This document shows, one piece after another, positions 1 to 64,000 of a stretch of DNA of 64,000 bases (its first letter is position 1; every line of letters begins with the position of its first letter). Where the stretch lies: assembly GCF_000244915.1 (NCBI RefSeq), contig NZ_CM001442.1:310001-374000 (forward strand), given 5' to 3'. The DNA comes from Bradyrhizobium sp. WSM471. Its GTDB lineage: Bacteria > Pseudomonadota > Alphaproteobacteria > Rhizobiales > Xanthobacteraceae. The notes beneath the pieces are model-generated. The model was not told the origin of the DNA. It worked only from the letters and a program-made list of their open reading frames with translations, and searched no databases. The translations under genes and the position numbers were made by a program.

Positions 1-312
1 GTCGGGGATGGTCGGCTTGTCGCGCTTCACCTCGGCGGGCGGCGCCCAGGCCGGGTTGCGGTACTTGCCGTCGATGCGGGTGGTGCCGGCCCACTGCTTC
101 CCGGACTTGCCGACGCCGACCGGGTAGCGCACGGCGTGGCCGCTATCGAGAACGAGATAGAGCCGACGCTCGTTGGTTTTGACCACGATGGTGCCCGGCG
201 AATAGTCGGCCAGGTGTGTCCCCACCATTTCCGGCCGCGCCTGCGCCGCCGTCGACATCAAGACCCCAGCCCCGACGGTGGCGGCCAGCGCCACAGCAAT
301 CCTCATCGACAT
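1..312 (-). CDS. L,D-transpeptidase (YkuD family), N-terminal part, cut by window edge
   Basis: Only the first 104 codons are inside the window; the rest lies beyond position 1. Translation begins MSMRIAVALAATVGAGVL, a Sec signal peptide ending near AQA, so the product is periplasmic. It is followed by the opening of a YkuD domain (GTIVVKTNERRLYLVLDSG, then YPVGVGKSGKQWAGTT). The family forms 3-3 peptidoglycan cross-links or anchors proteins to peptidoglycan; the catalytic His/Cys motif would lie outside the window. The ATG at 312 has an AAGGGG ribosome site about 7 bases upstream; a second in-frame ATG lies at 306. Family assignment is firm, exact role is not. Confidence 0.85.
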   Translation of the reverse strand, partial: MSMRIAVALAATVGAGVLMSTAAQARPEMVGTHLADYSPGTIVVKTNERRLYLVLDSGHAVRYPVGVGKSGKQWAGTTRIDGKYRNPAWAPPAEVKRDKPTIPD

Positions 313-631
313 CGATTTTCCCCTTGCCCCGAACGGACCGTCCAAAATTACGCAAAACCGGCAATCGCTGGCTCGCCAAGTCCTTGTCGCAAGTCTTGTC
401 GCAAGTCCTTGTCAGGCGACATTCTTAACCGCGCCTGTTAACCGGATGGTTTCCACGCACGGCCGCCAAGGGCCAGCCAGCAGGGGGAACAAAGGAAATG
501 TTCGAAACAAAGTAAATGACCTGAAAACAACACTCGGCCGGAAAGATGCCCGGGCGCCAGGGCGCGGCCTGACAAGTGCGTGACGATGTGAACGGCCGTT
601 GTTTCAGGGGCGGTGATGCGGGAGGCGGTCC
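313..631. other. Intergenic region upstream of the L,D-transpeptidase
   Basis: No credible gene is seen. It should hold the promoter of the leftward transpeptidase gene, and it contains a short tandem repeat at 377-414. Small open frames here have no ribosome site and no recognisable protein. Confidence 0.5.
377..414. repeat. Short tandem repeat, three units of 12-13 bp
   Basis: The units CAAGTCCTTGTCG, CAAGTCTTGTCG and CAAGTCCTTGTCA follow one another directly, 65-100 bases upstream of the L,D-transpeptidase start. The middle unit lacks one C. Confidence 0.8.
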
Positions 632-764
632 GTGTCCCGGACGCGGCGCAACGCGAAGCGGTGCGACGCCGAGCCGGGACCCCGAAAGCCACAGTGTCTG
701 CCGTTGCATGGCCCGGCTCAGCAGCGCACCGCTAAAGAGCGCTGCGCTGCGTCCGGGGCACGAG
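632..764. repeat. Intergenic inverted repeat, family A copy 1
   Basis: The left arm starts GTGTCCCGGACGCGGCGC and the right arm ends GCGCTGCGTCCGGGGCACGAG, giving a long imperfect hairpin just past the acsA stop codon. A second copy with the same arms lies at 32809-32970. It may end acsA transcripts, but there is no U-tract. Confidence 0.8.
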
Positions 765-770
765 ACTGCC

Positions 771-2717
<1,947 letters not shown>

Positions 2718-3117
2718 GTTTCCCTCCACATGCGGCAAGCCGAGCGCAGACCACTGGCGAGCCGACTTGATCCTTGAACCGATTATGCGTCGGGCTAACC
2801 GGACCCGACAAGGTGCACAAGCTGGACCTTCGGCGAGCAGCCTGCCATGCGGAGGATCAAGCCGTTTCGTGCGACTGTCGCAGTTTTGAAACAGGGCGAC
2901 GGGCGGCTTTCGGGTCTTTACCCAGATCCTCGGAAGGGGCCCGCGCAGAGCGCCATGCACCGTGCAGAGGTATTTAGAAACCGCCTCTCACTGATTCGGG
3001 ACTCGCAATGCGGTTCGGAACACCCTAAATGGCCAACCCGGGTCCAACGAGACCCCATGGAACAAAAATCAGAACAGCGGCATTGACCGATAACAGACAG
3101 GGCAAAGGCATAAGACT
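2718..3117. other. Divergent intergenic region between acsA and topoisomerase IB
   Basis: About 400 bases without a convincing gene. It must carry the acsA promoter on the minus strand and the topoisomerase promoter on the plus strand. The only motif found is the EcfG-like match at 3059-3084. Confidence 0.5.
3059..3084 (+). promoter_or_regulatory. EcfG-like promoter, one mismatch
   Basis: GGAAC, 17 bases, then CATT (consensus CGTT) ends 33 bases before the topoisomerase start. One base is off the general-stress consensus, so this is a candidate only. Confidence 0.35.
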
Positions 3118-4287
3118 ATGATGGATCAGCGGAATTTCGGGACGATGCGGCCCGCTTCAGCCGATCCTGCTGCCATTGCGCTGGCCAAAGCCCTCGGACA
3201 ATGGCCGAAGCCGGCCGGTTCCGGCCGTCCCAGCCCGAAAAAAGCGTTCGACACGGCACCTGCGACGACGGTCGAGGCCCTCGCCAGGGAACTGGGCCTG
3301 CGGCTCGGTGACCAGAACGAGCTGACCATTCGCCGCATCAGGCGCGGCAAGGGCTATTCGTTCGTGCGACCCAACGGGGTCCACATCCGCGATGCCCGCA
3401 TCATTCGGCGGCTGCATTCCATGGCGGTGCCGCCGGCCTATCGCGAGGTGCGCTACTCGGCCGATCCGAGCACGCATCTCCAGGCGGTGGGACGCGATGC
3501 CGCGGGCCGGCTGCAATATCGCTATCACGCCGATTGGGAGAAGGTCCGCGAGCAACGCAAGGCGCATCGTCTGGAAAAACTCGTCGGCGCGCTGCCCAAG
3601 ATCCGGCGCAAGGTCTCGGCGTTCCTGTCGGGCGACGAGCCGACCCGCGAATTCGCGCTCTCGGCCGTCATCGAACTGATTGCGCGCACCGCGATCCGCC
3701 CCGGCAACGAATCCTATGCCCGTCTCAACGGCACCCGCGGAGCCACCACGCTGCTGAAGTCCAACGTCTCGCTGGAAGACGACAGCTTCGTGCTGACCTT
3801 CAAGGCGAAGGGCGGCAAGGCGGTACGCAAAGAGTGCGACGCGGCCAAGCTCGTGCGTGCCATCGGGATTTTGCAGGGCGTTCCGGGCAAGCGCATGTTC
3901 CAGTATCGCGATGCCTACGGCATCGTGCGCGCGGTCAGCACCACGCAGGTGAACGCGTTTCTGCGCGAGATCGCCGGCATCAAGATATCGCTAAAGGATT
4001 TCCGCACGCTGATGGCCTCTGCCGTGGTCGTGGAATCGTTGTCGCGGATCACGCCCGCGACCAGCCAGCGTGGCCGCAAGAAGCAGGTGCTGGAGGCGAT
4101 CCGGGGCGCTGCCGATCAGCTCTCCAACACGCCGGCGATCTGCCGCAAGAGCTATGTTCACGACACCATCGTCACCGCGTTCGAAGACGGCATCCTCGAA
4201 CGCTTCGCCGCGACCATGAAGGGCCAGCGTTCGCAGGCCAGGCGCGAGCAGCTTTTGCAGCAGGTGGTGGCGACCGCGGCGGTCTGA
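3118..4287 (+). CDS. DNA topoisomerase IB (poxvirus/eukaryote type)
   Basis: Relaxes supercoiled DNA through a transient 3'-phosphotyrosyl link, without ATP. The 389 residues match bacterial TopIB. The N-terminal domain spans about residues 50-140 (SFVRPNGVHIRD, LHSMAVPPAYREVRY). The catalytic domain carries the active-site arginine segment RTAIRPGNESYARLNGTRG and the nucleophilic tyrosine in CRKSYVHD, about residue 346. ATG codons occur at both 3118 and 3121; an AAAGG lies about 9 bases upstream. It converges with the SRPBCC gene, leaving only 13 bases between stops. TopIB is a patchily distributed accessory topoisomerase in bacteria, often linked to stress; a near-match EcfG promoter lies upstream. 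Confidence 0.93.
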   Translation: MMDQRNFGTMRPASADPAAIALAKALGQWPKPAGSGRPSPKKAFDTAPATTVEALARELGLRLGDQNELTIRRIRRGKGYSFVRPNGVHIRDARIIRRLHSMAVPPAYREVRYSADPSTHLQAVGRDAAGRLQYRYHADWEKVREQRKAHRLEKLVGALPKIRRKVSAFLSGDEPTREFALSAVIELIARTAIRPGNESYARLNGTRGATTLLKSNVSLEDDSFVLTFKAKGGKAVRKECDAAKLVRAIGILQGVPGKRMFQYRDAYGIVRAVSTTQVNAFLREIAGIKISLKDFRTLMASAVVVESLSRITPATSQRGRKKQVLEAIRGAADQLSNTPAICRKSYVHDTIVTAFEDGILERFAATMKGQRSQARREQLLQQVVATAAV

Positions 4288-4300
4288 CCTTCTTCTGTCG

Positions 4301-4756
4301 CTACGCCTTGGTGGATACGCCGTTGTCGGGACCTGGATCGCTGCCCGCGGCTGCGGTCGTGAGCCGTCCCAGATAATGCGCCCATCCCGTCGCGTGGGCG
4401 GCAGCCTGTTCCTCGGTCGGCAGCCCGCTATGGGTCATGCGCAGCAATGTGCCGCCGTCGCGTTCGATCAGGTCGATCTCGATCAGGCTCGAGCCGGGCG
4501 GCACTTCCTGACCACCCTCCCATCCAAACGTGTAGGCGAGCCGATGCACCGGCACGACCTCGCGGAACGCGCCGCGGGCGACGCCGCCGCGGGGGCCGAT
4601 GCCTTTGAGCAGATATAGCCCGCCGGGATGCGGCTCCGTGGTCGCGTCGGAACCCATCCAGCTCAAAATCTTCTCGGGGTCGGTCAGGTAAGCGAAAACG
4701 GTGGCCCGTGGGGCGGCGATCTGGGTCTCGCGTCGCACTATGAACGGTTCGGTCAT
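4301..4756 (-). CDS. SRPBCC / AHSA1-like protein
   Basis: A 151-residue START-like ligand-binding fold. The opening MTEPFIVRRETQIAAPRA, then VFAYLTDPEKILSWMG, and the later RLAYTFGWEGG and TLLRMTHSGLPTEEQ are typical of the AHSA1 (Aha1-like) subgroup, often annotated as an ATPase activator but usually of unknown ligand. No signal peptide; cytoplasmic. It is divergent from the cyclase at 4857. Function cannot be stated more closely. Confidence 0.85.
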   Translation of the reverse strand: MTEPFIVRRETQIAAPRATVFAYLTDPEKILSWMGSDATTEPHPGGLYLLKGIGPRGGVARGAFREVVPVHRLAYTFGWEGGQEVPPGSSLIEIDLIERDGGTLLRMTHSGLPTEEQAAAHATGWAHYLGRLTTAAAGSDPGPDNGVSTKA

Positions 4757-4856
4757 CGGCGATCATCCCTGGCTGACTGTGGGACATGGCGGCCCTCGGG
4801 CGGCCCGTCAAGGATTGCCCGTGACAAAGAGGGCCTGCCTTCGCCATGATCGGGCC

Positions 4857-5936
4857 ATGCAGCTCTCGCCGACGCTCGCCTGGCTTGTCGATGTCGCCGC
4901 CGATAGCACCGGGGCCGACCGCTTGCTCGCGGATCTCGGCGCACATCTGGTCGCCGACGGCGTGCCGCTTGCGGCAGGCAGCCTGACGTTGGGGGTGCCG
5001 CATCCGTTGATCGCGAAGCGGACCTGGTTGTGGCGCGCGGAGAACGGCCGGGTGATCGAAGCGCTCGGCTTCGCACCAGGCGGCCTCGCGCCCGACCCGC
5101 CCAACGATGCCGGCCGCCGCTGGCTGCGCGACATCGCGGCCGGTGAGGTGCACGAAGACGCGGTCGGACGGCCCGACGGGCCATTGCTCGGCTGGATCGG
5201 GCCGCGTCCGTTCACCGCAGACGAGACCGAGCAGTTGCGCCAGGCCGCGCGCTTTGCCGCGACGCCCCTTGCGGTGCTTGCCGCGCGCGCCACGTTGCGC
5301 GCGACGCTTGATGCCTATCTTGGCAAGCGCAGCGCGGAGCGGGTGCTGGCGGCACCCCTGCGGCGCGATCTCGGCGAGACCATTCAGGCCGCGCTGCTCT
5401 ATGCCGACCTGCGCAATTTCACGCTCCTGTCGGAAACCACGCCACCTGCCGGCGTCATCGCGGCGCTCGATGCATGGTTCGATCGAATCGCCGGCGCGAT
5501 CCACGCCTTCGGCGGCGAGGTGCTGAAATTCATCGGCGACGGCGTGCTCGCCATCTTTCCGGTGGTCGGGGCGTCACCGCGCCAAGCGTGCGATGCAGCT
5601 CTGCGTGCCGCGAGCGCAGCCGAAGCCGGAATGACGTATCTCAACGCGGAGCGCCGTGCCCAAGGTCTGCCGCCGCTCGCGTTCGGTGCGGCGCTGCATC
5701 TCGGCGAGATGCTATGGGGCAATATCGGCGCCGCCAACCGGCTCGATTTCACGGCGATCGGTCCCGCCGTCAATCTCGCCAGCCGGCTCGAAGGATTGTG
5801 CAAGCCGCTCGGCAGAACCGTGCTGGTGTCGGGCGCGCTCGCCGCCGAGACGGACATGCCTCTGATCGCGCTCGGATCGCATTTGCTGCGCGGCATTGCC
5901 GCGCCATGCGAGGTGTTTGCGCTTCCGGAAACGTAA
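4857..5936 (+). CDS. Class III adenylate cyclase, soluble
   Basis: Makes cyclic AMP from ATP. The 359-residue protein has an unassigned N-terminal domain (about 1-165) and a C-terminal cyclase domain. Metal-binding aspartates sit in LLYADLRNFTLLS and KFIGDGVLAIF; the lysine of LKFIGD and the aspartate of RLDFTAIG occupy the positions that select adenine; NLASRLEGL carries the transition-state asparagine and arginine. No membrane segment is seen. The ATG at 4857 has a poor ribosome site; an alternative GTG at 4821 follows AGGA and would add 12 residues. It ends just before a family B palindrome. Confidence 0.9.
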   Translation: MQLSPTLAWLVDVAADSTGADRLLADLGAHLVADGVPLAAGSLTLGVPHPLIAKRTWLWRAENGRVIEALGFAPGGLAPDPPNDAGRRWLRDIAAGEVHEDAVGRPDGPLLGWIGPRPFTADETEQLRQAARFAATPLAVLAARATLRATLDAYLGKRSAERVLAAPLRRDLGETIQAALLYADLRNFTLLSETTPPAGVIAALDAWFDRIAGAIHAFGGEVLKFIGDGVLAIFPVVGASPRQACDAALRAASAAEAGMTYLNAERRAQGLPPLAFGAALHLGEMLWGNIGAANRLDFTAIGPAVNLASRLEGLCKPLGRTVLVSGALAAETDMPLIALGSHLLRGIAAPCEVFALPET

Positions 5937-5947
5937 GCTCGGATATC

Positions 5948-6030
5948 GTAGCCCGGATGGAGCGAAGCGTAATCCGGGGTCGTGCGACATGGAGACTTTC
6001 CCGGATTGCGCTTCGCTCCATCCGGGCTAC
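5948..6030. repeat. Intergenic inverted repeat, family B copy 1
   Basis: Arms GTAGCCCGGATGGAGCGAAG and CTTCGCTCCATCCGGGCTAC flank a variable middle, an 83-bp near-perfect palindrome between the convergent cyclase and EVE genes. Other copies are at 50055-50138 and 54664-54749. Confidence 0.92.
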
Positions 6031-6038
6031 AGCAGCAA

Positions 6039-6458
6039 CTACATCCCACCCATCTTGCAGACGAGCTTCCATTCGTCGGCCGTCACCGGCTGCACCGAGA
6101 GGCGCGAATATTTCACCAGCGCCATGTCGGCGAGCTTCTTCTCGGCCTTGATCGCGGCCATCGTCACCGGACTCTTCAACGGCTTGTCGGCCTTGATGTC
6201 GACGCAGACGAATTTTTCCGTCTTGTCGGTCGGATCGAGGTAGGCTTCCTTGATAATCTCCGCGATGCCAACGATCTCCTTGCCCTCGTTGGAATGATAG
6301 AAGAACGCCTTGTCGCCCTTCTTCATGGCGACGAGATTCTGGCGCGCGGTGTAATTGCGCACGCCGGTCCAGGCTTCGCCCTTGGCGCCTTTCGCCACCT
6401 GCTGGTCCCAGGACCACACCGATGGTTCGGATTTCACCAGCCAGTATGCCATCTTCAT
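6039..6458 (-). CDS. EVE domain protein
   Basis: A 139-residue single EVE (PUA-like) domain protein. Family motifs are [16 protein letters not shown] at the start, [22 protein letters not shown], and a C-terminal [14 protein letters not shown] domains bind modified bases in nucleic acids; the cellular role of this short form is not established. Its ATG overlaps the gpsA stop by 4 bases, so it is translationally coupled as the third gene of tsaD-gpsA-EVE. A possible internal start (MAYW) lies two codons in. Confidence 0.92.
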
Positions 6459-7435
6459 TCCTCTGCCTTGAAAGGTCGCGCCATCAGCCCCGAGATCGCG
6501 GCATCGATCGTGCTTCTGCCGGTCAGGATCGATGCGACGGCTTCCGATACTGGCATTTCGATGTTTTGCGAAGCCGCGAGCTCGATCAGGACCGGCGCGG
6601 TGAATTCGCCTTCGGCAAGCTTGCCGGTGGGCGGCTGCTCGCTGCGGCCAAGCGCCAGGCCGAGCGCAAAATTGCGCGATTGTGGGCTCGAGCAGGTCAA
6701 GATCAGATCGCCGAGGCCAGACAAGCCCGTGAGTGTTTCGCTGCGTGCGCCGAGCGCGCGGCCGAGGCGTGTCAGCTCGGCAAAGGCGCGGGTGGTGAGT
6801 GCGGCCTGGGCGGAAGCGCCGAGCTTGCGCCCGACCGCGATGCCGACCGCGATCGCCAGCACGTTCTTGGCGGCGCCGCCGATCTCGACGCCGCGGACAT
6901 CGGTGGAGTGATAGGGCCGGAAGGTCGTCGAGCCCAGCGCCTGCACCAAGCTGTTGGCCAGCGCTTCCTCCCTCGCCGCCAGCGTGACCGCGGTCGGCAG
7001 GCCACGCGCGACATCGTCGGCAAAGCTCGGGCCCGATAGGATCGCCGGCTGCGCGTGAGGCGCGGCCTCGGCGATCACGTCGGTCATGAATTTATGGGTG
7101 CCGTGCTCGATGCCCTTGGCGCAGGCAATGATCGGCACCGGCTTTTCCAGGTGCGAGGCGAGCATGTTGACAGCACCGCGCAGATGCTGCGCGGGCACTG
7201 CGATCAGCAGCATGTCCGCGCGCGCGGCGAGGCCCAGGTCGCTCGTGACGATGATCTCCGGCGCAAGCCGAATGCCCGGCAGCCGCGGATTGTCGCGGCT
7301 CGATGCGATTCGCTTCGCGTGCTCGGGATTGCGCGCCCACAGCGTCACGTTCCGTCCGGCCCGCGCCGCCACCATCGCCAGCGCCGTGCCCCAGGCGCCC
7401 GCGCCGATCACCGTGACCGATCGGAACGCTGTCAT
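6455..7435 (-). CDS. gpsA: Glycerol-3-phosphate dehydrogenase [NAD(P)+]
   Basis: Reduces dihydroxyacetone phosphate to sn-glycerol-3-phosphate, the backbone for phospholipids. The 326 residues have a Rossmann motif [10 protein letters not shown] near the N-terminus, [18 protein letters not shown], the catalytic-lysine segment [13 protein letters not shown], and [16 protein letters not shown]. The start ATG lies two bases after the tsaD stop, and the end overlaps the EVE gene by ATGA. tsaD-gpsA linkage is common in alphaproteobacteria. Confidence 0.97.
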
Positions 7436-7437
7436 TG

Positions 7438-8529
7438 CTAGAATCCCGCGCGTGTCTTGCCGTATCCGGCCGGTGCCGTCGCGTTCGCATCGAGCAGCCA
7501 GCGCGCGCGGGGCTGTGCTTCCATCGTGTCGGTCATGCCGAGTGCGAGACGTTCGGCGCCGGCCCAGGCGATCATCGCGCCGTTGTCGGTGCAGAGCGCC
7601 GGCGGCGGCATGATCAGTTGTGTTCCGGCCTTCCTCGCAACGTCATGCAGCGCGCCGCGGATCGCTTGATTGGCGGCGACGCCGCCGGCCGCCACCAGCG
7701 CACGCGGCGCACCGAACTGCTCGCGGAAAAGTTTGAGACCGACGCTCAATCGGTCGGCGGTGGAATCGAGCACGGCGGCCTGGAAGCTCGCGCAGAGATC
7801 GCTGACGTCCTGCGGCGTGATCTCGGCCAACCGGCTTGCTTCGTTGCGCACCGCCGTCTTCAATCCCGATAGCGAGAAGTTGGCGTCGGGGCGTCCCTGC
7901 AGCGGCCGCGGAAACGCAAAGCGCGCGGGATCGCCGCTGGCTGCTGCGCGCTCGACCTGCGGCCCGCCCGGATAGGGCAGCCCCAGCATCTTCGCGACCT
8001 TGTCAAAGGCCTCGCCGATCGCATCGTCGACGGTGGTGCCGAGCCGCACATACTGGCCGACGCCGGTGACCGCAACGATCTGAGTATGGCCGCCCGAGGC
8101 GAGAAACAGGCAATAGGGAAATTCGAGTGCGTCGGTCAGGCGCGGCGTCAGCGCATGCGCTTCCAGATGGTTCACCGCGACCAGCGGCGTGCCGTGCACC
8201 ATCGCGATCGCCTTCGCGGTGGTGAGCCCGACGATGACGCCGCCGATCAGTCCCGGGCCCGCGGCGGCCGCGACACCGTCGAGCTGGGCGAAGTCGATGC
8301 CGGCCTCGTGCATGGCGCGGTCGATGATGCCGTCGAGCAGGTCGACATGGGCGCGGGCCGCGATCTCCGGTACCACGCCGCCGAAACGGGCATGCTCCTC
8401 GACCTGCGACCATACGATATTGGACAGGATCTTGCCGTTGCCGTCAGGCGCACGCTCGATCACCGCCGCGGCGGTCTCGTCGCAGGTGGTTTCGATGCCC
8501 AGTACCAGCATTGGCGAATTGTTATCCAA
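7438..8529 (-). CDS. tsaD: tRNA N6-adenosine threonylcarbamoyltransferase
   Basis: Transfers the threonylcarbamoyl group to A37 of tRNAs reading ANN codons, in complex with TsaB/TsaE. The 363-residue protein shows the ASKHA nucleotide fold ([13 protein letters not shown]), the metal-binding VNHLEAHAL motif, and [11 protein letters not shown]. The most upstream start is a TTG at 8529 preceded by AAGGG at a good distance; an ATG at 8511 is the alternative (MLVLGIETT). First gene of the tsaD-gpsA-EVE operon, divergent from hemD. Confidence 0.96.
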
Positions 8530-8677
8530 TTTGCGCCCTTCTCACCCCCCCCTTGCGCTGATCCGCAAAGCAGAGTTCTGGTACGTCCGGTAGCATTCCG
8601 GGGTCGGCCAACGCAATCGTCACGCGCGGCCGTTCCTCGTGAAAGCGCCACCGCCACGTGGTTCGGGAACACAAGCG

Positions 8678-9424
8678 ATGTCCATTCTTGTCACACGGCC
8701 GCATCCCGACAATGAGGCGACGTCGCAAAATCTCCGTGTACGGGGTCATGTGGTGCTGCTCGCGCCGGTGCTCAAGTTCGAGCCGGTCGCCTTCCATGAC
8801 GAGAGTGAAACGAGCTACAGCGCCGTCATTGTCACATCGGCCAATGCGATCCGTGCCGTCGCGTCACAATTACCGGACCTTGGTCTCCTGCAACTGCCGC
8901 TGTTCGCCGTCGGCGAGCACACGGCCGCCGCCGGGCGCGATGCCGGCTTTGCCGAGGTGATCGTCGCCGGCGGCGACGCCGCGGCCCTGCGCGACAAGGT
9001 GATGCAGAGCGCGCGCGACAAGCGGCTGAAGAAAAAGAGCACGTTGCTCTATCTCGCGGGCGCGGATCTCTCGCGCGACCTCGGCGGTGAGCTGGGCGCC
9101 GAAGGCTTCAACGTCGTCACGCAGACGACCTATCGCATGGCCCCGGTCAAGCTGTTGCCGCGCGATGTCTGTGAGGGTTTTGCCGCCCATGGGATCGAGG
9201 CGGTGCTGCACTACTCCCGGCGCAGCGCGCGGGCTTTCCTGGAGGCCGCGCGGGCGGAAGGTGTCGAAATCTCGGCTCTGGCGATCCCGCAATGCTGCCT
9301 GTCCGAGACGGTCGCCGGCGTGCTGCGCGAGGCCGGTGCCTCGCAGGTTCTGGTGGCGGCGACGCCGGACGAAAATGCCTTATTTGACACCTTGGAGCGT
9401 GCTTTGCGCACCCGTTTGGCGTAA
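8678..9424 (+). CDS. hemD: Uroporphyrinogen-III synthase
   Basis: Closes and inverts ring D of hydroxymethylbilane to give uroporphyrinogen III in haem biosynthesis. The 248-residue protein is divergent in sequence like all HemD, but has the opening MSILVTRPHPDNEAT, VIVTSANAIRAV, LFAVGEHTAAAGRDAGF and the late VLHYSRRSARAFLEA. Position directly before the Mic60 homologue and hemY supports the call. The ATG at 8678 lacks a strong ribosome site. No hemC gene stands between tsaD and hemD. Confidence 0.9.
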   Translation: MSILVTRPHPDNEATSQNLRVRGHVVLLAPVLKFEPVAFHDESETSYSAVIVTSANAIRAVASQLPDLGLLQLPLFAVGEHTAAAGRDAGFAEVIVAGGDAAALRDKVMQSARDKRLKKKSTLLYLAGADLSRDLGGELGAEGFNVVTQTTYRMAPVKLLPRDVCEGFAAHGIEAVLHYSRRSARAFLEAARAEGVEISALAIPQCCLSETVAGVLREAGASQVLVAATPDENALFDTLERALRTRLA

Positions 9425-9493
9425 GAGGTCGGGCCGAATCCGACGCAATCGGATCCGTTCGTTCAAGGCAGGTAAGTGTGAGGAACCGTCACG

Positions 9494-10720
9494 ATGGCCG
9501 ACGACAAGCCTGAAGACGCAGGATTGGCTCCCGAGTCCGGCCGCGCCAAGCGCATCCCGCCCACCATCGACCTCGAGGCAACCGAAGTCTCGACCCAGCC
9601 GCAGGAGGTGGCGGGCGAGCCTCAGGCCCCGACCGAACAGGCCGCGCATGAGCAGGGCAAGTCTGAAGTAGACAAGTCCGAACAAGCCAATGCCGAGCCG
9701 CAGCCCGAACCTGCCGAAGAGGAATCTTCCGTTGCGTCCGCGTCGGTCTCGCCGTCGATTTCACCCTGGGTTATCGCTCCGTTCTCCGGCGCCGTCGCAG
9801 CCGCCATTGTGATCGCGGTCGGCTGGATGCTGGGCTGGCCTGCGGTGCAGGCGCCGCCGGCTGCTCCGCAAGTTACGGGCGCAGCCGTCGACGCGCTGAG
9901 CGGACGCGTTGCCGCGGTCGAAGCCAAGGCGGGCAAGCCTGCCGCCGATCCGGCCATGGTGGCGCGGATCGACGCGCTGGAGAAATCCGCAACGAGCCTG
10001 CGCAGCGACATCGCCAATCTGCGCACGCAGTCCGACAAAACGGCAAGCGCCCTGAACGACGCGACATCGGCGCCGCGCGCTGCCGCGCCTGATCTTGCCG
10101 CTCTCAACGACCGCCTCGCGCAACTCGAGCGTGCCAGCAAGACCGAACGTGCGGAACTCGCACAGCAGGGCGAGAAGATCGCCGACGCAAAGGCGACGGA
10201 CGACAAGCCGCTGCGCCATGTGGTGGCGGCAGCCCTGCTCGACGTCGCCGTTCGCCACGGTGACGCTTATGTGTCGCAACTCGCTGCGGCGCGGTCGCTG
10301 GCAGCAAAGCCGGATATGCTGAAGCCGCTCGACACCTTTGCATCGTCAGGCATTCCGACGCCGGTTGCGCTCAGTCGCGAGCTCCTCAACATCGTGCCAA
10401 AATTGTCGCCGCCGGCGGAAGCCCCGGCCAGCGGCACCGGAATTGTCGAGCGCCTTCAAGCGGGGGCGTCAAAACTCGTCCGCATCGAGCGTACCGATGG
10501 GGTCGGCAACGATCGCGGCGCCATCGTCGCGCGGGTGACGGCGGCTGCGTTGCGCAACGATTTCGTCGAGGCCCGGCGCGAGTTGAAGACGCTGCCCGAG
10601 GCCGATCGTGCACCGGCGCAAGCCTGGCTCGACAAGGCCGATGCCCGTGACGCCGCGCTCGCCGCCTCACGCAAATTCGCCGACGCCGCCATGGCGGATC
10701 TCGTCAAGCCTGGTCAATAA
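9494..10720 (+). CDS. Alphaproteobacterial Mic60/mitofilin homologue (COG4223)
   Basis: A 408-residue inner-membrane protein. A charged, Glu/Pro/Ala-rich N-terminus (1-85) precedes one membrane segment at about 90-115 (VIAPFSGAVAAAIVIAVGW), then a periplasmic coiled coil (about 125-235: VDALSGRVAAVEAK, LRTQSDKTAS, LNDRLAQLERASK) and a C-terminal helical domain like the mitofilin signature region (LPEADRAPAQAWLDKADAR). Homologues shape intracytoplasmic membranes in alphaproteobacteria and are ancestors of mitochondrial Mic60. Location between hemD and hemY is characteristic of the group. A 36-bp gap separates it from hemY. Confidence 0.88.
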   Translation: MADDKPEDAGLAPESGRAKRIPPTIDLEATEVSTQPQEVAGEPQAPTEQAAHEQGKSEVDKSEQANAEPQPEPAEEESSVASASVSPSISPWVIAPFSGAVAAAIVIAVGWMLGWPAVQAPPAAPQVTGAAVDALSGRVAAVEAKAGKPAADPAMVARIDALEKSATSLRSDIANLRTQSDKTASALNDATSAPRAAAPDLAALNDRLAQLERASKTERAELAQQGEKIADAKATDDKPLRHVVAAALLDVAVRHGDAYVSQLAAARSLAAKPDMLKPLDTFASSGIPTPVALSRELLNIVPKLSPPAEAPASGTGIVERLQAGASKLVRIERTDGVGNDRGAIVARVTAAALRNDFVEARRELKTLPEADRAPAQAWLDKADARDAALAASRKFADAAMADLVKPGQ

Positions 10721-10756
10721 AGGTTCGCGCAACAATCAGCGCGTATAGGGATCGTC

Positions 10757-12556
10757 ATGCTTCGCATCGTCCTCTTCCTCGTCCTGATCGCGCTGGCGGC
10801 GGCCGGCGCGGCCTGGGTTGCCGATCAGCCCGGCGACCTCGTCCTGACCGCGGGCGCTTTCCGCGTCACAACAACGCTTCCCCGATTCGTGTTCTTGCTT
10901 GGCCTCTTTGCCGCGGCAGTCGTGCTGGTCTGGAGCCTGCTGACGATGGTCTGGCGCGCTCCGGGACGTCTGCGCCGCCGTCGTCACGAAAGGCGTCATG
11001 CTCGCGGTCGCCACGCCATCACCCACGGCCTGCTTGCGATCGGCCATGGCGACACCGCGCTTGCCCGTCGTCACGCCGATACCGCGCGGCGGCTGGCCGC
11101 AAACGATCCGCTTGCGCTTCTCTTGCATGCGCAATCCGCGCAGCTCGAGGGCAATCGCGACGAGGCCCAGCGTGTCTTCCGTGCCATGGCCGAGCGCGAG
11201 GACACGCGCCTGCTCGGTCTGCGCGGCCTGTTCATCGAGGCGCAGCGCGCCGACGATGCGGTCGGCGCGGTGATGATCGCCGAGGAAGCCATCAAGCTGT
11301 CGCCGTCCTCGACCTGGGCCTCGCAGGCGGTGCTCGGCTTCCGCTGCGCGCGCGGTGACTGGAGTGGCGCGCTCGCGATCCTCGATTCGAATCTGTCCGC
11401 GGGCCTGATCGACAAGCAGGCCTATCGCCGGCAGCGCGGCGTGCTGCTCGCCGCCCGCGCGCTGGAATTGGAAACGATGGACCGCGACGTCGCGCGCGAG
11501 AGCGTGATGCAGGCGGTCAAGCTCGCGCCGACCCTGGTTCCGGCCGCGGTGCTCGCTGCAAAATTCGAGAGCGAGGCGCATCAGGTGCGACGCGCCATGA
11601 AGCTGGTGGAAACCGCCTGGCTCGCCAATCCGCATCCTGATCTTGCGGATGCCTATGCGCATGTGAAGCTCGGCGATTCCGCGCGGCAGCGCTTGCAGCG
11701 CATCGAGACGCTCGCTGCCAAGATTCCTGCCGACAAGGCTGGTTATGTCGAGGGCCAGCTGGCGATCGCGCGCGCCGCGATCGATGCGTCTGAGTTCGCC
11801 CGTGCGCGCGCGGTGCTGGCGCCTTACGTCAACGATCCGACCCAGCGCGTGGCGCTGCTGATGGCCGAGCTCGAGCGCACGGAGCATGGTGACGGTGGCC
11901 GGGCCCGCGCCTGGACCTTGCGCGCGGTGCGCGCCCGCCATGATCCGGCCTGGACCGCGGACGGTTATGTCAGCGATCGCTGGCGTCCGGTTTCCCCGGT
12001 CACCGGCCGCCTCGACGCCTTCCAGTGGCAAACGCCGGTCGCTAGCCTTCCTTCCGGCAAGGGCGACACGATCGAATCCTCGGCCTTCGAGGAAGCCATG
12101 CTGGCCGCCCCGCCGCCGAAGCGGGTGACGGCTGCCCCGAGCGAGAGCTCCGTGGAACCGGCTGTCATCGCGCCGGATCCGGCGCCTGCCGCGCAGGACA
12201 ATTCGCCGCCCCTTGAGACCCAGGAAATCCTAGAGGAAACCGCCAAGGAGACCGCCAAAGAAACCGTCAAGGGAGAGCCGGCCGTCACGCCAGCCGAGCC
12301 GGTCAAACCGGCCCCTGAGGTCGCCGAATCATCGCCCGCGGCGGCGACGCCGGTGTTCAGGACACGCGCCGACCTCGGCAAACCTGCACCAGCACCTATT
12401 CCCGCCGTCATCCCGATCGTCCGCGCTCCGGATGATCCCGGGATCGATGACGAAGGTCCGAGCGATGAATTTACGGAACAAATCGGTACGCCCAGGGACC
12501 ATGCAAAGGCCCAGGCCGGCGGCTGGCGCGGATTCTGGTCTCGCTGGGGCGGGTGA
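10757..12556 (+). CDS. hemY: HemY-like TPR inner-membrane protein
   Basis: A 599-residue protein with two N-terminal membrane helices (MLRIVLFLVLIALAAAGA and FVFLLGLFAAAVVLVWSLL), then the HemY_N region (RRHERRHARGRHAITHGLLA) and TPR-like helical repeats to about residue 420. The Ala/Pro/Glu-rich tail (about 430-599) holds a short direct repeat ETAKETAKETVK. HemY proteins are linked to late haem steps or membrane organisation, but their molecular activity is not settled; this is not the protoporphyrinogen oxidase also called HemY in Gram-positives. Last gene of the hemD cluster. Confidence 0.88.
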   Translation: MLRIVLFLVLIALAAAGAAWVADQPGDLVLTAGAFRVTTTLPRFVFLLGLFAAAVVLVWSLLTMVWRAPGRLRRRRHERRHARGRHAITHGLLAIGHGDTALARRHADTARRLAANDPLALLLHAQSAQLEGNRDEAQRVFRAMAEREDTRLLGLRGLFIEAQRADDAVGAVMIAEEAIKLSPSSTWASQAVLGFRCARGDWSGALAILDSNLSAGLIDKQAYRRQRGVLLAARALELETMDRDVARESVMQAVKLAPTLVPAAVLAAKFESEAHQVRRAMKLVETAWLANPHPDLADAYAHVKLGDSARQRLQRIETLAAKIPADKAGYVEGQLAIARAAIDASEFARARAVLAPYVNDPTQRVALLMAELERTEHGDGGRARAWTLRAVRARHDPAWTADGYVSDRWRPVSPVTGRLDAFQWQTPVASLPSGKGDTIESSAFEEAMLAAPPPKRVTAAPSESSVEPAVIAPDPAPAAQDNSPPLETQEILEETAKETAKETVKGEPAVTPAEPVKPAPEVAESSPAAATPVFRTRADLGKPAPAPIPAVIPIVRAPDDPGIDDEGPSDEFTEQIGTPRDHAKAQAGGWRGFWSRWGG

Positions 12557-12656
12557 GCGGCATTTGGGAGCCGGCGCCACCTTGCCAATTCGGGCCCCGC
12601 CCGATATCAGGAGCGCGCGTATCGGGACCGGCCTCGCGCGGGCCCCGGCAGAGTTC

Positions 12657-12732
12657 GCCGCAATAGCTCAGTTGGTAGAGCACGTCATTCGTAATGACGG
12701 GGTCGGGGGTTCGAATCCCTCTTGCGGCACCA
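12657..12732 (+). tRNA. tRNA-Thr (anticodon CGT)
   Basis: A 76-base cloverleaf with CCA encoded. The acceptor arms GCCGCAA and TTGCGGC pair fully, the D-arm is AGCTCAGTTGGTAGAGC, the anticodon loop is TTCGTAA in a CGTCA/TGACG stem, and the T-arm is GGGGGTTCGAATCCCTC. The anticodon CGT reads ACG threonine codons. Confidence 0.97.
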
Positions 12733-12811
12733 GCGCCCCAGCTCATTTGCTCTCCGCAAGCCAGGCGTTCTGACCGGGGCATTCGGTCACCGTGAACGCA
12801 CGGCAGCATGA

Positions 12812-12826
12812 GTGATCGCAATCACA
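12812..12826. promoter_or_regulatory. CRP-type operator
   Basis: GTGATCGCAATCACA matches the CRP half-sites GTGA-N6-TCAC exactly, with an extra symmetric T/A pair inside and a final A. It lies 58 bases upstream of the small secreted-protein gene at 12885. The regulator is inferred to be a CRP-family protein. Confidence 0.6.
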
Positions 12827-12884
12827 TAACCTGTGGCCCGTCTCCCGTAGTGTTTCGAGCACGCCAAACACGGGGAGATTTCAT

Positions 12885-13265
12885 ATGCGCAAGATCATTC
12901 TGGTGGCCGCCATGGTGCTGGTCTCTGCATCTGCCCAGGCCGAAGGACCGCGCAGCCTGTCGCTGTCCTCTGCCAACGGGCAGGCTTCGGTTCAGCAAAC
13001 GGCGCCGGCGCTTGCTGCCACGCCGACACAGGTGAGCGAAGCAGCGCCTGCTGTCGAAGCTCCGAAATATCTCGATCGCCCGCCGGCGGTTTCGCTTACG
13101 ACGCCTGCGGCGGCCGCCACACCCACGACCACGACGACCTCAGCGCCCGCGACGACCCAACCCGCCGCGAAGACGACGGCCAAGGCGGACAAGCCGAAGC
13201 ACAAGCGTACATGGACCGAAGGCCGCATCATCAGCGAACTGCATCGACACGGCATCTACTGGTAA
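12885..13265 (+). CDS. Small exported protein of unknown function
   Basis: No family is recognised. The 126-residue product starts with a clear Sec signal (MRKIILVAAMVLVSASAQA). The mature part is an Ala/Pro/Thr-rich linker with a Thr run (about residues 85-95), then a basic tail KPKHKRTWTEGRIISELHRH that looks like a compact folded or binding end. The start has GGGGAG upstream. An exact CRP-type site precedes it and a strong hairpin follows. Likely periplasmic; the conserved-looking C-terminus is the part to search. Confidence 0.8.
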   Translation: MRKIILVAAMVLVSASAQAEGPRSLSLSSANGQASVQQTAPALAATPTQVSEAAPAVEAPKYLDRPPAVSLTTPAAAATPTTTTTSAPATTQPAAKTTAKADKPKHKRTWTEGRIISELHRHGIYW

Positions 13266-13287
13266 GGGGCATTGGTCCCAAAAAGGA

Positions 13288-13312
13288 CATGGCCGGGACA
13301 AGCCCGGCCATG
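13288..13312 (+). terminator. Hairpin after the small exported protein gene
   Basis: CATGGCCGGG, loop ACAAG, CCCGGCCATG: a perfect 10-bp stem 22 bases past the stop codon. No U-tract follows, so it may be a REP-like hairpin rather than a standard intrinsic terminator. Confidence 0.5.
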
Positions 13313-13343
13313 ACGCGAGAAGTTTTGGATCTGATCGGGCGCG

Positions 13344-14390
13344 TTACTGCGAAACCGTCTGCACCACGCTCCCGATCGGACGCGCGCTCGAGGTCGGCAC
13401 CTTCATATCCTTCAGCAGCGCCTCGTCATATTCCGGCAGCGAGTCGAGTGTTGTCTTGGCCTTCATCTGCACGACCTTGTAGCCGCCGGCCTTGAGCCGC
13501 GCGAGCAGCGCCGGCATCGCTTCGCCGGTATGCTTCTGGAAGTCGTGCATCAGGATGATGCCTTTGCCGAGCTTGTCGAGCCTGGTCATCACGGTTTCGA
13601 TGATCTTCTCCGGCGTGGCGCCCTTCCTGAAGTCGAAGGAGTCGATGTCGGTCGAGAACATCGCGACGTTGCGGGTGCCGAAATAGCTCACGATCGCCGG
13701 ATTGTGCTGCAGCTGCGGGAAGCGGAAGAACGGCGCCGGGTTGGTGCCGAGCGCGTATTTCACCGCGCTAATGCCCTTTTCGACCTCGTCCTTGGCCATC
13801 TGCTCGGTCATCTTCTTGCCGTTCAGATTGACGTGCGACCAGGTGTGAGTGCCGACCGTATGGCCCTGGGCCAGCACCTGGCGCAGGATTTCGGGATGGT
13901 AGGTCGCATGCTTGCCGACCGAGAAGAACAGGCCCTTGGTGCATTCATCCGCGAGCGCCTTCAGCACGGCGGGCGTGTTGACTGGCCAGGGACCGTCGTC
14001 GAAGGTCAGCACGACCTCCTTGTCGGTGAGGAAGTCGAACTGCTTGAAATGATCGAAGCCGAAGCCCGGACCGCCCGTGGTGTCGATCTCGACCACGCGG
14101 GAGACGCCGAGCGCGTTGGGGTTGGCGCAGGTCGATTTCTGCTGCACCGGCATCGGCGCGGGTGCGGGCGCCGGGGCGGCTGCCGCCGGCTTGGCCGCAA
14201 TGGCCGCCGTGGTCGCGACGTCGTCCTTGGCGGCGAGCTTCGCCTGTGCCGGCAATTGATCGGCGGCACGGGCGGCAATCGTCTTGGGAGCGGCCTGGTC
14301 GGCGCGCGAGGAATAATAAAACCAACCGCCGGCGGCAATCACGACCGCCGCAACTACACTGGCCAGCATCAGGCCCAACGCATTACGCAT
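13344..14390 (-). CDS. Polysaccharide deacetylase family protein (NodB domain)
   Basis: Likely removes acetyl groups from an N-acetylated polysaccharide or peptidoglycan. The 348-residue protein has an N-terminal membrane/signal helix (LGLMLASVVAAVVIAAGGW), an Ala/Pro-rich linker to about residue 85, and a NodB domain with the metal/base aspartates in VVLTFDDGPWPVNTP and the metal histidines in HTVGTHTWSHVNL. The ATG at 14390 has GGAAAG seven bases upstream; ATG 14396 and TTG 14405 are in-frame alternatives. Divergent from the Cys-rich gene, with two CRP-type sites between them. Substrate unknown; it is not in a nod cluster. Confidence 0.9.
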   Translation of the reverse strand: MRNALGLMLASVVAAVVIAAGGWFYYSSRADQAAPKTIAARAADQLPAQAKLAAKDDVATTAAIAAKPAAAAPAPAPAPMPVQQKSTCANPNALGVSRVVEIDTTGGPGFGFDHFKQFDFLTDKEVVLTFDDGPWPVNTPAVLKALADECTKGLFFSVGKHATYHPEILRQVLAQGHTVGTHTWSHVNLNGKKMTEQMAKDEVEKGISAVKYALGTNPAPFFRFPQLQHNPAIVSYFGTRNVAMFSTDIDSFDFRKGATPEKIIETVMTRLDKLGKGIILMHDFQKHTGEAMPALLARLKAGGYKVVQMKAKTTLDSLPEYDEALLKDMKVPTSSARPIGSVVQTVSQ

Positions 14391-14521
14391 CGCCATTCTT
14401 TCCAATTACGCAACCAAACCGGCGGAATTTCCCGCTCGCCGAGCCATTAATGCGAAGGATCGGTTAACGTGACACCAACGCGACAGCGGATCCCCAAGGA
14501 ATTTCAGCGAGGTGCGCCAAC

Positions 14522-14536
14522 GTGACCGAGGTCACA
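14522..14536. promoter_or_regulatory. CRP-type operator, upstream of a tandem pair
   Basis: GTGACCGAGGTCACA matches GTGA-N6-TCACA. It sits in the divergent region between the deacetylase gene and the Cys-rich protein gene, exactly 30 bases (about three helical turns) from the next site. Confidence 0.55.
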
Positions 14537-14551
14537 GAGGGTGGGCCTCCC

Positions 14552-14566
14552 GTGACCGTCATCACA
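14552..14566. promoter_or_regulatory. CRP-type operator, downstream of a tandem pair
   Basis: GTGACCGTCATCACA matches GTGA-N6-TCACA. It ends 78 bases before the ATG at 14645 and lies on the same helical face as the site at 14522. Confidence 0.55.
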
Positions 14567-14644
14567 GTGGAAACTGTTTTGCTGGAGCATGGTCAATCCC
14601 ATCAACAACGGGCCCGCTTCCAGCGGTGCCAATGGGAGCTTCAA

Positions 14645-14971
14645 ATGACCGACTCGCTGAACACCAAGTCTCTGAACACCAAGTCCTTGAGTAGCAAGAT
14701 CCGCGACACCAGCCTGGCTCTGGGCTTTGCCGCCATCCTCTCAATCGCCTCGACCGGCTCCAGCTTCGCCTTCTCGTCCGAAGCGCAGCAGCAGTGCACC
14801 GGCGACGCTTTCCGTCTGTGCTCGTCGGAAATCCCGAACATCCCGAAGATCACGGCGTGCATGATGAAGCATCGTTCAGATCTGAGCGCCGGTTGCCGTG
14901 CGGTGATGGACAAGGACCTCGCCAAGGGCGGCGCGTCACGCAAGGTCGCTGACGCCCAGGACGGTCAGTAA
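14645..14971 (+). CDS. Small exported Cys-rich protein
   Basis: A 108-residue protein with a hydrophobic export segment (SLALGFAAILSIASTGSSFA) after a short, repetitive hydrophilic N-terminus (SLNTKSLNTKSLSSK). The mature part has four cysteines spaced C-x7-C-x12-C-x11-C, the pattern of Cys-rich GLG1/FGFR-type repeats found in short alphaproteobacterial periplasmic proteins. The ATG at 14645 has GGAG upstream, and longer frames are rejected because they run through the operator region. The gene at 15137 is a smaller paralogue with the same cysteine spacing. Function unknown. Confidence 0.82.
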   Translation: MTDSLNTKSLNTKSLSSKIRDTSLALGFAAILSIASTGSSFAFSSEAQQQCTGDAFRLCSSEIPNIPKITACMMKHRSDLSAGCRAVMDKDLAKGGASRKVADAQDGQ

Positions 14972-15136
14972 CAGCAACGATCGCGTCGTTGCGTCGGTCA
15001 GCTCCCCTCGCGATGGCCCGGCGTGAATGCCGGAGCCACGCGGCGGCGCAAGCCCGCCTGCCAATAAAGCCGTTGCGGCTTCGGGATCGTCGCTCTAGCT
15101 TCCCCCGCACATCTTCCGGGTAAGAGGCATTACGCG

Positions 15137-15349
15137 ATGACCAGATTTCTTTTTATCATTCCATTGATCCTGTTTGCATCGGCTGCGTCAGCGCAGCAGC
15201 CCGGTCACGATGCCTGTGCGCGCGACGTCACGCGCTTCTGCCGCCCGGTGATGAACAATGGCGATCAGGCTGTGCTCGCCTGCCTCAAGCAGAACCGTAC
15301 GCGGCTCACCAAAGGCTGCGACAAGGTGCTGACGGATCACGGGCAGTAA
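15137..15349 (+). CDS. Small exported Cys-rich protein, paralogue
   Basis: A 70-residue product with signal peptide MTRFLFIIPLILFASAASAQ and a mature part of about 50 residues with cysteines spaced C-x7-C-x13-C-x11-C, nearly that of the neighbour at 14645. The shared spacing and position indicate an old tandem duplication. A GGGTAAGAGG stretch precedes the start. Two likely disulfides suggest a stable periplasmic mini-protein; no activity is known. Confidence 0.8.
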   Translation: MTRFLFIIPLILFASAASAQQPGHDACARDVTRFCRPVMNNGDQAVLACLKQNRTRLTKGCDKVLTDHGQ

Positions 15350-15374
15350 GACGTCGCTACGGACTCGCAAAACC

Positions 15375-17063
15375 CTAAGTGCTGCTTCCCGCCGCGGTGG
15401 CGACCACGGGCAGCACCTCACTTGCTGCCTGGTCCGGCGTCTCCTCTTTCCAGCGCACCGAGCCGAACGGACGCTCGAGCATGCGGCGGATCCGCACCGG
15501 GTCGGGGCCGACGTGGAAATCGATCGCCTCCTGATGCAGCGCGCGTTCGGACTGGGTCGAGCGGTTGCGCTGGCGCAGATAGTCGAGCCAGGTCGGACAG
15601 TGGTAGCGTTCGGTCCACAATTCGGGATCGGCGATGTCGCGCGCGATCGACCAGCCATAGGCACCGTTGCGCTGTCGAGAGAGCTGCACGTCCTGCATCA
15701 CGTTGTGAAAGGCGCGCGCGTTCTCTTGGGCGACGCGGTATTCGATCTCGACCACCAGCGGCCCGCTGCGCGCCGTGAGCGACAGTTTGACTTCCGGATC
15801 GGCCAGCACGTCGGCGTCTTCGTTGCGGGCGCCGACGCGCGGCATCGTGAGCCAGATTCCCAGCACCGGCGAGATCAGCATCAGGCCGGCGGCCGTCAGC
15901 AGCGCGACCTCGACGCCGGCATAGTCGGTGAGATGGCCCCAGCCCCAGGCGCCGATCGCGATGCCGCCGGAAATCGAGGCCTGGAATGCGGCGAGCGAGC
16001 GGCCGGCGACCCAGCGCGGCGCCGAGAGCTGCACGCCGATATTGAACAGCGCTATGGCGGCCATCCAGACCGCGCCGGCGAGCACCAGCGCAGCCGCGGT
16101 CAGCACCGGCTCGGTGCTCACGGCGAGCGCGGCCATCGCAAACGCCATCGAGATGGTGCAGGCGCGGATCGCGGCTTCGCCGCTCATGCGCTTGCGCAAT
16201 TCGTGGATGTTGAGCGCGCCGACCACGGCGCCCATCCCGAAGGCGCCGAGCATGATGCCGTAGGTCTGCGCGCCGCCATGCAGCAGGTCGCGCGCGACCA
16301 GCGGCATCAGCGCCATGATGGCACCGCCAATCAGGCCCATCATCAGCGTGCGCAACAGCACGATCTTGATCGGCGGCGAATTGGTGATGTAGCGGAAGCC
16401 CGACACCATGGCGCGGTTGAGCTTCTCCCGCGGCAGCCGCGAGGGTTCGGTGTTGCGCCGCCAGAGCAGCAGCACCACCAGCAAGGGCAAATAGAGGATC
16501 GCGTTACACGCAAACGCCGCCACCGCGCCGAGCGCGGCGACGATGACACCGCCGACCGCCGGACCGAAGCTGCGCGCGATGTTGTAGCTGATGCCGTTCA
16601 GCGCGACGGCCGACGGCAGTGCATCGGGCGGCACCTGCTCGCTGACCGAGGATTGCCAGGCCGGACCGAACAGTGCGTTGCCGCTGCCGACAACGAAGCA
16701 GAAGACGAGCAGCGTTTCCGGGGAAATGTAGTTGAGCCAGGCCAGGACCGTGAGCGCTGTCGCGCCAGTCAGCGCGATCATGAGTGCGATCAGGGTCACG
16801 ATGCGGCGGTCGTACATGTCGGCGATGGCGCCGGCCGGCATCGAGATCAGCATGATCGGCAGCATCAGGGCGGTCTGCACCAGCGCGACCTTGTCCGCCG
16901 AGGCCGCCATCTGCGTCATTGCCCAGGCGGCACCCACGCCCTGGATCAGCAGGCCGAGATTGGAGAGCAGGCTGGCGAGCCAGATGCGCCGGAATACGGT
17001 GTATCGCAGCGGCGCCATGATGCCGTCGGCTGCAATTTTCTGGCGGTTCGTCTGCTCGGTCAT
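15375..17063 (-). CDS. MFS transporter (enterobactin-exporter-like, MFS_3) with C-terminal extension
   Basis: A 562-residue inner-membrane protein. About 12 hydrophobic helices span residues 20-410, including LIQGVGAAWAMTQMAAS and the MFS loop GAIADMYDRRIV. The cytoplasmic C-terminal part (about 430-562) begins with PLVVEIEYRVAQENARAF and looks like a ferredoxin-like dimeric alpha/beta-barrel extension, seen in a subset of these transporters. The ATG at 17063 has AAGGGG just upstream. Drug or siderophore export is suggested by family, but the substrate is unknown. Confidence 0.85.
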   Translation of the reverse strand: MTEQTNRQKIAADGIMAPLRYTVFRRIWLASLLSNLGLLIQGVGAAWAMTQMAASADKVALVQTALMLPIMLISMPAGAIADMYDRRIVTLIALMIALTGATALTVLAWLNYISPETLLVFCFVVGSGNALFGPAWQSSVSEQVPPDALPSAVALNGISYNIARSFGPAVGGVIVAALGAVAAFACNAILYLPLLVVLLLWRRNTEPSRLPREKLNRAMVSGFRYITNSPPIKIVLLRTLMMGLIGGAIMALMPLVARDLLHGGAQTYGIMLGAFGMGAVVGALNIHELRKRMSGEAAIRACTISMAFAMAALAVSTEPVLTAAALVLAGAVWMAAIALFNIGVQLSAPRWVAGRSLAAFQASISGGIAIGAWGWGHLTDYAGVEVALLTAAGLMLISPVLGIWLTMPRVGARNEDADVLADPEVKLSLTARSGPLVVEIEYRVAQENARAFHNVMQDVQLSRQRNGAYGWSIARDIADPELWTERYHCPTWLDYLRQRNRSTQSERALHQEAIDFHVGPDPVRIRRMLERPFGSVRWKEETPDQAASEVLPVVATAAGSST

Positions 17064-17224
17064 ATCCCCTTCCAAATGGGCTGGCAGAAGTGGTCTTGAA
17101 ATTGTCTTGGAGTGGTCTTCGGGCGATTCCGGCAAGTTCAGTGATGCCTGCGAAAGTCCTTCGCTGTCCAGTGGTTAGGTCGGTATAAGCGGTGCACAGA
17201 GATGCTTTTGCCGGGGAGGAACAG

Positions 17225-18592
17225 ATGAAGCTGTCGCGACGGACGATCTTGCAAGGTGCCGGCAGCTTGCCCTTCGCAATTGCGAGCTTGCGGACGGGTG
17301 CATCGGCTCAACCCGCACCCGCTGCGCCGGGCGAGGTGCCGCCGATCCTGTTCGTCCACGGCAATGGCGACTACGACGCGCTCTGGATGACGACCTTGTG
17401 GCGGATGGAATCCAACGGCATTGCGCGCGATCGCATGCGTGCGATCAATTTCACCGATCCCAATGCACGAAGTGACGACAAGGTCGAGCAGGCGGGCCGC
17501 TCCTCGACCGAGGACCAGCGCCGCGAGCTCGCCGCCGCCATAGCCGAATTGAAGCGCAGCACCGGCGTGGCCCGCGTGGCGCTGGTCGGCAGCTCGCGCG
17601 GCGGCTATGCCATCCGCAACGTCATCAAGAACGGCGGCGCCGGCGATGTCAGCCACGCCGTGCTGTGCGGCACGCCCAATCACGGCGTGTTCGCGACCGA
17701 CGACCAGCCCAACAGCGAGTTCAACGGTCGCGGCGCGTTCTTGCGCGGCCTGAACGAGGGCGAGAGCGAGGCGACACCGGGTGTCGCCTTCCTCACCTTG
17801 CGTAGCGACGGCATGGACAAATACGCGCAAGCCGATGGCCGTTTCATCGGCAAGCCCGGTACGCCGACCGGCGTCAGCGTCGAAGGGCCGGAGTTGAAGG
17901 GGGCCACCAACCTCGTGCTCGGCGCACTCGATCATCGCGAAGTGGCATTTCACCCCCGGGCCTTCCGCGAGATCTACAAGTTCATCGCTGGCCGCGAGCC
18001 CGCGCGGATCGCGATTGTGCCGGAGCAGAGCATCAGGCTGAGCGGCCTCGTGACGGGCACACCGGGCGGCGCGCCGACCAATCGGCCGGTGGCCGGTGCA
18101 ACCGTCGATGTCTTTCGGGTCGATCCTGAAACCGGTGAGCGTAAGGGCGGCGCCGTCCACAGCGCGAAGACCGGCGCCGACGGACGCTGGGGCCCGGCGC
18201 AGGTCGAACCTTCCTGGTCGCTCGAATTCGTCTTGTCATTGCCGGATGCGCCGACGACGCACATCTACCGCTCGCCCTTCCCGCGCTCGTCTGACGTGGT
18301 GCATCTGCGCGCCGCGCGTCCGCTCGGGCCCGCGGACAAGGACGCCGGGGCTGTGGTGATCATGTCGCGTCCGCGCGGTTATTTCGGCCTGCCGCGGGAC
18401 GTGGTGCTGCTCGACGGCAAGGAGCCGGCGGACGTGAAATCGGGGGTGCCCACGGATTCGACAGCAACACTGCGCCTTCCGGCCGGCGAGGTCGGGCGTA
18501 ACATCGTGGCCCAATTTGGCGAAGAACGAATTGTGGCACGCGCCTGGCCTGCCCAAGAGAACAGGATTGCGATTGCCGAGCTGACTTACTAG
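17225..18592 (+). CDS. Tat-exported alpha/beta hydrolase
   Basis: A 455-residue protein with a twin-arginine signal (LSRRTILQGAGSLPFAIAS). The hydrolase fold opens with ILFVHGNGDYDALW, and the nucleophile serine is in LVGSSRGGYAIRN. From about residue 275 a beta-rich region (RLSGLVTGTPGGAPTNRPV, GATVDVFRVDPETGERKGG) resembles a carboxypeptidase-regulatory-like or binding domain. Lipase or esterase activity in the periplasm or outside is likely; substrate unknown. GGGGAGGAAC precedes the ATG. The P450 gene starts 34 bases downstream, so they may be cotranscribed. Confidence 0.85.
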   Translation: MKLSRRTILQGAGSLPFAIASLRTGASAQPAPAAPGEVPPILFVHGNGDYDALWMTTLWRMESNGIARDRMRAINFTDPNARSDDKVEQAGRSSTEDQRRELAAAIAELKRSTGVARVALVGSSRGGYAIRNVIKNGGAGDVSHAVLCGTPNHGVFATDDQPNSEFNGRGAFLRGLNEGESEATPGVAFLTLRSDGMDKYAQADGRFIGKPGTPTGVSVEGPELKGATNLVLGALDHREVAFHPRAFREIYKFIAGREPARIAIVPEQSIRLSGLVTGTPGGAPTNRPVAGATVDVFRVDPETGERKGGAVHSAKTGADGRWGPAQVEPSWSLEFVLSLPDAPTTHIYRSPFPRSSDVVHLRAARPLGPADKDAGAVVIMSRPRGYFGLPRDVVLLDGKEPADVKSGVPTDSTATLRLPAGEVGRNIVAQFGEERIVARAWPAQENRIAIAELTY

Positions 18593-18626
18593 CTAATTGC
18601 CTGCGTCACCTCTGCGGGAGCGAGCC

Positions 18627-19994
18627 ATGAACATCGCCAGCGTGCGTCGGCCCATCGTCCCTCCGACCCCGCCGCGTGCGCCCGACGACATGTCGTTCCT
18701 CGCCCGGCTTGCCGTGATCAAGCGGAACATGATCGCAACCTGGGGGCAGCGCGCCTACGAGGAAGACGTCATCGAGGGCCGATTCTTCTTTCGCAACAGT
18801 TTCATCCTGAACCGGCCGGATGCGATCCGGCATGTCCTGCTCAGCAATTACGAGAATTATTCGCGCACCCCGGCGGGCATTCGCATGCTGCGTCCCGTGC
18901 TCGGCGATGGTCTTCTGATTGCGGAGGGTCATTCGTGGACGTTTCAGCGCCGCACCCTCGCGCCTGCGTTCACGCCGCGTGCGACGGCAAATCTCGTTCC
19001 GCACATGACGGCGGTGCTCGACGAGACCATCGCGAAGCTCGACGGGCGAACGAGCGAGCCGGTCGATCTGCGCGAGATCATGCAGCGCATGACGCTTGAG
19101 ATCGCCGGACGCACCATGTTCTCGTTCGGCATGGACCGGCATGGTCCGACCTTGCGCAACTTCGTCATGGAGTATGGAGCCCGACTCGGGCGGCCGTACT
19201 TGCTTGACATGGTGCTGCCGCTGTCCTGGCCAAGCCCGATGGATTTTGCCCGTGCCCGTTTCCGCAAGCGCTGGACCGAATTCGTAGCGATGCTGATCGC
19301 CGAGCGGCGTGAGATGGGCAAGCAAGACGGCGCGCCGCCGCGCGACCTTTTCGATCTCATGGACGAGGCGCGCGACCCCGAAACCGGCAAGGGTTTTTCG
19401 GACGAGCAACTGGTCGACGAAGTCGCGACCATGATCCTCGCGGGTCACGAGACCACGGCGACCGCGCTGTTCTGGGCGCTCTATCTGCTCGCCCTCGACC
19501 CGGACACGCAGGAAGAAATTGCCTCCGAGACGCGTGGCGAACACCTCGACAGCATGGCCGACATCGATCGCCAGAAGTTCACCCGCGCCGCGATAGAGGA
19601 GACCATGCGGCTTTATCCGCCGGCCTTCCTGATCGCCCGGGCCGCGCGCGAGAAGGACAACGCGGCCGGCGTCGCCATCGGCAAGGGCGACATCATTATG
19701 ATCGCGCCGTGGCTGCTGCACCGGCACGAGAAGCTGTGGGATCAGCCGAACGCGTTCATTCCAAAACGCTTCATGTCGACGGAAGCGCCCGATCGGTTTG
19801 CCTATCTCCCCTTCGGTGCGGGTCCGCGCGTCTGCGTCGGCGCCCCCTTCGCGCAAGCCGAATCCGTGCTGGCGCTGGGCCGGCTGATCGGCGCGTTCCG
19901 TGTCGAGCTTGCCGATACCAGCCCTGTCATCCCGCTCGGCGTCGTCACAACGCAGCCGGACCACTCCCCGCGGTTCCGTATCACGCCACGGTGA
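18627..19994 (+). CDS. Cytochrome P450
   Basis: A haem-thiolate monooxygenase of 455 residues. Motifs are the I-helix oxygen-binding LAGHETTATALFWAL, the K-helix ExxR in EETMRLYPPAF, and the haem-binding loop LPFGAGPRVCVGAPFAQAE with the axial cysteine. No membrane anchor is evident, so it is probably soluble and needs separate redox partners, which are not nearby. GGGAG precedes the ATG. Its TGA stop overlaps a possible GTG start of the cyclase that follows. Substrate unknown. Confidence 0.94.
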   Translation: MNIASVRRPIVPPTPPRAPDDMSFLARLAVIKRNMIATWGQRAYEEDVIEGRFFFRNSFILNRPDAIRHVLLSNYENYSRTPAGIRMLRPVLGDGLLIAEGHSWTFQRRTLAPAFTPRATANLVPHMTAVLDETIAKLDGRTSEPVDLREIMQRMTLEIAGRTMFSFGMDRHGPTLRNFVMEYGARLGRPYLLDMVLPLSWPSPMDFARARFRKRWTEFVAMLIAERREMGKQDGAPPRDLFDLMDEARDPETGKGFSDEQLVDEVATMILAGHETTATALFWALYLLALDPDTQEEIASETRGEHLDSMADIDRQKFTRAAIEETMRLYPPAFLIARAAREKDNAAGVAIGKGDIIMIAPWLLHRHEKLWDQPNAFIPKRFMSTEAPDRFAYLPFGAGPRVCVGAPFAQAESVLALGRLIGAFRVELADTSPVIPLGVVTTQPDHSPRFRITPR

Positions 19995-20032
19995 CGAGCC
20001 GCCGCGCCCTGACGGCACCGCCGACACACGAG

Positions 20033-21451
20033 ATGAGCGACATGAGCGATATCCAGGCGCAGCTTTCGGTTCTCAGGCAGACGGCCGATCCGGCCGTTGT
20101 CGAGGTCATCGCGCGGTTGATCGCCGATGGTGAGGATCGCGATCTCCATCGTATCAATGCCCTCGACTTTGCAAATCGCACCGGGCTTGATCAGGAGAAG
20201 ATCATCTCCGGATTTCTGCACGCCTCGCGGCTCGGCCTGTTCGACATGAGTTGGAACGTGCTGTGCCCCGGCTGCGGCGGAGTCCTCGGCGCGCATGCAA
20301 CACTGAAATCTCTGAAGCATGACGACTACAACTGCGCACTTTGTGCCGCCGGATACGAAGCCTCCGTCGATGAGATGGTGGAGGTGGCGTTTACCGTCAG
20401 CCCGCGGGTGCGCCGCATCGGCGCTCACGATCCCGACACCCTGCCGATCTGGGAATATGTCCGGCAGATTTTCTGGAGTTCGGGCGTCGACGTCAGTGAC
20501 GAGTCCTTCTCGCGACTGATCGACGAAGTCACACTCGAAGCACTGGAATTGCCGGCGGGTGAAACGGCGATCCTCTCGCTCAATTTGCCGAGCCAGTTCA
20601 TCATCGTGTTCGAGCCGGTCACTCATTCCGCCCACTTCCTGGATGTCCAGGGCGAGCCGACGAGCCAGCGTCAGCAACTTTCGATGGTCTTCAACAAGTT
20701 GGAAGCGCCCACGGGGACTACCGTGATGCGCCCTGGACCGCTGCGCCTCACACTCGAGAACCGATCCGGAAATCGCGTACTGCCCTCGGTGTGGATCGCG
20801 GCTGATGCGTTGCATGAGATGCTCGGCAAGCGCAAGCCGATCCTCACGGCCAAACGGATGCTGTCGAACCAGACTTTTCGCGACGTCTTCAAGGCAGACA
20901 ATCTCAATGTCGACCAGCGGTTGAAGATCACGTCCCTGACTTTCCTGTTTACCGATCTGAAGGGCTCGACTGCGCTGTACGAGCGCGTCGGCGATCTCAA
21001 CGCTTTCGATCTGGTGCGAGCGCATTTCCGCGCACTCCTGGAAATCATCGCCGCAGAGAAAGGAGCCGTGGTGAAGACGATCGGCGACGCGGTGATGGCG
21101 ACTTTCGTCAGACCCGAGCATGCGATCGTTGCCGGCCTGCGAATGCGCGCAGCGATGGATGAATTGAACGAGCAGCGTGGTGCGGACGACCTTGTTCTCA
21201 AGATCGGCATCCACGAAGGTCCGTGCCTCGCAGTGATGCTCAATGACCGGCAGGATTATTTCGGCCAGACCGTCAACATCGCCGCCCGCGTGCAGAGCCT
21301 CTCGACCGCGCAGGAGATCCACATCACCGGCCCGGTGCTGGATGCGCCGGCCGTCGCCGAAGTCCTCAAGCAGCGCGAGATCAGGCCGATCCAGAAGCAG
21401 GCCGCACTGCGCGGCATCGCCGACAAGATGGTGGTGTACGAGATACCGTAA
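20033..21451 (+). CDS. Zinc-ribbon class III nucleotidyl cyclase (DUF5939 type)
   Basis: A 472-residue cytoplasmic protein. An N-terminal helical region precedes a four-cysteine zinc-ribbon-like motif (CPGCGG, then CALCAAGY, about residues 80-110), an all-beta middle domain (about 140-300), and a C-terminal class III cyclase domain with FLFTDLKGSTALYERVGD, VVKTIGDAVMATF and DYFGQTVNIAARVQ. The metal aspartates, the nucleotide-selecting lysine and the catalytic asparagine/arginine are present, so it should make cAMP. Starts at 20033, 20042, or a GTG at 19991 that overlaps the P450 stop are all possible; none has a strong ribosome site. Confidence 0.87.
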   Translation: MSDMSDIQAQLSVLRQTADPAVVEVIARLIADGEDRDLHRINALDFANRTGLDQEKIISGFLHASRLGLFDMSWNVLCPGCGGVLGAHATLKSLKHDDYNCALCAAGYEASVDEMVEVAFTVSPRVRRIGAHDPDTLPIWEYVRQIFWSSGVDVSDESFSRLIDEVTLEALELPAGETAILSLNLPSQFIIVFEPVTHSAHFLDVQGEPTSQRQQLSMVFNKLEAPTGTTVMRPGPLRLTLENRSGNRVLPSVWIAADALHEMLGKRKPILTAKRMLSNQTFRDVFKADNLNVDQRLKITSLTFLFTDLKGSTALYERVGDLNAFDLVRAHFRALLEIIAAEKGAVVKTIGDAVMATFVRPEHAIVAGLRMRAAMDELNEQRGADDLVLKIGIHEGPCLAVMLNDRQDYFGQTVNIAARVQSLSTAQEIHITGPVLDAPAVAEVLKQREIRPIQKQAALRGIADKMVVYEIP

Positions 21452-21455
21452 TTGG

Positions 21456-21588
21456 CGTCGTCCCGGCGAAGGCCAGGACCCATACCGCGGAATCTATCGA
21501 TTGCGGATGGTCGGCGTACCGGACCACAACCAGTCTTCGCCAAACGACTCCCTGGGCTAATGGGTCCTGGCATTCGCCAGGACGACGT
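21456..21588. repeat. Intergenic inverted repeat, family C
   Basis: Arms CGTCGTCCCGGCGAAGGCCA and TGGCATTCGCCAGGACGACG, with GGACCCAT and ATGGGTCC inside them, enclose about 75 unrelated bases. It begins five bases past the cyclase stop. Confidence 0.85.
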
Positions 21589-21655
21589 CGGAGAGACGAT
21601 TTGGCCGCCCTGCAGAAACCACCGCTCCAGATTGCCGAAACGTAATGCGGCGCGC

Positions 21656-21680
21656 GGAACTGACGCACATTGCGCCGGTT
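21656..21680 (+). promoter_or_regulatory. EcfG-like promoter, one mismatch
   Basis: GGAAC, 16 bases, GGTT (consensus CGTT) ends 68 bases before the TerB-like gene. A candidate general-stress promoter only. Confidence 0.35.
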
Positions 21681-21748
21681 GAGTTTCCTGCTCATATAAT
21701 ACTGGTAGCGGCCGCGCCCCGCGGCTTCATCGATTTCGGTAGGACCAT

Positions 21749-22237
21749 ATGCTCGACGGCCTGCGCCAATTCATCGCCGACATTGTTGCTCCCCATGCCC
21801 AGGACCGTGCATTCGGTGACAGTGATTACCGCCTGGCGGCGACCGCGCTGCTGGTTCACGTGATCTCGCTGGACGGCCAGCCGACGGCTGCCGAGCAGCG
21901 CAAATTGCACAGCCTGATCGAAAGCCATTTTGGGCTCGATCGCGGCACTGCGGATCGCCTGATCGCGGATGCGACCGAGGTCGAGGGCGAGGCGGTCGAC
22001 CTCTATCACTTCACCAGCATCATGATGCGCTCGCTCGACGAAGAGGGCCGCAAGCGGGTCGTCCAGATGATGTGGGAGCTCGTCTACGCCGACGGCCAGG
22101 TTACCGAGTTCGAGGATAATGTGGTCTGGCGCGCTTCCGACCTGCTCGGGATTTCGCAACGCGACCGGATCGATCTGAAGCACGCGGTCGCAGATCGTGC
22201 CGGTGGTCAGGTCAAGGACAGCGCGGTCGGTGGGTGA
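21749..22237 (+). CDS. TerB-like protein (COG4103)
   Basis: A 162-residue all-helical protein of the TerB/DjlA superfamily. Acidic metal-site segments are visible in LLVHVISLDGQPTAAEQRKL and LVYADGQVTEFEDNVVWRAS, the paired motifs of the fold. Despite the family name nothing here shows tellurite resistance; no terC, terD or terZ is near. TAGGA precedes the ATG. A possible EcfG-type promoter is upstream. Cytoplasmic, role unknown. Confidence 0.85.
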   Translation: MLDGLRQFIADIVAPHAQDRAFGDSDYRLAATALLVHVISLDGQPTAAEQRKLHSLIESHFGLDRGTADRLIADATEVEGEAVDLYHFTSIMMRSLDEEGRKRVVQMMWELVYADGQVTEFEDNVVWRASDLLGISQRDRIDLKHAVADRAGGQVKDSAVGG

Positions 22238-22468
22238 CCCACTGCCAACACAGCCGATTGGCGGTTGTGCAGACCACATGACGAAACTTTAATGTAGCCT
22301 CGGGGCTGCCCGGGCTCCGGATTTCGCCTGTAAATCCCTGGTTTTCCTGCTTCCCCCGTTTCCCGCTCAAGTAGCTATGCGGCGGACGCCGCTTGCCTGT
22401 CGCGCTCGGCCTATGCTCTGGTTCCAGCATTGCGGGGCCAAAAAACTTCAATTCAAGAGACTTCGATC

Positions 22469-23248
22469 GTGACTGAGCGGGTAACGTTGATCACCGGTGC
22501 CTCGGCGGGCATCGGCACGGAGCTGGCGCGTGTGTTCGCCGCGAACGGACACCGTCTTGCGCTGACGGCGCGACGCGTGGACCGGCTCGAGGCGCTCGCG
22601 AACGAGCTCGCCGCCAAGGGCGGCAAAAAGCCGATCGTGATCGCCTGCGATCTCCAGGACGCGGATGCCGGCGAGAAGATCGCCGCCGCACTTGCTGCCG
22701 AAGGCGTCGAGCTCGATCATCTCGTCAACAATGCCGGCTTCGGCGTATTCGGTGACGCACTCGAGCGCGACCGGGTCGAGCAGCTCGGCATCGTGGATGT
22801 CAATGTCCGGGCTCTGACGGATCTGTCGCTGCGCTTCGCCGATCAGCTGATCAGGAACAAGGGCGGTCTTCTCAATGTCGGATCGGTCGCCGGCTTTCTG
22901 CCCGGCCCCGGCATGGCCGTCTACTACGCGTCCAAGGCCTATGTGATTTCCTTCACCGAGGCCCTTCGGGCGGAGCTTGCACCGCACGGCGTTCGCGTCA
23001 CCGTCCTTTGCCCGGGCCCGGTGCCCACCGAATTCCAGGCGCGCGCCGGCGTTGGGTCCGGACATGATACGGCCCTTCTCAATGTTCCCGCCGCCGAGGT
23101 CGCACGGCAGGCCTATCGCGGCCTGATGGCCAACAAGCGGGCAGTGCTCCCTGGTCTGGGCATCAAGATTGTGCCATTTGCACTGCGGTTTTTCCCGCGC
23201 GGCTTCATCCTGTCGGCCACCAGCCGGTTTCAGAGGCAAAGACAGTAA
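22469..23248 (+). CDS. Short-chain dehydrogenase/reductase
   Basis: A 259-residue classical SDR. It has the cofactor loop TGASAGIGTELAR, NNAGFGVFGD, the serine of NVGSVAGFLPG, and the catalytic YYASKAYV. The basic residues after the second strand (TARRVDRLE) suggest NADP(H). The start is taken as the GTG at 22469 (VTERVTLITG) because upstream codons lack similarity; the ribosome site is weak. The basic, hydrophobic C-terminus (PFALRFFPRGFILSATS) could touch a membrane. Substrate unknown. Confidence 0.88.
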   Translation: MTERVTLITGASAGIGTELARVFAANGHRLALTARRVDRLEALANELAAKGGKKPIVIACDLQDADAGEKIAAALAAEGVELDHLVNNAGFGVFGDALERDRVEQLGIVDVNVRALTDLSLRFADQLIRNKGGLLNVGSVAGFLPGPGMAVYYASKAYVISFTEALRAELAPHGVRVTVLCPGPVPTEFQARAGVGSGHDTALLNVPAAEVARQAYRGLMANKRAVLPGLGIKIVPFALRFFPRGFILSATSRFQRQRQ

Positions 23249-23375
23249 AGAGAGCTCTCGGTCCGTAGTGGCCCGGAGCTTGCTTTCTATCGGGCGTGTG
23301 TGTGCGCAAACTCACACGAAATTAACGATCGCTTAGTTATGCTGGCGGTCTGAACCGATAGCACTCGCAGAGACC

Positions 23376-24170
23376 ATGTCGTTCCGGACGGACAGGTTTG
23401 GTGGCGCAGAAGTGGTGCCCTTCCCCAGAAGGACGCCGAACGTCGCCGCCTCCGAAACCCGGTTGCCGGTTCTGATCATCCTGCATCAGGAATCCTCGAC
23501 GCCCGGCCGCGTCGGCAATGCGCTGCGCGCGCTCGGCCATCGCCTCGACGTCCGACGTCCCCGTTTCGGCGATCCGCTGCCTGAGACCCTCGACCAGCAT
23601 GCCGGCGCTGTGGTCTTCGGCGGTCCCATGAGCGCCAACGATCCCGACGACTACATCCGTCGCGAGATCGACTGGATCGAAATCCCGCTCCGCGAACAGC
23701 GGCCGTTCCTCGGCATCTGCCTCGGCGCGCAGATGCTGGCGAAGCAGTTAGGGGCCCGCGTTGCGCCGCATGCGGATGCACTGACCCAGATCGGCTACTA
23801 CCCGATCCGCCCGACAGAAGCGGGACACCGGCTCTGCCCGAATTGGCCGGCGCGGGTCTATCACTGGCATCGCGAAGGCTTCGAGTTGCCGGTCGGCACT
23901 GAATTGCTTGCGGAAGGCGATGATTTTCCGGTGCAGGCGTTCCGCACCGGCAACGCTTTCGGCGTGCAGTTTCATCCTGACGTGACCTACGCGATGATGC
24001 ATTGCTGGACCACGCGCGGCTATGACGGGCTCAGCGCGCCCGGCGCCCGGCAGCGGCATCATCATTTCGCGGACCGTGCCGTCTACGATGTCGCGGAACG
24101 CGCCTGGCTCGATCATTTCATCGACGGCTGGCTCGCGCGCCGGCCGGTTCTGGCGCAAGCCGCCGAGTGA
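23376..24170 (+). CDS. Class I glutamine amidotransferase-like protein
   Basis: A 264-residue stand-alone amidotransferase domain of the GMP-synthase-like group (COG0518). The nucleophile cysteine is in FLGICLGAQMLAKQLG, preceded by GAVVFGGPMSAND; the catalytic histidine is in VQFHPDVTY. The usual third residue is glutamate (HPE) and is aspartate here, a conservative change. An upstream stretch carries a CGTGTG/CACACG inverted repeat at about 23296-23319. No synthase partner is adjacent, so the acceptor reaction is unknown; some relatives are glutamine or gamma-glutamyl hydrolases. Confidence 0.87.
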   Translation: MSFRTDRFGGAEVVPFPRRTPNVAASETRLPVLIILHQESSTPGRVGNALRALGHRLDVRRPRFGDPLPETLDQHAGAVVFGGPMSANDPDDYIRREIDWIEIPLREQRPFLGICLGAQMLAKQLGARVAPHADALTQIGYYPIRPTEAGHRLCPNWPARVYHWHREGFELPVGTELLAEGDDFPVQAFRTGNAFGVQFHPDVTYAMMHCWTTRGYDGLSAPGARQRHHHFADRAVYDVAERAWLDHFIDGWLARRPVLAQAAE

Positions 24171-24293
24171 TCGCGCCTTCTCAGGTCCTTAACGCAGGTT
24201 CCTGGCGCAAGCCCTTGTCTCATCCCTTGATATGCTAAGCTCGGTGCCAACGAGCGCGCGCGAAATTGCGCCGGCAAACAGAGGGAGAGCGTC

Positions 24294-25106
24294 ATGGCCT
24301 ACGAACACATTCTCTATGAGGTCAGCGACAAAGTCGCGACCATCACGCTCAACCGTCCCGACCGCATGAATGCGTGGACGCCCATCATGGAGCGGGACGT
24401 GCGCCATGCGATGGAAGCATCGAGCGCCGATGACAATGTCCGGGTCATCGTCATCACCGGGGCAGGCCGTGCCTTCTGCGCCGGTGCCGACATGGACGCG
24501 TTGAAGGGGCTCGACCCCGATGATGTCAGGCGTGCGTCGAACCTGCCGCCGTTCGACATGAACCGGCGGCCCGATTGGCAGACGCGCTATGGCTTCTACC
24601 CGTCGATCGGAAAGCCTGTCATCGCCATGCTCAACGGCGCGACCGCCGGCATCGGCCTCGTCCACGCGCTCTATTGCGACCTGCGCTTTGCCGCCGACAA
24701 CACGGTGTTCACGACAGCCTTCGCGCGGCGCGGCCTGATCGCCGAGCACGGCATCAGCTGGATGCTGCCGCGAATCGTCGGCCACGCCAACGCGATGGAT
24801 CTGTTGCTCTCGGCGCGCCGTGTTTCGAGTGACGAGGCGCTGCGGATCGGCTTGGTCAACCGGCTCTGCTCACCAGAGAAGCTGCGCGAGGAGACCTATG
24901 CCTATGCGCGCGATCTCGCCGATTTCGTCTCGCCCAGCGCGATGGCCGTGATCAAGCGGCAGCTCTACGAGGTGCCGTTCCAGACGCTGGCCGAGGCGAC
25001 GATCGCGGCCAATCGGGACATGATGGTGGCGCTGAACGGCAGCGATTTCCGGGAGGGAGTCGCGAGCTTCATGGAGAAGCGGCCACCGAGGTTTACGGGG
25101 AAGTAG
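24294..25106 (+). CDS. Enoyl-CoA hydratase/isomerase family protein
   Basis: A 270-residue crotonase-fold enzyme. The oxyanion-hole motifs are ITGAGRAFCAGADMDAL and PVIAMLNGATAGIGL; an acidic residue in FARRGLIAEHGISWMLPR lies at the hydratase catalytic position. It acts on acyl-CoA in beta-oxidation or related catabolism; the exact substrate cannot be read. GAGGGAGAG precedes the ATG. It stands alone. Confidence 0.92.
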   Translation: MAYEHILYEVSDKVATITLNRPDRMNAWTPIMERDVRHAMEASSADDNVRVIVITGAGRAFCAGADMDALKGLDPDDVRRASNLPPFDMNRRPDWQTRYGFYPSIGKPVIAMLNGATAGIGLVHALYCDLRFAADNTVFTTAFARRGLIAEHGISWMLPRIVGHANAMDLLLSARRVSSDEALRIGLVNRLCSPEKLREETYAYARDLADFVSPSAMAVIKRQLYEVPFQTLAEATIAANRDMMVALNGSDFREGVASFMEKRPPRFTGK

Positions 25107-25155
25107 GGTGGATTTCGGATGGAGCCCGCCGTCGCCCTTCGGGCTATGGCGAGGC

Positions 25156-25226
25156 AGCCTTCGCTCACTTCGCCGCGAGAGACCTTCCGGGCTTGCCTAG
25201 CCGTAGCTCGCGAAGCGAGCGAAGGC

Positions 25227-25227
<1 letters not shown>
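25156..25227. repeat. Inverted repeat abutting the 3' end of tRNA-Ala
   Basis: AGCCTTCGCTCACTTCGCC and its near-complement ending GCGAGCGAAGGCT (to 25227) form a hairpin directly after the tRNA's CCA end on the minus strand. It may help end or process the tRNA transcript, and resembles other dispersed intergenic palindromes. Confidence 0.7.
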
Positions 25228-25302
<75 letters not shown>

Positions 25303-25506
25303 TTTTGTAGGCCGCTCTGGTCAATGCGGCCGACAACCGGGCGCCATTTAAGTCCCCGCCAAGGTCAAGTCAAGGACGGGTGTAACCCGGTTTTAGCCAT
25401 CCCGGCACCGACTTCCCTTGTTTGGACCGGGGGGAACCGATATCTAGCAACAGGCGTCAATCCCGACCGCAGCCAGAATTTTCAAAAGCCAGAGTCTTCA
25501 AAAGCC

Positions 25507-25797
25507 ATGCGTGCCGTTCTCGACATCGTCATCATCGTGCTCGACCTTTACGTCTGGCTGCTGATCGCGTCCGCGATCCTGTCCTGGCTGATCGCCTTCA
25601 ACGTCGTGAACACCCGCAATCAGTTCGTTTCGGCGGTAGCGGAGTTCCTGTACCGAATCACGGAGCCGGTCCTGGCGCCGATTCGCAATTTCCTGCCCAG
25701 CCTCGGCGGCCTCGACATCTCGCCGATCATCCTGATCCTGCTCATCATGTTCATCGAGCGGGTGATCCTGTATTACATCTACCCGAACGTGATCTAA
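25507..25797 (+). CDS. YggT family membrane protein
   Basis: A 96-residue inner-membrane protein with two hydrophobic segments (LDIVIIVLDLYVWLLIASAIL and ISPIILILLIMFIERVILYY) around the family motif FLYRITEPVLAPIRNFLPSLGG. YggT proteins occur widely and are implicated in membrane protein or cell-division housekeeping, with no defined activity. The ATG at 25507 is the first that gives the family N-terminus. DUF167 and folD follow closely. Confidence 0.92.
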   Translation: MRAVLDIVIIVLDLYVWLLIASAILSWLIAFNVVNTRNQFVSAVAEFLYRITEPVLAPIRNFLPSLGGLDISPIILILLIMFIERVILYYIYPNVI

Positions 25798-25817
25798 GCA
25801 GGCTGGAGCGCCCTGGG

Positions 25818-26162
25818 TTGCCAAAGAACCTTGGTATCAAGGAACCTTGGCGTTACGGGGCCGCAGGCATCAGCATCGCGCTGCGGGTAACGCCGCGCGG
25901 CGGCCGCGACGACATCGACGGGATCGAGCAGCTCTCCGATGGCCGTAGCGTGCTCAAGGTGCGTGTGCGCGCCATCGCCGATGGCGGCGAGGCCAACAGG
26001 GCCGTTCTGGTGCTGCTGGCGAAATCGCTTGGCGTGCCCAAGGCCAGCGTCAAACTCCTGTCGGGAGCGACCTCGCGGCTGAAGCAGATCGCGGTCGACG
26101 GCGATCCGGCGCGGCTCGGCGAAGCCCTGCGCCAGCTCGCATCAGCCAAATCGACAGACTAA
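25818..26162 (+). CDS. DUF167 (YggU) family protein
   Basis: A 114-residue protein of the YggU/DUF167 fold: [38 protein letters not shown] and [16 protein letters not shown] are the family blocks. The only plausible start is a TTG at 25818 with GGAG about 9 bases upstream; no ATG or GTG lies between it and the conserved region. It starts 20 bases after yggT and ends 10 bases before folD, so it is probably cotranscribed with both. Function unknown. Confidence 0.88.
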
Positions 26163-26172
26163 GGGAACTGAC

Positions 26173-27057
26173 ATGACCGCCAAGATCATCGACGGAAAAG
26201 TCATCGCCGCGGAACTGCGCGCCCGCGTCGCCGACGAGGTCGCACGCGTCAAGCGCGAGCACAATCTCGTGCCGGGCCTTGCGGTGGTCCTGGTCGGAAG
26301 TGACCCGGCGAGCGAGGTCTATGTTCGCTCGAAGCACACCCAGACCCAGGCCGCCGGTATGGCCTCGTTCGAGCACAAGCTGCCGGCCGACGTCTCGCAG
26401 GCAGATCTCCTGGCGCTGGTCGCAAAACTCAACGGCGATCCCGCCGTGCACGGTATTCTGGTGCAATTGCCGCTGCCCAAGGGCCTCAACACCGAGGCCG
26501 TCGTCAATGCCATCGATCCCGCCAAGGACGTCGACGGGCTGCATCCGAACAATGCCGGCCGCCTCGCCGGCGGCTTCGAGGCGCTGTCGCCCTGCACGCC
26601 GCTCGGCTGCATCATTTTGACCAAGAGCGTGCATGCCTCGCTCGAAGGCATGAACGCCATCGTCATCGGCCGCTCCAACCTCGTCGGCCGCCCGCTGGTG
26701 CAGCTATTGCTGAACGAGAATGCAACGGTGACCATCGCGCATTCGCGCTCGCGCGACCTGCCCGGGCTCGTGAAGCGCGCAGATCTCGTCTACGCCGCGG
26801 TCGGAAAGTCCGAGATGGTGCGCGGCGACTGGCTGAAGCCGGGGGCGACCGTGATCGACGTCGGCATCAACCGGATCCCGAAGGACGACGGCAAGACGCG
26901 TCTCGTCGGCGATGTTGCCTATCAGGAAGCGCTCGCCGTGGCTGGCGCCATCACGCCTGTGCCGGGCGGCGTCGGTCAGATGACGGTCGCGTGCCTGCTC
27001 GTGAACACCTTGCGTGCGGCCTGCGCGATTGCGGGGCTGCCGAAGCCGGCGGTGTAG
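26173..27057 (+). CDS. folD: Bifunctional methylenetetrahydrofolate dehydrogenase/cyclohydrolase
   Basis: Interconverts 5,10-methylene-, methenyl- and 10-formyl-tetrahydrofolate in one-carbon metabolism. The 294 residues show [14 protein letters not shown] with the catalytic lysine, [39 protein letters not shown] (NADP site) and the C-terminal [25 protein letters not shown] precedes the ATG. It converges with the pyrophosphatase gene. Confidence 0.97.
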
Positions 27058-27094
27058 TTCACCTCGCCCCGCAAGCGGAGCGAGGGAGCAGAGC

Positions 27095-27631
27095 TCAGGC
27101 CTTCTTCTTCTTCTCGCGATCGATGCCTTCGAGGATCAGCTTGTGCGCATCCTCGGGTCCGCCCCAGCGCAGGATCTTCACCCACTTGCCTGGTTCGAGA
27201 TCCTTGTAGTGTTCGAAGAAGTGCTGGATCTGCTGGAGCGTGATGTCCGGCAGGTCGGAATACGACTTCACCTTGTCGTAGCGCTGGGTGAGCTTCGACG
27301 ACGGCACCGCAAGAATCTTCTCGTCGCCGCCGGCTTCGTCTTCCATGAACAGCACGCCGACCGGGCGCACGCTCATGACCGCGCCTGGAATGATGGCGCG
27401 GGTGTTGATGATAAGGACGTCGCAGGGATCGCCGTCATCGGACAGCGTGTGCGGAATGAAGCCGTAGTTTCCGGGGTAACGCATCGGCGTGTAGAGGAAG
27501 CGGTCGACCACCAGCGTGCCGGCTTCCTTGTCCATCTCGTATTTGATCGGTTCGCCGCCTACGGGAACTTCGATGATGACGTTGACGTCGTGGGGGACGT
27601 TTTTCCCGATCGAGACCGCATCGATACGCAT
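27095..27631 (-). CDS. ppa: Inorganic pyrophosphatase (family I)
   Basis: Hydrolyses pyrophosphate to two phosphates, pulling biosynthetic reactions forward. The 178-residue cytoplasmic protein has [37 protein letters not shown] and the metal-binding signature DGDPCDVL, then KILAVP and [14 protein letters not shown]. The C-terminus ends in a lysine run (EKKKKA). Start MRIDAVSIG at 27631. Confidence 0.97.
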
Positions 27632-27806
27632 TCAAGGCTCCGTTGTTGCCGAGGTTAAATCGCACCCGGCAGCGATTTTGGCGCTGTCATACGCGGGCTT
27701 GGCCCGCTGATCCATCGCGTTTTTGTGAAATAATGAATCCGGCGATCACCGGCTCAAGGCAACGGTATCGACGGAAGGAAAACGCTGCCGGCCGGACTTC
27801 AGCAGC

Positions 27807-28316
27807 TCAATTGGTCCAAGCGAAGGCAACCTTGTCGAGCGACTTCGGCCCGAAACGCTCCGAGGAGCGCGCCACCATGCGGCCGCCCAGCGCGCGGTAG
27901 AACTCGGTGGCCGGATCGTTGTCCGAAAGCGCCCACACCACCATGCTCTTCAGGCCGCTCTGCATCAGGTCGCGGCGGGCCGCGGTGAACAGGCGGCGGC
28001 CAAAGCCCAGGCCTTGGAATTCAGGACGCAGATAGAGCTCGTAGACCTCGCCGTCGAAATGCAGGCTACGGGCGCGGTTGCGGCCGTAATTGGCGTAGCC
28101 CGCGATCTTGTCGCCGAACACCAAGACGCTGACGCGGCTGCCCTTGCGGATCGCGCTGTCCCACCATTGCGGACCGCGGCGGTTGATCAGCTTTTCCAGT
28201 TCGGCGCCGGGAATGATGCCCTGATAGGCGGAGCGCCAGGCTTCGTCATGGGTGGACGCTACCGCAGTTGCATCTGCGGCTTTGGCCGGCCGGACCTCGA
28301 TCAGGGTTGTGCTCAT
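27807..28316 (-). CDS. GNAT family N-acetyltransferase
   Basis: A 169-residue GNAT domain protein. It opens IEVRPAKAADATAVASTHDEAW and has the acetyl-CoA pyrophosphate loop in LRPEFQGLGFGRRLFTAARR (Q/RxxGxG/A), then the late motif ALSDNDPATEFYRALGGRM. The ATG at 28316 gives the family N-terminus. Substrate unknown; single gene divergent from the exported hydrolase. Confidence 0.88.
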   Translation of the reverse strand: MSTTLIEVRPAKAADATAVASTHDEAWRSAYQGIIPGAELEKLINRRGPQWWDSAIRKGSRVSVLVFGDKIAGYANYGRNRARSLHFDGEVYELYLRPEFQGLGFGRRLFTAARRDLMQSGLKSMVVWALSDNDPATEFYRALGGRMVARSSERFGPKSLDKVAFAWTN

Positions 28317-28578
28317 GGACGTGATCAAACCAAGTCGCCGCGCCGGCGGCAAGACCTATCCTTAATTATCGGTTAACCTGTGGACTTTCTGCATCAGTAT
28401 TTGACCCGTGTTGTACCGAAAAAAGACAAGACGCCAATTCGAATGGCACCGGAGTGCTGTGCGTCGGTGCAAAACTGCTTTGCGGCAACGAATGAACGGC
28501 AATGGCAACGCAGAAAGTCTGCCGATAATGATTCGTTCCTACTAGTCTAACTGTCGCTGTTCTCGCCTCCGGCAATTC
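28317..28578. other. Divergent intergenic region
   Basis: Carries the promoters of the GNAT gene and the exported hydrolase gene. No operator or repeat is convincing; a TGGCAC at 28444 has the wrong spacing for a sigma-54 promoter. Confidence 0.4.
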
Positions 28579-29469
28579 ATGCGGCTCCTCAACATTCTCG
28601 TGCTCCTGGCTTTCTTGGCCTTGCTGACCGCGCCGCCCGTGCGCGCTCAGGTCATTTTCGGTTCGTCCGGAGCGGAGGGCGATCCGTTTCGCCGGCAGCA
28701 ATGGCGCGTGCCGTCACCGGATACCGACATCGCCGCACATGCCCTGCTGTTTCGCCCGCCGGGTGCTGGCCCGTTCCGGCTTGCGGTGATCGCGCATGCT
28801 TCGACGCAAAATGGCTTGCGGCGCGCGCAAACACCACAGCCGGAATACCGCGCACTTACGGCATTCCTCATCGCGCGCGGCTTCGCCGTGCTGGTGCCGG
28901 AACGGCTCGGCCATGGCGTAACAGGCGGCCGTTATGTCGAGGACCAGGGCGGCTGCGACGAGGCGGACTATGTGCGCTCGGGCCGCGCAACGGCCGACCA
29001 AATCGCGCTCGCGTTGGACTATGTGCGAAAGCAGGATTTTATCCGGAACGACGCCGCGATCGTGATCGGCCATTCCGCCGGCGGTTGGGGCGCGCTGGCG
29101 CTCGCGAATGCCGATCCGAAGGCGATCTCCGCCATCATCGCCATTGCGCCGGGGCGCGGTGGCCATGCCAATGACGAGCCGAACCGGATCTGCGCGCCGC
29201 ACACGCTGCTCGCGGCGGCGGCTGAATTCGGCAAGGCCGCGCGCATCCCGGTCACGTGGCTCGTCGCCGCCAATGACAGCTACTTTGCACCGTCATTTTC
29301 GCTTGCGTTGGTCGACGCGTTTCGGCGCAGCGGCGGCAAGGTCGAGTTCCGTGCGCTGCCGGCCCTGGGGAGCGAGGGGCACTGGATGATCGAGGGCGAG
29401 GCCGGCGTCAAAGCCGCGAGTGCCGAACTCGATCGCGCGCTGAAGCCGGCGGCTGGCAAAAAGCCATGA
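28579..29469 (+). CDS. Exported alpha/beta hydrolase (dienelactone-hydrolase-like)
   Basis: A 296-residue protein with a Sec signal (MRLLNILVLLAFLALLTAPP, cleavage near VRAQ). The fold shows RLAVIAHASTQNG, the nucleophile in IVIGHSAGGWGALALAN, an acid candidate in WLVAANDSYFAP, and the histidine in SEGHWMIEG. The family includes esterases and peptidase-like hydrolases; substrate unknown. Periplasmic. The DCC gene starts 42 bases downstream. Confidence 0.86.
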   Translation: MRLLNILVLLAFLALLTAPPVRAQVIFGSSGAEGDPFRRQQWRVPSPDTDIAAHALLFRPPGAGPFRLAVIAHASTQNGLRRAQTPQPEYRALTAFLIARGFAVLVPERLGHGVTGGRYVEDQGGCDEADYVRSGRATADQIALALDYVRKQDFIRNDAAIVIGHSAGGWGALALANADPKAISAIIAIAPGRGGHANDEPNRICAPHTLLAAAAEFGKAARIPVTWLVAANDSYFAPSFSLALVDAFRRSGGKVEFRALPALGSEGHWMIEGEAGVKAASAELDRALKPAAGKKP

Positions 29470-29511
29470 CGCTGTGTTTCCTGGTCACGCCCCGATATTG
29501 GACAATCGCTG

Positions 29512-29919
29512 ATGCCAAATTGGCCTGACGATGACGTGATCCTGTTCGATGGGGTCTGCATCTTCTGCTCGCGTTGGGTACGATTCGTCGCCAAACGAGA
29601 CACGGCGAAGCGGTTTCGCTTCACGCCGATTCAATCTGACTATGGCGCCCGGCTCGCGCGCGCGTTCGGCATCGATCCGGATGATCCCGACACCAATGCC
29701 GTCATTCACGGCGGCGAGGTGTTCATGAAGTCGGACGCGGCGCTGACGGTGCTGTCAAAGCTCCCCGGCTGGGCTTGGGTGAGCGCACTGTTCGCCGTAC
29801 CCAAGCCGCTGCGAGACCCGATCTACAGCCTCATTGCGCGGAATCGCTATCGGATTTTCGGGAAGTACGATGCGTGCTTCGTGCCGGATGCGGATTTGCG
29901 GACACGGGTGATCGAGTAA
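29512..29919 (+). CDS. DCC family thiol-disulfide oxidoreductase-like protein (DUF393)
   Basis: A 135-residue DCC protein. The name-giving motif is ILFDGVCIFCSRWVRFV near the N-terminus, with further conserved RFTPIQSD, SDAALTVLSKLPGWAW and NRYRIFGKYDACFVPDADL. No signal peptide. The redox role is inferred from the CxxC; partners are unknown. The stop lies only 12 bases before the IS110 insertion point, so the gene is intact but its downstream region is displaced. Confidence 0.9.
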   Translation: MPNWPDDDVILFDGVCIFCSRWVRFVAKRDTAKRFRFTPIQSDYGARLARAFGIDPDDPDTNAVIHGGEVFMKSDAALTVLSKLPGWAWVSALFAVPKPLRDPIYSLIARNRYRIFGKYDACFVPDADLRTRVIE

Positions 29920-29959
29920 CACGTCGCTGCGCTAGGAAGAAACGGTTAGGTGTTTGGCG

Positions 29960-31231
29960 TCAGGCTGCCTCCGCCGTGGGCTGGAGTTGGACAGTGAAGC
30001 CGAGCTTCTTGAGGCGCGCGACGAGGCGGTTTGCTTGGACCTCCATGGGCCGGCGATCGAAGTAGGCGGCACCGAGATCGCGGTGCTCGGTGCCGTCTTT
30101 GAGGATGTGGTAGATAGCGGTGAGGATCGAAGCGGCGACAGCACAGATGGCTTTTTGCGGCCCGCGCTTGGCCTGCAATCGGAAGAACTGAGTTCGGTAA
30201 TAGCTGTTTTTGCTACGCTTGGCGGCCCAAGCACATTGGACGAGCATGGTCTTGAGCCACGGTGCCCCCTTGCGCAGGCGCGAGGATTTGCGCTTGCCGG
30301 CGCTCTCGTTTTGCCCGGGGCACAGGCCGGTCCAGGCGACGAGATGGCCAGCAGTCCGGAAGCGGCTCATGTCAGCGCCGATCTCGGACAAAATTGCCGG
30401 CGCTGCGACCGCGCTGACGCCGGGGACCGTGGTCAGCAACCCGATCAGGTGGCGAAAGGGGATCTTGCGACCGTCCGCCTCCGCTTCCATACGTTCGATC
30501 CGCTCGGCGATTTCGGCATCAAGCCGGCGAATCGTCTCATCCAGAACATCCCATTGCTGCAGATGAAGCGCGAGTAGAAAGCGATGGTGATCCGTCAGGC
30601 GGCCGTGCAACGCATCGTAAAGCTCCTTCGGCGACGCCTTGATCTGCTTGCCGGCAAGCTCGGCCAGCTTGTTCGGCTGCCGCTCGCCGTTGATCATCGC
30701 CTGGATGATCCGCCGGCCGCTCGCGCCCATGATGTCGGAGATGACCGAGCCGAGCTTGATGTTGGCTTCTGCCAGCGTCTTGTCGATCCGCTGAACGTGC
30801 CGCGTCTGTTCGCGCACCAGTTGCTTGCGTGTTCGCGTCAGGGCACGCAGCTCCTGCACCCGCTCTTCCGGAATGAAGCTGCCCTTGATCAGCCCGCAGG
30901 CCAACAGGTCGGCGATCCACATCGCATCGTTCATGTCGGTCTTGCGTCCCGGAACATTCTTGATGTGCGCCGCATTGGCGACGATCAGTTCAAAAGCGCC
31001 TTCGCCCAGAATCCGGAACACCGGCATCCAGTAGACGCCCGTCGCCTCCATCGCCACATGCGTGCACCGGCTTTCCTCCAGCCATCGTCGCAGCTCTGCA
31101 AGCTGCTCAGTCGTGGCCGCAAAGGTCCGGCACTCTCGCTGCGCCTTCCCCTCGACCATGATCCGCAGGCAGGCCACAACTGTGTCCTTATGCACATCCA
31201 GGCCCGCCACCCGCTCGTACAGAATATCCAT
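29960..31231 (-). CDS. IS110-family transposase (DEDD recombinase)
   Basis: A 423-residue transposase. The RuvC-like N-terminal domain has the acidic residues of VAGLDVHKDTVVACLR, HVAMEATGVYWMP and GRKTDMNDAMWIADLLA. The C-terminal transposase_20 domain holds LTTVPGVSAVAAPAILSEIG and the serine segment CPGQNESAGKRKSSRLRKG. The ATG at 31231 follows GAGGAGAGGAGC, a very strong ribosome site. No frameshift or stop interrupts it, so the element may be active. Confidence 0.96.
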   Translation of the reverse strand: MDILYERVAGLDVHKDTVVACLRIMVEGKAQRECRTFAATTEQLAELRRWLEESRCTHVAMEATGVYWMPVFRILGEGAFELIVANAAHIKNVPGRKTDMNDAMWIADLLACGLIKGSFIPEERVQELRALTRTRKQLVREQTRHVQRIDKTLAEANIKLGSVISDIMGASGRRIIQAMINGERQPNKLAELAGKQIKASPKELYDALHGRLTDHHRFLLALHLQQWDVLDETIRRLDAEIAERIERMEAEADGRKIPFRHLIGLLTTVPGVSAVAAPAILSEIGADMSRFRTAGHLVAWTGLCPGQNESAGKRKSSRLRKGAPWLKTMLVQCAWAAKRSKNSYYRTQFFRLQAKRGPQKAICAVAASILTAIYHILKDGTEHRDLGAAYFDRRPMEVQANRLVARLKKLGFTVQLQPTAEAA

Positions 31232-31485
31232 GCTCCTCTCCTCAACAGTTCGCGCCGGCGGCATAGGCGCCTGTCAAAAAAGAATGCTAGGAAGCGTGCT
31301 CTAGGGCCATACTGCCCCTCCGCGCCAGTGTGGGTCATCCAGGCAACCCGGGTCCAACTCGCAACCGGGCTCTCACGCACCAGTGAGCAATCGACCTCTT
31401 TGCCGACGGCACCTCAGTTTACCGCTCTTGCCAACCCGCGAAAAGTTTCATCCAGCGCGCGTCAGACCCTCAAGACTGGTCCCAA
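31232..31485 (-). ncRNA. Candidate IS110 bridge RNA region (left-end leader)
   Basis: In the IS110 group a bridge RNA that pairs with donor and target DNA is made from the non-coding leader upstream of the recombinase. This 254-base stretch has no credible gene and is the right size. It contains CCAACTCGCAA at 31355-31364 (plus strand), repeated at the element end and target (31483-31492), so part could act as a guide. Exact RNA ends and fold are not resolved here. Confidence 0.45.
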
Positions 31486-31507
31486 CTCGCAATGACGGAG
31501 TGCGTGG

Positions 31508-32755
31508 TTACGGTTTGCCCAGAACCCCCAGCGCTTCCTGCGCCGCGCGTTCCCCTGAATCCCTCGCCCCATGCGCCGTCGAGAAAAAGCTCGGCGACGT
31601 CGCTTCGCCCGCGAAGAACAATCGCCCATCCACCGGCGCGACCAGCGCGGCGCGATCGCCGGCGTGGCCCGGCAGCGCGTGCGAATAGGAGCCTCTTGCG
31701 AAAGGGTCGTGCGCCCAGCGCGACTCGTAGAGCGGCTTCAGCTTTCGCCTGATATCGTTGCCGAGCAGGCCTGCGATCTCGTCGATGCTTTGCGCTGCAA
31801 TAGCGCCTTCGCCGGCATCTTCCAGTTCGCGCGCAAAGCTGCCGCCGAAAAAGCCTTCGATGCAGGGCTGGCCGAACGGGCGGATATGATAGGTGCCCAT
31901 GTCGGTGCGCATGGTGGCGCCGCGCAAATTTCCTTCCTTCGGGAAGGCTTCGGCATCCTCGAGCGCCAGCGTCACCTTGTCGTCGACGCCGAGCGGCAGG
32001 CCGGCTGCGGCATCGACCTTGGCGGGGAGAGATGGCGAGAACCGGATCGCCTCATTGGCGATGAGATTGGTCGGCACGGTGACGATCACCTTGTCCGCGA
32101 CCAGCGTGCCCTGCGATGTCTCGATGCGGATGCGCTGGCCGGAATGATCGATCAGCGTGACGTTGCAGTTCAGCGCCACCGGGCAGGGCGCGCCATAGGC
32201 CGTGATCAGAGCGCCGTAACCGCGGCGGACGCGCCAGTTGAGGTCGCTGTCCTCGTAGGCGTCCCAGTCCAGCGTCGACATGTCCTTCAGCTCGCAGCCG
32301 TTGATGTAGGTGGAGATCGCGTCGATCATGGGATTCCAGCGATTGCCGGGCTCCAGGCTCAAGCTCGCGGGTACATCCTGGCCCTTCTGGGCGACCTTCC
32401 ACAGTCGCTGATAGAAGGCGTCCATCGCGTGCATGAAATCGTCGCGCTCGGCTTTCGGAAACGCGTTGCCATAGGCGCGCTCGCGCCAGGGCGGGAGGTC
32501 CTTGTTGACCTCGAAACCGAGCTGCTTTGCAATCGCGACGAAGGAGTTGTTGTCCGCCGAATGCAGCCAGCCGCAGCCGACGTCGAAGGTGACGTCGGGC
32601 GAGGCCTGCACCGTCCAGGCCCGGCCGCCGAGCCGGTCCCGCGCCTCGAGCACGATCGCGGAGAGGCCGGAGCCTGCCAACGCATGCGCCGCGCCGAGGC
32701 CGGCGGCGCCCGCACCGATGATCGCGACGTCGACGGAGGAGGGCAGGGAGCTCAT
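31508..32755 (-). CDS. Flavin monoamine oxidase family protein
   Basis: A 415-residue FAD-dependent amine oxidase. The dinucleotide motif is VAIIGAGAAGLGAAHALAGSG, followed by LEARDRLGGRAWTV; the FAD C-terminal block is GRLFFAGEATSPSFFSTAHG with ARDSGERAA. It oxidises a primary or polyamine, or acts as a related desaturase; substrate unknown. No signal peptide. Its stop is 20 bases from the IS110 insertion, which has probably replaced the region after the gene. Confidence 0.92.
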   Translation of the reverse strand: MSSLPSSVDVAIIGAGAAGLGAAHALAGSGLSAIVLEARDRLGGRAWTVQASPDVTFDVGCGWLHSADNNSFVAIAKQLGFEVNKDLPPWRERAYGNAFPKAERDDFMHAMDAFYQRLWKVAQKGQDVPASLSLEPGNRWNPMIDAISTYINGCELKDMSTLDWDAYEDSDLNWRVRRGYGALITAYGAPCPVALNCNVTLIDHSGQRIRIETSQGTLVADKVIVTVPTNLIANEAIRFSPSLPAKVDAAAGLPLGVDDKVTLALEDAEAFPKEGNLRGATMRTDMGTYHIRPFGQPCIEGFFGGSFARELEDAGEGAIAAQSIDEIAGLLGNDIRRKLKPLYESRWAHDPFARGSYSHALPGHAGDRAALVAPVDGRLFFAGEATSPSFFSTAHGARDSGERAAQEALGVLGKP

Positions 32756-32808
32756 GAGCGGGCTCTAGCACGTTCGCCGAGCGCGCTGAAGCCGCCGCAA
32801 GCACAGCT

Positions 32809-32970
32809 CTCGTGTCCCGGACGCGGTGCGGCGCTTCCCGGCGATGCGAAGCATCGTCCGGTGCGCCGCTCCGCAGAGCCGGGACCCAAGGTGATGTGGA
32901 GGTGGTGAGAGTAACTGGGCCCCGGCTCAGCAGCGCATCACTGCGTGCTGCGCTGCGTCCGGGGCACGAG
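32809..32970. repeat. Intergenic inverted repeat, family A copy 2
   Basis: Left arm CTCGTGTCCCGGACGCGG and right arm CTGCGTCCGGGGCACGAG match those at 632-764. The middle is longer and includes AGCCGGGACCC and CCCCGGCTCAGCAGCGCA. It lies between typA and the amine oxidase gene. Confidence 0.85.
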
Positions 32971-32979
32971 AGCGGAAGC

Positions 32980-34806
<1,827 letters not shown>

Positions 34807-34901
34807 GAGTGAGCTTCTTTGCGGTCGGACAATGGGTTAAGCGCGATCTCGCCGGTCAGACCGGGACCTCTTCACGAAACAACGCTTGAAGACTGGAAAC
34901 G

Positions 34902-34945
34902 GGGCGCTTTCCGCCCAAAAGGGAAAGCCCGGCATATCGACCGGG
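34902..34945 (-). other. Two small hairpins in the typA leader
   Basis: GGGCG-CTTTC-CGCCC (34902-34916) and CCCGG-N8-CCGGG (34928-34945) lie 96-140 bases upstream of typA, after the terminator of the preceding operon. They could structure the 5' leader; no known riboswitch is recognised. Confidence 0.35.
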
Positions 34946-34974
34946 CACCCTACGCGTTGCGGCGCAATATAGGC

Positions 34975-35009
34975 AAAAACGGCCAAAAAACAATGTGTTC
35001 TTTGGCCGT
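34975..35009 (-). terminator. Intrinsic terminator of the Lgt-like/radical SAM operon
   Basis: On the minus strand ACGGCCAAA and TTTGGCCGT form a 9-bp stem followed by a run of five T. It lies 53 bases past the stop of the small membrane protein gene. Confidence 0.8.
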
Positions 35010-35062
35010 TGGTTGATTGAATTTTGTCCGGGGATTCCCGGGGGTTAGGCGAAAAGCTGGGC

Positions 35063-35332
35063 TCAGCCGCGCCGGCCCTTGATGGCGGCCCAGATCAGGG
35101 CGACCCCGCCCAGCCCCACGACGAGGCCCAGGAACACCAGGGGCGCGACGTCGGAATCGATCCGGCCTCTGTCGGATATGGAGATTCCGCCGAACAGGAG
35201 TGCACAGGCGCCGGGCAGCAGCAGGATGATCCCAAAGATCGCCATGAGCGCGGTCAGGCAACCGCTGCGCTGGTTCGGCGGGGCAGGAGGCGGTCCCGGA
35301 GGGGCTGGCGGCGGCGCGTCGCTGATGCTCAT
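35063..35332 (-). CDS. Small membrane protein of the Lgt-like/radical SAM cassette
   Basis: An 89-residue protein of unknown function. A Pro-rich N-terminus (SDAPPPAPPGPPPAPPNQR, residues 4-22) precedes two hydrophobic helices (CLTALMAIFGIILLLPGACA and VFLGLVVGLGGVALIWAAI) and a basic tail KGRRG. Its ATG overlaps the radical SAM stop by 4 bases (ATGA), showing translational coupling, and a terminator follows it. It may anchor or assist the radical SAM enzyme at the membrane; that is inference from position. Confidence 0.8.
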   Translation of the reverse strand: MSISDAPPPAPPGPPPAPPNQRSGCLTALMAIFGIILLLPGACALLFGGISISDRGRIDSDVAPLVFLGLVVGLGGVALIWAAIKGRRG

Positions 35333-36759
35333 GCCTGCAGGACTCCTTCGGTTGACTGTGCCGCCAGTTCGGCGCGGATGCCGTCGACCTTTCCGTTCCG
35401 GTAGAACAAATTGTAGGTGTCGAACGGGATGATCGCGCCGTTCTCGGTGACGAAATGGATACAGCTGCGCTTGACGTTGCCGACGCAGAAATTGAAGCGG
35501 TCGAGAAACTGCACGATCGTGACGCGGAATACGTTCTCGTACGTGATGCCCTGCGGTACCTCGAAGCTTGGCAGGCAGCACAGCAATTCGCAGACGCGCT
35601 CGCTCGTGTTCAGCGGTCCCGAGGACAGCGAAAACAGATCGATGAATTTCTCCCTCAGCGCCGGATGCTTCTCCGGGCTTATCGTATTGGGCAACAATGC
35701 GACGAGTTGCTCCTGCGGGATCAGCGAGGTCAGCGGCAGCACTTTCTCGCCGTTGCGCAGGCCGTAACCGATCGAGATGCTTTCGGGGTTGCAGGGTAGC
35801 GGGATCATGTCCTTGTCGCCGAACACGCCGGTTTCGACCACGCGCTTGCGGATCTCCGACAGCATGATGCGGTCGGTTTTCTTGTCGAAATTCTCGTTGC
35901 GGCCGGCATCCTGCACCGGCTGCAGCGTGACGCCGCGCACGCATTTCCAGCTCAGCGCGTGGCGAACGATGTCGCCGATCTCGGCATCGTTGACGCCACG
36001 CTTGATGGTCGCCACCAGCGTGGTCGATACGCCGCAATGCTCGAGATTCTCCAGCGCCTGCTGACGGATCTTGCGCAAATCAGCGCCGCGCAGATTGATC
36101 AACGCGTCGCGTTCGAGCGAGTCGAACTGGAGATAGACCTCGAGCCCGCGCTTGTTCTCGGCGAGCCGCGCCACGAAATCCTTTTCGCGGGCGATACGCA
36201 GGCCGTTGGTGTTGATCATGACATGGCGGATCGGGCGGGCGCGCACCGCATCGAGGATCGCGAAGAAGTCGGGGTGCAGCGTCGGCTCGCCGCCGGAGAT
36301 CTGCACCAAATCAGGCTCGCCTTCGCTCGCGACCAGCGCGTCCAGCATTCGCTCGATCTTGGCCAGCGGCGTGAAGCTGGTCCGCGCCGGCGAGGAATCG
36401 GCAAAGCACACCGGGCAGGTCAGATTGCAATGCTCGGTGATCTCGATCAGCGCCAGGCAGGAATGCTGCTCGTGGTCGGGGCACAGGCCGCAATCGTAGG
36501 GGCAGCCGAATTCGGTATGCCGTTGAAAGGCGAGCGACCGGTCGCCCGGCTTGATGAAATCCTTGCACAGGCGCCAATAGGCTGCGTCCGTCGACACCAG
36601 CGTGGACTGGACGCCATGCTCCTTGCAGCGCTTCTCGTACCAGACCTCGTTGTCGAGGATCTGGATCTTGGCCGGCACCAGCTTCAGGCAGGTCTCGCAT
36701 AGAGATTGGGTCTGGCCCCAGAAGATATAGGGGCGCGACTTACGCAACGGCGCGTTCAT
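35329..36759 (-). CDS. Radical SAM protein of the tetraether-synthase-like group (COG1964)
   Basis: A 476-residue radical SAM enzyme. The cluster motif CNLTCPVC (C111, C115, C118) follows a Cys-rich N-terminus: CETC (21, 24), C45, and CPYDCGLC...C (86, 90, 93, 101) just before it. SGGEPTLHPDF and VMINTNGLRIA are SAM-site elements. Later cysteines (PLPCNPE, CELLCC, NFCVGNVKRSC) could bind auxiliary clusters. The block CPYDCGLCPDHEQHSCLALI is the hallmark shared with archaeal Tes, which joins lipid chains by C-C bonds. It overlaps the Lgt-like gene by 20 bases and the small membrane gene by 4. Reaction here unknown. Confidence 0.85.
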   Translation of the reverse strand: MNAPLRKSRPYIFWGQTQSLCETCLKLVPAKIQILDNEVWYEKRCKEHGVQSTLVSTDAAYWRLCKDFIKPGDRSLAFQRHTEFGCPYDCGLCPDHEQHSCLALIEITEHCNLTCPVCFADSSPARTSFTPLAKIERMLDALVASEGEPDLVQISGGEPTLHPDFFAILDAVRARPIRHVMINTNGLRIAREKDFVARLAENKRGLEVYLQFDSLERDALINLRGADLRKIRQQALENLEHCGVSTTLVATIKRGVNDAEIGDIVRHALSWKCVRGVTLQPVQDAGRNENFDKKTDRIMLSEIRKRVVETGVFGDKDMIPLPCNPESISIGYGLRNGEKVLPLTSLIPQEQLVALLPNTISPEKHPALREKFIDLFSLSSGPLNTSERVCELLCCLPSFEVPQGITYENVFRVTIVQFLDRFNFCVGNVKRSCIHFVTENGAIIPFDTYNLFYRNGKVDGIRAELAAQSTEGVLQA

Positions 36760-37456
36760 GCATGGGTCTCGCTTTGGGCGCCCTCGCCAGCATGACGACG
36801 GCGTAGAGCAGGATGGACAGCGACAGCAGGTGAAACAGCGTGAAGGGGCCGATCAGCGTGCCGTAGGGCTTGAGGAATTCCCACAGGAAGCGCTGTGCGC
36901 CATAGTAGACAAGGACGAGGTAGAACCCATTGGTGATCACAAACGCGCTCCGGTTCAAGACCGCCAGCACGTAGAGCAGCGCGAATACCCCCATCGCGGC
37001 GCTTTCGTAGAGCTGCACGGGATGGCGAAGGAGGCCGTCGCCGAAATCATGACCCCAGGGCCATGCCGTCGGCGTGCCGTAGGTGAAATCGTCGAGGCCC
37101 GCAAAATAGCAGCCGAGCCGGCCGATCGCGATGCCGAGCGCCAGCGGCAGCGCAAAACGGGCGCCGGTTCGGACCGTGATCCCTGCGGACCATTTGTAGA
37201 GCTCGATTGCCACGATGCCGCCGGCGAGCGCACCTTCCACGGAGCGCGCGATGCCGCTCTGGCCCGACAGCCACAGATTGGCGGAGCCGAACAGATAGGC
37301 CCCGAGGCCCGCACCGAACACCAAAGCGGCGAGGTAGGACCGTTCGAAGGATTGCGCCGGAAACCGCAAGCCCTGTCGCGACAGCCAGTACAGTGCCGCG
37401 GCCGCAGCCAGCCACGCCCCGACATCGAAGAGAGTGTGAAGGAAAGCCCCGCTCAT
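36740..37456 (-). CDS. Lgt-like (prolipoprotein diacylglyceryl transferase family) membrane protein
   Basis: A 238-residue polytopic membrane protein with about seven helices. GRLGCYFAGLDDF and LLRHPVQLYESAA match the Lgt family signatures (GRxGNF and RHPxQLYE). It is shorter than standard Lgt (about 280), and the first signature has Cys where Lgt has the conserved Asn, so it is probably a specialised paralogue rather than the housekeeping enzyme. True Lgt moves diacylglycerol from phosphatidylglycerol to a lipoprotein cysteine. Its 3' end overlaps the radical SAM start by 20 bases. The ribosome site is weak. Confidence 0.82.
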   Translation of the reverse strand: MSGAFLHTLFDVGAWLAAAAALYWLSRQGLRFPAQSFERSYLAALVFGAGLGAYLFGSANLWLSGQSGIARSVEGALAGGIVAIELYKWSAGITVRTGARFALPLALGIAIGRLGCYFAGLDDFTYGTPTAWPWGHDFGDGLLRHPVQLYESAAMGVFALLYVLAVLNRSAFVITNGFYLVLVYYGAQRFLWEFLKPYGTLIGPFTLFHLLSLSILLYAVVMLARAPKARPMHERAVA

Positions 37457-37536
37457 GCGGGGGACATTAGCCTAGGTTCCCGCCCGGCGGGATAGTGCGG
37501 CCGTTCCTTATCCCCGAAGAGGGGCGAGGCAGGCGG

Positions 37537-38301
37537 CTAGCCGGCTTGCCGCTCTTCGGTCGGATAGACGCCGCGCAGCACCTCTTCGAAGTGCATCTTC
37601 ACGGCCTCGTTGCACATGCAGGCGCGCAGGCGCAGGCCCTCGCGATTGCGGACCAGGATCGATCCGCGCCGCGTGTCGAGCACGCCCTCCGCCTTGAACG
37701 ACTGGAGCACGCGGCTGGCATAGCTGCGGCCGACGCCGAGCAGCGTCGCGAGCTGCTCGTGGGTCAGCGGCACGCTGCTCTCGTCGCCGGTCCGCTCCAT
37801 CGCCGCCAGCATCCATTTGGCGGTGCGCTGCTCGATCGAGTGAATGGCATTGCAGGCGGTGGACTGGAAGATCTGCGCCAGCATGCAGTCGGCGTAGCGA
37901 GCGAAGACATGGCGCAACGAGGGCGAGCGCTGCTTGGCGGCCTCCAGCTTGCTGACGTGAATTCGCGCAAACGGCCCGCCGAATTTCACGCAGATCCGGG
38001 TATAGGCCGGCAGATAACCCTCGCTGACGATGCCGCCCACCGCGCCTTCGCGGCCGACCAGGATGGTCTCGACATCACGGCCGTCTTCGTTGGGAACCAG
38101 GAAGGTTGCAAGCGATGGTCCGCAGGGAAAGTGGACGACCTGGACGTCATCGCCGGGGTTGTAGAGCAGTTCATTCGCCGCTGCGCTTTCGAGCATGACA
38201 TGTGGCGCAAGCAGGGCGAAATCGGCCGCGCTCAAGCGCCGCAGCAGATTGTTGGTCGGCCGGCTGTCGATCTCGGTGGCGTTGCTGGTCCGCACGTCCA
38301 T
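37537..38301 (-). CDS. Crp/Fnr family transcriptional regulator
   Basis: A 254-residue regulator. An N-terminal cyclic-nucleotide-binding-like beta barrel (about 15-140) has VVHFPCGPSLATFLVPNEDG and ILVGREGAVGGI; the C-terminal winged helix is LTHEQLATLLGVGRSYASRV with the wing GVLDTRRGSILVRN. The cAMP arginine signature and the Fnr cysteine cluster are not evident, so the signal is unknown. It is the gene upstream of the Lgt-like cassette on the same strand, 80 bases away, and could control it. Confidence 0.9.
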   Translation of the reverse strand: MDVRTSNATEIDSRPTNNLLRRLSAADFALLAPHVMLESAAANELLYNPGDDVQVVHFPCGPSLATFLVPNEDGRDVETILVGREGAVGGIVSEGYLPAYTRICVKFGGPFARIHVSKLEAAKQRSPSLRHVFARYADCMLAQIFQSTACNAIHSIEQRTAKWMLAAMERTGDESSVPLTHEQLATLLGVGRSYASRVLQSFKAEGVLDTRRGSILVRNREGLRLRACMCNEAVKMHFEEVLRGVYPTEERQAG

Positions 38302-38457
38302 CTTAAACTCCCATCCGCCTCCACCTTAGCGAGTTCCGACGAGGTCCTGTGTGCACAAGTGGACAGACCTGACAACTGTGATGTGGTGGTTTCGTTCCGG
38401 GAACCTTCCGCGCCGGGTACAGGCGTCGTGGCCCGGTATCCCGGTCAGAGAAACCTC

Positions 38458-38859
38458 ATGCTCCAAGTTGCGATGATGGCACCCGCCGTTTCCGATGGTT
38501 CAAACTGTCCCGCCGATGTTCTCATCGTCGAGGACGATCCGATCATCGCAATCGACTTCGAGGATCGCCTGCTCGGATTTGGCGTGAAGAGCGTGCGCAC
38601 GGTCGGTTCAGTGGCACAGGCGCTGGCCGCAATCGCGGCGCATGCCCCCGAATTCGCCTTGCTCGATGTGGGATTGAGTCGCGAGAACAGCTTTGCGGTC
38701 GCCGAACGGCTCGCGGCGTTGAAAATTCCCTTTGTGTTCGTCACCGGTTACGGCGCTGACGCGCGCATCCCGCCGGAATTCGCCGGCCAACCGCGATTGC
38801 AGAAGCCGTGTTCGAGCGACGCGCTGGAGGCGGCGCTCCAGGTACGCGCGGCGGACTAG
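38458..38859 (+). CDS. Single-domain response regulator receiver
   Basis: A 133-residue receiver domain without output domain. The acidic pocket is VLIVEDDPIIAIDF, the phosphorylation aspartate is in FALLDVGLSRENSF, the switch threonine in VFVTGYGAD, and the lysine in RLQKPCSSD. Such stand-alone receivers relay phosphate or bind a partner. The ATG at 38458 is taken; a later ATG pair at 38473 is possible. Divergent from the Crp/Fnr gene; no kinase is adjacent. Confidence 0.9.
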   Translation: MLQVAMMAPAVSDGSNCPADVLIVEDDPIIAIDFEDRLLGFGVKSVRTVGSVAQALAAIAAHAPEFALLDVGLSRENSFAVAERLAALKIPFVFVTGYGADARIPPEFAGQPRLQKPCSSDALEAALQVRAAD

Positions 38860-38873
38860 CTAGCGGTACGGCG

Positions 38874-40415
38874 TCAGGCCGGCTTCGGATCGAGCGTGGT
38901 CGACCACAGCGCGACGTCGGCGCGGTCGCGCAAGGTCACCGTCATCTGGCCGGAAGCGCCGTCGATCTTGACGTGACCGAAGAACTGCATGCCGGCGGAC
39001 GGCGGCAGGTTCTGGTTGTCTTTCCCCGGCGCCTTGACGAAACGCACCTCCGGCCCAAACGTATTGTCGAGCGCGTTCGGACCGAATGTGCCCGCGTGAA
39101 GCGGCCCCGACACGAATTCCCAGAACGGCTCGAAATCCTGGAATTGCGCCTTGTTCGGATCGTAATAGTGCGCGGCGGCGTAATGCACGTCCGCCGTCAG
39201 CCATACGGTGTTGCTGATCGGCGCCATCTTGATGAAACGCAGGATGTCGGCGATCTCGAACTCGCGGCCGCGCACGGGGCCGTCGCCCTGCGCGATGGCT
39301 TCCGATCCCCCCTTCGGCGTGTCCGACACGACGAGGCTGAGCGGCATGTCGGAGGCGATCACCTTCCAGGTCGCGCGCGAACTCAAGAGACCGCGCTTGA
39401 GCCAGGCGACCTGGTCGGGGCCGAGGAAATAGCTGGCCGGGCCGTAAGCGGTTTCGAGGTTGGGGCCGTTCGGGCCGCGATAGCTGCGCTCGTCGAGCAC
39501 GAACACGTCCAGATGCGGGCCGTAGGAGATCTGGCGATAGACGCGACCGGGCTCGACGATGCTCTCGCGCATCGGATACATCTCGTGGAAGGCACGGCCT
39601 GCGCGGGCCGCAAGCAGTGCGATGTCGCGCTCCTTGTAGGTCGCCGGCAGCTCCTTCGACAGAGACCAGTTGTTGGTCACCTCATGATCGTCCCACTGCA
39701 CGAAGATCGGCACTTCGGCATTGAAAGCGCGGAGATTGTCGTCGGTGAAATTGTATTTGTGCGCGGCGCGGTACTCGTCCAGCGTCTCGGCGACCTTGGC
39801 CTTCTCGGGAATCGTGACATTCTTCCAAATCTTGCCGTCGGCGAGCTTCACCTCGGCCTGGATAGGGCCGTCGGCATAGATGGTGTCGCCGGAGTGCAGG
39901 AAGAAATCCGGACGATGCTTGCGCATCGCCGAAAAGGTGAACATGCCGCCGTCATCGGGGTTGATGCCCCAGCCTTGTCCTGCGACATCGCCGCCCCAGA
40001 CGAAGCTGACGTCGCGGCGGTCGGCGGGCGCGGTGCGGAAGCGGCCGGTCACCGGTTCGCCCTCCACCGCGGTGTGCGACAGATCGCGGAAGCGGACGCG
40101 GTAAAAGATGTCCTGTCCGCCCGGCAGGTTTTCGATCAGCATCTTTGCGGTGAAGTCGCTCTCGGGCAGCGCCGCGATTGGCGGCAGTGCGCGGGCATCC
40201 TTGAACGACTCCGTCGTCGCTACGTCGACCAGCATCTGCGCGGGCCGGTCGGTGCGCGCCCAGACCACGCCGCCGTCGACGGTGACGTCGCCCGACTGCA
40301 CGCCATGGGTCACCGCCGGCCGGTCGGCCGCGCGGGAGAGATGGGGCATGGCGAGCGCGCCGAGCGCGCCGGCACTGGTCGTCAGGAAACGGCGGCGGGA
40401 GAATTTGATGTTCAT
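38874..40415 (-). CDS. phoD: Alkaline phosphatase D family protein
   Basis: A Tat-exported phosphodiesterase/phosphomonoesterase of 513 residues. The twin-arginine signal is KFSRRRFLTTSAGALGALAM. A beta-sandwich N-domain (THGVQSGDVTVDGGVVWAR) precedes the metallophosphatase core with WGGDVAGQGWG, FFLHSGDTIYADG, QWDDHEVTNNW, ASDMPLSLVV and WLTADVHYAAAHYY, giving Asp/His metal ligands for Ca/Fe. It scavenges phosphate from organic esters in the periplasm. No Pho box was recognised. It converges with the receiver gene, 14 bases apart. Confidence 0.94.
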   Translation of the reverse strand: MNIKFSRRRFLTTSAGALGALAMPHLSRAADRPAVTHGVQSGDVTVDGGVVWARTDRPAQMLVDVATTESFKDARALPPIAALPESDFTAKMLIENLPGGQDIFYRVRFRDLSHTAVEGEPVTGRFRTAPADRRDVSFVWGGDVAGQGWGINPDDGGMFTFSAMRKHRPDFFLHSGDTIYADGPIQAEVKLADGKIWKNVTIPEKAKVAETLDEYRAAHKYNFTDDNLRAFNAEVPIFVQWDDHEVTNNWSLSKELPATYKERDIALLAARAGRAFHEMYPMRESIVEPGRVYRQISYGPHLDVFVLDERSYRGPNGPNLETAYGPASYFLGPDQVAWLKRGLLSSRATWKVIASDMPLSLVVSDTPKGGSEAIAQGDGPVRGREFEIADILRFIKMAPISNTVWLTADVHYAAAHYYDPNKAQFQDFEPFWEFVSGPLHAGTFGPNALDNTFGPEVRFVKAPGKDNQNLPPSAGMQFFGHVKIDGASGQMTVTLRDRADVALWSTTLDPKPA

Positions 40416-40518
40416 GGAACGGTCTCGATATCGCGTGAGGCAACCAGCCAGAGCGGTCGCAACGGTGAAGCCCGACGCTATATTGAGACAATGTGACGCA
40501 GCGATAACGCACGAGCGC

Positions 40519-41964
40519 TTACGCGTTGCTGGCGGCCCGGAATTGCGCGCCGGCGCGCTGCAGGTTCTGCGGCAGGCTGAACAGCACCGCCTTGCGGTCG
40601 GCAACCGCCGCATGGAACTGGTCGAGCGCGATGTTGAAGGCGGTGAGCGCACCTTCCTCGATCGCGCCGTGGTCGTAGCAGCGCAGCGTGTCGCGCAGAA
40701 TCTCGTCGGCCTCGGTCTGCATCTGATCGAGATCTTCGGTCGTTTCGCTCTTTCGAGCGGCGGTGATCATGTCGAGCAGCCGCTCGCGCAGATGGCTGTT
40801 GTTGTCGCGCTCGTCCTTTTTCAGATAGCCCGCAAACCAGGCGCCGATCGAGCCCATGGCCGAGAGCGCCATCAGGGTCCACCAGATGTAATCGCTGTAT
40901 CTGTCGAGGAAGGTCTTTTCTTCGCCGTCGACGAAAGCGGCGGCGCCGGGATGCACGGGAATCACCGCATCCTTGTCGGTGTCTGGCGTTTCGATCTTCG
41001 CCGCCAGCGGGAATTCCGTCACCAATTGCTGGCGTGCGGAGAACAGCTGGCGCGTGAACGCCGCGATGGTGGTTTCGGACACGGCTTTGCGCGCCACGAT
41101 GTGGTGCGAGAAGCTGATGGTCTTGACCTCGTCGTCGGGACGATCGGGCGAGCCGCCGTAAGTGCCCGCGGGAATCTCGGCCGCTTCATAGACCGGATGA
41201 TTTTGCGCTATCGCATCGGCGGAATCGATCGCGAGGAAAGTCGGCGTGCCGAACTCCTTGGCGGAAGTGGCGATCGCGTCCGAAGTGATCTTGCTGTTGA
41301 CGGGACCGGCCGCGAGATAGGCATCGACCTTCTGCGACTTGATCGCCTCGGCAACTTCATTGGCCGGGAATTGCACGATCTCGACCTTGGCGGGATCGAC
41401 GCCGTATTGCTGCAGGATCACCTTGAGCAAATTGACGTTGGCCTGGGTGCGGCCAACCACGCCGACCCGATGTCCGGCGAGCTGCGCGATCTTGGTGATC
41501 TTCGCGCCCTTCTTCTTGCCTTTGACGGGTACCGACCACAACACCACGACATTCTTGCGCAGGGTCGCAACGGCTTGTGCATTTTTCGGCACGTCGAGAT
41601 CGCCGCGCACGATGGCAAGATCGGCTTTGCCTTCCGCCAGCAGATTGGCGCTGGCGGTGGCGCCATCGGTCTGGATCGGGCGCAACCGCACAGAACTCTT
41701 GTGCTGCGCGAAGGCCTGGGTCAGCGCCTGCACAACCTTGACGTCATCGCTGTTGGCGGGGCCGACCGCGATCTTCAGCGTCTCCGGCCGCATGGCAAAG
41801 TAGTAGCCGCCGGCGAGCGCGCCGACGATCGCGAGCACCAGCGCGAGAGTCACGAGCGCCGTCTTCCGCGCCGATGATCGCGGCGAGGGCGGGTTGGGCG
41901 CTTCGGCCAGGTCCAATCCCCCGGTCATCGATCTCCCGAACAGTCGCTTGAGGCTCAGTTTCAT
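40519..41964 (-). CDS. TAXI family TRAP-type substrate-binding protein with membrane anchors
   Basis: A 481-residue protein. A cytoplasmic N-terminus leads to a membrane helix at about 36-58 (TALVTLALVLAIVGALAGGY), a TAXI-type periplasmic binding domain (LKIAVGPANSDDVKVVQAL, GKADLAIVRGDLDVPKNAQA, RVGVVGRTQANVNLLKVIL), a second helix (IWWTLMALSAMGSIGAWFAGY) and a helical cytoplasmic tail of about 90 residues. TRAP permease genes (DctQM) are absent nearby, so this is an orphan and may be a sensor or partner of a distant permease. Ligand unknown. Confidence 0.86.
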   Translation of the reverse strand: MKLSLKRLFGRSMTGGLDLAEAPNPPSPRSSARKTALVTLALVLAIVGALAGGYYFAMRPETLKIAVGPANSDDVKVVQALTQAFAQHKSSVRLRPIQTDGATASANLLAEGKADLAIVRGDLDVPKNAQAVATLRKNVVVLWSVPVKGKKKGAKITKIAQLAGHRVGVVGRTQANVNLLKVILQQYGVDPAKVEIVQFPANEVAEAIKSQKVDAYLAAGPVNSKITSDAIATSAKEFGTPTFLAIDSADAIAQNHPVYEAAEIPAGTYGGSPDRPDDEVKTISFSHHIVARKAVSETTIAAFTRQLFSARQQLVTEFPLAAKIETPDTDKDAVIPVHPGAAAFVDGEEKTFLDRYSDYIWWTLMALSAMGSIGAWFAGYLKKDERDNNSHLRERLLDMITAARKSETTEDLDQMQTEADEILRDTLRCYDHGAIEEGALTAFNIALDQFHAAVADRKAVLFSLPQNLQRAGAQFRAASNA

Positions 41965-42117
41965 CTTGGCCGGCGATTTACGCCCGCAAGTGTAGCAAAT
42001 TTCTTGTCCGGCAGGGTTACATCTCCGTCATGGTTAGCGGATGGGGTCTAGTCCCGTATGAACCCGGGGCGCCAGTGGGGTGTTAGGGTAAAGTTCCCCT
42101 GAAGGATGGAGGCAACG

Positions 42118-42420
42118 ATGGCAGAACGGCTCTCGGCGGAGGCGCGCAGGCAGGCGCTGGGCGGATTACCTGATTGGAGCGAGGTTCAGGGACGCGACGC
42201 GATCGGGAAAACCTTTGTCTTCAAGGATTTCAACGAGGCGTTCGGCTTCATGACCCGCGCGGCACTGGTCGCCGAGAAGATGGACCACCACCCCGAATGG
42301 CGCAATGTCTACAAGACGGTGGAGGTGGTGCTGTCGACCCATGACGCCGGCGGCGTCACCGCGCTCGACATCGAGCTCGCCAGGACGATGAACGCCATCG
42401 CCAAGCCGACACCAGGCTGA
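42118..42420 (+). CDS. phhB: 4a-hydroxytetrahydrobiopterin dehydratase (pterin dehydratase)
   Basis: Dehydrates the carbinolamine formed by pterin-dependent hydroxylases, recycling the cofactor. The 100-residue protein has the PCD motif [18 protein letters not shown] and [17 protein letters not shown]. The ATG at 42118 has an ideal GGAGG five bases upstream; an earlier ATG at 42106 overlaps that site. No phenylalanine hydroxylase is next to it, so other roles are possible (some PCD proteins serve molybdopterin or regulatory functions). Confidence 0.92.
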
Positions 42421-42513
42421 CGTCTTGCAGGGACCGGCCGCGTCCCCATCTTGTGATTAGCAGGGGATGCGGCGATCCGCCACCCCAGGCTGGAACGGGG
42501 AGTTTTTCCGAAG

Positions 42514-42903
42514 ATGGCTGCCGAACACAGCGTCGGTTTCGAGCCGGCCGACCGGCTCGCGGAAGATCGTGAGAGCGTGCGCCGCCGCTTCTGGCGCAAG
42601 CTGAAGCGTGTCGCCGCGCAACTGCCGTTCGCGGAGGATCTGCTCGCCGCCTACTACTGCGCCTTCGACCGGCAGACGCCGCGCCATGTCCAGGCCTCGC
42701 TGCTCGGGGCGATCGCCTATTTCATCCTGCCGTTTGATTTCGTTCCCGACGTGATGCCGATCCTCGGCTTCACCGATGACGCCGCCGTGCTCGCCACCGC
42801 GATCCGCATGGTTGCCAGCCACATCACGAACGAGCATCGCGAAGCCGCCCGCGCCGCGCTGAAGCGCGGGGTGGATGGGGGCGAGGCGGAAGCCGCGCAG
42901 TAG
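42514..42903 (+). CDS. DUF1232 (YkvA) family protein
   Basis: A 129-residue protein with one DUF1232 domain. The diagnostic helix segment is GAIAYFILPFDFVPDVMPIL followed by GFTDDAAVLATAIRMV. The proline- and aspartate-containing hydrophobic segment suggests membrane association. The domain is common, with no established activity. Start MAAEHSVGFEP. Confidence 0.88.
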   Translation: MAAEHSVGFEPADRLAEDRESVRRRFWRKLKRVAAQLPFAEDLLAAYYCAFDRQTPRHVQASLLGAIAYFILPFDFVPDVMPILGFTDDAAVLATAIRMVASHITNEHREAARAALKRGVDGGEAEAAQ

Positions 42904-42923
42904 CTGTCGCCGCATCCTCCACT

Positions 42924-43021
42924 GTCATTCCGAAGGCGGGGAAGCCAGTACGCCGCGGCTCATCGATTCAACAACACTCGTGACGAAGTACCGGATCGCC
43001 CGGTCAAGCCGGGCGATGACG
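42924..43021. repeat. Degenerate intergenic palindrome (GTCATTCCG type)
   Basis: It begins GTCATTCCGAAGGCGGGGAAG and ends CCCGGTCAAGCCGGGCGATGACGG, with a perfect CGCCCGG-TCAAG-CCGGGCG hairpin near the right end. The two outer arms pair only partly. Confidence 0.5.
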
Positions 43022-43062
43022 GTTGAATGCCTAGCGGCGACCTCGCTCTGTCGCCGACACCC

Positions 43063-44037
43063 TCAGGGATGCAAAATCACCTTGCCCATGGCCTGACGTC
43101 CCGCGAGCACCTTCAGCGCATCCGCCGTCTGCGCCAGCGGGAAGACGCGGTCGACATGCGAGGAGATCTTTCCTTCCGCCGTCCACTTCACGAGCTTCTC
43201 GAGATTGGCGCGGTTCTTTTCCGGGTTGAGGCGCGTCCACGCGCCCCAGAACACGCCGCGGATGTCACAGCCTTTTAGCAGCGCAAGGTTCAGCGGCATC
43301 TTCGGAATATCGCCGGCGGCGAAGCCGATCACGAGGAAACGGCCTTCCCAGGCAATCGAGCGCAGCGCCTGCTCGGCATAGGTCCCGCCCACGGGATCGA
43401 AGATGATGTCGACGCCCTTGCCGCCGGTGAGCTTTCGCAAGCCTTCCTTCAAATCTTCCTTGCCGTAATTGAGCGTGAGTTCTGCGCCGTGCGCCTTCGC
43501 GAATTCGAGCTTCTCGTCCGACGAGGCGCAGGCGATCACCTTCAGGCCCATCAGCTTGCCGAGCTCGCACGCGGCAAGTCCGGTGCCGCCGGCGGCGCCG
43601 AGCACCGCGAGCGTCTCGCCCGGCTTTGGGCTGGCGCGATCTTCCAGCGCGTGCAGCGCGGTGCCGTAGATGATGATGATTCCGGCCGCGCGGTCATAAT
43701 CGAGATTGTCGGGGATCTTCACGATCGATGCCGCCGGCAGCGCAATCTTTTCGCGCGCGCCGTTGTGGCCGCAGGAGGCGACGACGCGATCGCCGACCTT
43801 CAGATCGGTCACGCCGGGGCCGATGCTCTCGATCACCCCAGCCACTTCGGCGGCCGGCGAGAACGGGAATGGCGGCTTGATCTGGTACTTGCCCTGGATC
43901 ATCAGGATGTCGAAGAAGTTCAGCGCCGCAGCCTTGATCGCGATCACGGCTTCGCCGGGACCGGCCACCGGATCCGGCACGTCGGCCAGAACGAGATCGT
44001 CGGGCTGGCAATATTGCGAGCAGAGGATGGCTTTCAT
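43063..44037 (-). CDS. Quinone oxidoreductase-like MDR (NADPH:quinone reductase family)
   Basis: A 324-residue zinc-free medium-chain dehydrogenase. It has the GroES-like start KAILCSQYCQPDDLVLADVP, AALNFFDILMIQGKYQ, FPFSPAAEVAGVIESIG, the NADPH loop LAVLGAAGGTGLAACELGK and FDPVGGTYAEQALRSI. No structural zinc cysteines are seen. It probably reduces quinones or enones using NADPH. GAAGG precedes the ATG at 44037. A family D palindrome separates it from the divergent DECR-like gene, which may be functionally linked (enoyl/dienoyl metabolism). Confidence 0.92.
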   Translation of the reverse strand: MKAILCSQYCQPDDLVLADVPDPVAGPGEAVIAIKAAALNFFDILMIQGKYQIKPPFPFSPAAEVAGVIESIGPGVTDLKVGDRVVASCGHNGAREKIALPAASIVKIPDNLDYDRAAGIIIIYGTALHALEDRASPKPGETLAVLGAAGGTGLAACELGKLMGLKVIACASSDEKLEFAKAHGAELTLNYGKEDLKEGLRKLTGGKGVDIIFDPVGGTYAEQALRSIAWEGRFLVIGFAAGDIPKMPLNLALLKGCDIRGVFWGAWTRLNPEKNRANLEKLVKWTAEGKISSHVDRVFPLAQTADALKVLAGRQAMGKVILHP

Positions 44038-44160
44038 GGCGGCACCTTCTTGAGAGCACTTGGCGTTTCGAGGCAGATTTATAGTTGGGCTGTTTCTGCC
44101 GGATTTAGCGCGGTCCCACAATCCGGTTTCTTTGTCTGAAATTACATTCGGCCCTATCCT

Positions 44161-44241
44161 CGTCATTGCGAGCGAAGCGAAGCAATCCAGAATCCGTGCC
44201 GCGGAAATAGCCTGCATTGCTTCGCTTCGCTCGCAATGACG
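44161..44241. repeat. Intergenic inverted repeat, family D (intact copy)
   Basis: CGTCATTGCGAGCGAAGCGA and TCGCTTCGCTCGCAATGACG are the outer arms of an 81-bp palindrome, with AGCAATCC/ATTGCT inside. It ends 11 bases before the ribosome site of the next gene, so it is probably transcribed. It is the uninterrupted form of the site split by the IS110 element. Confidence 0.93.
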
Positions 44242-44268
44242 GAAGAAGAAAGAGAGAGGATTCAAACG

Positions 44269-45108
44269 ATGTTTGAAACAGGTCTGCTCAAGGACAAGCG
44301 CATCCTCGTCACCGGCGGCGGTTCGGGTCTCGGTGCTGCAATGGCGCGCCGCTTCCTCGCGCTCGGCGCCGAGCTCGTGATCTGCGGCCGCAAGCTCGAT
44401 CGGCTTGAGGCGGCAGCGAGCGAGATGCGCGCGCAAACCGGCGGCAGGGTCACGACGATCGCCTGCGATATTCGCGATGGCACCGCCGTCGATGTGATGA
44501 TGGACGCCATCTGGCGCGAGGCGCCGCTCGATATTCTCGTCAACAATGCGGCTGCGACTTTCATTGCGCAGAGCGAACATCTCTCATTCCGCGCCGCGGA
44601 TGCGATCCTCGCGCCGACGCTGCATGGTGCGATGTATTGCACGCTTGCCGCCGGCAAGCGCTGGATCGACGGCAAGCATGGCGGCGTCGTGCTCTCGATC
44701 CTCTCGACCTCGACCATCACCGGCCGCGCCTTCACCGTGCCGTCGGCGATGGCGAAGTCGGCCGTGCTGGCGATGACCAAAAGTCTCGCGGTGGAATGGG
44801 GCCCGAAGGGCATCCGCGCTGTCGCAATCGCGCCGGGACCATTCCCGACCGCCGGCGCCTCGGGCCAGCTCCGCCCCGAGGGTCGCGACGAAGGGTGGGC
44901 CGCGCGCAACCCGATGGGACGCGCCGGCGAACACGGCGAGCTTGCCGACCTCGCCAGCTTCCTGGTCTCCGACCGTGCAGGCTATATCAACGGCGAGATG
45001 GTGGTGATCGATGGTGGCGCGCATTTGCGCAGCTCCGGCGCCGAGGATCTGTTGCGCTGGACCGATGCGCAATGGGCGGAGCAGCGCGCGGCGCGATCCA
45101 GGGCCTAG
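44269..45108 (+). CDS. SDR of the 2,4-dienoyl-CoA reductase type
   Basis: A 279-residue SDR. The cofactor loop is VTGGGSGLGAAMARRF and the NNA motif is LVNNAAATFI. At the classical YxxxK position the sequence is VPSAMAKSAV, i.e. SxxxK, as in eukaryotic 2,4-dienoyl-CoA reductases, where another Tyr serves. The stretch AMTKSLAVEWGPKGIRAVAI-APGP also follows that subgroup. Expected to reduce 2,4-dienoyl-CoA with NADPH during oxidation of unsaturated fatty acids. The ATG at 44269 has GAGAGGA upstream; the longer frame would translate the palindrome. Function from family; not certain. Confidence 0.85.
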   Translation: MFETGLLKDKRILVTGGGSGLGAAMARRFLALGAELVICGRKLDRLEAAASEMRAQTGGRVTTIACDIRDGTAVDVMMDAIWREAPLDILVNNAAATFIAQSEHLSFRAADAILAPTLHGAMYCTLAAGKRWIDGKHGGVVLSILSTSTITGRAFTVPSAMAKSAVLAMTKSLAVEWGPKGIRAVAIAPGPFPTAGASGQLRPEGRDEGWAARNPMGRAGEHGELADLASFLVSDRAGYINGEMVVIDGGAHLRSSGAEDLLRWTDAQWAEQRAARSRA

Positions 45109-45225
45109 CCGCCGCGAGCTTCGCTAACTGCCTTCCCAAATTGGACTTTCCCGGGTATCCCTGCCGCGGGGACAACGCGCGACCGGGCCATCTTCCAGTC
45201 ACAATATTGAGGGAACCACTCCAGC

Positions 45226-45873
45226 ATGTGGCGGGTGCTGATTTTAGCTTTGATGACGGGCGTGGCGGCCTGTGGGATCACCGATTCCGCACGGGCGCAG
45301 ACGGCGCAACCTGCGCCCAAAACTGCACCGAAATCGGCTGCGCCGGTCGCCAATACCACCGGAAAAACGGCTGCAAAGCCCGAGAGCAAGCCGGCGGCCC
45401 CGCACGCGGCGGTTGCGGGCGGTGCCGAGCCGACCCTGATCGGTCAGTTCGGCACCTGGGGCGCCTATTCGGCCGCGCCCAATGGCAAAAAGGTCTGCTT
45501 CGCGCTGGCCAAGCCGTCGTCGTCGAAGACCAACCCGCCGAATCGGCCGCGCGATCCGGCCTATGCCTTCGTCTCCACCCGCCCGGCGGAGAAGGTCAAC
45601 AACGAAGTCTCGGTCATGATCGGCTACGCGCTGAAGCCGGGCTCTGAATCCTCGGTCGAGGTCGGCGGGGCCGCTTTCGCCATGTACTCGCAGGGCGACG
45701 GTCTCTGGATCAAGAACGCGGCCGAGGAAGAGCGGATGGTCGAGGCCATGCGCAAATCCGCCGATCTCGTGGTCAAGGGCATGTCGTCCAAGGGGACCGA
45801 GACGACCGACACCTTTTCGCTGAAGGGCCTTGCCCAGGCGCTCGACAAGATCGCGCAGGATTGCAGGCGTTAA
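45226..45873 (+). CDS. Invasion-associated locus B (IalB) family protein
   Basis: A 215-residue exported protein with signal MWRVLILALMTGVAACGITDSARAQ (a lipobox-like AAC is also possible). An Ala/Pro/Lys-rich linker follows (about 25-68), then the IalB domain: IGQFGTWGAYSAAPNGKKVC, FALAKPSSSKTN, VSVMIGYALKPGSESSVEVG and a C-terminal DKIAQDCRR whose Cys could pair with the one in KKVC. The family is widespread in alphaproteobacteria; invasion was described in Bartonella, the general role is unknown. Confidence 0.85.
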   Translation: MWRVLILALMTGVAACGITDSARAQTAQPAPKTAPKSAAPVANTTGKTAAKPESKPAAPHAAVAGGAEPTLIGQFGTWGAYSAAPNGKKVCFALAKPSSSKTNPPNRPRDPAYAFVSTRPAEKVNNEVSVMIGYALKPGSESSVEVGGAAFAMYSQGDGLWIKNAAEEERMVEAMRKSADLVVKGMSSKGTETTDTFSLKGLAQALDKIAQDCRR

Positions 45874-45939
45874 GCCTGCGGTCGATAAGGTCGCAATCGG
45901 CAGTTCCGGTTGCTATATAGGGGCGGTTCCAAGTTTTTC

Positions 45940-46018
45940 CGTCATTCCGGGATGGTCCGCAGGACTGGACCCGGAATTTCGATGTTCCAGCTTCGATGCT
46001 TTGCATCGCGCCGGAACG
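45940..46018. repeat. Intergenic inverted repeat (GTCATTCCGGG type), partly degenerate
   Basis: GTCATTCCGGGATGGTCCGC and CATCGCGCCGGAACGAC form outer arms, with CCGGAATTTCG and GATGCTTTGCATC hairpins inside. It lies between the IalB-like gene and rlmN, 22 bases before the rlmN start. Confidence 0.6.
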
Positions 46019-46040
46019 ACACCGTGATCAGGTCCATTCA

Positions 46041-47243
46041 ATGCAACCGACGACTGAGCCGCACAACACAACGCTGGTGGAGAAGACTCCGCTCGAAACC
46101 TATGTGCCGCCGGCCAAACCGTCGCTGATCGGCCTGTCGCGCACCGAGCTTGCCGATCGCCTCGGCGAGATCGGCGTTGCGCCGGCGCAGCGCAAGATGC
46201 GCGTGCAGCAGCTGTGGCACTGGATGTATTTCCGTGGCGCCCAGAATTTCGAAGAGATGACGTCGGTCTCGAAGGGCATTCGCGCCGATCTCGCGCAACA
46301 TTTCACCGTCGACCGGCCCGAAGTCGTGGCCGAGCAGATCTCCAACGACGGCACCCGCAAATGGTTGCTGCGGTTGCCGAGCGGCGACAATGTCGAGCGG
46401 GCGCATGAAGTCGAGTGCGTCTACATCCCCGAAACCGATCGCGGCACGCTGTGTGTGTCCTCCCAGGTCGGCTGCACGCTGAACTGCTCCTTCTGTCACA
46501 CCGGCACGCAGCGCCTGGTGCGCAACCTCACCGCCGGCGAGATCGTGGGACAGGTGATGGTCGCGCGGGATCGTCTGAACGACTGGGCCGATCGCGAAGA
46601 CGGCACGCGCCGCGTCACCAACATCGTGATGATGGGCATGGGCGAGCCGCTCTACAATTTCGACGCGGTGCGCGACGCGCTGCTCATCGTTGGCGACAAC
46701 GAAGGCATCGGCATCTCCCGCCGCCGCATCACGCTGTCGACTTCGGGCGTGGTGCCGAACATCGTGCGCGCGGGCGAGGAAATCGGCGTCATGCTCGCGA
46801 TCTCGCTGCATGCGGTGCGCGACGAGCTGCGTAACGAACTGGTGCCGCTCAACCGCAAATATCCGATCAAGGAATTGCTGCAGGCCTGCCGCGATTATCC
46901 GGGCGCCTCGAACGCGCGGCGCATCACCTTCGAATATGTGATGCTCAAGGGCGTCAATGACTCGCTCGACGATGCCAAGCTGCTGGTGAAGATGCTCAAG
47001 GGCATTCATGCCAAGATCAATCTGATCCCGTTCAACCCCTGGCCCGGCACCGCCTATGAGTGCTCGGATTGGGACCAGATCGAAAAATTCTCCGAATACG
47101 TCTTCAACGCCGGCTATTCCTCGCCGGTGCGCACCCCGCGCGGCCGCGACATTCTGGCCGCCTGCGGCCAGCTCAAGTCGGAGACGGAAAAGCTTTCGGC
47201 GCGCGAGCGCCAGACGCTACGCGCCATGGCGATGACGGACTGA
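46041..47243 (+). CDS. rlmN: 23S rRNA (A2503-C2)/tRNA (A37-C2) methyltransferase
   Basis: A radical SAM methyltransferase of 400 residues that methylates C2 of A2503 in 23S rRNA and A37 of some tRNAs. The cluster motif is [20 protein letters not shown]; also seen are the N-terminal helix block [56 protein letters not shown] and the C-terminal [13 protein letters not shown] with the methyl-carrying cysteine. The ATG at 46041 is chosen as the first in-frame ATG after the palindrome. Confidence 0.97.
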
Positions 47244-47288
47244 GCTGATGCGCGCACATGCTCTCGCAATGACGGCGAGGGTGGCGTG

Positions 47289-47783
47289 ATGTCCCTGATC
47301 GGCCGCCTCGTCGTCATCTTCATCGGCTTTCTCGCCGCCTGCTTCGTCGGCGGCATGATCGTCGTGGTCGCGCTGCTGTTTCCGGAGTTCGCCGATCTCG
47401 GCGCCGGTCCCGTCGATCAGGGCACGATCGATATCGTGCTCGGGTTCGGCTTCATCTTCGTCTCCGGTTTTGCGCTGGTGCCGGCGGCGGTGATCGTCGC
47501 GATCACCGAGGCGCTCTACATCCGCAGCGCGCTCGCCTATGCCGTGGGCGGCGGCGTCGTGGGGCTCGCCTGCTATCTCGGGCTCGTCCCATTTCATTCC
47601 GACACGCTGCAATTCGAAGGCATCGTGCGTCGCCATCTGGAGATTATGACCGGCGCCGGTATCGTCGCCGGTGTCGTCTACTGGCTGATCGCCGGCCGCA
47701 ACGCCGGCGCCTGGCGCAATCCGCCGCCCCTGCGAAAACCACCCCCGCCACTGCCGTCGAATTCGCGGCCGGATGCCCGGTGA
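47289..47783 (+). CDS. Hypothetical four-helix membrane protein
   Basis: A 164-residue integral membrane protein of no recognised family. Hydrophobic helices are near residues 5-32 (LVVIFIGFLAACFVGGMIVV), 45-72 (IDIVLGFGFIFVSGFALVPA), 78-98 (ALAYAVGGGVVGLACYLGLV) and 115-137 (TGAGIVAGVVYWLIAG); the cytoplasmic tail is Pro-rich (PPPLRKPPPPLP). A GTG directly before the ATG could also start it. It sits between rlmN and the PAP2 gene on the same strand. Confidence 0.78.
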   Translation: MSLIGRLVVIFIGFLAACFVGGMIVVVALLFPEFADLGAGPVDQGTIDIVLGFGFIFVSGFALVPAAVIVAITEALYIRSALAYAVGGGVVGLACYLGLVPFHSDTLQFEGIVRRHLEIMTGAGIVAGVVYWLIAGRNAGAWRNPPPLRKPPPPLPSNSRPDAR

Positions 47784-47839
47784 CTTTCTGATTTGCCACG
47801 GGGTTTTCATCCCCTCCCCACTCGGCTAAACCGCGCGCC

Positions 47840-48616
47840 ATGAACCGGACTGGACTCTTCATCGCCCTGGCGCTGTGGCTCGTGATTGGCGTTGTTTTCG
47901 GCCTCTATCCCGAGCTTGATCTCAAGCTTGCCGCGCTATTCTTCGACCCCGCGACGAAGTCGTTTCCGCTCAAGCTGAACGATTGGGCCGGCTTCGCGCG
48001 CGATGCCGCGATGTGGGTCGCCTGGGCCTTCGTGCTGCCCGCGCTGGTCGCGCTTGTGGTCAAGATGGTCAAGCCCGACCGCCCGCTGATGGTATCCGGG
48101 CGCGCGATCGTCTTCCTGCTGGTCACGATCATCATGTCGGCCGGCATCCTTACCAATCTCGCCTTCAAGTCCTATTGGGGCCGGCCGCGCCCGGTGGTGG
48201 TGACGCAGTTTGCCGGCGACCAGCAATTCGTGCCGTGGTGGGATCCACGCGGTGGCTGCGCGCGCAACTGCTCGTTCTTCTCGGGCGAGGGCGCGACCGC
48301 GTTCTGGACGCTGGCGCCCGCCGCACTGGCACCGCCGCCGTGGCGACCGCTCGCTTATGCCGGAGCCGTGATGTTCGGGCTCGTGACCAGCGGGCTACGG
48401 ATGGCCTTTGGCGGCCACTTCTTCACCGATGTCTCGATCGCCGGCCTCGTCACCTTCGTCGTGATCTGGTTTGCCTACGCGCTGATTTACCGCTGGCCGC
48501 GGACCCGGTTTTCGGACGAGGCGGTCGATGCGGCCCTGACCCGGCTGAACATGCCCGCCTACCGGCTCCGCCAGCGCCTGTTCGGCCGCAAGGCGGGTGC
48601 CGAGCCGTCAGTTTGA
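47840..48616 (+). CDS. PAP2 family lipid phosphatase
   Basis: A 258-residue membrane phosphatase with about six helices. The tripartite PAP2 signature is complete: KSYWGRPRP (KxxxxxxRP), CSFFSGEGA in place of the usual PSGH, and SGLRMAFGGHFFTDV (SRx5HxxxD type). The altered second motif lacks the usual His there (SGE), as seen in the LpxE/LpxF-like branch, so a lipid A or phosphatidylglycerophosphate substrate is possible. Acts at the periplasmic face. Exact substrate unknown. Confidence 0.88.
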   Translation: MNRTGLFIALALWLVIGVVFGLYPELDLKLAALFFDPATKSFPLKLNDWAGFARDAAMWVAWAFVLPALVALVVKMVKPDRPLMVSGRAIVFLLVTIIMSAGILTNLAFKSYWGRPRPVVVTQFAGDQQFVPWWDPRGGCARNCSFFSGEGATAFWTLAPAALAPPPWRPLAYAGAVMFGLVTSGLRMAFGGHFFTDVSIAGLVTFVVIWFAYALIYRWPRTRFSDEAVDAALTRLNMPAYRLRQRLFGRKAGAEPSV

Positions 48617-48673
48617 GCCATTAAAGGGGTGCCGAGCCCCGCGAAATTTGATATTCGCGCGGTCAACCCGTGA

Positions 48674-50047
<1,374 letters not shown>

Positions 50048-50054
50048 GGCGCCC

Positions 50055-50138
50055 GTAGCCCGGATGGAGCGAAGCGAAATCCGGGACTTTCCACCAAGCC
50101 GATAGAACCCGGATTGCGCTTCGCTCCATCCGGGCTAC
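50055..50138. repeat. Intergenic inverted repeat, family B copy 2
   Basis: Arms GTAGCCCGGATGGAGCGAAG and CTTCGCTCCATCCGGGCTAC are identical to copy 1 at 5948; only the centre differs. It is placed between argG and the terminator. Confidence 0.93.
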
Positions 50139-50146
50139 GAAACAAA

Positions 50147-50176
50147 AAAATGGCCGGGATTGCTCCCGGCCATTTT
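50147..50176. terminator. Bidirectional intrinsic terminator between argG and the OmpA-family gene
   Basis: AAAATGGCCGGGA, loop TTGC, TCCCGGCCATTTT: a perfect 13-bp stem with A-run and T-run ends on both strands, set between convergent genes. Confidence 0.93.
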
Positions 50177-50193
50177 GCATTTGTGCTTCGCCT

Positions 50194-52371
50194 TTAGCGC
50201 GGCGGCGCGGTGCCGGGCGGGGGCGGCGGCAGCGAGGCCTGGCCGCCGTTGAGCAGAGGCGTGATGTTGCGGACGGTGACGCGTCGGTTGATCGCGCTCG
50301 GTCCTTGCGTCTGCTCCTTCAGGTACTGCTCGCCGTAGCCCTGCGACGTCAGGTTCTCAGACGGCACACCGAATTGCTGGGTCAGCAATTCGGCCGCGGA
50401 CTGCGCGCGACGATCCGACAATGACAGATTGTCGACGTCGTTGCCGACCGCGTCAGTGTGTCCCTCGATCAGGAACACCGCGCGCGGGTTGGCCTGGATC
50501 GCCTGATTGAGACCGTCGGCGATCACTTGCAGCTTGGACGCCTGATCCGGTGGGATCGTCCACGAACCCGTCTCGAACGTAATCGAGTTGACGTCGATGC
50601 TCGGCATCTGCATGCGAACGTTGGGGCTGTAGCGGATTTCGTCGAGCGTATAACGCCGATCGATCCGCTGCACCGGCGGTGCCCGCATGGTCTGGTAGAT
50701 CACGTCCGGCGACGCCTCCTGGGCATCGACGATATAGCGGTCGTAAGGAATGTTCACGACCGGCGGCGGTGCGTCGACATAGAAGCCGCCGACCGACTGC
50801 GGATCCCGGTAGCTGTTGTCGATGATGATGAGCTCGCGGCCGCGAGGATCCCTGCGAATTCGCCGCAGCAGCCGACCGTCCGGACCGACAACAGTGATGA
50901 TTTCACTGCCGTCGGGACGGATCACCACGGTGCGGGTATCGGCGCCGACAGTCTCGGTGCGGATGTCGCGGGCGCCGTAGCGGAAGCGATAGAGATCGTT
51001 GCCGCGCACGTATGTCTGCCCACCGGGATCGCGGATGATGATGCGGTCCGGCTCGGTGTAGACGGTACGACCGCCTTCAACGGATTCGCGCCGCTGATTG
51101 TGGAGGTCGGCGATGGTGGCTCCGATCACGGCGCCGGCCACCACGCCAGCACCGATCGCGAGCGGCGTGAGGTCACGCTGCGGCGGACGCGGTGCTGGCG
51201 GCAGCGGTGCTGCGACCCTGGGCGCGGTTCGGAAGGCCGGCGCAACCGTCGGCGGCGCGTATTGCGCCCTGTTGGGCGGAGGCGTTGCAGCCGCGGAGCC
51301 CGGGACGGTGCTCGGCGCCGCAGCGCCGGCGGGAGGGGCCGGCGGCCGGGGCGGCGCGCCTGCCTGCGGCTGGGTCGGCGGAGCCGCTGGCGCGCCAGCA
51401 GGAGGCGTTCCTCCCTGCTGACCGGGGGTTGGCGTCGCGGCTGGAGCCGGGGTCGCCCCAGGAGCAGGCGTGGGTCCCGCACCGGGACGTCCGGGCGGGG
51501 GCGTCGGAGCGCCACCGGGGGTCGGCGTGGCCGTCGGCGCGGGTGTGGCGCCTGGAGTCGGTGTCGCTGATCCTGCCGGGGGCGCGCCAGGACGTCCGCC
51601 GGGGGGCGGTGCACCGGGGCGGCCAGTCGGCGGCGTGCTGCCCGGAGCCGGCGTTGCGGTCGGCGCAGGTGTTGCTGTCGGAGCAGGCGTGGCGGTCGGG
51701 CCAGCAGGCGTTGCCGGGCGCGCTGCGGGAGCAGCAGGTGCCGGGGGCGTTGCTGTCGGCGCAGGCGCAGGCCGTCCCGAAGGTCCGGCCGCAGGCGGCG
51801 GCGGAGGTGTCGGTGCGTGCTGCTGCGGAGCGGCGGTGGGCGGTGTGGGAGTCGGACGGGCCGCGGGCGGCGTCGCAGGCGGAGGCGTGGGTGCGTGCTG
51901 CTGCGGAGCCGCGGCGGGCGGCGGCGCCGGGGGCGTGGGAGCCGGGCGTGCCGCGGGCGGTGCAGGAGGCGGCGCATGCTGTTGCGGAGCCGCAGCCGGG
52001 GGCGGCGAAGGCGGCTTAGGGGCGGCAGGCGGTGGTGGGGGCGGCGGCGGTGCCGGACGGGCTGCCGGTGGCGGCGGAGGCGGGGGCGGCGCTGCTGGGC
52101 GCGGCGGTGCGGCAGCCGGAGGAGGCGGCGCGGGCGGATGGGGCGGTGCAGCTGCGGGCGGCGGTGCGGCCGGGCGCGCGGGCGCCGCAGGCGGCGCGGC
52201 CGCTGGCGGTCCCTTCGGCGCCTGCTTCGGTTTTCCGTCAGGGCCGGTCTCTTGTGGCTGCGCCTGCGCGACGACGAGCGGCTGCGCGCCTTGCGCATGC
52301 GATGCGGAGCTTGCGAACTGCATCGCGGTCAGAGCCGTGGTGGCAAGCAGCACGAAACGAAGATTAGTCAT
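50194..52371 (-). CDS. OmpA-family protein with very long Pro/Ala-rich linker
   Basis: A 725-residue exported protein. After a signal peptide (LRFVLLATTALTAMQFASSA) comes a region of about 360 residues almost wholly Pro, Ala, Thr and Gly, including three AAPQQHAPTPP-type units and a TATPAPTATPAPTATP array. A glycine-zipper segment follows (AIGAGVVAGAVIGATIADLH), then a region with GTP/GGQTYVRGNDLYRFRYG blocks, and a C-terminal OmpA domain (about 590-710) with VFLIEGHTDAVGNDVDN and LSDRRAQSAAELL for peptidoglycan binding. Probably outer-membrane linked and cell-wall bound. The linker may span the periplasm. Confidence 0.9.
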   Translation of the reverse strand: MTNLRFVLLATTALTAMQFASSASHAQGAQPLVVAQAQPQETGPDGKPKQAPKGPPAAAPPAAPARPAAPPPAAAPPHPPAPPPPAAAPPRPAAPPPPPPPPAARPAPPPPPPPPAAPKPPSPPPAAAPQQHAPPPAPPAARPAPTPPAPPPAAAPQQHAPTPPPATPPAARPTPTPPTAAPQQHAPTPPPPPAAGPSGRPAPAPTATPPAPAAPAARPATPAGPTATPAPTATPAPTATPAPGSTPPTGRPGAPPPGGRPGAPPAGSATPTPGATPAPTATPTPGGAPTPPPGRPGAGPTPAPGATPAPAATPTPGQQGGTPPAGAPAAPPTQPQAGAPPRPPAPPAGAAAPSTVPGSAAATPPPNRAQYAPPTVAPAFRTAPRVAAPLPPAPRPPQRDLTPLAIGAGVVAGAVIGATIADLHNQRRESVEGGRTVYTEPDRIIIRDPGGQTYVRGNDLYRFRYGARDIRTETVGADTRTVVIRPDGSEIITVVGPDGRLLRRIRRDPRGRELIIIDNSYRDPQSVGGFYVDAPPPVVNIPYDRYIVDAQEASPDVIYQTMRAPPVQRIDRRYTLDEIRYSPNVRMQMPSIDVNSITFETGSWTIPPDQASKLQVIADGLNQAIQANPRAVFLIEGHTDAVGNDVDNLSLSDRRAQSAAELLTQQFGVPSENLTSQGYGEQYLKEQTQGPSAINRRVTVRNITPLLNGGQASLPPPPPGTAPPR

Positions 52372-52485
52372 GATGGTGAACTTCCCCGGAAGGTTCTTTG
52401 ACGAAGTGCTGGGATGAACAGCTACGCGTTAGGCCGGATTGTGGCGGACGAAGCGGACGCGGCCCGATTTATTTCTGCACGCAAA

Positions 52486-52502
52486 TCACCTCACTATGGT
52501 GA
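52486..52502. promoter_or_regulatory. Inverted repeat upstream of the OmpA-family gene
   Basis: TCACC-TCACTAT-GGTGA lies 115 bases upstream of the start. It could be an operator; no regulator is suggested. Confidence 0.3.
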
Positions 52503-52557
52503 CGTTCATTGCGCATTCAGACGCAGGTTGCAATTGGCTCGGATGTGATGCGTCGCC

Positions 52558-52800
52558 TCATGCGCGATCCCGCGGCGGACTTGCGTCCGTCGCGGGATTC
52601 GGCGTGAGCGGCCCGTTCGGCCCGCGCGATGGAATCTCTTCAGGCATGCGGCCCGGCAATTCGTCGGGCGGTGCTGGCGAGCCGGGCTCGCGCACCGGCG
52701 GCGCGATTTCAGGCTGGGGATTACCCGGTGGAATCCCCGGCGGCGGCTCGGTCGGCGTGCCCGGTGTCGACGGCGGAATCTCGGGCGGCTCGATCGGCAT
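52558..52800 (-). CDS. Pro-rich small protein coupled to the PNPOx gene
   Basis: An 80-residue, strongly Pro/Glu-rich, acidic protein (MPIEPPEIPPSTPGTPTEPP, later PEEIPSRGPNGPLTPNPATD) with no hydrophobic helix and no known domain; likely disordered. Its ATG shares a base with the stop of the preceding gene (TAATG), which argues for translational coupling and for a real gene, and it is under the same EcfG-type promoter. Low complexity makes the call less than certain. Confidence 0.55.
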   Translation of the reverse strand: MPIEPPEIPPSTPGTPTEPPPGIPPGNPQPEIAPPVREPGSPAPPDELPGRMPEEIPSRGPNGPLTPNPATDASPPRDRA

Positions 52801-53285
52801 TACATCTGGACCTTGCGGTTGTCGCCGAGATCGGGCCGCGTGTTCGTCACTGCCGCGGCCGCCATCTTCACATAGGAGATCACGGTGCCCGGCGAGTCCC
52901 AGAACTCGGCATCGTCAGGCGTGATCTTGAGCACGCGGATGTTGGGATCTTCCGCAGAATCCCACCACGCCTTGGCCGGCGTCGAGAACAGCTCCTTGAT
53001 CTTCGCGCGGTCGTTGGAGACCGTTACGGTGCCCGTCAGCGACACGTATTTCTGGCTGCCCGCATCCGCGAACGACAGATTGATCGACGGATTGCGCGCG
53101 ATCTCCTCGTCCTTGTGACGCCGCGCGTCGGTGAGGAAATAAATCGTGTTCGCGTTGCGGTCGAGATAGGCGCTCATCGGCCGCGCGCGGAGCTTGTCGC
53201 CATCGCGCGTCACCAGCATCGCGAATCCGATCGTCTTCATCAGATCCCATACGCGATCGACGTCGCGGGCATTGTCGTTGGCCAT
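52800..53285 (-). CDS. PNPOx-fold general stress protein
   Basis: A 161-residue flavin-binding split-barrel protein of the general-stress-protein-26-like group (COG3871). Blocks are GFAMLVTRDGDKLRARPMSA, TIYFLTDARRHKDEEI, INLSFADAGSQKYVSLTGT and a late WWDSAEDPNIRVLKITPDDAEFW split in two here. Likely binds FMN or another flavin and reduces an unknown substrate. A perfect EcfG-type promoter ends 27 bases upstream, fitting a stress role. Downstream it is coupled to a Pro-rich gene. Confidence 0.9.
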   Translation of the reverse strand: MANDNARDVDRVWDLMKTIGFAMLVTRDGDKLRARPMSAYLDRNANTIYFLTDARRHKDEEIARNPSINLSFADAGSQKYVSLTGTVTVSNDRAKIKELFSTPAKAWWDSAEDPNIRVLKITPDDAEFWDSPGTVISYVKMAAAAVTNTRPDLGDNRKVQM

Positions 53286-53312
53286 GTCGTGCTCCTTCTT
53301 GCAAGGGACGAC

Positions 53313-53337
53313 AACGGCGCGCGCGGAACGAGGTTCC
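53313..53337 (-). promoter_or_regulatory. EcfG-type general stress promoter
   Basis: On the minus strand GGAAC, 16 bases, CGTT: an exact match to the alphaproteobacterial EcfG consensus. The -10 element lies 27 bases before the PNPOx start codon, leaving a short leader with AAGAAGGAG-like ribosome site. Confidence 0.75.
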
Positions 53338-53357
53338 GGCCGAAGGATGGAACTTGT

Positions 53358-53744
53358 CTATTCCGGCGCGTGGCAAACCGCCTCGATGTTGTGACCGTCA
53401 GGATCGAGCACGAAGGCGCCATAATAGGTCGGATGATAATGGGCCCGGATGCCGGGCGGCCCGTTGTCGCGCCCGCCCGCCGCAATCGCCGCCTTGTAGA
53501 ACGCGTCCACCGTGGCGCGGTCTTTCGCCAGGATCGCGACATGCACCGGCTTGTTCAGCGCGCCCTCGCCGCCGATCCAGAAATCCGGCTTGCCGTCGGC
53601 GCCGAAGCCGGCGGCCGGATCGTGTCCGGTCTGCTCCTGCGTGACCTCCATGATCAGGCCGTAGCCGAGCGGCGCCAATGCCTTGGCGTAGAACGCCTTG
53701 GCGCGCTCATAGTCGGAGACCGGGAAGCCCATATGGTCGATCAT
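53358..53744 (-). CDS. VOC (glyoxalase-like) family protein
   Basis: A 128-residue vicinal-oxygen-chelate fold protein. It opens MIDHMGFPVSDYERAKAFY and ends YYGAFVLDPDGHNIEAVCHA, giving the His/Glu metal positions of the two beta-alpha-beta modules. It may be a dioxygenase, lyase or binding protein; substrate unknown. GGAGGTTGCG precedes the ATG. It follows the FkbM gene by 21 bases on the same strand. Confidence 0.9.
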   Translation of the reverse strand: MIDHMGFPVSDYERAKAFYAKALAPLGYGLIMEVTQEQTGHDPAAGFGADGKPDFWIGGEGALNKPVHVAILAKDRATVDAFYKAAIAAGGRDNGPPGIRAHYHPTYYGAFVLDPDGHNIEAVCHAPE

Positions 53745-53765
53745 CGCAACCTCCGTCGTTCGTCG

Positions 53766-54590
53766 TCAGCGCGACAGGAACGTATTGCTCCGCGTCTTGC
53801 GCGCAACCACAAAGCCGCGCGCGACCATGTCGGCGATGCAATCTTCCCGCCATTCCTTCTGTGACAAATGCTCGATCACCACCGCGCGCGGCCATAGCGA
53901 TTGCGGCGCGTCGCGGAAGAAGCCGATCAGCACGCGATCCTCGAAGCCCTCGACGTCGATCTTCAACGCGTCCACCTTCGTCACGCCGGCCTCGTCGAGA
54001 ATGCGCGTCAACCGCAGCGAGGGAACCTTGATGGCCTCCGCGCTGGCCGTGCCGGTGACGACATGCGTGGCACCGAGATTGCCGCCGCCGCTCTCGATCA
54101 TCAGCTCGCCGTCGCTGTCGCCGGCGGCCGCCTGCAACAGGCGCACCTGCGTCGCTTTCGACGCGGCCTGGTTGAATGAGAGCCGCCCAAAGGTCATCGG
54201 ATGCGGCTCGATCGCGATCACTTTCCCTGATGGCCCGACCTGTCGCGCCATCACCAGTGCGAAGGTGCCGACATTGGCGCCGACGTCGACGAACACGCCG
54301 CCCTCCGGAGTGTGCCGGCGCAGGAAGTCGAGCTCGTCGAGATTGTAGTCCGGATTGAACAGCGCGCCGCGCTCGGTCGCGCTGCCCTGGTGATAGAAGC
54401 GAAACGATGCACCCTGGTATTGCACGTCGATCGGGCCGCCGCGCAGCAGGTTCACCAGCCGCGACATCCAGGGCCGGAACGCGCCGCGCTTCAGCCTCGA
54501 TTGTGTCGCGAGGCGAATGATCGCGGCCTGCGCCGCGTTCGGCGCAAACGCGCCGAACGGCGCGGACGAAGGGGCATTGTCGGTCGCCAA
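53766..54590 (-). CDS. FkbM family methyltransferase
   Basis: A 274-residue SAM-dependent methyltransferase. The SAM-site motif is VFVDVGANVGTFALVMARQ, followed by VIAIEPHPMTFGRLSFN and the FkbM block VDALKIDVEGFEDRVLIGFF. The family O-methylates sugars or secondary metabolites. No ATG fits: the start is taken as a TTG at 54590 with GAGGA seven bases upstream. Longer frames begin inside the family B palindrome and are artefacts. No glycan gene cluster is adjacent. Confidence 0.85.
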   Translation of the reverse strand: MATDNAPSSAPFGAFAPNAAQAAIIRLATQSRLKRGAFRPWMSRLVNLLRGGPIDVQYQGASFRFYHQGSATERGALFNPDYNLDELDFLRRHTPEGGVFVDVGANVGTFALVMARQVGPSGKVIAIEPHPMTFGRLSFNQAASKATQVRLLQAAAGDSDGELMIESGGGNLGATHVVTGTASAEAIKVPSLRLTRILDEAGVTKVDALKIDVEGFEDRVLIGFFRDAPQSLWPRAVVIEHLSQKEWREDCIADMVARGFVVARKTRSNTFLSR

Positions 54591-54663
54591 GTCAAAGTCC
54601 TCATTGCAAGCGGCGCATGCATAGCCGGTTTTGCCGGGGACTCCAACGTTGTGGGGGAAGAAT

Positions 54664-54749
54664 GTAGCCCGGATGGAGCGCAGCGCAATCCGGGGGTCTT
54701 GCCGCGCGGACAGACTTTCCCGGATTGCGCTGCGCTCCATCCGGGCTAC
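54664..54749. repeat. Intergenic inverted repeat, family B copy 3
   Basis: Arms GTAGCCCGGATGGAGCGCAG and CTGCGCTCCATCCGGGCTAC differ from copies 1 and 2 by the same compensated base on both arms (GCAGCG for GAAGCG), which supports selection or conversion for pairing. It lies between the ABC transporter stop and the FkbM start. Confidence 0.93.
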
Positions 54750-54752
54750 AGG

Positions 54753-56711
54753 TCAAGCCGCCTTCTTCGGTGGCGCCTTGCGCTGGCGCAGGAAGCGGCC
54801 GAGCAGCTTGCGCTTGCCCTTGCGCGGGATCAGGTCGATGTCGCTGACGAGCTTGGCGCCGCCCTTGCGGCGCTCCAGCACGATCTTGCGGCTGTGGAAG
54901 GCTTCCAGCTCGACACGGTGCGCGACGCTGACGATGGTGGCCTTCGGCAGCTCGTCGGTGACCATCTTCATCATCTTGTCCTGGCTCTTCTCGTCGAGCG
55001 CCGAGGTCGCCTCGTCGAGCACCACGATATCAGGGTTGTGCAGCAACAGTCGCGCGAAAGCGAGGCGCTGCTTCTCGCCGCCGGACAGCGTCTGGTCCCA
55101 CGGTGCTTCTTCCTCGATCTTCTCCTTGAGATGGTCGAGGCCGACCTTGTGCAGGGCCTCGCCGATCTCCTCGACGGTCCAGTCGTCTTCCGCGCCGGGA
55201 TAGGCAACGGCGCGACGCAAGGAGCCGGATGGTACGTAGGGCCGCTGTGGCAGCATGAACAGCCGCCGGTCGGGATGGAAATTGACGCTGCCGCCACCCC
55301 ATGGCCAGAGCCCGGCGATGGCGCGCACCAGCGTGCTCTTGCCGGTGCCGGATTCGCCGGCCACCAGCAGCCGCTCGCCACGTTCGACCACCACCTCCGT
55401 CTCGCCAACCACGGCGGTACCGTCGTCGAGCGTGACCGAGAGATCCTTCAGCTCCAGCATGGCGTCGTTGCTGGTCTCGCCGCGCTTGATGCGGCCGAAG
55501 CCGTCGCCCTGCTCCGCGCGCTCGAGGCCGTCGAGCGACATCATCAGCGAGGCGATGCGGCGAGCGCAGGCATTCCAATCGGCGAGCCGCGGATAATTGT
55601 CGACCAGCCAGCCAAACGCGCTCTGCACGATGGTGAAGGCGGAAGCCGCCTGCATCACCTGACCCAGCGTCATGCTGCCGTCGAGGAATTTTGGCGCGCA
55701 GAGCAGCAGCGGCACGACCGGCGCAACGAGGCTCGATCCCTGCGACACCAGCGTGGTGCGCATGTGCTGACCCGCGAGCCGCGCCCATTGCCGCAGTACG
55801 TTGGTGAAATTGCGGTCGATGCCGTCGCGCTCTTCCGCCTCGCCGCCGAGCAGCGCGATGCTCTCGCCGTTCTCGCGCACGCGCGTCAGCGTGTAGCGGA
55901 AATCGGCTTCGGCCTGGTTCTTGTCCTCCGAGACCTGCACGAATTGGCGGCCGATCACCAGGATCGAGCCCGATGCGATTCCCGCATAAAGCATCGCGGC
56001 GATCACCAGGAAGCCGGGAATGGTCACCGACGATCCCGCAAGCGTGACGGTGAGCGCGCCGCCGATGGTCCAGAGCACGACGATGAAGGTCACGGCCGAC
56101 AGCAGCGCGGACGTCACGCCGGCGAGGAAATCCACCGGCGAATCGGTCGCGACGCGCAGATCCTCCGCGATCCGGTATTCCGGATTCTTATGGTCGCCGC
56201 TGACGAGATTGAGCTGGTAATAGCGGCCATTGCCGAGCCAGCGCGTCAGCACGCTGGCCGTCAGCCACGCCCGCCAGCGCCGCTGGATGCCCATGCGCGC
56301 GAACACTTGCGCCACGCCGAGCACGATGCTGCCGATCGCGAGCGGGAAGAACACCGCGGTGAGATGGAAGACGGTGGACGCCTCGCGCTTCTCGATCGCG
56401 TCGAAGATCGCGCGATTCCAGACATTGATGCCGTATTGGAAACCGACGGTGAGGACGATCAGCACGCCGAGGCCGATGGAGTAGAGCCACGCCAGCCGGT
56501 CGCCGTTGCGGCCCCAGAAGCCGCGCGCGCTGATCCAGAAGCGGGTGAGGAGATAGTCCTTGCGGGCCTGCTCGGCCTCTTCGGGCGATAGCTCCGGGTC
56601 GGGTTCGACCAGCTCGGGCGGCGGCGGAGCCACTTCCTCGCCGGTCTCGCCGACGATTTCGACAATGGGCGGCTTCTTGCCCGATTCGCGCTTTCTGGCC
56701 GGCTTTTGCAT
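54753..56711 (-). CDS. BacA/SbmA-type ABC transporter, fused membrane and ATPase domains
   Basis: A 652-residue half transporter of the SbmA/BacA-like ABC group (as in rhizobial BclA and E. coli YddA). A Pro/Glu-rich cytoplasmic N-terminus leads to about six helices (LYSIGLGVLIVLTVGFQYGI, PLAIGSIVLGVAQVF and others) with RWRAWLTASVLTRWL and DLRVATDS. The ATPase has Walker A AGESGTGKSTLV, signature TLSGGEKQRLAFARLL and Walker B IVVLDEATSALDE. Related proteins import peptides or long-chain lipid substrates; in symbionts BclA protects against plant peptides. Which substrate applies here is unknown. An EcfG promoter sits directly upstream. Confidence 0.88.
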   Translation of the reverse strand: MQKPARKRESGKKPPIVEIVGETGEEVAPPPPELVEPDPELSPEEAEQARKDYLLTRFWISARGFWGRNGDRLAWLYSIGLGVLIVLTVGFQYGINVWNRAIFDAIEKREASTVFHLTAVFFPLAIGSIVLGVAQVFARMGIQRRWRAWLTASVLTRWLGNGRYYQLNLVSGDHKNPEYRIAEDLRVATDSPVDFLAGVTSALLSAVTFIVVLWTIGGALTVTLAGSSVTIPGFLVIAAMLYAGIASGSILVIGRQFVQVSEDKNQAEADFRYTLTRVRENGESIALLGGEAEERDGIDRNFTNVLRQWARLAGQHMRTTLVSQGSSLVAPVVPLLLCAPKFLDGSMTLGQVMQAASAFTIVQSAFGWLVDNYPRLADWNACARRIASLMMSLDGLERAEQGDGFGRIKRGETSNDAMLELKDLSVTLDDGTAVVGETEVVVERGERLLVAGESGTGKSTLVRAIAGLWPWGGGSVNFHPDRRLFMLPQRPYVPSGSLRRAVAYPGAEDDWTVEEIGEALHKVGLDHLKEKIEEEAPWDQTLSGGEKQRLAFARLLLHNPDIVVLDEATSALDEKSQDKMMKMVTDELPKATIVSVAHRVELEAFHSRKIVLERRKGGAKLVSDIDLIPRKGKRKLLGRFLRQRKAPPKKAA

Positions 56712-56719
56712 GGCCGGAT

Positions 56720-56744
56720 AACGCAAGCTAAATCAAAAGGTTCC
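56720..56744 (-). promoter_or_regulatory. EcfG-type promoter directly before the ABC transporter
   Basis: On the minus strand GGAAC, 16 bases, CGTT: exact consensus, in the 53-base gap between the histidine kinase stop and the transporter ATG. The -10 ends 8 bases before the ATG at 56711, so the message would be nearly leaderless, or translation starts further in. Confidence 0.65.
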
Positions 56745-56764
56745 CGCAGGTTCCCAGTGTCGAC

Positions 56765-58939
56765 TCACTCAGCGGCGCCGTCGCGGACCCGGCGGAGCCG
56801 TGCGAACCGGTGCAGCACACGCGACAACTGATCGATCGCGTAGGGCTTCTGCACGAGCTCGACATCGATGTTGCCGTCCTGGGACAGCGCCTCGCTGTAG
56901 CCGGTGGTCAGCACGACCGGCACGCCGATGCCGCGGTCGCGGACCGCCTGCGCGAGATCGAGCCCGGTCATGCCGGGCATCACGATGTCCGAGAAGACGA
57001 CATCGAAGCGATCGGAATCCATAATCAGCTCGGCGAGTGCATCGGTTGCATTGTCGATCAGCGTGATGCTGTAGCCGAGCTCGGTGAGGCCGTCGGCCGC
57101 GAAATTGGCGAGCTCGATATTGTCCTCGACCAGCAGCACCGACATGCCGCTGCCGGCCACGGCCGGCGCGGTGTTCGGTGCCTGCCGCTGCGGCAACAAA
57201 TGCGGCGCCACGCGCGGCAGATAGAGCGCGAAGGTGCTGCCGCAGCCCACCTCGCTGGTGACTGTCACTTCGCCGCCGGACTGCCGGGCGAAGCCGAACA
57301 CCTGCGACAGGCCGAGACCGGTGCCGTGGCCGACCTGCTTGGTGGTGAAGAACGGCTCGAAGATGCGCTCCAGCCGCGCAGCCGGAATGCCGATGCCGGT
57401 GTCGCTGACGGCAATGCCGACGAAGCCATGTTTGCCGGAAAGGTCGTGGTTGCCAGGAAGGTCAGCGTTGCCCGAGACGGGAGCCCGTGTGTCCGCAATG
57501 GTCGCCGCGGCCTCGACCTTGAAGACGATCCTGCCCTTGCCGTGCATGGCATCGCGCGCATTCGTCGCCATGTTGATCAGCGCCGTCTCGAACTGGCTCG
57601 CATCGGCATCGACGAGGCAGGGCTCGGTCGGCAGCCGCATCGCGATTTCGATCGCGGGCCCGAGCAGCGTCGCGAGCATGTCCTGCAGCGACTGCAGCCG
57701 CGCGCCGACATCGAACACTTCCGGCTTCAAGGTCTGGCGCCGTGCGAAGGCGAGCAGCTGCGAGGTCAGCTTGGCCGCGCGCCCGACCGCGTCCGCGATG
57801 GCGGTGATGTAGCGCTGCCGCCGCTCCTCGCTCAGTTGCGGCCGGTTCAGCAGGTCGACGGAAGCGCGAATCACGGTCAGGAGGTTGTTGAAGTCGTGCG
57901 CGACGCCGCCGGTGAGCTGCCCGAGTGCCTCCAGGCGCTGGCTGTGCTTGAGCGCCTCCTCGGCTTCGCGCCGCGCTGCGGCCTCGGCCTGGAGATGCTG
58001 GGTGCGCCGGAACGCGAACGCCAGCAGCAGAAACAGCAGCGCGGTGGCGGGAATGCCGAACACCAGATGCTGGCCCATGGTGGCGAACCAGCGCTTGCGG
58101 ATCGCCGAGGTCTCCAGCCCCGCGCTGACATAGATCGGGTATTCGGCGATGCGTCGGTAGCCGATGCGCCGCTCGACCTCGTCCGACGGCCAGACGATGG
58201 TGATGAGGCCATGCTCGGGGTGAGCTGCGATGCTCCGGCCGACCGGCCCGTTAGGATCGAGCCTGACGTCGCGGTCCAGCCGCGGAAGATGCGCTAGCAC
58301 CACGCCGTCCGTGCGCCCCATCGCGAGGAAGCTGCCGGGATCGGAGCCGATCCTGGCATAAAAGCTCTCGAAATATTCCGGCAGGACAGAGGCCTGGATC
58401 ACGCCGATGAAGCTGCCGTCGTCGGAGCCGCGGCGGCGGCTGACTCCGAAGAAGCGCGCGCCCTGATAGGGCTGACGCGGCGTCAGGGGAACGCCGATGT
58501 AGCTGCCGATAGTCTGATCGACATGGGCCGCAAAGTAGTCGCGGTCCGCAAAGCTCTGCGCCGGCGGCGGTGAGGCCAGGCTGTTGACGAGCGACTTTCC
58601 GTCCGCATCGAAGATCCAGGCTGATTTCAGCTGCGGCAGCGAATCGGTCAGCTGCTTCAGGCGGCGGTGCAGGGCCGGTTCGCGCGCGCGGATGATGTCG
58701 TCGGGCATGCCGCGCACCACCTCGTTGATCTCGGCGAGGCTCCGGTCGATGGTCTCGAACACCTTGAGCGCGTGCTCGTGCGCGACATCGAGGGTGCGCT
58801 CGATCTCGCGGTCTGCGATGGCTTTTGTCGAGGTGTAGGAGATCGAGGCGGCGATCGCGAACAGTGCAATCGGCAGCGCCAGGGACGCGGCCATCATCCA
58901 CTGCAGCAATCTCAGCGAATTGCGTTGTGCGCCCTGCAC
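56765..58939 (-). CDS. Hybrid sensor histidine kinase with Cache-like sensor and receiver
   Basis: A 724-residue inner-membrane kinase. Helix 1 (LQWMMAASLALPIALFAIAA), a periplasmic double-Cache-like sensor (about 40-285, including DRDYFAAHVDQTIGSYIGVP), helix 2 (HLVFGIPATALLFLLLAFAF), then the kinase: H-box GGVAHDFNNLLTVIRASVDL, N-box NMATNARDAM, VSDTGIGIP, GTGLGLSQVFG. The C-terminal receiver has VLLVEDNIELA, FSDIVMPGMTGLD and VQKPY. The GTG at 58939 is chosen because GGAG lies six bases upstream. Signal and output partner are unknown. Confidence 0.92.
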   Translation of the reverse strand: MQGAQRNSLRLLQWMMAASLALPIALFAIAASISYTSTKAIADREIERTLDVAHEHALKVFETIDRSLAEINEVVRGMPDDIIRAREPALHRRLKQLTDSLPQLKSAWIFDADGKSLVNSLASPPPAQSFADRDYFAAHVDQTIGSYIGVPLTPRQPYQGARFFGVSRRRGSDDGSFIGVIQASVLPEYFESFYARIGSDPGSFLAMGRTDGVVLAHLPRLDRDVRLDPNGPVGRSIAAHPEHGLITIVWPSDEVERRIGYRRIAEYPIYVSAGLETSAIRKRWFATMGQHLVFGIPATALLFLLLAFAFRRTQHLQAEAAARREAEEALKHSQRLEALGQLTGGVAHDFNNLLTVIRASVDLLNRPQLSEERRQRYITAIADAVGRAAKLTSQLLAFARRQTLKPEVFDVGARLQSLQDMLATLLGPAIEIAMRLPTEPCLVDADASQFETALINMATNARDAMHGKGRIVFKVEAAATIADTRAPVSGNADLPGNHDLSGKHGFVGIAVSDTGIGIPAARLERIFEPFFTTKQVGHGTGLGLSQVFGFARQSGGEVTVTSEVGCGSTFALYLPRVAPHLLPQRQAPNTAPAVAGSGMSVLLVEDNIELANFAADGLTELGYSITLIDNATDALAELIMDSDRFDVVFSDIVMPGMTGLDLAQAVRDRGIGVPVVLTTGYSEALSQDGNIDVELVQKPYAIDQLSRVLHRFARLRRVRDGAAE

Positions 58940-59128
58940 GGTCGCTCCGGTCCCACACCGGAGAGCATACTTGAATTTCGCGCCGGGAAGGAAGCGGCTT
59001 GTAGCGTGAACCAGAGGTTGCAATCCCCCGGCTCGCCCGTGCAGGGGCGGAGGCAAAATCTACTCGAACACCTGCCCGCCGTAGAATGCCCCGGCCGTTC
59101 CGGCCGGGGATCGCAGCATGAATGACGC

Positions 59129-59911
59129 CTAGATCTGGCGCTCGACCATCTTGAGCTTGAGCTCCGCGATGGCCTCCGCCGGGTTGAGGCCCTTCGGGCA
59201 GGCCTTGGCGCAGTTCATGATGGTGTGGCAGCGATAGAGGCGGAACGGGTCCTCGAGATTGTCGAGCCGCTCGCCGGTCGCTTCATCCCGCGAATCCGAC
59301 ACCCAGCGGTTGGCCTGGAGCAGCGCGGCGGGACCGAGATAGCGCTCGCTGTTCCACCAATAGCTCGGGCACGAGGTCGAGCAGCAGGCGCAGAGGATGC
59401 ACTCGTAGAGGCCGTCGAGCTTCTCGCGGTCTTCGTGGCTCTGCTTCCATTCCTTCTGCGGCGTCGGCGACGTCGTCTTCAGCCACGGCTCGACCGAAGC
59501 GTACTGTGCATAGAAATTGGTGAGGTCGGGGATGAGGTCCTTCACGACAGGCTGGTGCGGCAGCGGATTGATCTTCACCGCGCCGTCCTTCACGTCGTGC
59601 ATCGAGCGGGTGCAGGCCAGCGTGTTCTGGCCGTCGATGTTCATCGCGCAGGAGCCGCAGACGCCTTCGCGGCAGGAGCGGCGGAAGGTCAGCGATGGGT
59701 CGATGTTGTTCTTGATCCAGATCAGGCCGTCCAGCACCATCGGCCCGCAATCCTGGGTGTCGACGTAATAGGTGTCGACGCTCGGATTCTTGCCGTCGTC
59801 CGGATTCCAGCGGTAGACGCGGAATTCGCGAGTTTCAGTCGCGCCCGCGGGCTTCGGCCAGGTCTTGCCGCCGGTGATCTTTGAGTTCTTCGGAAGTGCG
59901 AATTCAACCAT
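59129..59911 (-). CDS. sdhB: Succinate dehydrogenase iron-sulfur subunit
   Basis: The 260-residue electron-transfer subunit of complex II. The 2Fe-2S site is [17 protein letters not shown] with a later CTRS; the 4Fe-4S and 3Fe-4S sites are [16 protein letters not shown] and [17 protein letters not shown]. It carries electrons from SdhA flavin to ubiquinone in the membrane. Last gene of sdhCDAB, 42 bases after sdhA. Confidence 0.98.
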
Positions 59912-59953
59912 TTCGATAAAGCTTTCGCTGTTCGCTCAGTACACGCGCGCCGT

Positions 59954-61804
59954 TTAGTAAACGCGAGCTTTCGGCGGGATGTACTGCACGTCGTTGGTCA
60001 TGGTGTAGTCGTGAACCGGGCGGTACTCGATCTTGACCTTGCCGGAATCTTCCAGCCAGGCCAGCGTGTGCTTCATCCAGTTCTTGTCGTCGCGCTCGGA
60101 GAAGTCCTCGCGGGCATGCGCGCCGCGGCTCTCGGTGCGGTTGGCGGCCGAGTTCATCGTCACCACCGCCTGCGCGATCAGATTGTCGAATTCGAGCGTC
60201 TCGATCAGGTCGGAATTCCACACCAGCGAGCGGTCGGACACGGCGATGTCGGTGATGCCGCTATGGACCTTCTCGATCAGGTTCTGGCCTTCGCTCAGGA
60301 TGTCGCCGGTGCGGAACACCGCGCAATTGTTCTGCATCACGTGCTGCATGCCTTCGCGCAGCTTGGCGGTCGGGGTGCCGCCGGAGGCGTAGCGGTAATG
60401 GTCGAGCCGGCCGAGCGCCAGATCGGACGAGTTCGCCGGCAATTCCGGCTGGCTGGCGTTCGGTGTGAGCTTCTCGGCGAGGCGCAGCGCCGCGGCGCGG
60501 CCGAACACGACGAGGTCGATCAGCGAGTTGGAGCCGAGGCGGTTGGCGCCGTGCACGGACACACAGGCGGCCTCGCCGATCGCCATCAGGCCGGGGATGA
60601 TGGCGTTGTCGTCGCCGTCCTTCTTGGTCAGGACTTCGCCGTGATAATTCGTCGGGATGCCGCCCATGTTGTAGTGCACGGTCGGCACGATCGGAATCGG
60701 CTCGCGCGTCACGTCGACATTGGCGAAGATCTTTGCGGATTCCGAGATGCCCGGCAGGCGCTCGGCCAGCACCGCGGGGTCGAGATGGTCGAGATGAAGG
60801 AAGATGTGGTCCTTCTTTTTGCCGACGCCGCGCCCCTCCCGGATCTCGATGGTCATCGCGCGCGAGACGACGTCACGCGAGGCCAGATCCTTGGCGGAGG
60901 GCGCATAGCGCTCCATGAAGCGCTCGCCCTCGGAGTTGACGAGATAGCCGCCTTCGCCGCGCGCACCTTCGGTGACGAGACAGCCGGAGCCGTAGATGCC
61001 GGTCGGGTGGAACTGCACGAACTCCATGTCCTGCATCGGCAGGCCGGCGCGCAGCACCATGCCGCCGCCATCGCCGGTGCAGGTGTGCGCCGAGGTGCAG
61101 GACGCGTAGGCGCGGCCATAGCCGCCGGTCGCCAGAATCACGGACTGGGCGCGGAAGCGGTGCAGCGTGCCGTCGTCGAGCTTGAGCGCGATGACGCCGC
61201 GGCAGGTGCCCTGGTCGTCCATGATCAGGTCGATGGCAAAGAACTCGATGAAGAACTCGGCCGCGTGGCGCAGCGACTGGCCGTACATCGTGTGCAGCAT
61301 GGCGTGGCCGGTGCGGTCGGCGGCAGCGCAGGTGCGCTGCGCCTGGCCCTTGCCGTAGTCCAGCGTCATGCCGCCGAACGGGCGCTGGTAGATCTTGCCG
61401 TCTTCGGTGCGCGAGAACGGCACGCCCCAGTGCTCGAGCTCGTAGACCGCCTCGGGCGCGTTGCGAACCATGTATTCGATCGCGTCCTGGTCGCCCAGCC
61501 AGTCCGACCCCTTCACGGTGTCGTACATGTGCCAGCGCCAGTCGTCCTTGTGCATATTGCCGAGGGACGCCGAGATGCCGCCCTGCGCCGCGACCGTGTG
61601 CGAGCGGGTCGGAAACACCTTGGTAATGCAGGCGGTGCGGAGGCCGGCTTCGCTGCAGCCGACCACGGCGCGCAAGCCCGCGCCGCCGGCGCCGACCACG
61701 ACGACGTCGTAGGTGTGGTCTTCAATCGGATAGGCTTTGCCGTTGGTGGCGGGAGCGCCGTTGGCCTTGCCATTGGTATCTGTGGCCGATGTTCCGGTTG
61801 GCAT
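59954..61804 (-). CDS. sdhA: Succinate dehydrogenase flavoprotein subunit
   Basis: The 616-residue catalytic subunit, oxidising succinate to fumarate at the cytoplasmic face of the inner membrane. FAD site [20 protein letters not shown]; the covalent-flavin histidine is in [19 protein letters not shown]; active-site segments include [20 protein letters not shown] and [19 protein letters not shown]. The short Thr/Asn/Gly-rich N-terminal tail before YPIEDHTYD is variable. It starts three bases after sdhD. Confidence 0.98.
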
Positions 61805-61807
61805 GGC

Positions 61808-62224
61808 TTAGACTCCGGAGGAAAGTTTCAGGATCGCGTAGGTCGAGGCCAGCGCCACGGCGAACGAGAAGAAGTTGTTGAGCATGATCGAGATGAGCTT
61901 CAGCTTCTCGTTATGGATGTAGTCCTCGATCACGACCTGCATTCCGATCTTCATGTGCCAGGCGCTGGCGAAGATGAAGAGCAGCAGGATCACCGCGACC
62001 GGCAGCGAGCCCAGGATCTGTGCGGCACCGGCCTGGTTGCGGCCGAGCAGCATCATCACGATCACGATCACAGGGATCATCAGCAGCGTCATGGCGACGC
62101 CGGTGATGCGCTGGCGCCAGAAATCGGAGGTGCCCGAATGCGCCGCGCCGAGATTGCGCACGCGGCCGAGCGGGGTGCGCATGGAGGAGCCCTTCGGAGC
62201 GCCGTGGGATTCGTCGAAACTCAT
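61808..62224 (-). CDS. sdhD: Succinate dehydrogenase membrane anchor subunit
   Basis: A 138-residue anchor with three helices: VAMTLLMIPVIVIVMMLLG, LPVAVILLLFIFASAWHMKI and MLNNFFSFAVALASTYAILK. The segment SAWHMKIGMQVVIEDYIHNE carries the haem/quinone-site His and Asp-Tyr of the family. Its start overlaps the sdhC stop by 4 bases (ATGA). Confidence 0.96.
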   Translation of the reverse strand: MSFDESHGAPKGSSMRTPLGRVRNLGAAHSGTSDFWRQRITGVAMTLLMIPVIVIVMMLLGRNQAGAAQILGSLPVAVILLLFIFASAWHMKIGMQVVIEDYIHNEKLKLISIMLNNFFSFAVALASTYAILKLSSGV

Positions 62225-62619
62225 CGTCCGCCTCCGATCGCGTAGGCGATGATCCAGACCAGGACCGTGAGCACGACGCCACCGATCAACGCGCCCCAGG
62301 TCAACGCTTCGCGCTCATTGGCCTTGAAGCCGTAGCCGAGGTCCCAGACGAAATGCCGGATGCCGCTGAGCATGTGGTGCATCAGCGCCCAGGTGAAGCC
62401 GAACACGATCAGCCGGCCGATGATGCTGCCGGTGAAGGCCTGGACGTGGCTGTAGGCGGCGGGGCCCGAGGCCGCCGCAATCAGCCACCAGGCCAGCAGC
62501 AGCGTTCCGGCGTAGAGGGCAATTCCGGTGGCGCGATGGACGATGGAAAGGGCCATCGTCAGCGTCCAGCGGTAGGTCTGTATGTGCGGTGAAAGCGGTC
62601 GTTCGATCCGTGCGGTCAT
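62221..62619 (-). CDS. sdhC: Succinate dehydrogenase cytochrome b556 subunit
   Basis: A 132-residue haem-binding membrane subunit. The signature RPLSPHIQTYRWTLTMALSI and SIVHRATGIALYAG, then the haem histidine in MHHMLSGIRHFVWDLG, fit SdhC. Three helices. The ATG at 62619 gives the family N-terminus MTARIERPLSP; longer frames are not supported. First gene of the operon; promoter must lie in the 62620-63139 gap. Confidence 0.96.
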   Translation of the reverse strand: MTARIERPLSPHIQTYRWTLTMALSIVHRATGIALYAGTLLLAWWLIAAASGPAAYSHVQAFTGSIIGRLIVFGFTWALMHHMLSGIRHFVWDLGYGFKANEREALTWGALIGGVVLTVLVWIIAYAIGGGR

Positions 62620-63139
62620 GGGCTTCAATTGCTTTATTGCGGCCCAGCATGGGGCGCGCGGGGATCGCGAAAGGTCGGCTCTATTTACGGAGTCGATTTC
62701 ACCTGCGCAATCACCAAATCGCCATAAATCGAACTTGGGTTCAGCTCTAGGCCCTTGATGTAACAAGGCCAATCGGGCACTTGGTATACCAGAGCGGTGG
62801 CGCACCGGCTAAAGATCGAACATAAATTCATCTCTTACAATGGGCCCCGAGACGCATTGAAATTACTATTGGAACGGCTCTAAGCCGCTACGGGCCGGCC
62901 AGGGTTCGAACCAGTCGGTTCATGACGTCCGAGCCGGCAGGGACGGTCGGCGAGCAACCCCTAATTTCCGCCGAGCGCGCCGATTTTTCGCGAGACGGGC
63001 GGATATGCGCACCCCGCATCCCACCCCAGACCGGCGATGCGGCGGTCGACCCGCCAAATCAGATCGCTTAGAGCATTGCGGGTAGCTGTCCGAGCGATGC
63101 ATCGGAGAAGTTGCGAGCCATCGCCGGGGCGGGTCAGGG
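62620..63139. other. Divergent intergenic region between sdhC and the TauE/SafE-type permease
   Basis: 520 bases without a convincing gene. It should hold the sdh promoter (minus strand) and the permease promoter (plus strand). The only exact symmetric motif found is TGGTATACCA at 62782-62791. No dispersed palindrome of families A-D is present. Confidence 0.5.
62782..62791. promoter_or_regulatory. 10-bp perfect palindrome, possible operator
   Basis: TGGTATACCA, flanked by T on the left, resembles operators of GntR-type regulators (TGGT-ACCA halves). It lies about 165 bases upstream of sdhC. No regulator gene is adjacent. Confidence 0.35.
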
Positions 63140-64000
63140 GTGATTGCAGGACTTGGTATCAAGGAGATTGCCGAGCTCGCGCTGCTGCTGATCGCAACGG
63201 GCGCGCTCTCCGGATTCTTGGCCGGCGTGTTCGGCATCGGCGGCGGCGCGATTCTGGTGCCGGTATTCTACGAGTGCTTCCGCATCGCGGGTGTGCCGCT
63301 GGAGGTGCGGATGCCGCTCTGCATCGGTACCTCCCTTGCTGTCATTATTCCGACCTCGATCCGTTCGTTCCAGGCGCATTACAGGCGCGGCGCCGTCGAT
63401 CTTGCGATCCTTCGGGTCTGGTGGCTGCCGATCCTGATCGGCGTCGTCGCCGGCAGCGTGGTCGCGCGCTACGCACCGGAGCGGCTGTTCAAGATCGTGT
63501 TCGTCGCCGTTGCCTGGTCGGCCGCGGTACGGCTGATCTTCGCGCGCGCGAGCTGGAAGCTCGGCGATGATTTGCCGAAGGGGCCGCTGATGCGAGTCTA
63601 CGGCTTCTGCGTCGGCATTTTATCGACCCTGATGGGCATCGGCGGCGGACTGTTTTCGAATCTGCTGATGACCTTCTACGGCCGCCCAATCCATCAGGCG
63701 GTCGCGACCTCGTCGGCCCTCGCGGTGCTGATCTCGATCCCCGGTGCGCTCGGCTACATCTATGCCGGCTGGCCTGCGGCCGCGCACTATCCCGGCGTTG
63801 CAGCCCTGCAAGTCCCGTTCGCGTTCGGCTACGTCTCGCTGATCGGCGCCGTGCTGGTGATGCCGATGAGCCTCGTGACGGCGCCGCTTGGCGTCAGAGC
63901 CGCGCATGCGATGTCCAAGCGAAGGCTGGAAGTCGCGTTCGGGTGCTATCTGTTTATTGTCGGCAGCCGGTTTGTGATGAGTTTGGTGGGCGGGCTCTGA
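63140..64000 (+). CDS. TSUP family permease (TauE/SafE)
   Basis: A 286-residue inner-membrane protein with about eight helices in two related halves. The family motifs GFLAGVFGIGGGAILVPVFY and GILSTLMGIGGGLFSNLLM are the paired GxGGG repeats. Members export sulfite, sulfoacetate or other organosulfur anions; the substrate here is unknown. The start is a GTG at 63140 with a G-rich upstream stretch; the stop codon is the last three bases of the window, so the gene is complete. Confidence 0.92.
   Translation: MIAGLGIKEIAELALLLIATGALSGFLAGVFGIGGGAILVPVFYECFRIAGVPLEVRMPLCIGTSLAVIIPTSIRSFQAHYRRGAVDLAILRVWWLPILIGVVAGSVVARYAPERLFKIVFVAVAWSAAVRLIFARASWKLGDDLPKGPLMRVYGFCVGILSTLMGIGGGLFSNLLMTFYGRPIHQAVATSSALAVLISIPGALGYIYAGWPAAAHYPGVAALQVPFAFGYVSLIGAVLVMPMSLVTAPLGVRAAHAMSKRRLEVAFGCYLFIVGSRFVMSLVGGL

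Follow-up and report, generated by a model that had tools for sequence, protein, structure and literature searches.

Lgt is an enzyme that lipidates proteins. In E. coli Lgt, His103 is essential and is the proposed binding site for the acceptor peptide. The lipobox of bacterial lipoproteins, [LVI][ASTVI][GAS]C, lies at the end of the signal peptide. Tes is an enzyme that joins the tails of archaeal lipids. Homologues of Tes are also present in bacteria. One paper reports 456 of these bacterial homologues (PMC8941075), and another finds them in, for instance, 110 of 684 Planctomycetota MAGs, which it counts as potential producers of lipids that span the membrane (PMC11868695); both propose that bacterial Tes homologues synthesize such lipids. 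Among the titles and beginnings of abstracts of open-licence papers (preprints aside), we found none in which a Tes-like radical SAM enzyme is paired with an Lgt.

The window (the entire 64-kb stretch of DNA that we analyzed) contains such a pair. Three genes on the minus strand encode, in order, an Lgt-like membrane protein of 238 amino acids, which is a paralogue of prolipoprotein diacylglyceryl transferase (36740..37456); a Tes-like radical SAM protein of 476 amino acids (35329..36759); and a small membrane protein of 89 amino acids (35063..35332), which we propose is an acceptor. As the earlier note had it, the genes overlap: the coordinates give 20 bases between the first two (36740-36759) and a 4-base ATGA between the second and third (35329-35332). 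The earlier note also ended the cassette at an intrinsic terminator. A terminator-like hairpin with a T-rich tail is indeed present 117 bases past the last stop of the cassette (34927..34946, minus strand), but the window has 4 terminator-like sites versus 2.6 expected in shuffled sequences, so the hairpin taken alone is weak evidence. The cassette suggests a dedicated, undescribed route by which small membrane proteins would receive a special lipid.

The cassette is a recurring conserved module, far beyond chance. In the best 80 of at least 578 relatives, the Lgt-like gene either adjoins the radical SAM gene or is separated from it by one small gene at 78 loci; both of the other loci are cut by contig ends. 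Similarly, among 398 Pseudomonadota genomes, for which only a few candidates were scored per genome, the 12 with the radical SAM protein are also the 12 with the Lgt-like protein. The Lgt-like matches in those 12 genomes have 129-359 bits, versus about 59 bits or less for every other match. The suspected neighborhood link between the two families is therefore confirmed. Pairs of the two genes are also found in planctomycete-labelled genomes, in Persicobacter, and in Actinomycetota. When a protein from M. avium was the query, 2727 of the 7995 proteins scored had E <= 1e-30; this search served for names only. A plasmid search matched 10 records, five of which we examined.

Could the genes lack a joint function, with their adjacency being merely historical? 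The cassette's spread is patchy (it is in 6 of the 10 same-genus genomes listed), and one genome (that of L013) has just a remnant of the radical SAM gene, beside typA. However, the cassette is known from four phyla, with varying gene orders and with translational overlaps, and its two larger genes are present in an identical set of 12 genomes out of the 398. These counts of recurrence and co-occurrence already disfavor historical adjacency, which we consider very improbable. Apart from the radical SAM and Lgt-like genes, no real-looking cluster was present in more than 12 of 51 loci (L060-L110). The next neighbors in these loci, among clusters of at least 6 loci that also include many antisense shadows, are proteins that we take from their sequences to be sensor-kinase-like (12 loci), EttA-like (12 loci), or TypA (8 loci), and these look like insertion sites.

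The Lgt-like protein scores above Pfam's gathering score for the Lgt superfamily (PF01790), and its predicted structure has the Lgt fold (PDB 5azb), which supports the earlier assignment to this family. The fold was found by running VIA-align on Foldseek's list; by itself, Foldseek returned nothing from the PDB at E <= 0.001, and a phmmer search of the PDB with the single protein was likewise empty. Six NCBIfam models for Lgt matched, none at its cut-off: the best had 40.3 bits (cut-off 334), and TIGR00544 had 29.9 bits (cut-off 118.9). The motifs GRLGC and RHPVQLYES are present, and, as had been noticed, a cysteine replaces the usual asparagine (Asn146 in E. coli). This cysteine (Cys116, in GRLGC) is invariant in 23 aligned rows, including the window's. 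So are R113, E151, Y185, R189, and E193, which correspond to R143, E202, Y235, R239, and E243 of E. coli Lgt; this means that the essential Arg143 and Arg239 are kept. The place of His103 (HGGL) has Glu in the window and Glu, Ala, Val, or Leu in the other rows. Given the cysteine at Asn146 and the lack of conservation at His103, transferase activity could be lost. In one of the 5 genomes examined (G847, an incomplete MAG in many contigs), the cassette's copy was the only one found, so it could be the sole Lgt there.

The radical SAM protein has a rubredoxin-type motif (C21-X2-C24-X20-C45-X2-H48), an N-terminal cluster motif (C86/C90/C93/H96), the CX3CX2C motif of the radical SAM cluster (C111/C115/C118), and C323, C394, C395, C425, C433, and D447 towards the C-terminus. 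All of the features that had been read from its sequence, including the Cys-rich block CPYDCGLCPDHEQHSCLALI and the extra C-terminal cysteines, are present. It matches the sequence of Tes (PDB 7tol) at 2.3e-61, and its predicted structure matches 7tom over the whole length (Foldseek E of 5e-33; TM 0.77/0.74). (The model has a pLDDT of 74 and is of low confidence in places, for instance at 70-99 and 349-370.) Thus, the proposed structural likeness to Tes is real, but the protein is not Tes itself. First, its score against NCBIfam's model for Tes (NF045702) is 264.7 bits, versus a cut-off of 450. Second, a quick tree with SH-aLRT support only and nine long branches places it in a clade of bacterial proteins, away from the one Tes row that served as the root. 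Third, the place of Cys470 of 7tol has Asp or Glu in all 30 rows of groups A, B, and B2, versus Cys in all 17 lettered rows (and one gap) of six other groups. The place of residue 455 is Ser or Thr in the same 30 rows, while Cys456 is kept; these residues were numbered by counting along the matched sequence. C394/C395 are found in 28 of 30 rows. Because the C-terminal cluster region differs from that of Tes, Tes-type coupling is not assured.

These differences bear on a rival reading, in which the radical SAM protein would be a bacterial Tes that produces free lipids spanning the membrane, with the Lgt-like and small proteins delivering or regulating these lipids. Its Tes fold and cofactor motifs would fit, as would the role proposed for bacterial homologues (PMC8941075, PMC11868695). 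However, its separate clade (relative to one Tes row), the changed C-terminal cluster region, the score far below the cut-off of NF045702, and the tight tie to an Lgt paralogue make this improbable. More generally, as both the Lgt fold and the Tes fold hold, it is plausible that the cassette has to do with lipids or with a lipid anchor. We also considered a role in defense and dropped it, as PADLOC matched the radical SAM core only weakly, to viperin (45.9 bits), and reported nothing for the other two proteins.

With a median dN/dS of 0.29 (91 pairs among 14 close relatives), the small ORF evolves like a true gene under purifying selection. The protein has a Pro-rich N-terminus, two transmembrane helices (TM1 and TM2), and a basic tail. 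TM1 has C25 at its inner end and C43, within LLLPGAC, at its presumed outer end; from its conservation, C43 (codon at 35204..35206, minus strand) is the proposed site of modification. C25 is conserved in Bradyrhizobium as well. Directly behind the radical SAM gene, 37 of 40 non-redundant small membrane ORFs have a G-x-C-type cysteine within a hydrophobic stretch, although in a few of these (L074, L100) the scored cysteine is not the usual one. The corresponding frequency is 2 of 43 for control ORFs, which were picked by the same rule behind the stops of open frames of at least 250 residues; many of those frames are not genes, so some of the control ORFs are not genes either. Within the 37, position -2 is Gly in 36, position -1 is Leu in 19 and Gly in 10, and position -3 is Ser, Pro, or Cys in 25. 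This motif does not fit the lipobox. The cysteine is a median of 20 residues past the last charge, so it probably sits at the outer interface of the membrane. The earlier note had treated the small protein as a bystander; our comparison instead favors the small protein as the likely acceptor, as judged from sequence, and its gene looks central to the cassette.

Seven loci failed our automatic filter for small ORFs. On reading these, a small Cys protein was present in L083, L099, and L086, where its gene is located between those of the two larger proteins; the small protein of L068 is a Ser-Met-Cys variant; and no small Cys protein was visible in three of the 80 loci (L067, L096, L108). In more distant loci, we found an interfacial-Cys ORF at 23 of 29 loci with the Lgt-like gene and at 1 of 14 without, using a permissive rule that was set after reading the sequences and that admits doubtful rows (L199, L216); the planctomycete stretches were picked by best zinc-ribbon score. 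The contrast is mainly in the presence of the ORFs, as the 14 loci contain just 3 small membrane ORFs in total: per ORF, the interfacial Cys was found in 30 of 44 versus 1 of 3. Two of the 6 distant loci that have the Lgt-like gene and no interfacial-Cys protein are cut by contig ends (L189, L197), and the other four (L146, L204, L213, L214) are apparently truly without it.

The small ORFs vary in copy number and, except for the cysteine, are largely unrelated in sequence. They diverge quickly, some are in tandem, and their N-termini include zinc-ribbon and Pro-rich types. Tandem, fast-diverging ORFs with one fixed cysteine resemble precursor peptides, and the runners-up from Foldseek for the radical SAM protein include peptide maturases, such as SkfB and SuiB. 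The radical SAM enzyme might then act directly on the small protein, for instance by forming a thioether or another bond at the conserved cysteine or neighboring residues, with the Lgt-like protein as a membrane partner or a later step. However, the whole-length match is only to 7tom/7tol, as the other Foldseek hits shown had TM scores of 0.32-0.42 by query length, and the small protein tracks the Lgt-like gene, given its presence in just 1 of the 14 radical SAM loci without that neighbor. We consider peptide maturation unlikely. Somewhat less likely still is that the small proteins are noncatalytic subunits that join the two larger proteins, with a structural or metal-binding cysteine and an acceptor that lies elsewhere. 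Their short length and the nearly constant position of the cysteine relative to the membrane would suit a scaffold, but the varying copy number, the mostly unrelated sequences, and the zinc-ribbon or Pro-rich N-termini would be odd for a subunit.

Our preferred reading, to which we give a probability of roughly 45%, is that the cassette is dedicated to protein lipidation: its Lgt paralogue would lipidate the cysteine of the small protein, and the radical SAM enzyme would alter that lipid. The paralogue appears to have kept Lgt's residues for the donor lipid and for catalysis and to have lost those for the canonical acceptor motif. We infer that it would take a glycerolipid group from a phospholipid and place it on the interfacial GxC cysteine of the co-encoded small proteins, at the outer side of the inner membrane. 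The radical SAM enzyme, on the cytoplasmic side, would use radical chemistry to change that lipid's hydrocarbon tails, either ahead of the transfer or following it; this would most likely be C-C coupling or another tail modification. Some points run against this lipidation model, besides the possible loss of transferase activity, the lone Lgt copy in G847, and the changed C-terminal cluster region. The cysteine is presumably outside, while radical SAM enzymes work inside; the GxC motif is unlike the lipobox; some loci with the Lgt-like gene have no small protein; and C25 is also conserved.

If lipidation is correct, it would give a concrete role to a large set of bacterial Tes homologues. And if many of the counted homologues belong to the Lgt-linked clade, then the counts overstate the number of producers of branched GDGTs (brGDGTs), which are used as temperature proxies. 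It would also mean that the Lgt fold has a second acceptor rule and that radical SAM chemistry has a new class of substrate.

How does the cassette compare to known systems? The radical SAM protein shares its fold, rubredoxin-type site, Cys3-His motif, and CX3CX2C motif with Tes (also known as GDGT-MAS) from M. jannaschii (MJ0619; 7tol/7tom). It differs in having Asp or Glu for the Cys of PFCTYN and Ser or Thr where the CC pair begins, and in forming an apparently separate clade that is tied to Lgt-like and small proteins. Its best match in NCBIfam is the TrsS radical SAM (seleno)protein (NF045646), but at 302.3 bits it is below the cut-off of 490; a locus that we take to be of the TrsS type, from its sequence and neighbors (L012), has no Lgt-like neighbor. 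Three radical SAM and methyltransferase pairs (L011, L143, L144) belong to the same wider COG1964-type family. They are outside the Lgt-type clade, however, and instead of an Lgt-like gene, the radical SAM gene adjoins an annotated methyltransferase (L143, L144) or a neighbor that we read as a methyltransferase from its sequence (L011).

Compared to Lgt (5azb), the cassette protein has Cys for Asn146 and Lys for Arg246, and does not conserve His103; in 4 of the 5 genomes examined, it accompanies a separate, canonical Lgt. As in the lipoproteins of the Lgt/Lsp/Lnt pathway, the cysteine of the small protein is about one membrane length past the last charge, where a hydrophobic helix presumably ends on the outer side. 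Unlike in those lipoproteins, the cysteine belongs to a G-x-C motif whose position -1 is Leu or Gly, and the protein stays hydrophobic after the cysteine or stops shortly after it. A tentative extension of the lipidation model, and a bolder one, is that many bacterial Tes homologues modify protein lipids and do not make branched GDGTs, and that tiny membrane proteins are covalently stapled to an unusual lipid. In this view, bacteria would have a second protein-lipidation system, parallel to Lgt/Lsp/Lnt, in which Lgt paralogues would attach a radical-modified lipid, perhaps one with coupled tails or one that spans the membrane, to the interfacial cysteine of these proteins.

The cassette lies on the minus strand. 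Its first gene (37456-36740) encodes an Lgt-like membrane protein; its second (36759-35329), which overlaps the first by 20 bases, encodes a radical SAM protein; and its third (35332-35063), which overlaps the second by 4 bases, encodes a membrane protein of 89 residues. An earlier note on this DNA had described these overlaps as well as characteristic residues of the proteins: the coordinates bear out the overlaps, and all of the residues were found in the sequence. We take the flanking genes to be Crp/Fnr-like (upstream) and typA (downstream). Elsewhere in the window, a 434-residue ORF (29960-31264, minus strand) resembles an IS110-type transposase.

The Lgt-like and radical SAM genes form a conserved module. 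Orthologs of the radical SAM protein that match it along almost its full length with 74% identity or more are present in 10 of 149 genomes from the family, including the window's own, and in all 10 of these, the Lgt-like gene overlaps or adjoins the radical SAM gene. One further family genome (locus L013) has only a remnant of about residues 400-465 beside typA, which points to loss of the cassette. In a scan of species genomes, at least 578 relatives were confirmed, and we retained the best 80 of these. They are from Bradyrhizobium (the nearest named relatives, among these matches, of the window's source genome, a single contig of 7.78 Mb), Rhodoplanes, Reyranella, Caulobacterales, Sphingomonadales, and Rhodobacterales, along with some unplaced MAGs and two planctomycete-labelled MAGs. 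The Lgt-like gene adjoins the radical SAM gene, or is one gene off (L079, L080, L082, L086, and L105), in 78 of these 80 loci; the other two begin at a contig end. The radical SAM protein was found in 12 of 398 Pseudomonadota genomes, and the same 12 had Lgt-like matches of 129-359 bits, with all other Lgt matches at about 59 bits or lower; we took the two samples of 398 as one draw because their genome identifiers match. As these 12 genomes are related (7 genera with matches), they should not be counted as independent cases. Within the class, 4 of 289 genomes, including the window's own, contain the radical SAM protein, and the other three all have an Lgt-family gene nearby, although the one at L116 is a weak match (58 bits) located behind the small genes. 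A search for the zinc-ribbon domain added two genomes (G812 and G827), each with an Lgt-like gene. Thus, the neighborhood that the earlier note proposed to check is conserved. Separately, a subgroup of loci (L079, L080, L082, and L105) encodes an additional membrane protein, about 146 residues long and containing RADFWCRVLGWLQ, between the two genes.

The zinc-ribbon domain was also found in 49 of 246 genomes that share a phylum with G847, a Planctomycetaceae-labelled MAG. By best score, we took 36 stretches from 34 of these genomes, and with four from Pseudomonadota and the loci L142, L145, and L146, this gave 43 distant radical SAM loci. An Lgt-like gene lies within 1.5 kb, in either order, in 29 of them; the 14 loci that lack one all came from the planctomycete survey, and contig ends truncate some of these. 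The pair is also found in a record from Nonomuraea (Actinomycetota) and on plasmids of Persicobacter (Bacteroidota) and Mycobacterium avium; the Lgt-like gene of the M. avium plasmid carries an Lgt-family annotation. The actinobacterial radical SAM proteins at L145 (3890-5431) and L146 do not have C86/C90/C93 and His96 of the N-terminal cluster, and they retain the Lgt-like neighbor. At two loci from the planctomycete survey (L203 and L209), Tes-like radical SAM genes stand two or three in a row, and the Lgt-like gene is missing. Another recurring pair joins a related radical SAM gene to a methyltransferase: this was read from the sequence of an alphaproteobacterium (L011, 1141-3806), and in Mycolicibacterium and a haloarchaeon (L143 and L144), an annotated methyltransferase replaces the Lgt-like gene. 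Three Tes-like proteins (P0008, P0015, and P0017) are annotated at the source as 7,8-dihydro-6-hydroxymethylpterin dimethyltransferase, which we assume was inherited from an early assignment of MJ0619.

The module usually includes a small membrane protein: in 70 of the 80 loci, a transmembrane ORF (45-200 residues) immediately follows the radical SAM stop (-12 to +24). Removing relatives at 55% identity or more left 40 non-redundant ORFs, and in 33 of these, the start codon overlaps the radical SAM gene by 4 bases (-3). Of the 70 ORFs, 67 contain a hydrophobic G.?C (37 of the 40), versus 2 of the 43 transmembrane ORFs that the same rule gave behind 1,372 other open-frame stops in these loci, many of whose frames are not genes. 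As many as four copies in one locus satisfy the motif filter. In the consensus, [SPCGAT]-G-x-C-[STA]-L, position -2 is Gly in 36 of 37 motif ORFs, and position -1 is Leu or Gly in 29 of them. The Cys lies a median of 20 residues past the nearest preceding charge. At 1.5 angstrom per residue, this distance spans the membrane once and would place the Cys at the outer interface if the N terminus is inside. A lipoprotein signal peptide has the same geometry, but the motif differs from the lipobox. In the Bradyrhizobium-type copies (the window's and L031-L065), a second Cys lies exactly 18 residues before the GxC Cys, where the same helix has its inner end (in L031-L065, 37 of 49 copies versus 0 of the other 58), so both ends of TM1 bear Cys.

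The small proteins of the distant loci look unrelated in sequence except for a helix-end Cys, a median of 20 residues after a charge and 10.5 from the C terminus. Those of L185, L195, L196, L199, and L218 have an N-terminal zinc ribbon, and that of L145 has a Pro-rich N terminus. By a rule that was fixed after the sequences had been read, a small protein with an interfacial Cys is present in 23 of 29 distant loci with the Lgt-like gene versus 1 of 14 without; this contrast is mainly due to absent ORFs, as those 14 loci together contain just 3 small membrane ORFs. Per ORF, the proportions are 30/44 and 1/3.

In excerpts of a study of E. coli Lgt (PMC4728403), R143 and R239 are essential, the donor pocket takes in E202 and Y235, and H103, part of the HGGL motif, is likewise essential and has been proposed as a binding site for the lipobox peptide. 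In our alignment, R143, R239, E202, and Y235 correspond to the invariant R113, R189, E151, and Y185; N146 corresponds to an invariant Cys116; and H103 falls at a variable place (Glu in the window; Glu, Ala, Val, or Leu in other rows). This suggests that the donor and catalytic side is retained and that the acceptor side is altered.

The most likely role of the Lgt-like protein is that of a transferase dedicated to the small proteins' interfacial cysteine: it belongs to the Lgt type but lacks the customary acceptor motif, and it is tied to small proteins that have little in common beyond a non-lipobox interfacial cysteine. The Lgt-like protein would lipidate the small protein at this cysteine, and the Tes-like enzyme would make a radical modification of that lipid, as the radical SAM partner is closest to an enzyme known to act on lipid tails. 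Overall, we give this proposal slightly less than even odds (roughly 45%), with firmer support for the acceptor step than for the radical one.

We also compared the radical SAM proteins to Tes. In a quick tree built from 316 core columns of 81 rows, with a single Tes row as its root, a 54-row clade (SH-aLRT 99) includes 50 rows with an Lgt-like neighbor, 2 at contig edges, and 2 without, and a wider 73-row clade (SH-aLRT 91) includes all 59 Lgt-neighbored rows, 12 without, and 2 edge rows. Methyltransferase-type, haloarchaeal, and presumed TrsS-type (L012) rows lie outside. The Lgt-neighbor label changes 7 times, versus a shuffled mean of 20, on a tree whose details are unsure because of nine long end branches and 26 of 78 inner branches that are open. 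Tes has Cys in PFCTYN and in a CC pair, whereas all 30 rows of groups A, B, and B2 have Asp or Glu at the PFCTYN place and Ser or Thr at the first Cys of the pair; the PFCTYN place is Cys in 17 of 17 lettered rows of six other groups. C394/C395 are present in 28 of the 30 rows, and some outside rows share them. Given this pattern, the C-terminal cluster of these groups is probably ligated differently from that of Tes.

Among titles and abstract beginnings of published open-licence papers listed by literature searches, we found no description of Lgt paired with a Tes-like radical SAM protein. As far as could be seen, the parts of the cassette belong to known families, and their combination and the proposed class of acceptors are undescribed. 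In excerpts of published work, bacterial homologs of Tes are candidate makers of membrane-spanning lipids (PMC8941075, PMC11868695); a competing interpretation now exists for the Lgt-linked clade.
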